Shown in pieces: positions 1 to 64,000 of a DNA stretch of 64,000 nt. The first letter of the stretch is position 1, and the number at the start of each line of letters is the position of its first letter. Origin of the DNA: Rhododendron vialii (lineage: Eukaryota > Streptophyta > Magnoliopsida > Ericales > Ericaceae); contig NC_080563.1 of the NCBI RefSeq assembly GCF_030253575.1, positions 39,299,001 to 39,363,000 of the forward strand, given 5' to 3'. The position numbers were made by a program, and so were the translations under genes. Below the pieces are notes generated by a model. The model was not told where the DNA came from. It did not search any database and worked only from the letters and a program-made list of their open reading frames with translations.

Positions 1-27
1 ATCTATCCTTCTATCTTTGGGTTCCAG

Positions 28-1742
28 AATTCTCCTTCGGAAACTTGCCTCGGTCAACTTAAAGGGTCTCACCCACCAGGAAAAGCTTGCTTTCTGGATC
101 AATACTTACAATTCCTGTGTGATGAATGTATGATTCAGACCTCTCTATCAACTTACAATTCCACAAACTAAGGGCTTGTTTGATGTCGCTTTTGTTTTCT
201 ATCTGCCATTCTTATCATCCAAAAACACAGAGGGCTTATTTGGTGAATAATTTCGAAACCTGTACTCGAGAGAGTTTCTTTCTGGGAAACAACCAACTTT
301 TTAAGGAGAAAATATCTCAGAGATGTTTAGAATTCTCAAAATGATTAGGATGTGAAGACGGCATTTTTTTCCCAGTGCAGACTTTAAACAAGTGTTGTGC
401 AAAACCGTTATTGAAAATGTAAACAAATGGGGGAAACGGTTTGACAGAATACCTAAACTCCTTATCTATCATGTTTGTGTATCTAGTGAACCTAATCTCA
501 TTCTGATTTATTGTGCATTCTTTACGAGTAGTTTCTTTTTAAAAGAAGAAGTAACCATTTAATTTTAAATCTCATTGCTTCAGGCATTTCTAGAGCATGG
601 CATACCAGCTAGCCCTGAGATGGTTGTTGAATTGATCCGGAAGGTAAATTCTGAATTCTAAGCGATAACAACTATTTCGCATTTAGTCAATTGGCTCCTA
701 ATAATTTTTACAGCTTACTTACTCCATGAACCGACTCAGTTTTCCAAATTTAACACATGTTGTTTAGAAACAAATAACAGCATTGATTCATATATAGGCA
801 TACCATACTTTACATGTCAATTAGGTGTATGAGATATAAACACGACAACCAATTGATTTGTACTTATTTTCCCCTCAGGCAACAGTGAATGTGGGGGGAC
901 ACCTCGTAGGTGCAATGACCATTGAACATTTCATTCTCAGACAACCTTACCATTCCAATTATGTAAGTGGAGCCCCTTCCCTTTCCATGTCACTTGAAAG
1001 GAATTTGCTTGATATATGTACCCTATCTATTACTTCCCACCAGACCTTTGCAAACGGTACAAAAAACGATGAGATGACAGCTTGCAGCGCTTTTGGATTG
1101 GAGTTATCTGAGCCATTGGTTACGTTTGCACTCTCTTGTGGAAGCTGGTCCTCCCCCGCTGTAAGTTGATGCATGTGGTAGATAGGGTGCATTTGATCAT
1201 CCAAGCTTGGTCCCACAAATATTTCTCTAGAATATTTCGAATATTTGTAGTAATCCAAGAAATGCAACTTATTCATTGACGGTAATATGGCACAGTTTTG
1301 AAATGTTGAATTTACAAAAGGCACAACTGTCAAAAAGGGCAAACAAAATGAAACGAAGGGAGTACTATATGTTTAATTGTTTATGCTAACAAACATGATG
1401 TTGCTGTTATTGATTGGTGAAGTTTGTTGAGTGAAGGTGAGAGTGTACACTGCATCTGAGGTAGAAAATGAACTGGAAGTTGCGAAAAAAGAGTATTTAC
1501 AGGCAGCGGTTGGTATTTCGACAAAAATGAAGTTGCTAGGGATCCCAAAGCTCTTGGATTGGTATCTACTTGATTTTTCAAAGGACTTGGGGTCATTTCT
1601 TGATTGGATATGCCTCCAATTACCCAGTGAACTCAGAAAAGAAGCAATTAAGTGCCTTGAGAGAGGAAAAGGCGAACCTCTTTCGCAATTCGTCAAGGTC
1701 ATGCCATATGAGTTCAATTTCAGGTACCTCATTTTCGCGTAA
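28..1742 (+). CDS. DUF547 / MIP1-like protein, 3' part of gene (5' end outside window)
   Basis: Five exons can be joined in one frame: 28-127, 584-643, 879-962, 1044-1160 and 1437-1742, each with GT donor and AG acceptor. The product runs from [12 protein letters not shown] through [52 protein letters not shown] and [18 protein letters not shown] to the C-terminus [13 protein letters not shown]. This is the C-terminal DUF547 domain of the plant family that usually carries an N-terminal 'ternary complex factor MIP1' leucine-zipper region; that half lies upstream of the window. The biochemical role of DUF547 is not established. The last exon reads through a possible donor after FNF into a stop at 1740-1742, and family members end at about this point, so I take this as the true terminus. 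No frame damage is visible. The left exon may begin before 28, because the acceptor choice rests on the CAG at 25-27. Confidence 0.9.
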
Positions 1743-2851
1743 ATAAATCTTTGATTCATCGGAAGTTTTGTCGTTACAGTTTTGGGTAAATTGAAGATCT
1801 GTGATTGTACAAAGCTATAGAGTGCATAGTAATGGAAAAAATGCAGAATGCATTTCCAATTGTAAGGAATTTGACTTATTGGGGATATGCTTTCTTCCAC
1901 ATATGGGTTTTGTAACCATTTTGTTATTGGGGAAGAATTGCACATGAATGGAGCAAATTCTTGAAGTTCCTTTTCCATTGGTTGCCCCCTATTTTTTTCA
2001 TCTCTGTATACCCTCTGCTATATCTGGTTGTGTTTCAATAATATTGCTATTGGTTTGAACTTTGAATCAAAGAAACCAAGGACTCTAGATGTGTTGTAGC
2101 AAAGCAACCAACCATAAAGCAAAAACAGAAAACAAAAACAAAGAAAGGAGTTATAAAGAAGGCAAACTTACTTCTAAGTGGTTGGAGCAGCTAACATGGT
2201 GGTTGCTCCTCCCTCACCAGACTTGAGTTTGGTAGTTGGGACCAAATGGTTGAGTTAGGGGGCTCCAATTTATCTTGCACTTCGGTTGGGGCCTGGTGAC
2301 GAAACCCACGACATGGAGACGGACCGATATTTTCTCTCTGGCCGGGTCAGCTATGGCTTTAGTCTGAACATTTAAGGTCGGTGGGTCCCGAGAATATTTG
2401 GGAAATCTAAACAAGAAAATACCCCCTCCTCCAACCCCTCCTCATCACCCTCCTCAAATGAAAGTCAAAATAAAATGAGTAAATGTTTTACGGGAAAACA
2501 TTTCATATCGGAACAAACGAAGCCTTTATTTGAGTAAAAGATACAGATTTGAAGACAGGTTGAGCTTGGTATTTCTGCATTTAAGTGTCTCATAAGTATT
2601 TGGTTTGTCGGTCATTGGAACTCAATCAAGAAATTGAGTGAAAGACACAAGAACATGTTTGGTAATCATGTTCCTTCTTTTTGTATTTTTGAGTCAAAAA
2701 TATCAAAATCATTGAAAGCACTCTATTTTCATCCCAGTATAGGAAGCATGTTTATGACTTGTGAGGACCATTCAGAGTTTGTACGCACTAGTAAGTAATG
2801 CTTCGTTTGCCCAATATTTTTTCTGTTTGAGAATTTTAACTTTCAGAAGGG
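1743..2851. other. 3' flank of the DUF547 gene, otherwise no gene seen
   Basis: The first about 300 bases are the probable 3' UTR of the DUF547 gene; an AATAAT-type polyadenylation signal lies near 2038. The rest is AT-rich spacer with short open frames that lack recognisable domains. I see no transposon ends here. Confidence 0.5.
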
Positions 2852-2863
2852 GACAAGTAATTT

Positions 2864-3101
2864 TTTTTGTCATTCGATAGATGTCTAGTCAACTTCTACG
2901 GGGATGGGGAAGGGTTCCGATAGCCAAGAATTCGGGCAGGCCAGTGTACCCACTATGGGGCATACTGGCAGGGCAAGCCCAAAGGACATCAACCACCATA
3001 TCAAGCAAGCACTCATGCTCCTGGCGAGAATCAAACCCTCATCTTTCATGTGAAAGAGGTGAGAAAGTGTCAGTGAACTAGAAACCCATTGGCTATAAGC
3101 A
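2864..3101 (-). mobile_element. tRNA-derived SINE
   Basis: On the minus strand a Pol III-like head carries a B-box-like GGGTTTGATTCTCG (around 3028-3041) and a degenerate A box (around 3070-3085). It ends in a short A-tract at the left. The 12-base sequence GACAAGTAATTT stands directly on both sides (2852-2863 and 3102-3113), which is a target-site duplication of the length made by LINE-dependent insertion. The body is not obviously the same family as the Au-like SINE at 45402. The perfect duplication suggests a fairly young insertion. Confidence 0.75.
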
Positions 3102-3480
3102 GACAAGTAATTTGATGTGTTCTAACTTGAATGAGGCTTGACTCTTTATATTGCCCTGATCTAGCTTTTGAATACAATCATAGTCGTTAGCAAGGGGATA
3201 CTTCTAATTTTGTTACAAAAGACCAACAATTTGGATCATTCTAAAACAGCAATAGATCAAAGTATCTTGGCCGTCTCACTTAAGTCAAACACGAAATAGA
3301 TTGATTCGAAAAAATTATCGCAACTAATTGATGTCGTTTAGTAACTAAATGTGATTCATTTATTTCTAAGTCTACTAGATAGAAAATTTATCACATCAAA
3401 AATGTATTGACCCAACTCACATTCAGTAAAAATTTATAATATCTGTATGGAGTGTACTCAATGTGTCCGAACTGGCATAG

Positions 3481-3794
3481 GCTCCGTTTGTTTCGATGTA
3501 AAATACTTTACAACGTAACTTTTTTTTTATGGAAAATCTTTTACGTGTAAATGTAAAAGATTTATAGAACTTTTGTTTTTTGGTGTTTGGGCACATGTGA
3601 CTAATAAGCCACCAAATCCATTATCGTTGCCTATCGGAACAATCAGGGGAAGTAGCACAACCCGTAAAAATAACTTATGGTAATTAAGTAAGTAATTTGT
3701 TTTTGTCCATTTCCAGAAAAATGATTTACAGGGTATTATGTGCAACCAAACATAAGAAAATCGGAAAATATTTTCAGTCCAAACAAACGGAGGC
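3481..3794. mobile_element. Tourist-like MITE (PIF/Harbinger type)
   Basis: The left end reads GCTCCGTTTGTTTCGATG and the right end, reversed, GCCTCCGTTTGTTTGGACTG, giving imperfect terminal inverted repeats of about 17-25 bases. The flanking TAG occurs on both sides (3478-3480, 3795-3797), a 3-bp target duplication as made by PIF/Harbinger elements. There is no coding capacity. Confidence 0.65.
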
Positions 3795-3797
3795 TAG

Positions 3798-5917
3798 ATG
3801 TAATGAGATCTAGAAATGTCATGTGATTAATGTACGACAGTACATGGAGCCACGTAGTGGTCTCCCCGGCCCGATGTCCCGGATCCCACGAGTGAATTGA
3901 AAAGCATGCATGTGAGAAAAACTTTGTACGAGTAAAATTAATAACTGTTAGTTGTATTAGTACTTTAGTAGTACTAGTACACATGGATATGGGACTGTTT
4001 TGCAAGATTCAGCTACCAGATGGGTCTTGGCTGGAACCTATCTTTGTCGCATTCCCAAATGGAGTACTGAGTGGTCCTACTTTTCGCTGACCGTGGAGGA
4101 ATGGTCCCAAGGTTTATTATTGTTTATGTTTCTACCCCCATATACCACCAAACAAGTTTTTTTAAAGGAAAGAACAAATTGTTTTTTTCCCATAGGGTAG
4201 GGTGACCACTATCCAGCCACGCTTTAAGTGGCAAAACATAGTGCTGGTCAAGTCATTGTTAGAAGGCCAAAAATTTCACAAAGATGAAATTTAAAAATAA
4301 CCAACAAAAGAATGTGGTTTGAAGTATTCAGAACATGCTTCGTACTTGTGTATGAGCCCACAAAACTGAGACATGGTTGTGCATATGCAATGCGTTGCTT
4401 GACAATTATTAAATGGAGCAAGGCAACAAGCACGAAGTAATGTGCATCGCATCGACCGACACTACAGAACCATGAAAAAATAAGATTATTCGAAATTTGT
4501 TTAAAAATAGATGGCATATTGGCATATATAGCTTTGAAACTAGGTTGTCTATTATATTATGAAAGATACAAATATAATTAAGGTTAGATCATAATTCTAC
4601 AATTAACTAGATTATTAACTTACCCAAAACAAAAAACTAGATTATTCGTATATTTATAAATGAAGTATTCACACTAAAGTTTATGGGATTGTTGCAGTTG
4701 ATCAAAATCTAAGTTAGAAAATGTGCATGTGAGTGTGAGAAGGAGCGCAATCGCAACCGCAACCATGAGAGTGTTTTTCGAAAGTATTTCAAGCTATTAA
4801 GATTAATTTGCAAACATGAGAGTGTAGAGTGAAAATTGAAAGCGAGAGCGACTGATAGATTCTCTCTGCCTGCAGCCTTCTGTCTTTCTGTGATTTTGGG
4901 CTTCTTGGGTTGTACTTGTACTGATACTTTTGGAAGGCACTGGTGGAATTGCAAATTGTGGAGTAACTTGTTTCGCTGAGTTCTACTTTGCTAAAAGGGA
5001 AGCCCAAAAAGAAGCCCATTGGGATTTGGATCCTCTCTTTTATTACAACAAAAATAATGGAGTAACTAGTGATGGGTTAGGGCCGGGGTGGGATGGGGGT
5101 GGGGTGGGGTTGTAACTTGTAAGTCAGTTTATAGAAGATTTAAAGGTTGTCCATAATCTTAAACCATAAACACTCCTGATGGGGCTCGAATGGTGACCTC
5201 CCACGAGAGAAGAACCAAGAAATACCATTAAGTCACAAATTGACCAGGAAATACCATTGGGCCACAAACTGTTTTGAGAGGTCCATTACCCCAAAACTTC
5301 ATCGTTTTGATAGAATTTACATCCTAACTTGATTTCGATAGATTTTACCACAGACTTAATATTAAGTTAAACTACGTTGTGGATTATGGGGCGGTAAAAT
5401 TTTATTTTGTTTATAATGTAAGAAAATGTTACTGTAAATTATATATTCTTTTTTGTTCTCAGAAGATGTAAAACTTTTTTTTCCCTCGAGAACCCTCGCT
5501 CGAGGACGGGAGAACAATCGTTGCCCTATTTAGTTACACGGAAAGGACAAGAAAGGAAGGAGAATCAACTTTTCCGTAATTCTTACTGTGTTCAGTTACC
5601 AAAAAAATTGTTGGACTCATAACTTCAACTTTTCCACTCACCTTGCAAAATAGCCCTGCCAAGAGGTAGGAATTTCAGTTTTCCTGCAACATTTCTTGTT
5701 AAGAGAATACAAAAACAAAAAATAATTCCCACTAATTTCCTTTACTTCACGTCACTCCACTTTTATTGGGAATCTATTTTCCGTGCAACATTCTCGGAGC
5801 GAAGAGGAAGCAAATTTCTAAGTCTCAGGTCTTACCACCAATCCAATCCCAAGACGAAATTTGCTCCTTTGTCCTAAACAACAAGTTCACAACCCAACGT
5901 GTGAATATAGAGAGAAA
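3798..5917. other. Gene-free spacer
   Basis: No exon, promoter or protein domain is recognisable. The stretch is AT-rich with short chance frames. The only distinctive parts are a G-rich run at 5081-5109 (listed separately) and a string of partly alternating homopurine/homopyrimidine segments near 5500-5800. Confidence 0.4.
5081..5109 (+). other. Potential G-quadruplex motif
   Basis: Five runs of three to five G are separated by one- to two-base loops, which satisfies the usual G3+N1-7 rule on the plus strand. It lies in gene-free spacer, so a regulatory role is only speculative. Confidence 0.55.
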
Positions 5918-6136
5918 CTTATTCACGACGGAGCTATGAATATATAAGTTATTCCCGGCTTCGTACAATCTCAGCCATCCAACAATGTTTTGGACGATCC
6001 AGATTAAAAACAATCTATTAACGGTAACAAATTATCCATTAATTACTATCTATTCCCGTTAATTGTTTTGTTTTTAATCCGGATCGTCCTGAAATTGAGC
6101 GCAGTAAACCTTATTCAAAGCTCCTCCGTGAATAAG
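5918..6136. mobile_element. Foldback MITE with about 18-bp inverted ends
   Basis: The ends are CTTATTCACGACGGAGCT and, on the other side, AGCTCCTCCGTGAATAAG, matching as inverted repeats with two mismatches. The interior also folds on itself, with GGACGATCCAGATTAAAAAC near 5991 facing its complement near 6070. A related interior (rATTAAAAATAATCTATTAAC type) recurs at 59350-59440, upstream of the serpin gene. I find no clear target-site duplication, so the superfamily is undecided. Confidence 0.6.
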
Positions 6137-7380
6137 ATTTTCTCGTAAATATAAATGGTGGATTGCAAGGTACGTAATTTTAGAAATCAAAAAAACTTGG
6201 TTGTAAAGACACATATGGATGATCAACTGCAGCACGCAATGCATTATTGTACTCCCTCCCACACCAATTTAATATAACTAATGCTCTTGCTCCCACCAGT
6301 GCCCCAGCTTCATAAACGTGTGTCGCACAACATGCATGCAACACAATTAATGTGTATCTCCAAAAACATGAATCATAATCTCCACAACAGGAGAATATCG
6401 CAACAAAAGTAATAAAAGGCGGCTTACTGCATGCCTTTTAAGACTTTCCACAGGTCAATTATATTCGGCTCGATCGGGATCATCTCCTTAAAATTTCCAT
6501 CTTCTTCAACTTTTTTTTTTTTTTGATGGCAGAGGTGCTCGGTTCAGCTTACACGGACCTCGACTTTCATACAAAAACAAGTCATTCACGATAAGACTAA
6601 AGAATTCACGAAGAACTACTTTCTTCGGCCTAAACCCTAATCAATTGTATGAAGAGTAAACACATCAATCAACCGAACTAACCTTATTATTGATTCTTTT
6701 CCATATTATGTACTCGTATTCTGGTGGCCCACTCAAGGCCTGGACGATATAAAGTGTTCACTTTGAAGGACACTCAACAAAGAAACATGTTGGTCTGTGA
6801 AATTCAATTGGGTATCAATAGGACTATGAATAAGATTTTTTTTTTTTTTTTGGGGGCGGGGGGGGGGGGGGGGAGGGGGGGGGGGGTTGGGAAGGTTAAA
6901 TATCATTCCAAACATAAATTGTCTATTTTACATAACAATATAGGATTTGGTCGTGTCTGTTGATTCTTTATGGAGCTTTTTCCGGACATATTTTTAATTT
7001 GCAAGTCCTATGAGGTGATCAATTTATATCATCTTAGTAGACCTGAGAAGGGCCCACAAAATCAGAGTCTGAAAAGGGTGAATATAATTGCATAGTCTTA
7101 TTTTGATTTGATAATCTTGGAAGATTATGTTTTGTCTATATTTATTTGTTTTTTCATTTGATAGTTTTGGGTCAATTTTTGTGGATTACTGTTTCTTCTC
7201 GGCAATAGAAATTTAAAAAGTAAAAAAAAATAGGTTCATAACTAATTATTTTATTTTTTTAATCAAGACAAAATAATTCAAAAATCAAACTTTTTTGAGC
7301 TATTTTTATTTTTATTCAAAAAAAAATGATGTGCAACATAATTTTTACTTTTTGGATTCATCTCCTCAAGAGAAAGCAAT
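6137..7380. other. Gene-free spacer with G-homopolymer
   Basis: No gene is recognisable. It contains a T-tract followed by an almost pure G run (6852-6891), then AT-rich DNA. A long T-tract near 6511 followed by GATGGCAGAGGTGCTC could be the reversed tail of a retroposon, but I see no flanking duplication. Confidence 0.4.
6852..6891 (+). repeat. Poly-G tract
   Basis: About 35 of 40 bases are G, preceded by an 11-base T run. It could form stacked quadruplexes. It is also the kind of homopolymer in which the assembled length is unreliable. Confidence 0.8.
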
Positions 7381-7386
7381 CGGGAA

Positions 7387-7524
7387 TTAATATTCACATC
7401 TTCTTTTTTTTGTTATCCACACTTCTTTTTTTTTAGTGTTGATGTATGCATTTTTTTTTTTTTTGCTAAAAGCAAAAAAAAAATAGTGTGAATCACAAAA
7501 AAGGAGTGTAAATATCAATTTCTG
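7387..7524. mobile_element. Small foldback MITE
   Basis: The left end AATATTCACATCTTCTTTTT pairs imperfectly with the right end, which reversed reads GATATTTACACTCCTTTTTT. It resembles the better preserved element at 55621-55750, whose ends read GAAATTGATATTCACGCTCC. It sits about 60 bases upstream of the DUF1645 TATA box, so it may influence that promoter. Target duplication is not evident. Confidence 0.45.
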
Positions 7525-7582
7525 CAATAAATCATTTACAAAAATTGACGCAAAAGTTAAAAATACGGAAAAAAGTTGATTA

Positions 7583-7655
7583 AACATATATAAAAAAAAC
7601 CCTCCACGATTATTGAGCCTAAAATAGGTTATTATAGTCTATGGAAGCTGATCAC

Positions 7656-7695
<40 letters not shown>

Positions 7696-7816
7696 TCTTT
7701 AATAGCCTCTCTTTCTCCCTCCTTTAATAGCCTCTACCTCAGGAGAGTCTTCATGCCTCTGGTTTTTTGCTTCTCCCTGCAAAAAGAAAGGAGATACAGA
7801 GACCAAGAAAACAAAG
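7583..7816 (+). promoter_or_regulatory. Core promoter and CT-rich 5' UTR of the DUF1645 gene
   Basis: A TATATAAA box lies at about 7585. A (CT)18 microsatellite at 7658-7693 follows at a distance that places it in the transcribed leader, like the pyrimidine patches and CT-rich leaders common in plant genes. CTTTAATAGCCTCT occurs twice (near 7696 and 7723), a small tandem duplication. Transcription start would be expected about 30 bases below the TATA box; this is inferred, not seen. Confidence 0.6.
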
Positions 7817-8818
7817 ATGGAAGTAGTGACACCATATTTGAGTACTGCTCCATCAACACCCAAAAACCACTTTGGCGAGCACTTTTTAAGTGCCCCCACG
7901 AGTCCCAGACGGATTTCTGAGTTCTACAACAATTTTGATGATGTCTCCGTAATAAGCAGGAGCGTTGCAGTAGTCCCATTTGACTGGGAAGAAAAACCCG
8001 GTACGCCGAAATCATCGAAACCAACGGATGCTTGCGAGGACGACTTCGCGTTCGACGTGAGTGAGGAAACAGAGAAATCGAGAATTCTCCCAGCCGAAGA
8101 GCTCTTCGACTGCGGTAAAATCCGGCCGTTGAAGCCTCCACCTCATGTCAAAGTAAGAGGCAAGAAGGACGAGTGTCAGATTCGGAAGAGGTTTCCGATA
8201 TCTGACATTCGTGGCGCTTTCTCGCCGAGAAAGAAGAAAGAATTCGACCCTTTTGGAAAACCAGTTCCAAATAGTACCGAAAAAAGGAGCGAGAATGAGA
8301 GAGGGAGAGAGAGAGTCTCTTCTTTGTCGACATCCTCGAATTCGGGCTGTAGAGGAGCAAGATCAGTGTCCCCTTACAGGGTTTCAAAGTACCCGTGGGA
8401 AGAAGAACAAAAAACAGAAAACACTGGCGAAATCGTTTCGAAAGCGCCGGCTTTGTTGTCTTCGTCTTCGAAAAACAAAAGAAAATGGAGATTGAAGGAT
8501 TTCTTCTTGTTCAGGAGCGCGTCGGAAGGGCGAGCAGTCGATAGGGATCCTCTGAGGAAATACACAAATTTTTTCACGAGACGCGAAAATGTGAAGTATT
8601 CGAGCTTGAGATCGGCAGTGGGGTCCGATTCGGGGTCGAGTTTGAGGAGAAGGGGACGTGTTTCGGCTCATGAGATGCATTACACGGTGAATCGAGCAGT
8701 TTCGGAGGATTTGAAGAAGAAGACGTTTTTACCTTACAAGCAGGGGATTTTAGGGAGACTGGCATTCAATCCTGCAGTTCATGCACTTGCCAATGGCTTC
8801 GGGTTTTCGCGCAAATGA
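7817..8818 (+). CDS. DUF1645 family protein, single exon
   Basis: The 333-residue frame starts at the first ATG after a CT-rich leader and ends in TGA. It carries the family hallmarks in order: SAPTSPRRISEFYNNFD (25-41), VPFDWEEKPGTPK (53-65), DDFAFDVSEE (75-84), then LPAEELFDCGKIRPLKPPP (91-109). A basic, serine-rich middle follows (112-190), then KWRLKDFFLFRSASEGRA (223-240) and the C-terminus YKQGILGRLAFNPAVHALA (307-325). This layout is that of the plant DUF1645 family, whose function is unknown; some members are stress-responsive. No signal peptide or membrane segment is seen, and the abundance of Lys/Arg/Ser fits a nuclear or cytosolic protein. Single-exon structure is normal for the family. 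The frame is undamaged. A probable 3' UTR extends to about 8990. Confidence 0.9.
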   Translation: MEVVTPYLSTAPSTPKNHFGEHFLSAPTSPRRISEFYNNFDDVSVISRSVAVVPFDWEEKPGTPKSSKPTDACEDDFAFDVSEETEKSRILPAEELFDCGKIRPLKPPPHVKVRGKKDECQIRKRFPISDIRGAFSPRKKKEFDPFGKPVPNSTEKRSENERGRERVSSLSTSSNSGCRGARSVSPYRVSKYPWEEEQKTENTGEIVSKAPALLSSSSKNKRKWRLKDFFLFRSASEGRAVDRDPLRKYTNFFTRRENVKYSSLRSAVGSDSGSSLRRRGRVSAHEMHYTVNRAVSEDLKKKTFLPYKQGILGRLAFNPAVHALANGFGFSRK

Positions 8819-11339
8819 ATCGTTGTTAAGACTTATTTGAGTTTCTTTTCATGTTGTTTCTTTTATTCGTCGCGAAAATATCGTCGTCCCTTTGCGAATG
8901 TTTGAAGTCTCACACATTCAGGAACTTAGTATTGCATGAATTCTAGAATGAGAACAGAATGTATTGGAGACTAAAAATCAATGAACATTTGGGTTGATCT
9001 TATAAGCATTGTGACAGTGGTTTTTAGCCTATTCTTAGCCTAATTCCAATGCATTGTGTGTGTGTTTTTTTTAATATCTTTTGGTAATATTTTTAAGGAA
9101 TCACAAGACCAACTAGCTAGATATATTGCCATCCCTTTCCAGAAAAAAGTTCATTTCCTCTTTTTAACCAACCCTTGAACCTTGTATTATCTCTTCGAGA
9201 AACGAGATGGCAAAGCAACTGAACTCAAGGGGTCGAACACGCCTTGCGGTAATAGTCCTTATGAACTCAATGCCACATGACAGAGACTTCGTTCTACTCT
9301 CGTCTTGGTGCGACGGTAGAGGCTTATTATGGGCCACTAAAATGAAAGGATTGACCTCAGGCTTGGACCCCCTAGTCATTCCCGGAGAGTAATCGCCTCC
9401 TACTCCACCCTCTAACAAAATAAGATAAAATAACAAAAATTGAGCTCCCAAGAAATTTTTGTGAGCTGAACATACCAGTTCTACGTGAAGATTTGAGGGT
9501 GCAAAGTTTGATATTTGCGTAAACATATGGAAGAAAAGAAGATTTTGAGCAATATGTGCTAGTATCACCTGACCTAGTAGTTACCATAATTATCAAAAAG
9601 GATACAAAAAATCACCACCATCTTATGGAATAAAATACAATAAACATACCTTAAAGGCTTAAATTATCACAACATCGTCTGGTTGTTGGCTGACTAGCAC
9701 GAAAGGAAATCAAACATAATTAACGAGGAAAGGGGCTTTAGACTTGGAATTTTGGTCTAATTTGTCAACTACTTTAAGGATTTGATGTTGAAATTAGAGT
9801 ACTCAAGTGTAGAAAATCCTAATTCAACTTCTAGAAGTGCTGAGCTGAAAATGAAAAAACCTAACTACCGTGTGGACATCGTAAATCTAACTGCGCTGGC
9901 CTGTTAACGATCAAAGTCGGCTTTCCAAAGGAAACAAGCAAGAATAATTATAATACGGCACAACAACTTTGGGTGCGGAATGTAGTACCAGGCTTGCCAT
10001 GTCCCATCCCGCACGACCTTGTTGATGAGAGACACAATGGTTAGAGGATTCCAACCAGACCTCAACTTGGGGGAAAGCTACACCCAACCAAGGTCTCAAC
10101 TCGGGCAAGGATTTTTTTTTGGTTTTTAATATTATATACATTAGTTGAGGAGTTAACAAAAAATTAGTGAGTTAACAATTGAGATATTCGACGTCTCTCC
10201 ATAGATTACTCAAACCAAATAGGCTAAGAGCAGCAAGGATGGTTTAAAGGGGCCAACTTCAATCCACGCACGTGTTTTTCCAAACTGTTTCTTAAATTCC
10301 CGTGAGGTAAACTTGACACGTGTCGGAAAGGAATCTTCACGACCCACATGGCCACATGACTTGTGAGTATAAAACCATAAGATAGATGGCCGCAAACGAA
10401 AGTCCTCTTCACCTGAAAAGATCCTAATTTTCTCTTTTACCCACAGTACTCAGGGATCCTGTGGGGCGGCCCGCCCTACAAGATTGTAGCGTGGCTTATC
10501 GGGCCATCCATCTCAATTGTGGACAGCTCAGATTTTAATCTGATCAATAAGAGTTCAAATTAAATTTGAATCATTCGTGTCGAAATGAATGGCTAGATCG
10601 GCCGCACTACAGAATTTCCAATTCCAGACATTTATAATTGCCAAAAAATGTGGCTCGTTCAATGAATTACCCATATTCGATCAAGATGATTTTTTTACAG
10701 GTTATTGTTCTATGCGTCTAGGTCTATGTAGTGAACGGTCCAGATCACATATTCGTGCTTGAGACAACACCCTTTATGGGAGCACAACCGCCCTTAGGCA
10801 CAGCAGCCCCCAAGGTCCATAAATCACACCCTTTTAAAAAGCATTCAATCTCATGATACATGCAGATAGTAAAGGTAGAAATTACATTAAACACAAATAA
10901 ATAGGGAGAAATTAAATATCCATCCTTAGAAGGGGCATGATGTAAGTTTTCATCCTTCTCATTTTGAACGGTTATGTTTTCATCATTTGAGCTTGCGAAA
11001 TACCATGTGTACCCTTTTACTGATACGTATGATATATGTAAATATAGTTTCCTAATTAAGGGAAATTTGATTAGGACTTTAAATAAACACAGTTACCTAA
11101 AATGATGGAATTTGCTTATTTCCTGATCTTCAACAATTTCCTAATTTAATGAAATTCAACAATTTCCAAATTTAGAGGGGATTCAATCACTATAATTATG
11201 GGAGATAATTACAAGAGAGGATTTTAAAATTTTTAAAATAGTAATAACGAAATCTCACCGATTTTAGTTTCTCCTTTACCATTTATGATTGGTAAATTCA
11301 TAGATCATCAATGTGAGATTTCAAGTTGAAATGGGTTTC
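8819..11339. other. Gene-free spacer
   Basis: After the probable 3' UTR of the DUF1645 gene I recognise no exon. A minus-strand open frame at 9164-9568 has no domain I know. The stretch at 9985-10105 is richer in G+C and looks like a repeat fragment, but has no diagnostic ends. The remainder is AT-rich. Confidence 0.4.
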
Positions 11340-11600
11340 ATGGTAAATACATCACGAACGACGAAATACACCATGAAATCTGCTAGATAAAATACATAAT
11401 GAAATACACTTGTTAAAATACACTATGAAATACTCCGTATACTCGATAGAATACACTATGAAATATGCTTTAACATACACTATGACATATGCTTGATAAA
11501 ATACCCCATGGAAGATGAAATACACCATGACGACCACGATGAAATACACCATGAAATCTGTTTTTATTTCACGACGAAATACACCATGACGATAAATCTA
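11340..11600. repeat. Degenerate short tandem array, GAAATACACCATGAAAT-type
   Basis: A unit of roughly 17-30 bases built on GAAATACACCATGAAAT / AATACACTATGAAATA recurs about ten times with variable spacing. The open minus-strand frame across it is low-complexity (Tyr/Phe/Val-rich) and is not a gene. This is an old minisatellite-like array. Confidence 0.65.
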
Positions 11601-12173
11601 CCATGAATTATCGTAAAATATTTCGGAACAAAATCACCCATGAAAACACAAGGCAAACAAACACACAACACTACAAATCACCTCACTAATTGCTCCTAAC
11701 CAAAAAAATTACCCATGAAAACACAACAACTCACCATCTGGATCCAAACCCATAAAAAAACAAGTCCAAACAAACACAATCACCCCTCCTAGTTTCCACA
11801 ACCCAAACGTTTCCATTTTACCGTATTTGTACTCATGTAGAGGTGCTTGCTCGCTGCATCTCCTTTCCTTCGCGACTGATCTTGATCACTGTCGCGATTT
11901 CGATGGAAAGAGAGGAGAGAGAAAGAGTGGGTGGCGGCTTCCAGTGGATCTCAGAATGGTCATCGTTCTTCTTTATCGCCGCCGCCGTTTGTTGGCAATT
12001 CTTGATCCTGGATCGCCGTTCATCGACGTTGCTGCTGCCGTTCTTGGCTATTCTCGATCTAGGATCACCGGAGGTGGAGGTTCTTGATGAGCACCCGATA
12101 TTGCAATTAAGGGTGCGCTCTACTCATAGGGTATTTTAGTTTGTTTTGTAGGAAAACTGTTCAATTCAGGAAT
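11601..12173. other. Spacer with a GC-rich exon-like segment
   Basis: From 11820 to about 12090 the base composition switches to G+C-rich, CTC/GCC-rich sequence resembling a plant 5' leader or coding piece. Neither frame (86 or 98 residues) shows a domain. It could be a captured gene fragment; I cannot name it. Confidence 0.3.
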
Positions 12174-15100
12174 TGTAAAGCCCAAAACTTGTCAAGATTA
12201 TTCGAAGTGCAAAGATGATCAAGAATGGAATAATCAAGTCCCAAAGCTTAGGCCGGAAAGACCCGAAGGTGACCCCGACAAGACGAACGGCCAAGGCAAG
12301 GACCAAAAGTCAAGTGCTAAAGATAAGCAATTCGGTACCGATAGCTACCGATTTATTCTATCGGTACCGAGGGTATTAGCAGGGTTTCAACGACAGCAGT
12401 TAAGCAGCTCGGTATTGATACCATATTTTGACTTTGTAACGACCCGGATTTTTGTCCTAATTTTTTTTAATAAAGAAATTATTTTTAATCAAATAGTCTA
12501 TAGTAATCGACTAATTATTTAAAAAGTATTATTAATAATAAAACTATTTTTTTTCTTAAAAAGATATATGCAAATATAATTATTTTATCCTTTTTTTATT
12601 TTTTATTTTTTTCAATTTGCATGCATGCACACCTCTTCCGTCTCTCCGTCTCCTACTAAGTCTCTACTTCCTCCCTAACCCTAAAACCAAGCCAAATTCG
12701 TCCATTCCAAATCCCATGAACTTAGCTCTATTAAATTCACTCTTATCCAACTTCTTCCAAATTCACCTATATAACCCCTCCCCACTGACCCACGAAATTT
12801 ACACCACAATATTTTCCACGCCCCACCAGTCAAAAAAGAGAGAGAAAAATCAGAGAAAACCAAGCTTCAATCCATGGAGTTTTAGAGAGAGAAAGAAAGA
12901 GAGAGAAAAAGTGGGTTTCATAGCCACGATCAACCGAGACCCGAATTGATCATTCCAATCACTTCCCTCAACCCCAAGCATCCCCAAGCATCATTTAATT
13001 CGAGCCCAAGGTCCCCCGATCGCCAAAACAGAAGTTGTCTTCTCCAAAAATCCAAGATTCGTTTTAAAATCAATTCGATCCAAACCAAGGTACTATAATC
13101 CTATCCAACCTCTTCTCCAAGTATATTAAGTATATATATGCTTAACCCTATGTCCCGAACGAAAAAAATATATAGTTCAATATGCGTTTTCTGCCGTATT
13201 CACCAGTTTGATATTATTTTTAAGCCCGAAACTTTATTTGTAATTATTTACGCAGAAGATGACCTTTATGATATTTATTTTACAATCTTTCTGATATTAA
13301 TATTTTGAAAAACTACTGACTTCATATTATTTTCTTACAAAATAATATCATCTAACGTATTAATTATATCAGTTTAATTTATCTGATAGATTGTGTTGGT
13401 TTTAAATGTTTCGAAACAATTTTGCAACCTTCCAAACCTCATTTTTGACGCCCGGACTATTTTTCCTAGACTTTTCACACCTGAAAGATAATAACTTGTT
13501 AAGATCATATTTTTTTATTTAATTATCTATTTATTAAATTATTTATTAGTTATCTATCAAAGTTTACAAACGAAAAATCTTTGCGACCTTCCAAACAATG
13601 TTTTAACACCCAAACTAATTTTTATTAGATTCCTTGCATCTCAAAGATGATATATTGTTAAATAAATTTTTTTTATTTTTATTTACTATTTATTATTATT
13701 TCTATAGCGTTTCCAACCAAAAATTATTTACGACCTTATAAACCTAATTAGAAATGCCTGAGTAATTTTATTTAGACTCTCTATATTCTGAGGATGAAAT
13801 TTTGTTAACCGCAACATATTTTAATTTGTAAATTATTTATTATCTATTTACTTCACTTTCGGCCACTTTATTTAACGTCTTTATTTAAATTAATCCCGCG
13901 ACCCTCCGAACCCAATTTTTGACACTCAACTGGTTGCATAGGACCTTTAGGACTCTTATTAAGGTCATGATAAATATTCTAATATTTTTATCTAATTAAT
14001 GTATTTAATTAATTTTTTTTAATTAATCTATTATCTTAGAATTAATTATTAAGAGCCCAGAAAATTGTTCTTTTAATTTCTTTTAAAACTCTTAATTTAT
14101 TATTATTGACATTGTGACCATACAAGATTAAGGGCAACGGCCCGTTCATAATAAGTTGCGTGATTACATTGTTTATTAATTGTGTTAATTATTATTGATT
14201 TGTTGTATATTGCACCACTGCTTGATTGAATGCTAGATTGGACCATAGAGATATAGGGTGGTATGCGAATAGAGTTCACTTAGACGATGTTAGGTAATTG
14301 ATGAATTGGAAAGTTTTGTTTTCTTTAGAATGCCTACAGGCGGGATTTTGAGATGTGATGAGTTGGATGCGATGGTTTAAAACTGGCAAAGTAAGCCCAG
14401 TGTTGATTGATGAATAATGATTGGCAAAGTAAGCCCAATGATGAATGATGAATTGAAACTGACAAAGTAAGCCCAGTGATGATTGTGGTGATTGTGAAGT
14501 GGTGCATAAGATAGACGAACCTTAGTTATGATTTGGGCATGATAAGCTTCCTTTTGTTGTAATGAGAAGGATACACGCTAGGTACATAACTGAGGTGCAA
14601 TCCGCGACAACAAAAGAAAGTGATCTCATGGGACAGGACATGGCCAGCGGTTGAGGAGGAAAGATCCCGCGGAGGAGATCTTAGATTACACGTCAAGTTA
14701 ATGGATAATAATGAATTGGTTTATGTGGAACAAACTCTGTTTTACTTTTTTGCACTACTATTATCCTGCTGCTTGCTAACTGTAAAGTAAGGGGGGTAGT
14801 TGGGTTGGATTATTCTACTAGGTGATTTATCACTCACGGATACGTCTGTATCTTGGCAAATCGTTTGCTTCGGCGATCAATTTGCAAGTGGGCGCAGGAT
14901 TCAATAGAGATGTTTCAAAGATGTTGCAGTTCAACATGGAAAGAATATCAGGAACGAAGATCGAGTATGTTTCGGATTTGTATCAAGCCTAGAGTCAGCT
15001 CTGAAATTAATGTATTTTGAATCAGTAAATTTATCTTGTGACTGTAATAGCTAAACTTTATTTTAAAAAATTATATTTATTTAGCAAATTTTCGTAAGAT

Positions 15101-16130
15101 TTTATTTTATATTGCTTCCGGAAAGTCGGGGCGTTACAGACTTCTATCAGTACCGAAGCTCTTAGCACAGCAACGTAAGGCCTTTGCTATCGGTACCGAG
15201 GTTCTCGGAGGGTAATTTTGAAGCATCTCCTGAAGAATATTCCGTGCGCGAACCTTGGAGTATAAAAGCCCGTGATGTCATTGTACAAACAAGTACAATA
15301 GAACTTTTGTATTGCATAATTTAGATTTAGCCTAGATTTACTTTGCTTTTTGAATCGTTCTTCATTGTTCTTCATTTCCAACTTTGAATCTTTAATTTTC
15401 TGCCTTAATTAGTTAGTTTTTGTTACTTTCGTCTTCATTAAAGTTGTAGACAATCCTCCGATCTATCGGTTAATCTAATTTTCTTCTAGCATTGTTATGT
15501 CAATTATGCTAAGTAGATTTTTGCTTACTTTTATCTTCATAGATATGTATGAGTAGTTTTCTAGGGTTAGGTCATGGGGTGATTAGCACCTCATGGCTCG
15601 AGTAAAATTGTGTTTTTCACTAAAAAATTTGAATCTTTGGTTCGAAAATTGATGTGGGGTTTGGATTTATTTGTCAAATTGCCGAGGTGTTAACCTCTTT
15701 GATCATGTGTAGGTAAGAGCATAGCCTACTTACCACACATGATGCTTGCAGCTCTGTCGCTCGAGGTATTTGCTAAATGAATTCTAGAGCTAGCTAGGTA
15801 ATTGAACTATCCTATCTTCCAGTATCTTGAACCGTGTATTTGGGTGAAAGATGTGATTTAACTCGAGTCGTGGGTGTTAGTGATTCTTAGACCTAACCTG
15901 CTTTTTATCCTAGTTTATTCGCTTTTAATTTAGCCTTTTCATTTCCACCGCAAACGTAAAACAAAGTTGGCGGTCTAAAAGCCGCAAGCCTTGCTTACTT
16001 CTACAAATCCAACCAAGCCGTACTAATTATTCCCGTGGGTACGATCCCGGTCTTTCGGATTATTATGCTTCAATTGGACGCTTATACCTACGCTTGGGGT
16101 GATCTTATTCCTTATATCGGAGTAAACGAA
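12174..16130 (+). mobile_element. Remnant of an LTR retrotransposon (LTR plus leader), interrupted by a nested LTR
   Basis: The left piece begins TGTAAAGCCC. Both pieces share the motif ATCGGTACCGA, at 12340-12400 on the left and near 15190 on the right. The right piece has a promoter-like GGAGTATAAAAGCC at about 15256, followed by a transcribed-leader-like stretch. Near 16035 comes a GTGGGTACGATCCC motif of the type found in Ty3/gypsy leaders. No gag or pol frame is present, so this is a fossil fragment. The right border is uncertain. Age cannot be estimated without a second LTR. Confidence 0.45.
12435..15138. mobile_element. Solo LTR (2.7 kb) nested in an older LTR remnant
   Basis: The element starts TGTAACGACCCGG and ends CGGGGCGTTACA, so it has TG...CA termini with a 12-base inverted end. 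It is flanked on both sides by GACTT (12430-12434, 15139-15143), a 5-bp target duplication. It holds no internal domain, primer-binding site or polyprotein, so I read it as a solo LTR left by LTR-LTR recombination. It interrupts a sequence rich in ATCGGTACCGA motifs that continues on both sides. Superfamily is probably Ty3/gypsy but not certain. Confidence 0.75.
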
Positions 16131-16185
16131 GCAGTTCTGAGCCTCGCGATGTTCATGGAGGTGCAGGGGAGATTTCGATCGATCA

Positions 16186-16188
<3 letters not shown>

Positions 16189-16222
<34 letters not shown>
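16189..16222 (+). repeat. (GA)17 microsatellite
   Basis: This is a perfect GA dinucleotide run at the right border of the LTR remnant. Confidence 0.9.
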
Positions 16223-16225
<3 letters not shown>

Positions 16226-17153
16226 ATTTAGGATTAGGAATTGTTTAGATGGAGAGAGATGGGGTAATGTTAAATGGGGGATTTTATCTACTGATCATAC
16301 CCCTTTGATTGCAGAATAGGACCTCAAAGTTTACGAATTGGTCCCAAAAATCTGTCCGTATATATAGAAGGGAAAATTTGGGTTTATTTGATTTTGGGAT
16401 GAAAACTTACACGTCGTTTCTTCTGAGGATGGATATTTAATTCTCCCAATAAATAGAACTTCATACTTAGAATAAATAAATAAATAAACTTAATATGTGA
16501 TGCAAATGGCCAAACACTCCGGTTGGACTCATTAGACAGGGCTTCTCGTGTTTGGTTTCCTGTCAAACTTGGAAATTGGGTCTCGAATGGACATATGATT
16601 AATCTTAGCGTTGTAGATCGTTTGGGTCTCAGGTTAGAATTTTATCATTTTAATGCTATCATTCTTTGCTCCTATTAATTTTTGTAATATTTTCAGAGAT
16701 TGATGAAATTTTTTTGCCTTTCAAAAAAATAGACAGGTATTTAGCAAAAAAAATCAATATCGTACATGCATGTAAGTGCAACCCTGATTAGATTTTTGAG
16801 GGCTTCATTGAAGGAAACAGCTCCTCGATCTCCGGTTGCTGAACACTCCGGTTGGACTCATTGTGGCTCTTTTCGAGTCTACTTGATGATCTAATCTATT
16901 TTGCTGGAGTTCGTTGAGACATTAATTAATAATGCTACAATTCATATTGATTGAATGTATCCCAATAAGGGAAAATGATTTTGGTTCTTCACTTTTTCAT
17001 AATCACTCTAAAATTTATTTTTTAGCTTGTCTTGAAAATAGCGGGTGCTATATGTATTTTGAACACTAAACGGTAAATTTTGGTGTGTGATTATCAAAAA
17101 GTGCAGTGCCAAGATCATACTACTATATATAATTTAGATTTACAGAAGTGGCT
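16223..17153. other. Gene-free spacer
   Basis: No exon or element ends are recognisable. The phrase ACACTCCGGTTGGACTCATT occurs twice (near 16515 and 16846), a small dispersed repeat. Confidence 0.4.
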
Positions 17154-17168
17154 AGGATAGTTACTTGT

Positions 17169-17340
17169 TTGTTTGTTTTTTTGAACGGCGACGAAGAATT
17201 TATTAACCAAATTAAAATTACAAGTAAAATTACAATGATTAAAAGGATTAGAAGACTAGGCATCATAATGTACAAAACGCATCTCAATCGACACTCAATC
17301 CGCCTATTAATCCTATGCCGCGAAGGACTGTAGTACGGTA
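17169..17340 (-). mobile_element. 5'-truncated LINE 3' end
   Basis: Read on the minus strand it ends AATTCTTCGTCGCCGTTC followed by a short A-tract, a 3' end typical of plant L1-type LINEs. The 15-base AGGATAGTTACTTGT flanks it on both sides (17154-17168, 17341-17355), a target-site duplication. Only about 170 bases were inserted, so it is severely 5'-truncated and has no coding capacity. Confidence 0.75.
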
Positions 17341-17614
17341 AGGATAGTTACTTGTGTGACCCAGCTCATACAATTTGAAGGCAAACATAAGTAGTCTTTA
17401 GACATCCATAATACTCGTAATATCCTCAAAAGAAATATCGTAAGTAATTTTATTCGACAATGCGAAATCACACAAACATAATAATCATCTCACTCCCATT
17501 ACAAACAATGGGGTTTTTCATATCTTATGGTACAAGTACAAGAACAAAACCAACCCATTCTTTTATTGTAGTCATGTACCTTATTATCACAAAACCTATG
17601 TTTTAGTTAGCCTT

Positions 17615-18830
17615 TTAATTACCAATTCGAGGCAAAGGCACAACAAAGAACTTCATCAGACCAACTTTGCAATCAGCACCATTTCCCTCGCTGGAAGCAA
17701 AATAGAGAGGCCTCCACGGATTCATCAGAGCGTACTCGAACCCACTGCCACTTCCTTGCGTTGCATTTGCCAGAAGCTTGGCTCCCTCGAAATCACACTT
17801 GATAAAGCTCCCAAGATTTGGCAGCAAGTAGACATTGTGTGGTCGAGTGGTCTCACTTGGCGGATCATACTTGAACACTGTCAAAGTCATGAGAAATTTG
17901 AAAAGCACTAGTAAATATTATGGCTGTAAACGAGCGGAGCCTAGTCAAGCTTTTTTGAGCTCAAGCTCGGCTCGGTTACTAAACGAGCCGAAAATTTGAG
18001 CTCGAACTTTAACGAGCCAAGCTTAGTTATTTAACCAAGTCTCTTTAATCGAGTCGAGCCTCCCTTAACAAGCTGAGCTTTTGTTAAACGAGCCAAGTGG
18101 ATCATTTACTAAACGAGCCAAAAACTCGAGCTCAACTCGTTTACTAAATAAGCCGAGCCAAGCTCACAAGCTGCTCGGTTCGATTACAGCTCTACTAGTA
18201 ATTAAGCTTAGTATTAATAACACAATAGGTTGTGCGCATTTGGCGTGTGTGTTTTGTTGCAGTGGCGTAGCCAAGATTTTACTTCTATGGAAGCGTCGAC
18301 TATAAGACACAACCTCAACTAAGAAATTTGTGATGAGATAACAAAAACTTTTTTATGAAAATAAGAACAAATTAACTAACAAATTTGTTCAAAACTATAC
18401 TAATGCAAGTGGTTGCGAAAGATCATGTCGAGTTTCATGTTCTGAAAATTTCGTATGATAGTTTCATCTTCTAGCTATTAAATGTCTCCCTCCCTCTATG
18501 TATGCAATCATGCTATTACTCATCTACAGATTACCGATCTGATTTATTCGTTGATTTTTCGCACAATTAGTAACAGAAAATACCCTCTTAACAGTTGCAA
18601 ACGCAGCAAAATAATGCCGCGTTAATTGGAGAATTTGATTAGAACATACCTAGTATATCATTTACGAAAAAGGGGCCATGTTTGAGGGCCCAACCAGTGT
18701 AGTTAAACCCAAATCGCCAGTTCTCGGACCCTCCGACAACAATGGTGTCTGCAGCCTGGCTAGTTGCCAAAATGGTGGCTACAGTTACCACGAGGACTAG
18801 TCCCTGAGCAAGACTCAAACCCATCTTCAT
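17615..18830 (-). CDS. Phytocyanin-like (cupredoxin) secreted protein, two exons
   Basis: Exon 1 (18830-18650) and exon 2 (17877-17615) join in frame across a 772-base GT/AG intron to give 147 residues. Residues 1-27 form a signal peptide (hydrophobic LVLVVTVATILA, then SQA/A). The mature part has IVVGGSENWRFGFNYTGWA (30-48), VFKYDPPSET (61-70), His74 in RPHNVY, a Cys88...Cys130 disulfide pair and a C-terminal GLMKFFVV strand. This is the phytocyanin fold of apoplastic or membrane-associated plant proteins. Two N-glycosylation sites are seen (NYT, NAT). Of the usual blue-copper ligands only His74 remains: the Cys position is Ser122 and the second His position is Asp129. It may therefore not bind copper, as in early-nodulin-like relatives. 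The intron holds an AACGAGC-type repeat. A decayed copy of the segment lies at 21722-22740. Confidence 0.85.
17925..18195. repeat. Self-complementary AACGAGC/GCTCG-rich repeat in the phytocyanin intron
   Basis: Short units such as TAAACGAGCC and GAGCTCGAGCT repeat in both orientations. A shorter version lies at 21875-21970 in the decayed copy of this segment, so the insertion predates the duplication. Similar GCTCGTT-rich stretches occur at 34550-34880 and 45005-45330. The family is a common plant dispersed repeat that I cannot classify from ends. Confidence 0.5.
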
Positions 18831-18914
18831 TTCCCAACTATATTTCTAAACCCAAAAAGACACAGAATATGAAATGTGCGATGGTGATGGCACAATTGGC
18901 TTGGAATGGTGGGG

Positions 18915-18922
18915 TTTATATA
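18915..18922 (-). promoter_or_regulatory. TATA box of the phytocyanin gene
   Basis: TATATAAA on the minus strand lies 85 bases upstream of the ATG, in CCATATATAAACCCC context. This spacing implies a leader of roughly 50 bases. Confidence 0.65.
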
Positions 18923-18939
18923 TGGTTTTTCTGGCTACT

Positions 18940-21209
18940 TGGTCAATGCGATGGTGATGGCACAAATTTTCTTTTCTTTTTTACATTGAAAGATAAATGG
19001 AAGGAGGGAAAAATTTTCAGTACCGGGTGGGTACCACGTTGTGCCGAGCCGTTCATTGCGTTTTTAGATGGCTCGGATTTGGAGAGAAAAAAATGAGAGA
19101 GATATTGAGGTGAGAGGAGAGAGAGGATTTCAATCTGATCCGTCCACAAGTGTATTGGATAATCCGGATGTGCCGAGCGGGTACCATGTGGGATCTACCT
19201 ACCAAGCACTAAAAATTTCTCAGGAAGGAGGTTGTGAGAGAGTGAAAGGAAACGAATCGATATTTGTGCCATCCGATTCATCATCACCAATTAATTCTGA
19301 AACCAATTGGTGTTTATTTTGTTAGAAATTTTCATATCTGTCAGCTCTTGGGAAATCTCGAATCTAACTATATGTTCAAACACATGATCAAGCACATGCC
19401 TCTTCGTGCAAATCTCCTAATCTTTTTTTTCTTTTCTTTTCTTTCTTAGGAAAGCATATTCAGTATTCCTGTCCGTAACTCTCTTTGTAGGTCGTTAAAA
19501 AAGTCTGTATCTGTTGTGGAGTTGGGAAGGAGGAGGCTAGGCGAGAGGTTAGGATCATGTTTTCGAGCTCGGGACACGGGACACAAATACAATAGGAGGG
19601 CACACTCAGTACCTCGTAAGGCATGCTCGAGTCTTGAGTCGTGCACATTATCCAACAACACGGATTTCACTACGATGACTAGAAACTAGTGGGCTAGTAT
19701 AAACACATTATTCTTTTTCTGACTTTGGTTGGTAAAAGATGGGAAAATGCAATGTAAAAGCTTCTTGTTTTTCAGTTCCATATTTAATTTAATGCTTAAG
19801 GTCATCCAATGGCATTATCACTAACATGAAGTCAATTACTCAGGATGACCCTCTTGGGGAGTCTGGGCAATTTTCAAATGAGAGGAAGCCAGGCATGGAA
19901 TAAGGGAAATTTCATGGTATTTGACTAGTGAATTTAGTCATCAGGTTTTGGTAAAATTCCATTAAAGCCAAGAACTATGGGGGCATGGCTATGATTACTA
20001 TAAACCAGGAAGTCTTCAAAGAACAACTGAGATAGGTTGCTAAGTCAGATCTTCTACGAGTTCAACAGCTTCACCAACGGTCAACCGACGCATTCATCAT
20101 GTGCCAACGCATTCATCGCGTAGGCACGAGATGCTCTGTTCCTGAAAATTCCGTTGTCTCGTCCTAATGCACTCATTGTCACATATATGATCGTGTCTCG
20201 AGTTTGTGTATTTCCTAAAATTTCTACCGCATCATGCGACTACTAGTGTATTCGAGAAAGGAGAACAAACTTGTTCAGGAGCAGATTCCTATATCGTCGT
20301 AATGTTGGATTACTTCAATGTCTCTTTACCCAAGAAAAAATAAATAATCCAAACACATTAGCTATTTTCTGCTTGTGGTGCATATCGATACTCTGAACTA
20401 TCAATGAAGAAGGCATGGTAATGTGCACATAAATTGAACTGGGTCTCTAAGCCTGCCCTTTCTGATGTCATTCGGCTTTGATTCCGCAACAAAATAGGCA
20501 TAGGGGGACTACTATTTCAGTGGTATTTTGAGAACAACCACTTTATGCATATTGCCAAAGGTTAGACCTATCTCCAGTCCTTTCCCGTCTATACCCCCAA
20601 TGATTGAGGACTACATGGGTTATGTTGTTGTTGTTGTGGTGCACTTTGTTTACCTTTCCGAAACTCTAACCTGAAATCTCAATCTGATTTTCAATTCATG
20701 TCTTGGATTTGCAGGTTTTATGGTTCAACGCATACAAATAGGAGCAATGCAACTCCACAAAATGTGTTTCAAGGAACTATTAGTGATGAAATAACCAAAA
20801 TGATATTATAGACCTTATATTTTATAGAACTACATATTTGATGTACCCGTAAAAAATTGGCTGCTGATTTTGCCGCTCCTTTTTTTGTTAACGCCACTCC
20901 CCTGCAAGTGTATTATTGGTGGGAAGTAGCGTTAACAAAAAAAAGAGTGACAAAACCATTTCCCAAAAAATTTAACCAGAAACCGGATATGTTATATCCC
21001 CTGGATGTACAATCCAAAACTCACATCTGAACAAACAAACGTACCCTAAGTTCGTTTTCCACAGCAGAGTACGCGAAGGCATCCCCTCTTCCAAGTTGCA
21101 ACAATAAATAGAATTACTAGTGCAACAAGAATTTCAAACTACACAGAATAAAAAAGTGCACCTCATGAAACTGCTATTACAAATACCATTCTCTGTCAGC
21201 TATTGAATA
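18940..21209. other. Flank of the phytocyanin gene, source of a local duplication
   Basis: The part from about 19350 to 20045 recurs in diverged form at 21960-22740 (for example GGTAAAAGATGGG at about 19730 and 22437, and GGCATGGCTATGATTACTA at 19983 and 22686). The rest has no recognisable gene. A small hairpin element at 20868 is listed separately. Confidence 0.55.
20868..20955. mobile_element. Short palindromic hairpin element
   Basis: TTTTGCCGCTCCTTTTTTTG at the left pairs with the right end, whose reverse complement reads TTTTGTCACTCTTTTTTTTG; GTTAACGC continues the match. It is an 88-base near-perfect palindrome with a 35-base loop, probably a miniature MITE. Confidence 0.5.
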
Positions 21210-21412
21210 GGAAATCTAGTGGAAACAAAACCAAATTAAGATACGAACAAAAGAAAACGAAAGATCAGAAAGCATGCATATGTTAGGCCTGCCATACAAG
21301 GTGCGTTTAGGCATTAGCGAAATACAAACATAAACCCAGAAACTTAAAAATCACTACAAACTCCATATATACTAGGCTTCACGTAAACCTCCACTGCAAC
21401 AGGTTCAATGAA

Positions 21413-21721
21413 TCAACCCAAAAGGGGATTAAGCACTTTGCCAATGAAAAAAAGCACACCAGTCATGTCTTCTCTAATGACGAACAAGAACGGGTGGTCG
21501 CCCACAAAATCTATCTTCTCCACCATATACAAACTCCTCAGCTTCACAACAACGGCGGAAGCGGCTGCCTCTTCTTTGCTTTCTTCGTTAACTTCAATAA
21601 TGACTTATGGAAGATGCTCGACATGTATAGGTTTTTACCAACACTGGAGTCGACCATCCCCGTATACCCTTCACCGCCAGAGAAAGGCAAAACCAACCCT
21701 AGTCCCTGTAAGCCCTTCACC
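21413..21721 (-). pseudogene. Serpin 3' fragment with canonical Leu-Arg-Ser reactive centre
   Basis: The minus strand encodes the serpin C-terminal third: GLGLVLPFSGGEG, a LYMSSIFHK segment, then in a shifted frame [25 protein letters not shown] and [15 protein letters not shown], ending at TGA (21415-21413). A one-base change of frame separates the SSIFHK part from the hinge, so it is a pseudogene. The reactive-centre triplet (21533-21541) is Leu-Arg-Ser, the LRx arrangement of canonical plant serpins. The intact serpin at 57084 differs here. The 5' two thirds are missing: at about 21722 the sequence switches to a phytocyanin exon. Homology to the serpin 3' flank continues to about 21210. 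Confidence 0.85.
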
Positions 21722-21837
21722 GCCAGAAGCTTGGCTCCCTTGAAATCACACTTGATGAAGCTCCCAAGATTTGGCAGCAAGTAGACATTGTGTGGAGTGG
21801 TCTCACTTGGTGGATCATACTTGAACACTGTCAAAGT
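21722..21837 (-). pseudogene. Phytocyanin exon 2 fragment fused to the serpin fragment
   Basis: The minus strand encodes VFKYDPPSETT, PHNVYLLPNLGSFIKCDF and GAKLL, nearly identical to exon 2 of the gene at 17615-18830, including its acceptor TTTGACAG. It then breaks off into serpin sequence. The intron-side homology continues rightwards to about 21970. Codon RPH is reduced to PH. No exon 1 is present in front of it, so it cannot make a phytocyanin. Confidence 0.85.
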
Positions 21838-22740
21838 CATGAGAAATTCAAAAAGCACTAGTAAATATTAGGGCTGTAAACGAGCCACCGAGTCAAGCTA
21901 AAAACTTGAGCTCGAGTTCAGCTCAAGCCTTAACGAGCTGAGACCTTACTAAACGAGCTAAAAACTTGTCAATGCTTATTGCATTCTTTATATATATTGG
22001 AAGAAAAGGAAGGATGGTGTGAAAAAGTCGAAGGAACCGAATTGATATGTGTTCATTAACCTTGTTAGAAATTTCTCAAACTCAGCTAAAATCTCAAATC
22101 TAACTATTTGATCAACACAGGAGCACATGCCTCTTCATGTAACTCTACAAATCTCTTTTTCTTTCATAGGAAAGCATATAATCAATATCCGTGTAATTCT
22201 ATGTGTGGGTCATTAAAAAAGTCTGCATCTACAGAGGAGTTGAAAAAGAGGAGCCTAGGCGGTTTAGATTATGTTTTTGAGCTCGGGATGGAACACAAAA
22301 GGAGGGTACCCTTGGTCCCTCTTAATAATATAGTCTTGAGTCATGCACATTCTCCTACAACATGGGTTTCACGATGATACTAGAATAGAAGCGGTCTAAT
22401 GTCAAGTAGAAAAAACACATCCTTTACCCGACTTCAGTTGGTAAAAGATGGGGAAATGGAATGTAAAAACTTCATGTATTCAGTTACACATATTTTCATG
22501 CTTAAGGTCATCCAATTCTGTTCAGAAATTAAAAGAAAAGGTCATCCTACGACATCACCACTAACATTGCTTCATTTGTTCATAATAAACCTCTTATATA
22601 GGGAATCTGGACAATTTCTATTTCAGGGGATTTGACCAGTTAAATTCGTCATTTTGGTAAGCTTCCATTAAGGTCAAGAATATGGCGGCATGGCTATGAT
22701 TACTAATCGACCAGGGAAGTCTTCATGGAACAGCTGAGAC
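21838..22740. repeat. Decayed direct copy of the phytocyanin-flanking segment
   Basis: Intron sequence (21838-21970) and downstream flank (21960-22740) match 17878-18000 and 19350-20045 in order and orientation, with the exon 1 region missing. This marks a local direct segmental duplication that has since suffered deletions. Confidence 0.65.
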
Positions 22741-23410
22741 AGGTTGAACCACCTCAGATGCTACCAAGGAGAACCACTTCAGATGCAAATGTGGACCTTC
22801 CCCCTGTTGCCCCCCTTTGTCTCTCTAAAGGGGAGTCTGCCAAACATTCATTCTTCAAGTGCAAAATGTCTAAACCTGTTTGGGCAGGCAGTGAAGTGTA
22901 GTCAGCTCTGAATTAGTGAATTGTGATACCAACTCTGCCCTGAGATGGACTGATGTGGTGCTTAATCTCCAACAGGAATTGACCCCTTTATGCCTGCCTC
23001 CATTGTTACAAGGACTAAGATGGCTGGAGAGGAATTTGCTCCAGCCCGTGCCATCCTCCGCTTTGTGCCTTCTATTGCCCCTCCTGGTGTTCCTCCATCT
23101 ACTCATGTGCCGATCTGGATGCCTCCACCTAGGGGAAGTTACAAGCTGAATTGTGACACTTCTTGGAAGAAAGGATATCCCAATTTAGCTACACCGCTGT
23201 TTCTTTTGCAGTCACTTAGGAGTGTTCTTCTGGAGGCTAATAAAGTGAAGGTCTATGGGAGCTCTTCTTTTGTGTGCCAAGCTCAGGCCCTTGGGGAGGC
23301 TTCCCAAATGGCAAAATCTTGTACCTGCATGCCCTTGGCTTCCGTAGAAAGTGAAAACAAACATTTGATCCAGCTCACAAAGCATATTACGTTATCTGAG
23401 GGATCCTAAC
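22741..23410 (+). mobile_element. LINE ORF2 3' remnant (zf-RVT plus RNase H-like part)
   Basis: The first part encodes a Cys-rich CKCGPSPCCPPL...FFKCKMSKPVWAGSEV segment, the zf-RVT region found after plant L1-type reverse transcriptases. It is followed by PIWMPPPRGSYKLNCDTSW, the start of the RNase H-like domain with its Asp. Several stops and frame changes make it non-functional. An inverted relative lies at 52015-53540, where the RT thumb is also kept. Confidence 0.8.
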
Positions 23411-24932
23411 CAAAAACATCGAATTCAAGCCCAAAAACCCAAAAAATTAACGGAATCAATTCCTAGAACAAATACACAGGGAAAAAAAATGCTTGACATT
23501 GTTTCTTATCAGCAATTTTCCTTTCTTACTGATGAATAGATACTAATTTAAGCATATGGACTTAAAATCAAGCACAAACCAATCAAAAAGGAAAACATGA
23601 GTTACATATATCCACCATCAAAATTGTGATTCCCAAAGTAGGAAAAAAACCATAAAATGAAAAAATTCAGAACTAAATCACAAACCAAAAAACAGTCGGT
23701 GGATATGCAAAAAAACAGCCGCATATATCCATATCTGGTAGTGCAATTCCCAGATTTTGATTGACTACTAATGGTGTATTCCCAAGAAGAACCATAGTAG
23801 CAGACTTAGAAGGCCAAACAAGAAACTGTGGGTAGCATGCAAAACACAACTACTTGCAATGGAACTTATACTACTAATAATGTTTTTTGACCAAATACCA
23901 TGCCAAAGGGTAGCCGCCATCAAAAAATTGGTCAAAGACACCACAATATTACTTTCAATTCCATAAACATATGTGAACTTGTCTCTCATACCTATTAGGA
24001 TCCAAGCAAAGGTCAACTATCAAAGCGGCGATTCAATTGTCTTTAAAACCATCTTTCTAGGCCTCTCTGCTTACCTGTGTGGCATGACCAAAACTGAGGA
24101 ATGGGGGGGTGGGGGTTGGGGGTTGGGTGTTGTTTGTGTGGAGATCAATGATAGAGAAACCAATATCTAGTCATTCACCAAACCAAATCAAAACTGAGAA
24201 AAAGTGGAGATAAGCTAGGCTAATGCAGAGCATAGCAGAACAAGATCCATCCCATATAAGCATTGAAATTGAAGATTGGAAGCTAATACATAAGCATAGA
24301 ACCAGGCAACAGAACATAAACTAGATACTGAAACCTGATGCAGAATAAAATTGCAGCAGAGACTTCCATAAGTGCAGTATTGATAAATTTGCATTAGAAC
24401 ACCAAGACCGCCTCCATTGCCCTTGCAGCAGAACCAACATGAGCTGCAGATGCAACCATTACAGAACCCTCAATTTAACCAGAAAATCCAATTGAGAACA
24501 CCCTCCCCTCCCCATACCCTCCCCATTTTAGAAAGATTACCCATCAACAAAAAACACGTACAAAGGAAAAAAAAACTCCAATCCACAATATTGCATCCCT
24601 CGCACCCTTGCAATCCAGGCCATAGTCATTACATATAATAGATGCCAAATATAACTAAAATGCTTAGACAAGATAAGCTAGAGGGAGTCATCTTCATGAA
24701 GCAAAAGCTTGCACCCAAGATAAAGATTCAACTGTGTGATAGGTAAGCACGATCTGAGAGACCATGCATAAAAGCAAAAATCATTATATAGTGATCATCC
24801 CATCCCACCAATCAGATTCAAAATAAACAAATATCTAAATTGGATGATACCAGTCCACACAACCAATACACACTGAGTGTACAACTAACACAACTTTTAA
24901 CATAATAGTGGAGGTATTTACCTGCTAATCTT
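23411..24932. repeat. Spacer duplicated in inverted orientation at 51190-52015
   Basis: Segments such as CGAATTCAAGCCCAAAAACC (23420) and CTGAGTGTACAACTAAC (24873) reappear reversed at 51985 and 51235. The part 24665-24870 also recurs in direct orientation at 54285-54540. No coding exon is seen. A G-quadruplex motif sits at 24103-24127. Confidence 0.65.
24103..24127 (+). other. Potential G-quadruplex motif
   Basis: Runs of 7, 5, 5 and 3 G are separated by one- or two-base loops. The inverted duplicate block at 51.2-52 kb lacks it, so it arose or was lost after duplication. Confidence 0.5.
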
Positions 24933-25810
24933 CTAGTAACATGGAGTTGGTTCTGCCTTGAACATTTTCTCAAGCTTGTCTATGGAGAGAGCGTTCAAAT
25001 TTAGAAACAAATATTCATGAATTAGAAATGGTATTGAAGTTACTAAAGTCACCTGAAGAAATTCTTGGCTTAAAATTAAAACCTTTGAACAAGACAGTAG
25101 TAGACAACGGAGCAGGATTCTAGCAGAATATTGTAGAGCCACTTTTCAATTTCCACTCCACTCACTTTTTGCAAATTGACCTGTATTAGTCAGATATGAC
25201 ACATTCATAACATTTTTACCCGTAAAAGAAACAACATTAATGTTTATTACATACTGATACATGGATCTGAAAATGGACGAGAAAATTCCTTTCAAAATAT
25301 ACAAATCCATACTCAAAATTGTATACAACATTTGGATATGATCCATTAACATAAGAAGCTTTGGCCGAATTGCACATCAGCACACGATAGAGAGGACTCC
25401 ACGGATCCACCGGAGTGCACCCTTACCACCCAGTCATATCTATGAGATGGCTCTTCAAGTTAATAGTTTCAAAAGCAATCTCATTTCTCTTCTTCATGTT
25501 ACACAGTATGTCCTTAAACAAAAATCTTTCTTTCCCATCCCAAACCAAGGGTGTGTTATATATGAAAAGCAGAAGTCCTTACAAAAATTAAAAAAGTTAG
25601 TCATAAATTGAAGGAGTAAAACCATGTCAATTAGTAGTATATTACCTCAATTTTGGCAAACTGTTGTGCTGTGTAGTCTTAGGCAACATGGCGCATAATG
25701 CATAGAACATATCAACAACTCTTGGCACCACTCCCGGTGTGGGAGGGGTGATTGGATGACCGGCAACAACCATCCTCACAATGTCTTCAAAATCAGCAAT
25801 ATCTTGCAAA
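24933..25810 (-). pseudogene. Unrecognised multi-exon gene remnant, copy G1
   Basis: The minus strand keeps four exon-like pieces in order. The first encodes DIADFEDIVRMVVAGHPITP (about 25810-25650). The second encodes LLLFIYNTPLVWDGKERFLF, continuing to a FERNFLVHFQ segment (about 25585-25255). The third encodes a YNILLESCSVVYYCLVQRF-like piece (about 25135-25050). The last encodes KLEKMFKAEPTPCY and a stop. Exon borders match those of the copy at 50281-51189. A stop replaces a Gln codon after DMTGW, and the third piece is damaged, so it is a pseudogene. I do not recognise the family; no enzyme motif is evident. Confidence 0.6.
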
Positions 25811-25835
25811 TTCATGTTCTACATTTCCTCCGGCA

Positions 25836-26370
25836 GTGGTGCAAGAGTTGTCGATATGTTCTATGGACTATACGCCATGTTGCCTAAGACTACACAGCAC
25901 ACCAGCTTGCAAAAATTGAGATAATATACTACCAATTGACATGGTTTACTCCTTCAATTTATGACTAACATTTTTAATTTTTACACGGACTTTTGCTTTC
26001 CATATATAACACACCATTGGTTTGGGATTGGAAAGAAAGATTGTTGTTTAAGGACATACTGTGGAACATGAAGAAGAGATATGAGATTGCTTTTGAAACT
26101 ATTAACTTCAAGAGCAATCCCATAGACATGGGTGGGTGGCAGGGGTGCATTCCGGTGGATCCGTGGAGTCCTCTCTACCTTGTGTGCTGATGTACAATTT
26201 GACCAAAGCTTCTTATGTTTAATGGATCATATCCAAATATTGTATAAAATTTTGAGTATGGATTTGTAGATTTTGAAAGGAATTTTCTCGTCCATTTTCA
26301 GACCCATGTATCAATACGTAATAAACACTAATGTCATGTTATGAATGTGTCATATCTCCCTCCAATGCAG
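25836..26370 (+). pseudogene. Unrecognised gene remnant, copy G2 (inverted next to G1)
   Basis: This plus-strand piece repeats the second and part of the first exon of G1, encoding IYNTPLVWDWKERLLFKDIL, YEIAFETINFKSNPIDM and GGWQGCIPVDPWSPLY. The codon that is a stop in G1 and in the copy at 50281 is CAG (Gln) here. The terminal exons are absent. With G1 it forms an inverted repeat of about 520-600 bases per arm around a loop of about 100 bases. Confidence 0.6.
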
Positions 26371-26544
26371 TAAATCAATAAGTTCAAGAATAAGATTTGC
26401 TCGTCAAAACTGGAATTCCAGAAACAATTTGCGAAGTTATGCTACTCTACCGGAGCCATAAGAAACACAGAAGCGGTAAACTAGAACCAGGATACTTGAC
26501 AGTTAACCGTCAATATACTTCTTTGAACTAAACTTATGCATTAT

Positions 26545-27420
26545 TTAGGAGAATAAGAACAATGCCTGACATATCGAGAAGACTATGCTTGGTGGACTTG
26601 AGCTATAAGAAAATGCCAAAACTGAAATTGCAAAGATTATAATGGTTAAATTCCCAATTAATAGATTAATGTGCTCACAATAAGCCGATGTTGCTATGAA
26701 CACCTTATTTTGCGGACTTAATCTCACGGCCGTCTTAATGTCGCCATAAAGCAACACCAAAAAAACCATACCGTGTACACAATTGTGAAGGTTGAGAGAG
26801 AGAAGACTACCTACCCGATTTAGTGTCGAATACTTCAGCCCACAGTCTCGGATCAAGATCAGGACCATCAACCCCCTCGAACACAAAAGACTTTACCGTC
26901 GACCACCACTATATGAGGGAAGACCCTAGCAATGCGCATGGAAGCGTGTTTCTTCCGGGAGGATTTCGTGGAAAAACAGCAGCTAGTATAAAAAGTATAG
27001 AGCGAACGCACCAGTCGATAAATACTCCCGGGTTTGTATGCATACTTGCTGGGGGGGATCACCCCCAAAACAATACAGCTTGTTGTCCACCGCAGCAAAG
27101 CCGCCGTGCAAAGGGACGTTTGCCGCCTTTATCGGAGTGAGAACCCTTACAGAGCCATCTTCTCCTCCGGAACATCGTGATTTATGGCCACAGAATAGGA
27201 TTCCATTTGGTAGTTGCCTGGTCCTTTTCGAGAGAGAGCTCAAACGTACACAGTTTTCTGATGCAGTCGGGACGACAACGGCGAAGAAGATGCCGGAAAC
27301 ATGATCGATTCGCAAAGAAGAATGCTGCGAGTCGTTTCGTTGATCACCCACTCAGGGCTCTCAGTGCACCAACCTTTGTGTTGTGTTTATGTAGATTAAG
27401 TTATCAACCACCATGAACTA
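26545..27420 (-). pseudogene. Kelch-repeat-like pseudogene, copy K1
   Basis: The minus strand encodes SGGEDGSVRVLTPIKAANVP followed by LHGGFAAVDNKLYCFGGDPP, a kelch-type beta-propeller blade. After frame changes come VVVDGKVF and WAEVFDTKSGR, parts of the next blade. Several frame breaks are needed to connect them. Below 26770 it runs into sequence shared with the unknown gene (AVRLSPQNKVFIATSAY at about 26740-26680, like 49550-49620). It therefore ends in material also found behind the 49.0-kb exon, which suggests exon reshuffling. F-box/kelch proteins are the likely source family, but no F-box is seen. Confidence 0.6.
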
Positions 27421-29389
27421 GGACATGTAGCTGCCAACCACACTAATGCAATCCCCATACGTTAATTTGTAAACTGTAACCACATAAACTACCCTAATGG
27501 CAACAGAATGTCCTGTTTAGCCCCAGAAACATAATTTTCTTCTCTGTATACCAAATGTCATCGACTTGTCTAGTCACAGTTGTCACCATGCATCTGAAAA
27601 CAGTTTCCTCGTTATTGAAATGACAGAAAATAGGACTTCGAAAATTCCTATGATGATGTCAGCTACATGCCACAAGAAGTAACAATACAAGGTCATACAC
27701 AATAATGCAGGTAAAAGTGGACCCCTAAATAATTACAAAGGATGCAGCTTAAAAACCTCAAAGATATACATAAAACAATGTAAATCAAACCGAACAAGTT
27801 GCATCGTCAGCATCGCTACATAATTTACACATGTCTATGCAAATTAAGTTATCAACCAACACTGTTTCAGGTTTAATTACTCATCCATCTCAACAATTTT
27901 AGTTTAGCTACACATTGTTTGAACATTTTTCTTAAATACTGCAAGGGTTTTAAACTGCGGTATCAAGGTATCAAGTTACGTAACATATCAGCCATATATC
28001 GGTCAATATAGATCTTGGCACATACCACTGGAGGTCCAAAATTCCCACACATAAAGGCCGATCACGAAAGGACAACAAGATAACGAAAGGCTCGAACTCA
28101 TAATAAGCTAAATAATCTGTTTGTTTTTTGCGGATTGAAACTCTATCACATACAAATATCTTAAAACAAACAATATTCTCTTAAATGTTCCTTGAAAGAT
28201 CTTTCATAAGCTAAAACTTGTGCACAAGGAAAACAAGTAGAAAATCAGAAAAAGATTCGATGTAATGAATAATATTTTTCTAAGCGTGAGACAACAAGAT
28301 TTCATATAGCTCCGCTTTTTCTTTTTCTTTTATAACCAACGACAATACCATATTATGAAACAAAGTCAAGAAGCTTGTATAGAGATGTTATTTCTCTCTC
28401 CTCTGATTATTACAACTAACACCACTACATATAATTAATCTCTTGTATACAGAGCACCCTGTATAGTTGTCATATTCACATATTCCACACTACATAACAA
28501 ATAATCGAGGGAAAACCAGAAAGAACTAAATACTCCAGTGAGTCTATTGACTACAGTCAAAAAAAATTTTGGCCAATTAGCATCAACAAGCAAATAACTT
28601 GCCAAAAAATCACCATGCCAATTGTAATTTGCATAAAGTCAATGCATACCGAAGCCCAAAACCTACAAAAGCTATGCGTCCTTTGAACCTCCATCATCCC
28701 TTCAAAAGGAAAAATCTCTTAAATATATGGTAATGACTTGTCAAGTGGACATCATTTAGATATGCAAAGATAATACAACTGTTGGCCTATTGGTAATGGG
28801 ATATGAAACCAATCACATACGATTGAGGGATGAAAACCAACCCTGTAACTCTACGTCTACCTCTACCCTATCAGCATAAAGCAATTGCCGGGCCAAACCT
28901 TAACACCAAAACATGTCGTGGGCCAATATTCAAAATCCTAGAACATTCTGAAGTTCAGCCCCAAAACTCACTCATATTAACAGGTAACAAGCTCTAAGCT
29001 CTTCCTCTACCTCCAATTTAAACCCAAACAACCCAAAATGTGAATGCTTTCCAGGCCCATAAAACCAAAAGTTCTTAGAAGTTTCAGCAAGTTTGAAAAC
29101 CAATTGTATTTTGTGTACACTTTGTCCAAACACACTAAAAATCCCTGCAACAATTTATGCCCCAAAAATAAGAGTTAAGTACTCATATATTCTCAACATT
29201 ACAGAGTGTTCTTCACTCCTGCTTCACCGACATCATACATCAAAGAAGCCTGAAACATTCTTAGCTTAGATATATCAATCCAGTCTACAACTCCTAAATA
29301 TGACCTGAATAAGAATGGGTTGATACCAACAACACTAACAAAGATATCTAAGAAAGTTGATAAAAGCAGTAACAGGGTAAGTTGTCTAC
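27421..29389. other. Gene-free, partly duplicated spacer
   Basis: No exon is recognised. The part 28540-29000 is an inverted relative of 43300-43880 (CCAATAGGCCAACAGTTG and its complement are shared). Near 27950 a TTTTAAACTGCGGTATC stretch resembles the end of the hAT family at 40855 but is too decayed to bound. Confidence 0.5.
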
Positions 29390-29394
29390 TTACA

Positions 29395-30418
29395 TTACCA
29401 CTGCATCGAGGATATTCATTGGCGTCTGAATAGCATAAGCCTTGGCAGACATAACAGTGGGATTCAAGTCTACATCTTCACCTCCTTGGCCAGAGATACT
29501 AAACTTGACGCAATGCAGCAGGGTAGCTTGGTGTGTACCGGAAAAATACTCAAGGCAGAGCAAAGAGAACACGTTGTCAGCAACATGATGCAATGTTGGA
29601 TAAAATAATCCAACATTGGGTGGCATCAGGGACCCGAGGGGCACAACCTTTTCCAGGTCCTTTATACACCCTAAGTAGGACCATTTATCCATAAAGTCAT
29701 GTGCATAAAGGTAGCGGTCATGAAACCAGAACAACATGGTTTCGACTGCCACCGGCTTCACATTTCACGGGATCTCATAAACCATCTTATGATTCTTATG
29801 ATCCCGACGTTCCCAACTACCGTCCCCCACATAATAAGTGTAAAGAAACTCATCCTCACATGAACCAACAAGGATTTTTCCAAGGTCCAGGTAAAGCAAC
29901 AGCATACAAACCATACCCTGTAGACAATTGTGGAGGTGGAGAGAGAGAAGTCCACCTACCCGATTTAGTGTCGAATACTTCAGCCCATGGTCTCGGATCG
30001 GGAACGGGACCATCAATCCCCTCGAACACAAAAGATTTTACCGTAGACCACCACTGTAAGAGGGAAGACCCTACCAATGCGCATCGAAGGGCGTTTCTTC
30101 CAGGAGGATTTCGTGGGAAGACGGCAGCTGGTATCAAAAGTGTAGAGCGAGCGCACCGGTCGATAAATACTCCCGTTGCTGGGGGGATCACCGCTAATAC
30201 AACACAGCTTGTTGTCCACCGCAGCAAAGCCGCCGTGCAAAGGGACTTTCGCCGCCTTTATCGGAGTGAACCCTTACAGAGCCGTCTTCTCCTCCGGAGA
30301 CATCGTGATTTATGAGCACGGAATAGAATTCCATCTCGCTGTTGAGATTAAGAGCTCGAACGTACGCAGTTTTCTCATGCGATCGGGACGACAACGGCGA
30401 TGAAGATGCTGAAAACAC
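29395..30418 (-). pseudogene. Kelch-repeat-like pseudogene, copy K2
   Basis: The minus strand begins with an SSSPLSSRSHEKTAYVRALN-like N-terminus, then SGGEDGSVRV, HGGFAAVDNKL, FVFEGIDGPVPDPRPWAEVF and DTKSGRWTSLSPPPQ. It continues with FLYTYYVGDGSWE, MVYEIP and, past a stop, VKPVAVETMLFWFHDRYLY. It ends in a long segment closing at a donor near 29395. The blades are kelch-like. At least two frame changes and one in-frame stop make it a pseudogene. It is longer at its 3' end than K1 and shares K1's 5' boundary (CACCAACCTTTGTGTTG). A functional paralogue probably exists elsewhere in the genome. Confidence 0.65.
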
Positions 30419-31319
30419 GATCGATTAGCTGATGAATGCTGCTGGGAGACGATTCTCTCATCACCCACTCACTGCACCAACCTTTGTGTTGTGTTTATTT
30501 TTTTTATTTGTTTTTCTCTCCCTAGGGTTTCTCTCAGAAATCCCCTGAGCAATTGAGGATTGACTCCGTATTCTGCCACCACACCCAAAATTGAGGATTT
30601 GAACGTGTGTATTAGAGTGTGTGATTTTGAACGTGGTCGTAGCATCTCCCAAGAACAAAAATTCTACGACCAAAATTTTGACCTACCCTGTTTGGAACCA
30701 CCTCCTAGCATCTCGAGCTTTCATCCATATTTTTTTTTAAATTTGAGTCAAATTTTAGATAAAAATTCATTTCAGGTAGACACATCTCCAGCCATCAAAC
30801 CTAAATTTTACACATCTTCCTCTTTTTCTCTTTCTAACTAGCCGTTGGAGAAATTGGTCAAGGCAAAAGTTGTCTCAGATTTGGACAAAAAAATGGGTAA
30901 AACCCAAAATGGAAAAGTGTTTGGGTCAAAGATTGGAAAAAATTTTTTGTAATTTTTGCTCTATTTTTAAATTTGAGTCTTAAAATGAATCAAGGCTGGA
31001 AATGCTCTCAAATCCCCAAAATTTTGACCTCAATGACCTCAATTTTACGCTTCAACTTTTCTTCCGTTATTCAAATATACTGATAGTACTATCTAAATAT
31101 GTTTAAATTGGTAATGGAAATTGCTAACAGTGGTCATTCTCCGTTAAATGTTGACTTGGTGCTCTAAAATTAATCAATGTGCGTATAAGGTGGTGTGATC
31201 ACTTGAATTATTATAAAAAAAAATTTGCAAGAGTAAGAATTGAGGTGGGCGTAAAGATCACCTTACTTAGATTTTACTAACAAATCGATAGCTGAGCGGT
31301 AGTAAAAGTGCGCATCATA

Positions 31320-31980
31320 TATAAGAAAATTAAGAATTTGAATTCCTTTTAAAATATGTCGAGCACAATGTATTGAATTTATTCATTGCCTCACAAGACA
31401 ATATCTCAAAAAGATTTGAGCTCTCTTTTTTGGCCCCAAAATAAAATAAACAGTGGTGCGACTCATACAAATGAAGGGTCCAGATCATTTTGGGTATTGT
31501 CGCATGGGACAAAAACTTGTTCGTTTTGGTATTTGGAATTTTGGATTCTCTCTCAGCACACGGTCTCCAATAAATTTTCTTTCAATCATTACTCTAATTT
31601 TTTCTCTCTATCTCTCTCCCCCCAAAATCCAAATACCAAAACGAAGAGATGCAGCATATATTTGTGCTTTTAAAGTGAAATCACATTGATAAAAAGCAAA
31701 GATGTTAAAAAAAAAAAAAAAAGAAAGATAAAAGGGAAAAAAACGGCCCATGATGTATTTTGATAATTAATATCCACCAAGGACAAACTAAAAATATTTG
31801 TTAATGTTGAAAATGTCTTTGACGGATATTAATAATCAAAATATGTCATTAGCCGTCATTTTCTCAAGATAAAACACCAAGTGCGTGTGTGTCATTTTCA
31901 GAGCCTTAACCGTAATAAAGTGGTATAAAACTGAGGCCAAGTATATCCAAAAGAAAGAATGGGAAAATAACGGGCAAATT
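31320..31980 (+). repeat. Dispersed repeat block (copy A)
   Basis: The block contains CATTGCCTCACAAGACAATA, a GTGGTGCGACTCATACAAAT phrase and TCATTTTGGGTATTGTC. The same order of phrases appears at 45600-46900 and 54590-55930 on the same strand, and reversed at 33618-34200. No protein is encoded. It may be the body of an unclassified non-autonomous element or simply a segment multiplied by duplication. Confidence 0.6.
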
Positions 31981-31995
31981 GCAAAAAGAATTTAA

Positions 31996-32222
31996 GCCCC
32001 CGTTTGGCCCAGAAGAAAAACTTAACTTTTGTGCTTTAAAAGCATGTTGAAAAAGCGGGCTTTTTAAGCACGAAAGCTACCACTGCAAACAAAAAAAAAC
32101 GCCAGAAGTTGAAAAAGCTAGTTTGTTTTTTAGGCCAAATGTGCCATATATAAACGCCAGAAGTTAAAAGCTGCTTTCTGAGCGCAAAAGCTAGTTTGTT
32201 TTTTAGGTCAAACTAGGCATTA
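31996..32222. mobile_element. Tourist-like MITE
   Basis: The ends GCCCCCGTTTGGCC and (reversed) ATGCCTAGTTTGACC are inverted, and TAA flanks both sides (31993-31995, 32223-32225). This is the target duplication of PIF/Harbinger MITEs. The interior is an imperfect tandem of CAGAAGTT...AAGCTAGTTTG. Confidence 0.65.
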
Positions 32223-32423
32223 AAATGTTGTCGAAAAACTAAACAAAAAATTACGAAAAATAAGTTTCTAACTTGTAAATTTAAAAGAACGCAACTTTAG
32301 TAGAAAATTTGCGTGACTTGACACTCCCAGCCTTTCCATTAAAATTCTTGTGCACTTGCTTATCATGAGAAAGGAAAGTAATTATCGTTGACTTGTTTGT
32401 ACGTGACCAGTATAAAATAAAAA

Positions 32424-32629
32424 CGTTTTGTTTGGTATTTTAGTTTAGTTTTAATAATGGGTAAAGAGAGAAACAGGGTAATGTTAGAAATAGGAGTAAT
32501 GAATAGAAAGAGATAGACAAAGATGACAAAGTAATAATTCAAAAAATAAAATAATTATTAAAAAATAAAATAAAATAACTATTAAAAAATAAAACAAAAA
32601 CAAAATTAAAATGCCAAACGAACACAACC
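32424..32629. mobile_element. MITE related to the element at 43517
   Basis: The left end GTTTTGTTTGGTATTTTAG and the reversed right end GTTGTGTTCGTTTGGCATTTT form inverted ends. The sequence next to the left end (TAGTTTAGTTTTAATAATGGG) resembles the element at 43517-43703. No clean target duplication is visible. Confidence 0.45.
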
Positions 32630-32676
32630 TTATGGAGACAACCCTACCCAAGGCGAAACATGCCATAACTGTTGTT

Positions 32677-32915
32677 TGTATGCTCAAATAGGGCACTGAG
32701 TTTCGTGCTGCGAAAGCATCCCTGAACATTGCCGAGAGAGAGAGAGATTGATTGTATGCTCAAATAGGGCACTGATGAGTTTCATGCTGCGAAAGTATCT
32801 CTGAACTTTACCAACAGAGAGAGAGAGAGAGAGATTGTATGCTCAAATAGGACACTGAAGTTTCGTGCTGCGAAAGCATCCCTGAACATAGCCAACAGAG
32901 AGAGAGAGAGAGTAC
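32677..32915 (+). repeat. Minisatellite: three copies of an about 80-bp unit with an internal GA run
   Basis: Each unit starts TGTATGCTCAAATAGG, continues with GTTTC(G/A)TGCTGCGAAAG and ends in a (GA)n stretch of different length. Units start at 32677, 32753 and 32836. Length variation is concentrated in the GA run. Confidence 0.85.
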
Positions 32916-33530
32916 ATACATAGTACTATTATACATCAGACAAGACGATATACTCGTATATATATTAGAATTAACTTTCGATTAAAGGAGGTGATTAATT
33001 TCAGAAAACATTCATGATACACTAGTCTTATACATGAGCAATGCAACGTACACGATCAAAACTCCAATCATATTTCTCTCACATACACGTGATCGGAACT
33101 TTGATGCGAGAGTGTGAACTGAACATTTTCAATATTTGGTTTAATTTCCTTGCTTATTTGTTCATTTTTGTTTGCAAATCATGAGCTAATAAGATCGTTT
33201 ATCAACCTTTAAGCAAAAAAAAAAAAAACCAAAAATAAGCAACTAACCAACTGGTTGTCCAATATATGAACTTTTTTTTTTTTATCATTTGTTTATTTAA
33301 TTAATTTCCAGAAATCAGCAAACGAATCAAACAGGCCTTGTTATACACAGGTGAGAATTGCATTAAAATGTGTACAACGGATAAGTACAGCGCAAAAAGA
33401 AGAAGAAGAAGTAGTAGCCCTAGGGTTGGCCAAGCAGTCTTGCCTTGAGATTTAGGAATTTATTTATTCACTTTTAAGGTTTTAGATTTAATTTTTTTGC
33501 CAACAACTTTTGCGATTACCTCACTCTCGT

Positions 33531-33615
33531 GCGTAAGCGTGTTAAACGACTGTACGAGGGGCTCTGTAGAGATTAATCCCAGGTGCGTGCAATCTAGCCC
33601 GGGACACCCTGCATA
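33531..33615 (+). mobile_element. 5'-truncated Au-like SINE
   Basis: The piece AGATTAATCCCAGGTGCGTG followed by AGCCCGGGACACCCTG matches the 3' region of plant Au SINEs (GAGATTAGTC...GTGCGCGYAAGCT...CCCGGACACC). The tRNA-like head is missing. Confidence 0.5.
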
Positions 33616-34299
33616 TATAAAAAGAAGAAGAAGAAAGAAAGAAAGAAATCATGCACGCCTCTTTTACTATTTCTACCATTTTTCTAATCTGGATCTTTGC
33701 AATCTATCTATTTCTTTAGTTCGTTTTAGCATCTCCAATTATTTGGGCAATCGAAATTTTCTATTATTGGTGCCAATTTGTAGCAACAAAAGAAAGAGTT
33801 TTTATTTTTCCCTTCTTTCTTTTGGATAAATGTAGTATTTTGTCAATTTTTTTTGAACATCTATGCATGCATTTTATCAATGTGATCAATCTTACGATCA
33901 TGGAGGATTTTCTCATTTCACCTTTGAAGCACAAACAAATGCTACAAATTAATTAGGGCCTTGATCCACCTGTGCTCAACAAAAATTTACTCTTTGTCCC
34001 ATGGGACAATACCCAAAATGATCTGGACACTTCATCTGTATGGGTCGCACCACTATTTAATTATTTGGGGGCCACAGAAATGAAGAGCTCAATTTTTTTT
34101 GATATATTGCCCTGTGAGGCAATGAATAATTAATCGTTTGCTCGACATACTTTAAAGGTATTCAAACTCTTATTTTCCTTATATTATGCACAATTTTACT
34201 ACCGCTCAACTATTGATTGTTAGGAAAAACATAAGTAAGGTGATCTATATGCCTGCTTCAATTCTCGCTCTTGTAATTTTTTTTTTAATATAATTCAAG

Positions 34300-34460
34300 T
34301 GTTCGAACTATTTTACGTGAATTGATTATTTTTGGGGATCAATCTTACTGCCCATTTGCACGGGTCCAGGATTGATAGCTCCTGAGAGATTTCGAATCTA
34401 AGACCTAAGGAGGGAGGCAGGAAGCATTGGTTCAAGGCTTTGACCACTAAGCCAATTTGT
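34300..34460 (-). mobile_element. Au-like SINE inside block B
   Basis: Read on the minus strand it has a TGGCTTAGTGGT A box (34444-34454), then a GATTCGAAATC B box (about 34388-34399). It continues with a body ending in the ACGTAAAAT region. It is the inverted duplicate of the copy at 45402-45578. Confidence 0.7.
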
Positions 34461-35403
34461 TAGATTTTCTGCTCTCACGATTTTTAGTGTATAATTTCTT
34501 TAGGAAATGCACTTTTACGCTCCTGCTTTCGCTTTCACTTCCGCTCAGAGCAGCTAAACGAACTAAACAGCTCGCCATTGACTCATGTTTGGTTCATTAA
34601 GAACTCATTTGAGATCTATTTTTTGCATAAACGCACTTAACTCTAATTCATTTGTTAAGTTGGTTAATATACAAGCTACTCTTGAACAACCTACTGCGCG
34701 GCTCGATAAGTTTAAATTGCGAAAAAAAACAAGCTACTCGAGTTCAATTATGACCCACTTTTGAAAGCTCATTCAAAGCTCACTCGAGATCAATTCGACG
34801 AGTAAATGCACCCTAAGTTATGACCCACTTTTGAAGCACGTTTAGCTTTAATTTGTACCCAGCATGAACAAGCCATTAGACTCATTCGGTTCGGTTCGGT
34901 TCATTTATAGGCCATACCCAAACTCCAGCTCTACGAACTTGTGACTTGGAGCAAACCCGTGAAATGAATAACCTTCAATATTTTACTTTCATAACTCAGA
35001 ATTTCCCCCAAATAAATAAAATTGTTTTTATTTGGAAGTATAATATTACCATAGTTTATTGATTCTATTATTATGTTTCCTATTTCGTCTGGGCCATTAT
35101 CCATATTTTCTAATTAGTCCAAGTTTTCTAGTTAAGTGTGCTATTCTAATTTAATTAGGGATTTAAGTAGAGTGTTGGTGGTCAAATCTTGTAGCCCTTA
35201 CAAAAAACAAGCTAGGGTTATTTTTAGATACAATCAATCACCCATCAAAGAAAGCAAGGTTTAAATCAACTCTCAATATCCCAACAAATTACTAAAATCA
35301 ACGAGGAAAAGCTCCCTTTTATTTTGGATTCAGATTTGAAAAAAAGTAGAGAATCAGTCCAAAACCAAGTGTACAAACTTGTAGTACTAACATGGCGTAG
35401 TGT

Positions 35404-35414
35404 AGTGTGAGAGA

Positions 35415-35444
<30 letters not shown>
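35404..35444 (+). repeat. GAGA/GATA microsatellite
   Basis: A mixed (GA)n(GATA)n(GA)n run marks the outer edge of duplicated block B. Confidence 0.85.
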
Positions 35445-39853
<4,409 letters not shown>

Positions 39854-40846
39854 TGTAAAGACCCAATATTTTTTTAAATAAATAATACTAACAATTATCA
39901 AAACAAAAATAATTATTTTGCTTGAAAAATTACTCACGCCGTCATACAAAATTTTATTATGTAATCATTTGTGTGTGCGCGCGTACACGCGTGCCGACGA
40001 GTAATTTTTCTTATGTGTATACTTTCGTCCCACTAGATAATCTTTTCCTAACCAACAATTTGTCCCAGTCACATTGCTTCCTCATGCGTGGCCTTTTGTC
40101 TTTCTTCCACCGAATTACCCATCCAATTTCCCTAACAAAATCCTAAACTAACTGAGGAAAACATAATACCCTTTTTTTAAACATCTTCCATCTAACTTGT
40201 CAATGTTTAACCATTTTTGTCACCTTCTTTTCTCCAACCAATAAGAAGCCGACAACCACCAAAAAAAAACCTTCCTTTTAACTCCCAAACAAAAGGATTC
40301 GCCCGGCACTGTATTACCCGAGAGATATAATACTCCTCCCTATAATACTCCTCTTTCTTTCTTTTCTTTTTTTTGAACACCAGCACACACACACCCACTG
40401 TGCGGCAGAGACAGAGAGAGAGAGAGGCAGCCGGTCTCCATAGCCACGACCGCTGCACCTCCTTCCTCCATCACCAGCCACCACCACCTCTTCCCTCCTC
40501 CAACCGAACCCATCCTCCTTCTCTCCTGCCGGACCTCCACCTCCAGCCATCATTCCCACCCCCTCCCACCATCACCACCGAGTTCCAGCCGAGCTCCGTC
40601 GCCGCTACCAAAATCACTCCGTAAATCGTTTCGTCGGACGCAAGGTAGTCCAAACTCATCTCCCTATGTATATTTATATGTTGCTATGTAATACTATCAA
40701 TGATCTGGTGTACATGTTGTACATTCGAAGTTTCGTTGCGATAACAAAAACCCGAGCCGAACCGTACGTAAACTTTCGAAAAAGCTTGGAATTGGAACCT
40801 TAAATCGCTGTGGAAAACTAATTAAATGTTCGGGCCCAGTATATTA
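39854..40846. mobile_element. Possible truncated LTR, TGTAAAGACCC-type
   Basis: It starts TGTAAAGACCC, like the TGTAACGACCC start of the solo LTR at 12435. As there, an AT-rich stretch is followed by a pyrimidine-rich leader with AAGGTA. No 3' terminus or target duplication is found, and a hAT-type element sits right behind it. This is a weak call. Confidence 0.3.
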
Positions 40847-42197
40847 GTTGTTGCCATAGTTTTAAATCGCGGTATCGGTCGCCGTCGCGGTATATTGGTA
40901 TCGGGACATATCGGTGATACGTAACGGGAATCGGGTGTCGCGGTCATGAATTTTTAAAAATCATCAGCAACATGTATAAAACTTACTTTTGCGGCTTTTG
41001 CCCCCAACATTGGCTTAAATTATTACATTTTAATTAATTAATGACATGTAATAGGCTAATAGCCCATTCTTTTCATGTGAAATATCTGATAATTTATCAA
41101 AACCCGCAAGTCAATAAGATTTTACAAATATGAGAAAAATGCAACATTATGAGTTTCGATATAATTGACATAAACAACAAAAGTAAGATGAAGACATTAA
41201 AATAAACACACCATATAGGTTTTACATTACATAATCGTTAGCCACAACTAATTTATGTTGGAACTATAGTGTGTATTTGTAAAACATGGTGTTTTTCTCT
41301 AGTCCCACATTGGCAAGTTTTAAAACTTCTATTTACTTTAAATGAATTTGCACTTTAGTGGATTTGTGAATGAGAACTCAAAGAGAGGTTTCGCGCGCTC
41401 AAAAAAATGGACGGCAATTTGAAAAATTGATTCGAAAACCAATTAACCGTTGTGCGTGTCACGAGTTATTCGCCCAAGAAACCAATTAACCGTTGTGTGT
41501 GTCACGAGTTATTCGCCCAGAAAGATGCAAATTCGAAATTTGAGCCTATGCACTACGATTTCTTTATCCGTTGTTCTTCTTTGTTCTGCTCCCTCACGCC
41601 TCTTTCAAGATAAAGAAAAGAAAAGATAATGATGACAGGCGTATGGGAAAGTGCTCCACTTTTTAAGATTTGGTAGTGTATGGTGTAGCACACCACATGC
41701 TCCTATTCTTTTTAGTCCATTTTATTACAATATTTTCGTCGTTTTTAGACTGCGAGTCTGTGAGTTATTCCTGAATTTTAATTTTTGGCTATGAATAGAG
41801 CATGTTCAAGTCAAGTCTCACTCGTACACCAACGAACTCACCCTCTCTCTCTCTCTCCAACTTTACTCTCTCAACAGCCATCTGCAACCCCATCTCTCTC
41901 CGAGGGAGATCCCCCTGTCATCTCTCTCTCTCCTTCAAAATCCAACACCCATTCACTCTCTTTCTCCACCACCGTAGCCAGCACACCCACGCCGGAACAG
42001 CACCGACGTCGCCGCACCACCAATGTCTCTTCCTCTCACCCACAGACACCCACCCCCACGCCAAACGACGCCAATGCCCACGAAACCAGTGCCTGTCCAA
42101 CCTCCACCATTGCCACCGTCCAACCGACTCCTTCTTGAAACCGGGTTCAGACTTCGGAGAGCTCTCCTCTCTAACATAAGATAGATCTGTTGAGAGT

Positions 42198-42346
42198 CCT
42201 GCTGACCCTTCGACCGGAGTGGTCGTACGTGACCCCGTTCCAGCAAGACGATGGGCCGAACCCGGCTGTGCCGATCGCGTACAAGGAGGAGTTCTGAGAG
42301 ACGGTGGACTACTTCCGAGCTGTTTCTTCGGAGACGATGGCTACTG
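42198..42346 (+). pseudogene. Captured fragment of protein farnesyltransferase/GGTase-I alpha subunit
   Basis: One frame reads [28 protein letters not shown], a stop, then ETVDYFRAV. This matches the N-terminal region of plant FTA, the shared alpha subunit of CaaX prenyltransferases, where ...RPEWSDV.P..QDDGPNPVVPIAY is followed by .EEFRETMDYFRA. The Arg codon after EEF is TGA here, consistent with a CGA to TGA change. The last residues diverge from the family and are followed by GTACGT, possibly the original intron donor. Only the first tens of residues of a protein of about 330 are present, inside the transposon, so it cannot encode an enzyme. A complete FTA gene should exist elsewhere in the genome. 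Confidence 0.75.
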
Positions 42347-42370
42347 GTACGTCTCTCTCTCCTCTCTATC

Positions 42371-42403
42371 GAGTTCGCTCTCTCTCTCTCTCTCTCTCTC
42401 TCT
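42371..42403 (+). repeat. (CT)n microsatellite
   Basis: CT run inside the hAT-type element, just after the captured fragment. Confidence 0.85.
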
Positions 42404-42521
42404 TTGTGAGAATGATCGAAATTCCTACCCATAGTTTCTCATGACTGATCTTTGTTTTGTTTCCTCCACGTCTTCTTCACCTCCTCCGGCTTGGCTCTCT
42501 CCCTGTCTGTGTACGTGTGTG

Positions 42522-42540
42522 TGCTATATATATGTATGTG

Positions 42541-42624
<84 letters not shown>
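42522..42624 (+). repeat. Compound (TA)n(GA)n microsatellite
   Basis: A short TA/TG run is followed by about 34 GA units, inside the hAT-type element. Confidence 0.9.
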
Positions 42625-42628
<4 letters not shown>

Positions 42629-43516
42629 TAAAAAGATACAGCGAGAGATTGATTTTGCAGAAGAAATCAAATTTGATTCTGATTCCTGAATTTTTTTTCC
42701 CTTCTTCCTCCCCGAACCGGCCACAAAAATCCGTTACAGACCGATACGTACCGGAAATCGGCCGGTTCATCTGTGATTTCCAGTCTTCCGGTTATAACGG
42801 CCTATATCCAAACCGAAACCCTCAAATTCCGGTACGAACCGGCCGATACGGTTCGTACCGGCCGATATTTAAAACTATGGTTGTTGCCCAGTAGGTTAAG
42901 ACTGATTTTAGCACTCCACAGACGAAGAGAGAGTGCAGACCAAGTTCCGATCAAAATCTGCGGTTTTTTTTTAAAATTGCTTGAACGGAAAATCTGATCT
43001 GTCCATCTTGTTTGTCTCCTCGAGACAGTTCGGATAATGGTATAATAAGACTCCATACGATGTCGGGGTAGATCACATGCGTCGATCAAAGTTTTGATTG
43101 TGTGAGAATACCACACCCTATAATTTTCATTTGGCATGAGGTTGAAGATGAGGCGACATCACGCAGATGTCACCTCCTGCGTGTCTGATGATTTGGCATG
43201 ACGTTGAAGATGAGGCGACATCACGTAGATGTCACCTCCTGCGTGTCTGATGAACAAGGGACTTTTTAAAAAGTTTTGGTATTAAGTTACAGTTTAGTCC
43301 TTTAGTTAGTTAATATTTCAAATTAGTTTGATACAATATTCTATTATTTTGAATATTGGCCCACAACATGTTTTGGTGTTAAGGTTTGACCCGGCAATTG
43401 CTTTATGCTGATAGGGTAGAGGTAGCCGTAGACTTAGACTTATAGGGTTGGTTTTCATCTCTCAAGCGTATGTCATTGGTTTCATATCCCATTACCAATA
43501 GGCCAACAGTTGTATT

Positions 43517-43703
43517 CATTGTGTTTGGTTGGTAGTTTAGTTTAGTTTTGGTAGTGGGTGGAGAGAGAAATAGAGTAATGATTGGAGATAGGGGTAATGA
43601 TTGGAGAGAGATAAAGAGAGAAATGAAATTAGTAATTAGAGATATAGGGTAATGATTGGAAACAAAACTAAAACTAAAACTAAATTGGCAACCGAACAAT
43701 GCC
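43517..43703. mobile_element. MITE inserted in duplicated spacer
   Basis: The inverted partner at 28.77 kb lacks this 187-base piece, so the insertion is visible by comparison. The ends CATTGTGTTTGGTTGGTAG and (reversed) GGCATTGTTCGGTTGCCA are inverted, and ATT stands on both sides. A 3-bp duplication points to the PIF/Harbinger group. Confidence 0.65.
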
Positions 43704-44191
43704 ATTATCTTTGCATATCTAAATGATGTCCGCTTGACAAGTCATTACCATAGATATGATTGAGATTGTTCCTTTTGCAGGGATGACGGAGGTTCAAATG
43801 ACGCATAGCTTTTGTAGGTTTTGGGCTTCAGTATGTTTTGTTGGTCTTGGGCTTTGGTATGTATTGACTCTATGCAAATTACAATTTGCGTGGTTTTTTT
43901 TGGAAGAAAAAAGCAAGGCAATCAATATACGAGTAAAGAGAACAAAACAAACAAATGAACATATCCATCATCCAACAGATCTTTGCATCCCGACATATAT
44001 ATAAACCCCATTGGGCGAGGAAGCACAAAATCATAACATGAACAACAAATATGGTACAAAACATAGATGGTGTGCATATAAATTTGGGATGGTTCAAATT
44101 TGGGCAGGTTTAAGCCACCATCATGAATCTCAAAACACAACCAAAAAAATAATCTCAAAAACCACCAAAAAACCAACCACTGCCAATAGAG

Positions 44192-44430
44192 TTTTTTTTT
44201 TTTTTTTTGAACGGCAAAATAAATTTTATTAAGGGGAGAGGGATCTAACCAAAAGTTAGATAAACACCTAAAGGGCAAAGCCCAAACACCAGGGTCCTAA
44301 AAGCCCAAATACAACATTAAAGTTCACACCCAAAGGTCTACACTCCCAGATTATTGCAAGTTAAGCACAAAAGGCCCAAACAACTGGCCTAACACCAAGA
44401 AGCCCAAAACCAAATCTGGAGATGAACAAT
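44192..44430 (-). mobile_element. LINE 3' end fragment with long A-tail
   Basis: On the minus strand it ends TTAATAAAATTTATTTTGCC, GTTC and 18 A, resembling the tail at 17169. The left (5') border and a target duplication were not found. Confidence 0.5.
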
Positions 44431-45401
44431 TGGTTGTTTCACAATTCAAGCTGAACTATTTTGTCTGGGCACTTTCCTCTTCAAAAATCTTCAATAACCA
44501 AAAAAACACGAACAACACCTACAGTCTCTCTCTCTCTGCGCCGTGTTACAAGACTTGGTTTTGGATAGATTCCCTACTTTTTCTCAGATCCGAATGCGAA
44601 ATAAAAGGAGCTTTGATTTTAATTTGTTGGGAAACTGAGAATTGATATAAACCTTACTTTACTTAACGGGTGATTGATTGTATCTAAAAATAGCCCTAGC
44701 ATATTTTTGTATAGGCTACAAGACTTGACCACCAACACCCTAATTAAAGCCTTAATTAAATTAGGAAAACACACTAGAAAACTTGGACTAATTAGAAAAT
44801 ACGTACGGATAATGGCCTAGACGAAATAGAAAACATAATAATAAAGCCAATAAACTATGGTAATAATTTACTTCCAAATATGAACAATTTTAGTTATTTG
44901 GGGGAAATCATGAGTTGTGAAAGTAAAATATTGAAGGTTATTCATTTCACGGGTTTGCTCTAAGTAACAAGTTCGTGGAGCTGGAGTTTGGGCCTTGGGG
45001 TAGGGCCGATAAACGAACTGAGCCGAACAAGTCTAATGGCTAGTTCATACTTGGTACAAAATCTAAACGAGCTTCAAAAATGGGTCCTAACTTGGTTTGT
45101 TTACTAGTCGAACCGATCTCGAGCGAGCTTTGAATGAGCCAATCACTAATTAAACTCGAGTAGCTTGTTTTTTTTTCTGACAATTTAAACTTATCGAGCC
45201 GCGTAGTAGGTTGTTCAAGAGTAGCTTGCATATTAACCAACTTAACAAATGTGTTCGAGTTAAGTGTGTTTATGCAAAAAACGAACCGAACATGAGTCAA
45301 TCTAGCACGAGCTATTTAGTTCGTTTAGCTGCCCTAAGCAGGAGTGTAAAAGTGCATTTCCTAAAGAAGTTATACCACTAAAAATCGTGAGAGTAGGAAA
45401 T

Positions 45402-45578
45402 CCAACAAGTTGGCCTAGTGGTCAAAGCCTTGGACCGATGCTTCCTGCCTCTCCCTCCTTAGCTCTTAGATTCGAAACCTCTCAGGGGCTATCAATCGTG
45501 GTGTCCTGCAAGTGGACAGTGAGATTGATCCCCAGAATTAATCAAGGTACACGTAAACTGGTTCGGACACTGCATATA
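45402..45578 (+). mobile_element. Au-like SINE
   Basis: It has the A box TGGCCTAGTGG (45411-45421) and B box GATTCGAAACC (45469-45479). A body with GTACACGTAAACTGG and TTCGGACACTGC follows, matching the 3' end of plant Au SINEs. It is shared with block B, so it predates the inverted duplication. Confidence 0.75.
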
Positions 45579-45804
45579 GATCACCTTATTTAGGTTTTGC
45601 TAACAATTAATTGATAGTTGAATGGTGGTAAAAGTGCGCATAATATAAGGTAAATAAGAATTTGAATACCTTTATAGTATGTCGAGCAAACGATTATTTA
45701 TTCATTGCCTCACAGGGCAATATCTCAAAAAGATTTGAGCTCTTCATTTCTGTGGCCCCCAAATAAGTAGTGGTGCGACCCGTACAAATGAGGGGTCCAT
45801 AATT

Positions 45805-46527
45805 TAGGGGTGAGCATGGTCTAGATTGGTTCGATTTCATAGTAAACCAAGAACCAAATCAATACTTACGGATTGCGAATTTGGAGAACCAAACCAATCC
45901 ATAGAATGCATAGAACCAAACCATAAGAATATGGTTCGGTTTAGATTTTGAACCACGGTTTGCATGAAATTGAGATATCTACTTTCATAAACTATTTAAA
46001 TTAAGTACTAAGGGACATATTAAATCAAATATTATTAGTATTAAAACCAATTCTTTTTCTATGTAAGAAATATAGTAAATATAAAGAATTATTAAGAGAG
46101 AAAATAGTGGCTAACAAAGAGTCCCTATTATTGACCGGAAAAAGAGATATATAATTTGTCAATTATGTTTATTACATTAGGTTTAGTAAGAATAGCAATA
46201 TAAGAGTAGTTTCAAGTTTCAACATACAAATTTAGAGTATTAGATTAAGAAATTAATTTACTGTGGCTTAGGCTAGTTTTATTTGGTAAATCTAAATCGT
46301 GTATATATCAATATATTATATACATATTATATACGCACACATACATATGGTTCAGATCGGATTGGAGCCGGAACCGTTAACATAAATCCACAAACCAAAG
46401 CATTAAACACAGTTTATAATTTTTTGAAACCAAAGCCAAACCACACAACTAAAAAACCGAACCAAACTATGCGGTTTGGTTTGGTTTGAACCAGGTTCGT
46501 GAATCGACGGTTTTTTTCTCACCTCTA
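45805..46527. mobile_element. Non-autonomous hAT-like element in block C
   Basis: Copies A, B and D lack this 723-base piece. It begins TAGGGGTGAGCATGG and ends, reversed, TAGAGGTGAGAAAA, a typical TAGGGGTG-type hAT end. Subterminal AACCAAACC / GGTTTGGTTTGG motifs face each other. GTCCATA occurs on both sides, but two to three extra bases lie between it and the left end, so the 8-bp duplication is imperfect. Confidence 0.6.
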
Positions 46528-47152
46528 GTCCATATCATTTTGGGTATTGTTGGGACAAAGAGTGAATATCTGTCGAGCACGGGTGGATCAAGGCCTTAAT
46601 CTGTAGCATTTGTTTGTGCTTCAAAAGTGAAATGAGAAAATCCTTCATGATCTTAAGATTGATCATATTTGTAAAATGGATGCATGGATGTTCAAAAAAA
46701 ATTGACAAAACACTACATATATCCCAAAGAAAGAACGGAAAAATAAAAACTCTTTCTTTTCTTGTTACAAATTGGCACCAATAGTAGAAAATTTCAATTG
46801 CCCAAATAATTGGAGATGCTAAATCGAACAAAAGAAACAGATAGATTGCAAAGATCCAGATTGGAAAAATGGTAGAAATAGTAAAAGAGGCATGCATGAT
46901 TTATTTCTTCTTCTACATTTCCAGTAACTATAAAGTAGATAATTCTAGGTCAACACAGAAGCGGTAAATGCGGTAAATAAAGCTGCACAACTTTAGATTT
47001 TACTAGCTTGTGAATATGCAGGATCCCATATCTGGTTGCAAGAAAAAAAAAAAATCTTATGGATTTAAATTAAGGTGGCAAATTACAATTAACTATATGT
47101 ATCTATAGCTAGAGATTTTGATCAAGCTTCTCAACAAGTAGTTGTAACGACT

Positions 47153-47456
47153 CGAATCATCAAGGAACACTAAGTAAAACTAACAATTACATAATGTCTC
47201 ACTCAATCCTAGCAACCAATCCAACCCAAGTAAATAACAAAAACCTGATCACCATGAATTTTATTAAACAAACACCAATGATAACCCAATCCCATCTCTT
47301 CTTATTCTCTACTTGATTACCTTTGTTTCTTCTCCTTTTCAGTTTTCTCCTTATTCTCTTCCTTTTCTCTACTGCTATTTTCCCCCTCCCTACGTACCAT
47401 TTTCTCTCCCCTTTTATGCGTTTTTTTGGCATCCCTTTTCTTTAAATTCTCCACAC
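47153..47456. mobile_element. Possible truncated LTR start, TGTAACGACTC-type
   Basis: It begins TGTAACGACTCG, resembling the solo LTR at 12435, followed by pyrimidine-rich DNA, and is cut off at the outer edge of the large palindrome. No other terminus is seen. Weak call. Confidence 0.25.
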
Positions 47457-50297
47457 ATGTTCACATCCACCAAACTTTTATTTAGTCAACTGCACAACTA
47501 CGTGCCACGTTTTCTTGCTATGACACTATTCATATTTCACAATCTGGTGAAGCCCCATACTTCCACATTGCGCAGCCACCAAATAAAAGTTAACCCAAAT
47601 TTCTTTCCAACTTTATCTCTCCATCTCCAATACAAGTGAAAATAAAATGACTATCTACTATTTTCATATTTCTTTTATGATAATATTTTTTTTTATGATA
47701 ATAATAACTAGAATTCGTTGAACCCAAATTAGAAATGTTCGACTGCAAAAGTTAACAGATACATAAGTTTTTTCTCTGATGCATTTTTAGATCAACCATA
47801 GGGATAATAAGTGTCACTACAAACAAAGGTGTTCAACTTATACCGGTATTCGATTAGCTAAATTGCTAAATGATCAATGCACCTAATTATTCATGAGGTT
47901 GTGTAAATCAATACGTCTTCTACCAATTCTTAAGTGCTAAGGCGCACAATTCCATATATAATGGTGTATGTGTCAACAAAAAAAATTCAAAAGTACTATG
48001 CATTATAACCTCCCTGGCCTTAAGAGTTAAGAGTAAGGGTTTAATATGCTATCATATGACCATATCAAACTAACAATTGACAATCAATAGTTGAAATTGC
48101 AAAGATTATATATGGATGATATTCTACTCCAAATTAATTGACTAAAGTGTTCCATATCTCACCATACGTCGATGTTGCTATCATCACTTTATTTTGGGGA
48201 CTTATTGTTACCGTTGTCTTGATGTTGCCGTGGTACGCTCCGGCGTTATGTATAGCTTGTAACCCTCTTAGAATAGCCTTACAATAAACACAAACAACTA
48301 TTATTTTCTCTTAGCTCATAAAAAAAAATTGTCAATTTATGCAACTTTTTTTCCCATTACTATTCCTAAGAACGGACTTAGTGTCGGTCCCAAGGCCAAT
48401 ACACCAAGTTCCTAAGTTGTTGTACTCCCAAGCCGCCTTTGGTCTTGCGATCCACGAGGTCAAGCTATCTTCGGTGAATTCTTTTCTTGATACAACCGTG
48501 CTTGCATTTTTGCAAGTACCAACGTAAAATTCATCACAAACTGAAGGATTTGTTATGTTTTCGAAAACATTTTGGAAATGTATAGCTTCTTGATGAGTAT
48601 TGGTTAGGTGAACTGTTACGGTTTTGAAATCCAAAGGATTGGTAGTCCAACAATGGGCTTCAAAAGTTGCGCCATACGAGTGCTTTTTTATTTTATAGTT
48701 CAAATTCGAAATATCGATTTGGAATTCCATTTCATGCCAAACTTGCATACAAAACATGCAAAACAATAATGTTGGGCTTTCTTTATTAGCAAAATAAAAT
48801 ACATCAAGTAATAAGTGGAATCAGACTTTACAATTCTTCCAGATGGATTTCCTCTAACCTTCCAATCATCAGTGTCATAGTTGGAAGGTTAGAGTAAATC
48901 CACCTGGAGGAGTTGTAAATTCTGATTTCACTTATTTAGTTGATGTATTTTATTTTGTTAAGAAACAAAGCCTAATATTATTGTTTTGCATGTTTTGTAT
49001 GCAAGTTTGGCATGAAATGTAATTTCAAATCGATATTCCAAATTTGAACTATAAAATAAAAAAGCACTTGTATGGCGCAACTTATGAAGCCCATTGTTGG
49101 ACAACCAATCCTTTGGATTTCAAAGCCATAACAGTCCACCTAACCAAAACTACCAAAACTCATCAAGAAGCTATACATTTACAAAATGTTTTTGAAAACA
49201 TAACAAATCCTTCAGTTTGTGATGAGTTTTACGTTGGTACTTGCAAAAATGCAAGTACGGTGGTATCAAGAAAAGAATTCATCGGAGGTAGCTTGACCTC
49301 GTGGGATTGCAATACCAAATGGGGATTGGGAGTACAACAACTTGGGAACGTGGTGTATTGGCCTTGGGGCCGATACTAAGTCTGTTCTTAGGTGTAGTAA
49401 TAGGGAAAAAAAAAAAAGTTGTATAAATTGACTTTTTTTAATTTATAATGAGCTATGAGAAAATAATAGTTGTTTGTGTTTTTGTTAGGGCTATTTTGAG
49501 AGGTTTACAACCTATACCTAACGCTGGAGCGTATCATGGCAACATCAAGACGACGGTGAGGATAAGTCCCAAAATGAGGTGTTGATAGTAACATCGATGT
49601 ATGGTGAGATATGGAGCACTTTAGTTAATTAATTGGAGTATAATAGCTTCCATATATAATCTTTGCAATTTCAACTATTGATTGTCAATTGTTAGTTAGA
49701 TATGGTCATCTGATAGCATATTAAACCCTTCCTCTTAAGAGGTTATGATGCATATATATGCACGTTTGAATTTTTTTGTTGTCACATACACAATTATATA
49801 TGGAATCGCGCGCCCTAATACTTAAGAATTAGTAGAAGAGGTATTGATTTACACAACCTCCTGAATAATCAGGTGCATTGATCATTTAGCAATTTAGCTA
49901 ATCGAATACCAGTATAAGTTGAACATCCTTGTTTTTAGTGACACTTACTATCCCTATGGTTGATCTAAAAATGAATCAGAGAAAAAGCTTGTGTATTTGT
50001 TAACTTTTGTAGTCAAACATTTCTGATTTGGGTTCAACGAATTCTAGTTATTATTATCATAAAAAAAAAATTATCATAAAAGAAATATGAAAATAGTAGA
50101 TAGTCATTTTATTTCACTTGTATTGGGGATGGAAAGATAAAGATGGAAGGAAGTTTGGGTTAACTTTTATTTGGTGGCTATGCAACGTGGTAGTATGGGG
50201 GCTTCACCAGATTGTGAAATATGAATAGTATCATAGCAAGAAAACGTGGCACGTAGTTGTGCAGTTGACTAAATGAAAGTTTGGTGGATGTGAGCAT
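47457..50297. repeat. Large palindrome: two 1.4-kb inverted arms with a 15-base spacer
   Basis: Left arm 47457-48865 and right arm 48881-50297 are reverse complements along their whole length, with moderate divergence and small gaps. The centre reads AACCTTCCAA, 15 bases, TTGGAAGGTT. Outer ends coincide at GTTGACTAAAT(A/G)AAAG. Each arm carries one copy of the same exon (48332-48766 minus; 49044-49379 plus). The gene exons at 50281-51189 continue beyond the right arm, so the right arm is the original and the left the added copy. Confidence 0.85.
48332..48766 (-). pseudogene. Unrecognised exon, inverted copy E1' (open 144 codons)
   Basis: The frame encodes NYKIKKHSYGATFEAHCWTT, FENITNPSVCDEFYVGTC, KNASTVVSRKEFTEDSLTSW and NLGTWCIGLGTDTKSVLRN before a stop. 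It is open throughout, whereas its twin in the right arm has a frame change near SLTSW. There are four Cys and two N-glycosylation sites, but no domain I can name. It ends about 100 bases before a piece encoding GNIKTTVTISPQNKV that also follows the twin. Without the downstream exons it is unlikely to be a complete gene. Confidence 0.5.
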
Positions 50298-51189
50298 TGC
50301 TGACTTTGAAGATATTGTGAAGATGGTAGTTGCAGGTCATCCGATCACCCCCCACACCGGGAGCTACTCCGGCGGTGGTGCCAAAAGTTATCGATATGTT
50401 TCATGCATTGTGCAACCTGTTGCCAAAGACTACAAAGCAAAACAACTTGCAAAATTTGAGGTAATTTGAGTACTAATTCATATGGTTTATTTCTTCAATT
50501 TATGACAGACATTTTTAATTTTTGCAGGGACTTTTGTTTTTTTATATACAACACTCCCTTGGTTTGGGAGGGCAAAGAAAGGTTCATGTTTAAGGACATT
50601 GTTTGGAACATCAAGAATAGAGAGAGACACGAATGCGTTCAAAACTATTACGTTCAATAGCAGTTTCATAGACATGACCGGGTGGTAGAGCTGCATTCCG
50701 ATGAATCCGTCAGGTGCTTTTTATAGGGTCTTGATGTACAACCCGAACAATGCTTCTAATCCCAATCAAACATATCCAATTGCTGTATACAATGATGAGA
50801 GTGGAATCGTTGATTACGAGAGGAACTTTCTTGTCCATTTTCAGACCCATGTATGCGTAAGTAATTATGAACACTAATGTTGTTTCTTTTTTCGGCTGAA
50901 TATTTAATAAATGTGTCATATCTCTCTAATATTTGTGTAGGGCAATTCTCGAGATGTGAGTCGGCTTCAAATTGAAAGCTTGCTCTACAATATTCTACCA
51001 GAATCATGTTCTGTTGTTTATTACGGTTTGGTTCAAAGGTTTCAAACTACAAGCTCGAAATATTTCAAGTGAGTTTTAGTAAATTCACTACCATTTCTAG
51101 TTCATAAATGTTGGTTACTAAATTTGAATGCTCTCTCCAGGAACAATCTGGAGAAAATGTTCACTGCAGAACCATCTCCATGTTACTAG
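49000..51189 (+). pseudogene. Unrecognised multi-exon gene remnant, copy G3
   Basis: Exon-like pieces follow in order. The first, 49000-49379, encodes NYKIKKHLYGATYEAHCW and CDEFYVGTCKNAS. At about 49530-49600 comes AYHGNIKTTVRISPKMRC. From 50281 to 50460 it reads IADFEDIVKMVVAGHPITP. From 50528 to 50850 it reads YNTPLVWEGKERFMFKDIVW, SGAFYRVLMYNPNNASNPN and ERNFLVHFQTH. The piece 50941-51068 gives NSRDVSRLQIESLLYNILP and VVYYGLVQRF. The last, 51142-51189, gives NNLEKMFTAEPSPCY and a stop. Borders have GT and AG, and the last two exons join in frame (phase 2). Frame changes in the first and fourth pieces and a stop after DMTGW show decay. Family and function are unknown to me; a secreted protein is possible given Cys and Asn-X-Ser/Thr sites. 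Confidence 0.6.
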
Positions 51190-52014
51190 AAGATTGACAG
51201 GTGAACACCTCCACTACTATGTTCAAAGTCGCGTTAGTTGTACACTCAGTGTGTGTAGGGTGTGTGGATTGGTGTCATCTGATGTGGGTATTTGTTCATT
51301 ATGAATCTGACTGGTGGGACGGGATGATCACTATATACGTATTTGTTCATTATGAATCTAATTGGTGTCATCTGATTAGGTATTTGTTCATTATGCATGG
51401 ACTCTTGAGGGCCAGAAGCTGATATATATATATATCTATATCTATATATATATATATATCTATATATATCTCTCTCTCTCTCTCACACAGGTTGGTTTAC
51501 TGTTTCCTGGAGCTGATCTTGCTTACCTATGGCACTGTTTCCTAGAGCTGATCGGGTTTACTGTTTCCTGGAGCTGATCCTTTATCCAAAAAGTTACTCC
51601 ATATTGCAAGTAGTTGTGTTTGCATGCTACCCATACACCATTAGTATCTATCAAAATCTGGGAATTACACTACCAGATATGGATATATGCGGCTGTTTTT
51701 TTGGCATATTCAGTGACTAGTTTTTGGTTTGTGATTTAGTTCTGAATTTTGTCGTTTTCTATGATTTTTTTCGTACTTTGGAAATTGAAAATTTGATGGT
51801 GGATATAGACAAATGTTTGCGTTTTTTATTAGTTTGTGCTTGATTTTAAGTCCATATGCTAAAATGAATATCTATCCATTAGTAAGAAAAGGAAAATTGC
51901 TGATAAAAAACAATTAGTATTTTTTTTCCTGTGTATTTGTTCGAGGAATTAATCCGTTAATCAATTTTATGGTTTTTGGGCTTGAATTCGATGTTTCTGG
52001 TTAGGATCCCTCGG
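51190..52014. repeat. Inverted duplicate of 23411-24932
   Basis: This is spacer between the G3 remnant and the LINE remnant, matching the left zone in reverse. It includes a local tandem of GTATTTGTTCATTATGAATC (51288, 51341 and shorter at 51380) and a TA/TC microsatellite at 51421-51485. Confidence 0.65.
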
Positions 52015-53540
52015 ATAATGTAATATGTTATGTGAGCTGGATCAAATGTTTGTTTTCGCTTTCTATGGAAGCCAAGCGTACAAGGATTTTGCCATTAGGG
52101 AGCCCTCCGTAAGGGCCTGAGCTTGGAACACAAACGCTGAGCTCCCATAGACCTTCACCTTCTGAAGTGACTGCGAAAGGCAACAGCGGCATAGCTGAAT
52201 TGGGCTCCATTCTTCCAAGAAGTGTCACAACTTAGCTTGTAACTTCCCCTAGGCGGAGGCATCCAGATCGGCCCTGGAGTATATAGAGGAACACTAGGAG
52301 GGGGAATAGAGGGCACAGGCCAGAGCAAATTCCTCTCCAGCCATCTTTGTCCCTGTAACAATGGAGGCAGGCATCAATGGGGATCCCTAAAAAACTGATT
52401 TGTTGCAACCCTTCCAAATCTGCCGACAAATCAAAACAGCTTTGCTAGGAAAAACAGGCCGAAGGAAAGAATCTCTTTGGAGATTAAGCACCTCACAGTC
52501 CATTTCTGGACAGAGTGGGTATAACAATTCAGAGCTAAACTTCACTGCCAGTCCAAACAGGTTTAGACTTTTTGCACTTGTGAAGAATAATAATGTTCGA
52601 CAGACTTCCCTTCAGAGAGACAAAGGGGGCAGCAGGGGAATGCCCACATTTGCATTTATCAAGGTTTTCCTTTGTTGCTAGCAGGTTATGACACGCTCGC
52701 CACCAAAAGTGTATGACCTTAGGTCGGACCTTACAGCTCCCAGATATAACTCCACAAGGACGGGGAAGGAGAAAAGGAGGTAGAAGGCTTATAGGAGATG
52801 CCATGAGTGGGCCGTGTGGGGTACCCAATCTTGACAGTAAAAATTCCATTGCGTGAGAAGTTCCAGATTAACTCATTGGAAGCTTCAGTTTTGGCAATAG
52901 GAATCTGAGCAATGCAAATTCGCTTCTTCCCTCAAGAGGCAAGCTCTCAGCTCTTGAATCTTCCACCCTTTAGAAACTGGCTTGATCAAGTCTCCAACTC
53001 TTCGATCTTGGGGTTGGTCAAGAAAGGGAAATAGAATCAGAGAATTTGGAGGTGTCCAAAATTAATGGGAGGGCCTTTGTAGAGTCACCGTCTCACACCA
53101 TTTGAGAGTCAGTCCCTGCTTTGGAGGACGCTAGCCCAAGCCCAACAGGGCTTAGCTCCTTTTACGGTAAATAGTTTGAAACAACTGCACCCATTAGGCA
53201 TTTGGATTTCTCGGGATCCTCGTACCCTGTTTGCCAAGTAAAGCAAGATGAAGCTATTGAAGTCATGAAAGCCATGCCCTCTTGGAAACTTGGCTCTGAA
53301 TATCTCTTCGTTGTTGAGCCAATGGGTTTTGGACTCCTTCGGATCTCCCAGAGTCCTGACCACCAGAATTTTCTGACATAGGAGCTTAGTTTATCGCAAA
53401 ATTTGTTGGACATAGCTAAACATGTACAACATTGCCTGATTAGGAATATCTTGCACCACGGCTTTGATTAGAACTTCGCTCCCAGCTTGCGAAAGAAGAT
53501 TGACTTTCCAAAAAGGATGGGGATATTTTGGCAATGCATG
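52015..53540 (-). mobile_element. LINE ORF2 3' remnant (RT end, zf-RVT, RNase H-like)
   Basis: Going along the minus strand: VLIKAVVQDIPNQAM and KFCDKLSSYVRKFWWSG, then HWLNNEEIFRAKF and GHGFHDFNSF, which is the C-terminal part of a plant L1-type reverse transcriptase. Next come VIHFWWRACHNLLATKENL and CKKSKPVWTGSE (zf-RVT), then CLRLGEVTSKLSCDTSW (RNase H-like). Many frame changes and stops are present. It is the inverted, longer relative of 22741-23410. Confidence 0.8.
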
Positions 53541-54181
53541 CGCTCATTCAAGTGTCCTCTCATTTGTGATATCTCAAGTAAATTGCAGATATTTTCTCAC
53601 TAGTAAGCTGGTTGGTGCTCGCGGAGAAATTGAGATAGGACTTGTCAAAATTAATACGCTGACCCGAGGTAACAACAGAGATCGGGAGGATGGAATTCAC
53701 GAACTAATCATCACCATTTGAAACTTGGTCTCCAGTCCATTTTGTAATTTTGAACAATGCCCAGTACAGAGCCATTTTTTTTTTTTCCGGGATCAGTTCG
53801 GCTACAATGTTTGTCTTTTTTAAAGTCTTAGGTCACTCTTATTTTTTTATGGGACAGATATGCCCTTCTCTTCGTTTCAACTAAAAACGTGAAAACTTGA
53901 AATATGATGAGGACAAAGATGGCAACGGCGAGAGTGTTGACTATGAACACACAACAGCCGGCAACAACGGGAACAACGGGAGATAGTCGTCTCTACCTGT
54001 CTCTCTCATCTAGATTCAGGAAATCTCAGCACCTCTCTCTCTGTGATCTAGATTTAAAAATCTCAGTTTCCATGGTGAGAATTGTCGACGGTAAAGCTCT
54101 CATCTGAATCAACCACCTCCTTATTTTGGATTCCGCTTCTGCATCAACAATCACCACCGCCCCCACCAAAACTAGGATCGT

Positions 54182-54265
<84 letters not shown>

Positions 54266-54620
54266 TAGATATCGATGTTAGACAACATAAGCTAGGAGGA
54301 GTCATCTCTTCATAAAAAAGAATTAAGAAAAAAAGTCACACCCAAGTTAAAGATTCAACTGAGCAAAAGGTAAAGGACGATCAACTCCATGAACCAGTAA
54401 CCCAACCTGAACCACACAGAGAGTCAATGAAAGAGTACATTCATAAAAGCAAAAATCATTATCCAGCAGTGATCATCTCATCACACCAATCAGGTCTAAA
54501 ATAAACAACTCATTTGACACCACTCCGCACACCCAATTTAGAAAACTAGATAGATAATTCAGTATATAGAAACGATTATATCTCTTATATATACAATGGA
54601 ATTATTCATTGCCTCACAAG
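53541..54620. other. Gene-free spacer with duplicated pieces
   Basis: The segment 54285-54540 is a direct copy of 24665-24870 (CATAAAAGCAAAAATCATTA in both). The segment 54590-54620 is the start of repeat block D. No exon is recognisable. Confidence 0.5.
54184..54260 (+). repeat. Compound (CT)n(AT)n microsatellite
   Basis: About 18 CT units are followed by 20 AT units. The reverse-complement counterpart near 51421-51485 shows the same junction of TA and TC repeats. Confidence 0.9.
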
Positions 54621-55439
54621 TAGGCCTGTGCAAAAAGCCCGCTGACCCGCCAACCCGAACCGACCCGAAGCCATGCGGACGGTTCTGATCAAGGAATCGG
54701 TCGGCCCTCGGTTTGCTAGATGTAAAATCTTTGATTTTCGGTTCGGCCTTCGGATGTAGAGAATCTCTACCCGTCGGACCCAAATCGTCCGATTAAAAGG
54801 ATCTACACGTGGCATAATCCCAAAGGATGACACACCTTATCAATTCTCTCTCATATCACATGCCTTTTCAGATTGTTGCAGCGTGAAAAGTGGATCTGGG
54901 TCTGGGATACTTACTTCTCTCTCTCTCCCTCTCTCCTCTGCAATTCGGGTTTGAAACAAGTCAAACGGTGCAAATGACTCCTTCTCTCTCCTTCTCGTTC
55001 TTCTCCTCTGCAATTTCTATCCGATGACGGCGATAATCAACAGCCAAAAAACCTTACTCTCTCAAACTCAGACTCCCTCTCTCTCACATCTCACCCAGCT
55101 TCCACAACCAGTGAGACGGAAGAGATTGAGGCCGGAAGTCATCGTCCAGAGTCCAGACTACTCCAGGCGTCCACGACTACTCTCACCTCGCAATCCGTAT
55201 ATTTTCTGCATTTTCTTGACTCTATCCTTTGATCTGCATTTTTTTCTTCAATTCTGCATTTTGTTCTGCCTTTAATCGACGGACCCGACGGACCCGAAGC
55301 ATCGGTTTCCCGGACGGTTCTTCCACTTCTACGGTTCGGTTTCGGTTCAGAAAATTGCCAACCCGACTACTTGGGTCGGGTGGCGGGTTCAGGCCAAACC
55401 CAACCCGACCCGACCCGACCCGACCCGTGCACACCCCTA
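54621..55439. mobile_element. Non-autonomous hAT-like element, 819 bp
   Basis: The ends are TAGGCCTGTGCAAAA and, reversed, TAGGGGTGTGCACGG. CTCACAAG flanks both sides (54613-54620, 55440-55447), and copies A and C show the uninterrupted site. Subterminal regions are rich in CCCGACC/GGTCGGG and CGGTTCGG. The interior includes an about 400-base CT-rich, gene-like stretch that I cannot identify. There is no transposase. Confidence 0.8.
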
Positions 55440-55620
55440 CTCACAAGGCAACATCTCAAACCGATGTGAGCTCTTCATTTTTTTTGCCCCCAAATAAACA
55501 GTGGTGCGACCCCTACAGATGAAGGGTCTAGATCATTTTGGGTATTGTCCCATGGGACAATGAGTAATTTTCTGTCGAGCACGGGTGGATCAAGGCCCTA
55601 AACTTGTTCGACTCTTTATT

Positions 55621-55750
55621 AAGGAAATTGATATTCACGCTCCTTTTTTGATGAAGGCGCTCCACTTTTAACGTCTCTTCTTACTAGTAACTTCATGAAC
55701 AAAGTGGAGTGCCATCAGTAAAAAAGGGTTCGTGAATATCAATTTCCTTT
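55621..55750. mobile_element. Foldback MITE with about 19-bp perfect ends
   Basis: AAGGAAATTGATATTCACG at the left is exactly complemented at the right. It is absent from the matching place in block C (about 46595). A similar but more decayed element lies at 7387. Confidence 0.7.
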
Positions 55751-56089
55751 ATTAATCAGTAGCATATATTTAATATTTGTGCTTTAAAAGTGAAATCACA
55801 TTAATAAAATGCAAAGATGTTCAAAAAAAAAAAAAATACAAAACATCTACATATGCGTGTGTCATTTTCAGAGCCTCAATAAAGTGTTATGATTATATAA
55901 CTGAGGCCAGTATATCCGAAAGAAAGAATGGCAAAATAAAAGCTCTCTTTTGTTGCAACAAATTGGCAACAATAATAGAAAATTTTGAATGCCCAAATGG
56001 AGATGCTAAAACAAACAAAAGAAATAGATTGATTGTGAAAATCCAGACAAGAAAACAGAAGAAACGCAAAAGAGAGTAGAAAAAAATAG

Positions 56090-57083
56090 GCAAAGGTGAG
56101 AGTTGAATCCATGGCCAGTAGGGGAAGCGGAAACACCAGTTCAATGGGCCACAATAGCTGAAGATTTGCACATCGTTCCTAGGAAAAGAAAAAATGTACA
56201 ACACGCGCACCTCATACCCTACTCATTTTTCACAGCCGCCGGCTATCCCCACTATGCATTATCGGTAAGAAAAGCATAAGAATTGTAATTCCCCGGTAGA
56301 GGGATAGACTCGCTACTAGGGATGGTATGTATTTGGCCTCACGTACCACGACCCGATATGAGGACAAGTTTTAGGAATTCCGAGCAGCCTGGACCCGAAA
56401 AACCCAAACCACTCGTCTTGGGGCTATCCCTTACAAGATGATAATTGCTCGGAATGAACTTCTTGGGGTGTCAATTTTCACATTAGGCTTTCTCAACAAA
56501 AAGAATAAAAATTCCAAATTTGTCGCTAGTGTACTCTTATCAAACTTTGGTGTACTTTTCTCAAAACTCTAATTTGATCTGGGATCATAATCTGATTTTG
56601 TTTTCTGTACAGGTACAGGATTATACTTCCAGATGAGGTACCCTAGGAGAGCCATTGAATCCAACCGTCATCCATGTACGATTCATGCTAGATTCTGACC
56701 AACGTACTTGCAAATCCGAGCTCTCTTTGCTCTTTTAGAGCAGATAAGATACACAATGTAGATCTAGGGACGAAGAAGAGGAAGGTTCTGTTAAATCTCC
56801 AACAAATTAGCAGTTGGGTTCCTTATTAATTGCGGTAGATTTCGGAGGAGTACCATTCAGTGTCAACTCCTGGAAGCAAAATCTAGTGGATAGATAACGG
56901 ATGTCAAAACAAGAAAATTAAATATCAGAAAGCACATGTTGCCTTACACTACTACATACCAAAATACTAAAAACATTGCCACACCCGGAAAAAAAAAACG
57001 AAATGCACACATTAATCCAGAAATTAGAACTCACTAGAAGCCCATCTGCATACACATTTACCTCACAGGATCATGTTCATTAA
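56090..57083. repeat. 3' flank of the serpin gene, first unit of a tandem duplication
   Basis: It matches 60560-61300 plus 62059-62287 in order and orientation (for example GAGTTGAATCCATGGCCA, GGGATAGACTCGCTA and GATTTCGGAGGAGTACC). The second unit carries the extra 749-base hAT-type element. The probable 3' UTR of the serpin gene lies at the right end. Confidence 0.8.
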
Positions 57084-59033
57084 TCAATCCACAAGGGGAT
57101 TAAGCACTTGGCCAATGAATAGCACCGCACCAGTATTGTCTTCTCTAATGACGAACAAGAAAGGGTGGTTGGCCACAAAATCTATCTCCTCTGGCTCTTC
57201 ATAACACTCAAACGTCAGTAAACCAGCGGAAGCAGCTGCCGCTTTTGTGCCTTCTTCATTAACTTCAATGCAAGCTTTGTGGAAAATGCTCGAAATGTAC
57301 AGTTTTTGACCGAAAGTGGAGTCCACCATCTCTGTCAGCCCTTCACCACCGGCAAATGGCAAAACCAACCCTAATCCCTTCAAAACTTTAGAAGCTTCAA
57401 AGCCAAAAGAGAATTTAAATTTTGGGATCAGGAATTCACCCACTTCTACTCTTTCGCATGGCAAGTGGCGGTCTAAGAACCCAGATTTAGAACTCATTTT
57501 CCGCATTAAAGCAGAAAGACCATCTTTTGCATTTGGAAGATACAAGTACATAGAAAATCGACGTTTATCTTCACCTTGATTGTAAGGAAGCCTTAAGACT
57601 TTGAAACTATTAAATTCGCTAATGAATTGGTCCTTCTTACTTGTCATGAAGGGTACTTGAACCGAACTCCCATTCAGGAGGTGAAACTCTTGGTCTTTGG
57701 TTTTCGACACATTGAATTTCTCAGCCCACGCTCCTTTAAAATATAGTGCATTTGCAAAGATGAGTCTGGTTAAATTATTGACTGAACCGGAAGGAAGAAC
57801 TTCTTTGATAAGCCCATTGGTCTCCTTTTTAGCCCATCGATTAACTTCAGTGGTCACCTCATCGGCCTTCACAATGATCAACAGAAAATTAGCTTAAAGA
57901 TTAGCACTTGCATGATCTACCCTTAATGGACTAGGCATCACCCAAACAACACCGAAAATCGACCTACTTAGCTTTGATGAACATTGTTATATACTCCCCT
58001 GTCCCAAAATGATAGCTTCTTATGAAAAAATGTGCAATTTTTGGCTAAAAAATAAAGTACTTCCCTAAATGATTTTGTGAGTTAACAAAATTAAAGATCT
58101 CGATTCATTGTTTAATTTGGTGCGCCAAAACTTTAAACATTATGAACTTAAGCACTTTAACTTTTTATCTGAAAATTTAACGTGATGAGACTATTATTTT
58201 GGGACGAATGAACTATTACGCATTTTAACTGAACATGTACAAGTCACTTGTTCGGTCTCATGAAGCCTCTGAAAAGTGTAGTTAAACTCTTAGGCTTGTC
58301 ATTGATTTTTCGTACAATATTTGCCACCAAGCCATTTTGGAACACAAACCCCAAAAAATTTGAAATAATGTTGCAGAAGCTATTTCCAAACTAAACTTTA
58401 ACAAGTTATTATCGAACGAGCTACTACTCTTGTTGTCTTAGAAATTCAAACTACTAAAAATCGTCTCGTCTCATGATCGTCGCGACTAACAAGACGAGCT
58501 GAGTTAAATTTTATAAACCTCTACTCGGCTCGTTCAGCTAACCTACATACAGCTGCAAAAACACACAACAAAAAAATTGTCAAAGAGAAATAACTGACCT
58601 TAGTCTGAAAATCGACATGATTCAAAACTGCTTTATAAACAGTATCAACCACCTTTTCGAAAGAAGGCTTAAGAGAAAGCGACCGGTCCACCCAAACCCC
58701 GTTGGCGAACGACAGCTTTGGGCCGCCAGTGGGCCCGCCGTCGGCAAAGACAAGGGAGACGAGTTGGAAGGTGAGAGAGTTGAGGTCGTCGGTGGATTTG
58801 GAGTTGAGGAGAGAGAGTACTTGGGATTGGGTTGGGCCTTTTGACCCGGCTGCAATCAAGCCCAAAACCACGTGGATCAAGGGGGGAGAGAAGACAAGGT
58901 TCGAGTCCTTGGATGCGGATTGAGATACTTGTTTTGCGAAGGTAAGGGAGGCATCGGTTTGGTTTCTAATCAATTGTTTCAGGTCCGTTTTGCTTGGGAG
59001 TTGTGGAACGGAGTTTCTTTTTCTGTTGATCAT
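57084..59033 (-). CDS. Plant serpin (two exons, intact) with unusual reactive centre
   Basis: Exon 1 (59033-58599) and exon 2 (57866-57084) join in frame over a 732-base GT/AG intron, giving 405 residues; plant serpins usually have about 390. The start chosen is the ATG of MINRKRN, followed by DLKQLIRNQTDASLTFAKQV, the usual N-terminus; an upstream in-frame ATG would add 40 leader-like residues from a CT-rich stretch. Landmarks are NLVFSPPLIHVVLGLIAAGS (45-64), RLIFANALYFKGAW (about 179-192), the hinge EEGTKAAAASAG (349-360) and the serpin signature FVANHPFLFVI (375-385). Serpins inhibit proteases by trapping them when the reactive loop is cut. At the position of the canonical plant P2-P1-P1' Leu-Arg-X this protein reads Phe364-Glu365-Cys366, so its target should differ, though a one-residue gap makes the alignment approximate. 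No signal peptide is seen, so it is probably cytosolic. Confidence 0.9.
57174..57257 (-). other. Serpin reactive-centre loop codons
   Basis: These codons specify hinge EEGTKAAAASAG, then LLTFECYEEPEEIDF. The Ala-rich hinge needed for insertion into the beta-sheet is intact, which argues for inhibitory activity. The presumed P1 codon is GAG (57209-57207). Confidence 0.75.
57995..58213. mobile_element. Stowaway MITE in the serpin intron
   Basis: The ends CTCCCCTGTCCCAAAATGAT and (reversed) GTTCATTCGTCCCAAAATAA are inverted, with TA on both sides, as for Tc1/mariner-derived Stowaway MITEs. The same element at the same intron position in the second serpin copy (63249-63471) shows that it was there before the duplication. 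Confidence 0.75.
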
Positions 59034-60074
59034 CTTGTGGAAGAGAGAATGTTGGAGGGGGGAGAAGGATTGGAGAGAGAGAGAGAGAGAGAGGCCGAAG
59101 TCAGATTTGGAAGAAATCTTGACAAATAAATAACAATTCCTAAGGAGGTGCACATGTGAGATGTGTGGCGGCAGAAGTTTGGTGATTGATCGTTGAAGAA
59201 TTTGGGTTTGGAAAGAATTTGTTTGAGAATCAATTTCCTGTACACGAATGCTAAGGAAATAGGAGTAGAGGAAAACTTATTTACGGGGCCGCTGTGCGGC
59301 TCTTTACGGAGTTAAGTGATCTCAGTTGTTCGTTTCGGCATTGGATGACTTGGATTAAAAATAATCTATTAACAACAATAGATCTAATACCGTAAATAAA
59401 TTATTTTTATTAATAAAGTATTTTTAATCCGAATCGTCCAAAATATTTTTGAATGGCCGAAATTGAATTTCATAAACACTTGATTATAGCTGCTTTACCA
59501 ACAAAATTTTCTCTTAGGAGTAACTAGCTTGGCAATATTTTAAGAAAAGGAAACTTCAATTGGGTGTGGACCAAGTAACAAGGTTTTTTTTGGAAATAAA
59601 AGGATGCTACTTGGATTGGCAAATGCTGCCAATCACGAGTGCTTGGCAGTGTGCTGAGTGACACATTCGGCCACTCATCTCGCGAATCAACGGCTCGGAT
59701 CTTGACAAGATTTTTTTATTTTGTGTGTTTTGTTCGTTTTTAATTTCTAATTTTTTTTTAGATAGCGTGATTTTTTTTAAATTAATCATCCGTCTCGATA
59801 AGAGGAGTCTAAAAATTACAAAATTATAACCAAAAACAAAAAAAAGTTTACTAAAGACAAAAAAGTATGGAATAGTTTGTCTTTTAGAGTTTAAGTGCCG
59901 TCTTATTTGATTTTTTTGAAACATTGGTTCATATTTTTATATTTTTCCGATTCATCACGTCAAGACGAACGATTAACTTCTAAAATTACGTTGAAAAGCT
60001 AAACAAAATTTTACGAAAAATAAAAAATACGGAAATGAGTTCCAAACTTATAAGTTTAAAAAGACGCAGTCTAA
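59034..60074. other. 5' flank of the serpin gene
   Basis: On the minus strand the leader begins with a CT microsatellite (59076-59093). No clear TATA box is seen. From 59270 to 59480 there is a MITE-like stretch with the interior GATTAAAAATAATCTATTAAC, related to the element at 5918. The part 59985-60074 matches 32230-32300. No other gene is recognisable. Confidence 0.45.
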
Positions 60075-60445
60075 GGGGGTGTTCGGACAAATAAGCCAAA
60101 ATGGCTTATTTTTTGTCCTTATTCAAATTTTTTTCGTATCACTTGATTTATTGTCATTTTTTTGGGGATTATTGTATCCTCACGACAAGAGGAATCTAAA
60201 AAGTAAAAATTTTTGACAAAAATCCAATTTTTTTTGAATAAAGACGAAAGTAAATCAATAAGCCAATTTTTTCGTCTTTATTCAAAAAAAAAATAGATTT
60301 CGGTTAAAATTTTTTACTTTTTAGATTCCTCTTGTCGTGAGGATGCAATAATCCCTGAAAAAATGACAATAAGTCAAGTGATACGAAATTTTTTTGAATA
60401 AGGACAAAAAATAAGCCACTGTGGCTTATTTGTCCGAATGGGCCC
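60075..60445. mobile_element. Tourist-like foldback MITE (about 170-base arms)
   Basis: The ends GGGGGTGTTCGGACAAATAA and (reversed) GGGCCCATTCGGACAAATAA are flanked by TAA on both sides. The inverted arms extend inwards for about 170 bases each, leaving a loop of about 20 bases around 60262. The transcript would form a nearly perfect hairpin. It interrupts a sequence that is continuous at 32220-32345. Confidence 0.8.
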
Positions 60446-61301
60446 TAAGTAAAAAATTTAGGTGATGTGACACTCCTAGCCCTTCCATTATACTCCTATA
60501 TTATAATCTGCCCTTCCATGTCTCAGAAGAAACACGAAAGATGGTAGAAAGACATAGGCAAGGTGAGAGTTGAATCCATGGCCATTAGGGGAAGCGGAAA
60601 CACCAGTTCAATGGCTGAAGATCTACACATCGTTCGTAGGAAAAGAAATAACGTATGACTCGCACCTCATACCCACAGCCACCGGCTATCCCCTCTATGC
60701 ATTACCACTTACTAGTAAGAAAAGCCATTAGAATCGTAATCCCCCGGTAGAGGGATAGACTCGCTAGTCTAGGGATGGGCATTTGACCATACCACGACCC
60801 GATATGGAAACAGCGCAGGTACGAGTTTTAGGTATTCCGATCAGTCCAGACCAGCAAAAAAATGCCAACCACTCTTGTCTTGGGGCTATCCCTAAAGATA
60901 TGTTACTTGTTCAGAATGAACCTCTTAGGGAGTCAATTTGCACGAGGCTTTCTCAAAAAAATAATAATAATAAAATTCCAAATTTAAAAAAGATAAGTAC
61001 ACTAGCGACAAATTTCAAACTTTGGTGTACTTTTCTCAAACTCTAATTTGATCTGGGATCATAATCTGATTCTGATTTGTGTATAGTAATAGGATTATAC
61101 TTCTAGGTGAGGGACCCTCTAACCATCATCCATATTCGATTCAAGCTAGATTCTGACAACCTGCAAATCCTAGTTTAGAGCAAGATAAGATACACAATGT
61201 CGATCTAGGGACGAAGAAGATGAAGGTTCTGTTAAATCTCCAACAATTAGCAGTTGGGTTCCTTCAGTATCAAATAGCTATTATTGCGGTAGATTTCGGA
61301 G

Positions 61302-62050
61302 CATAGTTTTAAATATCGGCCAATTCGAACCGTATCGGCCGGTTCATACCGGAATTTGAGGGTTCCGATTCGGATATAGGCCGGTATAACGGGGAGACTG
61401 GAAATCACAGGTGAACCGGCTGATTTCCGATACGTATCAGTCTGTAACGGATTTTGTGGACCGGTTCGGCCGGTTCAGGGAAAAACGTTTCAGGAAGAAA
61501 AGAAAAAAAACGTTTCAAAATTTTAGCCAAACGTGGACTTAAACCACAGTGTGTGACGCACACCCGGTTAATTAGTTTCCAAATCAGTTTTTCAAATTGC
61601 CGCCCATTTTCCTAAGCGCGAGACCTCTCCTTGAGTCCTCATTAACAAACCCATTAAAGTACAAATTCATTTAAAGTAGATAGAAGTTTTATAACTTACC
61701 AATGTGGGACTAGAGAAAAACACCATGTTTTACAAATACACAAGTTGCAACATTATTCTCATATTTGTATAATCTTATTGACTTGCGGGTTTTAATAAAT
61801 TATCGGATATTTCACATGAAGAGAATGGGCTATTACATGTCTTAAATTAATTAAAATATGATAATTTAAGCCAATGTTGGGGGCAAAAGCCGCAAAAAAA
61901 TATTTTTCAAGTTTTATACATGTTGGTGATGATTTTTAAAAATTCACGACCGCGACACCCGATTCTCGCAACGTATCACCGATATGTCCCGATACCGATA
62001 TTCCGCGACCGATACCGCGACGGCGACCAATACCGCGATTTAAAATTATG
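61302..62050 (-). mobile_element. Non-autonomous hAT-type transposon, 749 bp
   Basis: It begins CATAGTTTTAAATATCGG and ends, reversed, CATAATTTTAAATCGCGG. TTTCGGAG is duplicated on both sides (61294-61301, 62051-62058). The first serpin unit lacks it at 56843, so it inserted after the tandem duplication. It is the same family as 40855-42879 in opposite orientation, but without the captured middle. No transposase. Confidence 0.85.
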
Positions 62051-62287
62051 TTTCGGAGTACCATTCAGTGTCAAGTGTCAACTACTGACAGCAAAATCTG
62101 GAGGGTGGATAACAGAGGTCGAAACAAGAAAATGAAATATCAGAAAGCACATGTTGCCTTAACACTATAGCATACCAAAATGCTAAAACCATTGCCACGT
62201 CCGGAAAAATTAAACGAAATGCAAACATTATTAATCCAGAAATTAGAACTCACTAGAAGCCCATCTGCATACACATTTACCTCATGA

Positions 62288-63077
62288 TCAACCCGCAAGG
62301 GGATTAAGCACTTGGCCAATGAAGAGCACCACACCAGTCATGTCTTCTCTAATGACGAACAAGAAAGGGTGGTCGGCCACAAAATCTATCTCCTTTGGCC
62401 CTTCATCACACTCAAACGTCAAATAACCAGCGGAAGTAGCAGCTGCCGCTTCTGTGCCTTATTCATTAACTGCAATGCAAGCTTTGTGAAAAATGCTCGA
62501 AATGTACAGTTTTCGACCAACAGAAGTGGAGTCCACCATCTCTATCAGCCCTTCACCACCGGAAAATGGCAAAACCAACCCTAATCCTTTCAAAACTTTA
62601 GAAGCTTCGAAGTCAAAAGAGAATTTAAATTTTGGGATTAGGAATTCACCCACTTCTACTCTTTCGTGCGGCAAGTGGCGGTCTAAGAATCTGAATTCAG
62701 AACTCACTTTCTCCATTAGAGCGGAAAAGACCATCTTCGGCATTCGGAAGAAAGAAGTACATAGAAAACTGACGTTTATCTTCACCTGGATTGTAAGGAA
62801 GCCTTAAGACTTTGAAACCATAAAATGCCCTAACGAATTGTTCCTCGTCGCTTGTCATGAAGGGTACTCGAACTGAACTCCCATTCAGGAGGTGGAAGTC
62901 TTCGTATTTGGTTTCCGACACATCGAATTTCTCAATCCATGCTCCTTTGAAATAGAGTGCATTCGCAAAGATGAGTCTGGTTAAATCATTGATTGAACCG
63001 AAAGGAAGAACTTCTTTGATAAGCCCATTAGTCTCCTTTTCAGCCCACTGATTCACTTCATTGGTCACCTCTACAGC
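62288..63077 (-). pseudogene. Serpin pseudogene, second tandem copy (exon 2)
   Basis: The acceptor and frame (AVEVTNEVNQWAEKETNGL) match exon 2 of the intact gene. The product runs to NAEDGLF, where one extra T (near 62732) shifts the frame. It resumes as SALMEKVSSEF and ends prematurely at a TAA in the hinge (VNE-stop-GTEAAAA, near 62460). Past the stop the loop reads [19 protein letters not shown], then ADHPFLFVI and the normal terminus at TGA 62290-62288. Two independent lesions make it non-coding for an inhibitor. It shares Phe-Glu-Cys at the reactive centre with the intact copy. Exon 1 is outside the window. Confidence 0.9.
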
Positions 63078-63248
63078 CTTCACAATGATCAATAGATCGA
63101 AAACGTAAAGATCAGCACATGTATGATCTACCCTTACTAAACTAGGCATCGCCTAAACAACACCGAAAATGGAAAGGGATAGGGCCGCGCTACATGAGCG
63201 CCAGGGCATTCAAATGAACCCGCTTACCTCTTTGATTATCACTGTTAT

Positions 63249-63471
63249 ATATTTTATCTGTTCCAAAATAATAGTTCTCTACAAAAAGAGCCGTGAGATC
63301 TTTCGAATAAATAAATAAAGTACTTTCAATTTCTCGAGTTTCTTCGAACAAATTAAGATATCGATTAGCTCTATAATTTGGTGCAAACATTTTTAAAAAT
63401 TATTACTGTATTTTTTATCTAAAAATTTCACGTCTTTTGGTAAGAGACTATCATTTTTGAGATATATGGAG
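63249..63471. mobile_element. Stowaway MITE, duplicate of 57995-58213
   Basis: It is at the same intron position as in the first serpin copy, more diverged (ends TCTGTTCCAAAATAATAG and, reversed, CTCCATATATCTCAAAAAT). Confidence 0.6.
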
Positions 63472-63539
63472 TATTATGCATTTTAACTAGACAAGTCACT
63501 TGTTTGGTGTCATGAGCGGAAAAACTACGATACACAAGT

Positions 63540-63790
63540 ACGTACCATATGCACCCGTATAATTAAATCATTTAGAGGCATAACGAAATCATTGAGAGCC
63601 GTAACATAGGCATAACATTATAGGCATAACCAAAACTATTGAGAGACGTAACATAGACGTAAACGTGCATACCGTATGCACCCAAACCATTGAGAGGCAT
63701 AACTAACCGTTGAGAGACACAATCTTAACCAATGAGATGGCCTAACCTTAATCATTGAGAGGTGTAACATTTTCAGTTATACCAAATATG
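63540..63790 (+). repeat. Degenerate array of CATTGAGAGGCRTAAC-type units
   Basis: Seven or so copies of a 15-30-base motif (ATTGAGAGRCRTAAC) occur in the intron of the second serpin unit. The first unit lacks it. Confidence 0.6.
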
Positions 63791-64000
63791 TACCGTAGCC
63801 ATTCTCGTCATGAACCCTCTTAAAGTCATCCAATACTGGACAAGGACCTGAGTCTAGTTGAACTATATTCTTGTCATTGTTTCTTCGTACGATATTTGAC
63901 ACAAAGCATCTTTAGAACAAAAACCCCTACAAGTTCAAGCTATTTATTATCGAACGGGCTACTACTCTTGTTGTCTTTTTCTTTTTTAATCAGCGTACTA

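Follow-up and report, generated by a model that had tools for sequence, protein, structure and literature searches.

A stretch of Rhododendron vialii DNA carries, between the ends of a transposon, coding sequence of the farnesyltransferase alpha-subunit gene (FTA), which raises the question of how the gene fragment came to lie there and whether the transposon itself took it from the gene. The window, i.e. the whole stretch of 64,000 nucleotides analysed here, corresponds to C7:39299001-39363000 in an assembly of 532.6 Mb and 13 contigs; coordinates given without a contig are window positions. The reading we favour, at a probability of about 0.83, is that a non-autonomous hAT-type transposon took an FTA-bearing piece of an older dispersed repeat second-hand and then transposed.

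Boundaries of the element and its insertion site

An earlier note, made from the sequence alone, had placed perfect 13-bp terminal inverted repeats (TIRs) and a perfect 8-bp target-site duplication (TSD) at 40855-42879, and both were borne out (13/13 and 8/8 bases). The outer features of the element are as follows.

40847..40854: left copy of the TSD, GTTGTTGC, 8 bp
40855-42879: non-autonomous DNA transposon, 2,025 bp
40855..40867, plus strand: left TIR, CATAGTTTTAAAT
40855..41560, plus strand: left arm, common to cargo-less family copies
41439-41481 and 41482-41524: 43-bp tandem duplication in the left arm
42682..42879, plus strand: right arm, common to cargo-less copies
42867..42879, plus strand: right TIR, ATTTAAAACTATG, exact reverse complement of CATAGTTTTAAAT (13/13)
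42880..42887: right copy of the TSD, GTTGTTGC, 8 bp

When the two flanks were joined with a single TSD copy, 11 other loci matched near full length across the junction and a twelfth did so partly (at least 43 matches altogether, with 40 of 51 candidates scored). Insertion is certain because the joined flanks with one GTTGTTGC match other loci across the junction, and from the same matches it follows that the transposon landed in another dispersed repeat. This repeat, represented by 40660-40854 and 42888-43059, has at least 11 collinear copies, matching at 82-85% in the best eight and at 79% in three. Five related empty sites were fetched and aligned. All of them hold the TSD sequence once, exactly in three and with one base changed in two, and the boundaries of the element are therefore exact. 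As this one genome offers copies with cargo, copies without it and empty sites, the junctions can be read almost to the base.

The transposon family and its classification

The 24-mer at the left end occurred 118 times genome-wide (54 forward, 64 reverse), compared with 0 occurrences of a reversed control, and a search with the whole element returned at least 87 matches (40 of 530 candidates scored). Both ends were located in 26 of the 29 copies examined, the other three having no findable end. An 8-bp TSD was perfect in 20/26 copies and reached at least 7/8 bases in 22/26, while a perfect 9-bp TSD was found in none of the 26. The four copies below 7/8 included L028, with a 7/7 repeat, and L014, in which the ends located look displaced. 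Excluded from this count were L009, which is a non-hAT locus with cargo, and L010, which is part of the C10 copy and was entered as C10; L037 is the same place as L006 and is without a clean left end. Size was 697-950 bp in 23/26 copies, the exceptions being the window element, the C10 copy and L040 (1,446 bp). The shorter, cargo-less relative that the earlier note had seen at 61302 was confirmed, in the opposite orientation, with 12/13 TIR bases matching and no cargo.

61302..62050, minus strand: cargo-less family member, 749 bp, with TSD TTTCGGAG at 61294-61301 and 62051-62058

Adjoining this copy, a Serpin-like coding sequence lies on the minus strand at 62459-63152, split over two open stretches that overlap (Pfam Serpin, 3.9e-31 and 1.6e-9). 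On C4, three left ends (13773619, 13781606 and 13789593) are exactly 7,987 bp apart, which suggests a tandem array of an 8-kb unit containing the transposon.

The TIR and TSD pattern of the family fits hAT, the common plant superfamily with 8-bp TSDs, and the 13-bp, perfect TIR is short, as expected of its members. The hAT end consensus is YARNG. The ends here read CATAG, with T as the third base, and since the consensus is a tendency only, we call the element hAT-type rather than proven hAT. Membership of another superfamily with 8-bp TSDs (P, Merlin or similar) would account for these ends and for the lack of a linked transposase: an autonomous partner or transposase with the same ends was not found when 150 of 741 hAT dimerisation-domain candidates were compared by eye with 100 of the 118 left ends. 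Within that comparison only the domain match at C4:37428272 lay less than 10 kb from a left end (C4:37420477, minus strand), and it was on the outer side. We nevertheless consider another superfamily improbable, given the 8-bp TSD in 20/26 copies, the short TIR, the standing of hAT as the common superfamily of this TSD length in plants and the at least 150 matches to the hAT dimerisation domain in this genome (150 of 741 candidates scored). None of the seven open stretches of at least 80 aa that reach into the element matched a Pfam family at 0.01. The hAT-type element is thus non-autonomous, with a host gene fragment between its TIRs, cargo-less relatives and signs of mobility after capture, and the reading in the earlier note of a Pack-hAT-like transposon that carries a piece of FTA, here from exon 1, is supported.

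The FTA fragment and its copies across the genome

Between the arms, foreign DNA of about 1.1 kb (~41561-42681) replaces ~48 bp of the cargo-less copy L039, and its borders can be located to a few bases. Near its left border, the units of the 43-bp tandem duplication differ by four mismatches, and the duplication is missing in the sibling copy on C10. The interior of the element and the gene it relates to comprise the following.

41561..41758, plus strand: filler; of the scored hits, the C10 sibling alone matched it
41759..42681, plus strand: chimeric cargo, consisting of a TC-rich leader, the FTA piece and a region with splice-donor-like and acceptor-like sequences
42193..42323, plus strand: FTA exon-1 fragment, 131 bp, with 19 differences from C2:12176478-12176608
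42295..42297, plus strand: in-frame TGA stop inside the FTA piece, also in the C10 sibling
42337..42660, plus strand: stretch from donor-like ATGGCTACTG/GTACGT to acceptor-like TTTTGCAG/AAG
C2:12176475-12180365: FTA gene, five exon matches

The two FTA-like peptides reported earlier, a 28-residue stretch and ETVDYFRAV, are present in one frame with the TGA between F and E, and in a phmmer search against PDB sequences all 15 matches (counted at E up to 10) were farnesyltransferase/geranylgeranyltransferase-I alpha subunits, the best at 7.7e-7. The fragment corresponds to FTA codons 11-54, the last incomplete, and its differences from the gene fall 4, 5 and 10 times on codon positions 1, 2 and 3. 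Nucleotide identity with the FTA gene had been predicted for the fragment and its flanks alike. It held for the fragment (84% over 146 bp), whilst the flanks gave no match, this 146-bp hit being the only one with the low-complexity filter on. Nor did the proposed capture of the FTA leader stand, as similarity is confined to ~131 bp of exon 1; the leader and the rest of exon 1 are absent from the element. The 42337..42660 stretch is partly common to other FTA-bearing copies and is not derived from FTA; its splicing is inferred only. The stretch after the FTA piece was also considered as a second gene and rejected, its 34-aa peptide having no PDB-sequence match at E up to 10.

A genome search with an Arabidopsis FTA protein as the query gave 13 matches: the five exons on C2, one weaker relative on C7 at 37085608 and seven N-terminal fragments ending at query residues 50-58. 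The fragments lie on C7 (the window element), C10, C1, C6 (two, C6a and C6b), C12 and C9, and at five of the seven (C9, C6a, C6b, C12 and C1) hAT arms are absent. The junction between FTA and non-FTA sequence is the same on the right side in all seven and on the left side in six, the C12 copy having lost the first part of its FTA piece. The five non-hAT loci share the 41759..42681 cargo, whole or in part. Most of it is common to the window element and C9 (85%), C6a (80%) and C12 (76-82%) in aligned blocks, and smaller parts are common to C1 and C6b. Beyond the right border of the hAT cargo at 42681, C1, C6b, C6a and C12 run on together, and C13:19587301-19589300 holds the downstream part of the chimera with no FTA piece. 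Sequence common to C12 and C13 reaches ~4.3 kb upstream of the C12 FTA piece, and that shared with C6a reaches ~3.2 kb. The chimera therefore exists as a dispersed repeat outside the hAT copies.

Comparison of C9, C6a, C6b, C12, C1 and C13 established neither a Helitron nor a MULE nor a long-TIR reading of the first vehicle. On C1, a 240-bp imperfect inverted repeat encloses the FTA piece and a lectin-kinase fragment. Since the collinearity of L065 and L066 with C1 extends past the outer edge of the left arm, this repeat cannot be taken as a demonstrated element end. The enclosed fragment (L061), ~0.8 kb downstream of the FTA piece and in the same sense, matched Lectin_legB at 2.9e-8 on 33 aa; we take it to be a legume-lectin-domain receptor kinase, the kinase part being read from the translation, and it is possibly further captured DNA. 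Beside the FTA fragment on C12 lies an abundant repeat of ~1.18 kb (L063 3220-4399) with a hAT dimerisation domain (3.2e-19). This domain was rejected as the transposase of the first vehicle, as it belongs to that separate, nested repeat.

A tree of the FTA piece was inferred from a 131-bp alignment with 8 informative sites (91 bp only for C12) and rooted on the FTA gene. C6b and C1 fell outside, followed by C6a with C12 and then C9 with the hAT pair. The clade of C6a, C12, C9, C10 and the window element received a UFBoot value of 93, the sister relationship of the window and C10 copies 74, and other nodes 61-74. At sites 46 and 119 FTA, C1 and C6b have one state in common, from which the hAT copies and the remaining non-hAT copies depart; sites 81 and 102 conflict over the order of C1 and C6b, and none of the eight informative sites unites the hAT copies with FTA to the exclusion of the others. 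The apparent nesting of the hAT cargo among non-hAT copies is thus supported by a short alignment. A tree of the whole cargo was not relied on because the C1 leader was not alignable; C13, without an FTA piece, is in neither tree.

An alternative, in which the hAT element took the fragment straight from FTA and later handed it on to the other loci, draws on the 84% match to the gene and on the position of the fragment between intact ends in the hAT copies. Direct capture predicts flanks that also match FTA, and they are not FTA. Furthermore, C1 and C6b retain the FTA base at sites at which the hAT copies have another, and the non-hAT copies, which have no hAT arms, share right-side sequence that is missing in the hAT copies. 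We therefore regard this alternative as very improbable, and the earlier view that the window element captured its cargo from FTA is not supported, in view of the chimera at five loci without hAT arms and of the nested position of the hAT copies in the tree. Given these five copies and that nesting, it is the older repeat that would have captured FTA first.

Routes of acquisition, divergence of arms and cargo, and possible effects

The sequence of events under second-hand acquisition would begin with an older dispersed repeat, its nature as the first vehicle being inferred, capturing 131 bp of FTA exon 1. The common forerunner of the window and C10 copies would next have exchanged ~48 bp of its interior for the ~1.1 kb of foreign DNA, which consists mainly of a truncated stretch of the older chimeric repeat with the FTA piece already inside. 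Faulty gap repair after excision, or fusion of neighbouring copies, may have brought this about. The enlarged element would subsequently have transposed, leaving 8-bp duplications at C7 and C10, presumably mobilised in trans by a hAT transposase. Post-excision repair errors have been suggested as an acquisition route in a report on maize Ds elements (PMC3260210), and fusion of neighbouring copies has been proposed for Pack-TYPE transposons (PMC8903248). On C5, two pairs of same-strand left ends lie 690 and 74 bp apart (100 of the 118 left ends listed). This is the sort of layout needed by the fusion model, but nothing ties these pairs to the window element.

The main rival that remains is a nested insertion, in which the older repeat itself jumped into a hAT copy and its ends disappeared afterwards. 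A single repeat fragment makes up most of the cargo, the C10 sibling does contain nested insertions, and an 8-bp direct repeat, AAATTTGA, is found no more than 25 bp from either border, which gives this reading a little more room. The repeat is off the borders, however, and a match as long was found in 5.6% of random stretch pairs; moreover, the junction lacks ~48 bp of hAT sequence, and the right border cuts the older repeat mid-way. A nested insertion is accordingly unlikely in our judgement.

The C10 sibling (C10:6290734-6293823; L034 3235-6324) was, among the scored hits, the one further hAT copy with cargo, and has its own TSD, ATCCCCAC. It contains two nested insertions that are missing in the window copy, at element coordinates ~974-1340 and ~1687-2051. 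One has TAGGGCTGCAAACG ends and an 8-bp duplication with one base changed on the left, and a second has inverted repeats of ~48 bp and a 9-bp duplication, CACTCGTAC. The window and C10 copies differ at 55/772 sites in the arms compared with 26/1,006 in the cargo (p 9e-6; p 8e-5 without CG sites). Their left arms were no closer to each other (44/601 sites differing) than to the cargo-less copy L035 (41/605 and 38/594, respectively). One reading is a relay module, with the gene chimera put together in one mobile repeat, passed to a hAT element and then between different hAT backbones by ectopic repair, which we consider doubtful. Faster, methylation-driven C-to-T decay of the arms may explain the contrast instead, because transversions alone did not differ between arms and cargo (12 v 9, p 0.27) and most arm differences (39/55) were private to one copy, 26 of these 39 being C-to-T or G-to-A.

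The earlier note had also raised the possibility of chimeric transcripts or small RNAs against FTA. The existence of seven fragments would be compatible with such an effect, as would the 34 of 111 aligned 21-mers that have only two mismatches to FTA. All 111 aligned 21-mers, however, have at least two mismatches, so that none is identical to the FTA coding stretch; within the aligned part exact matches do not exceed 14 nt, and the reading frame is interrupted by the stop. A 19-nt match outside the aligned stretch is a TC repeat. Any action of small RNAs or a chimeric transcript on FTA would, from these comparisons, be extremely improbable, and the FTA piece, with its stop and no function indicated, is most likely passive cargo.

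Earlier publications have described hAT elements that capture genes, and the relay order is what is added here. Pack-hAT is a published name, used for Pack-TYPE transposons of maize and rice (Gisby and Catoni 2022, PMC8903248). As outlined there, the likeness lies in a non-autonomous TIR element with internal gene-derived DNA and arms common to smaller cargo-less copies; the window element differs in that its cargo is mostly an older dispersed chimera, with the named gene contributing only 131 bp of ~1.1 kb. In maize, Ds2 and Ds-l4 with gene fragments were described in 2011 as a rare feature, and that report depicts hAT elements with filler DNA that is sometimes gene-derived, including one case in which all copies of the coding sequence were transposon-borne (PMC3260210). 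The family and the ends are different, Ds TIRs being 11 bp. Maize Helitrons likewise gather gene fragments in several steps, but there a rolling-circle element acquires successive fragments itself (PMC3288121), whereas here a second element type takes over an assembled chimera. The word farnesyltransferase was absent among the literature matches listed. A gene fragment inside a Pack element need not, then, come from the gene via that element, and surveys in which every Pack element counts as a separate capture from whichever gene matches it best could overcount the FTA event and misname its captor.

Elsewhere in the window, two very similar open stretches at 48332-48820 (minus strand) and 49023-49379 (plus strand) stand in an inverted arrangement; neither matched a Pfam family at 0.01, and we take them to resemble plant S-protein homologues.
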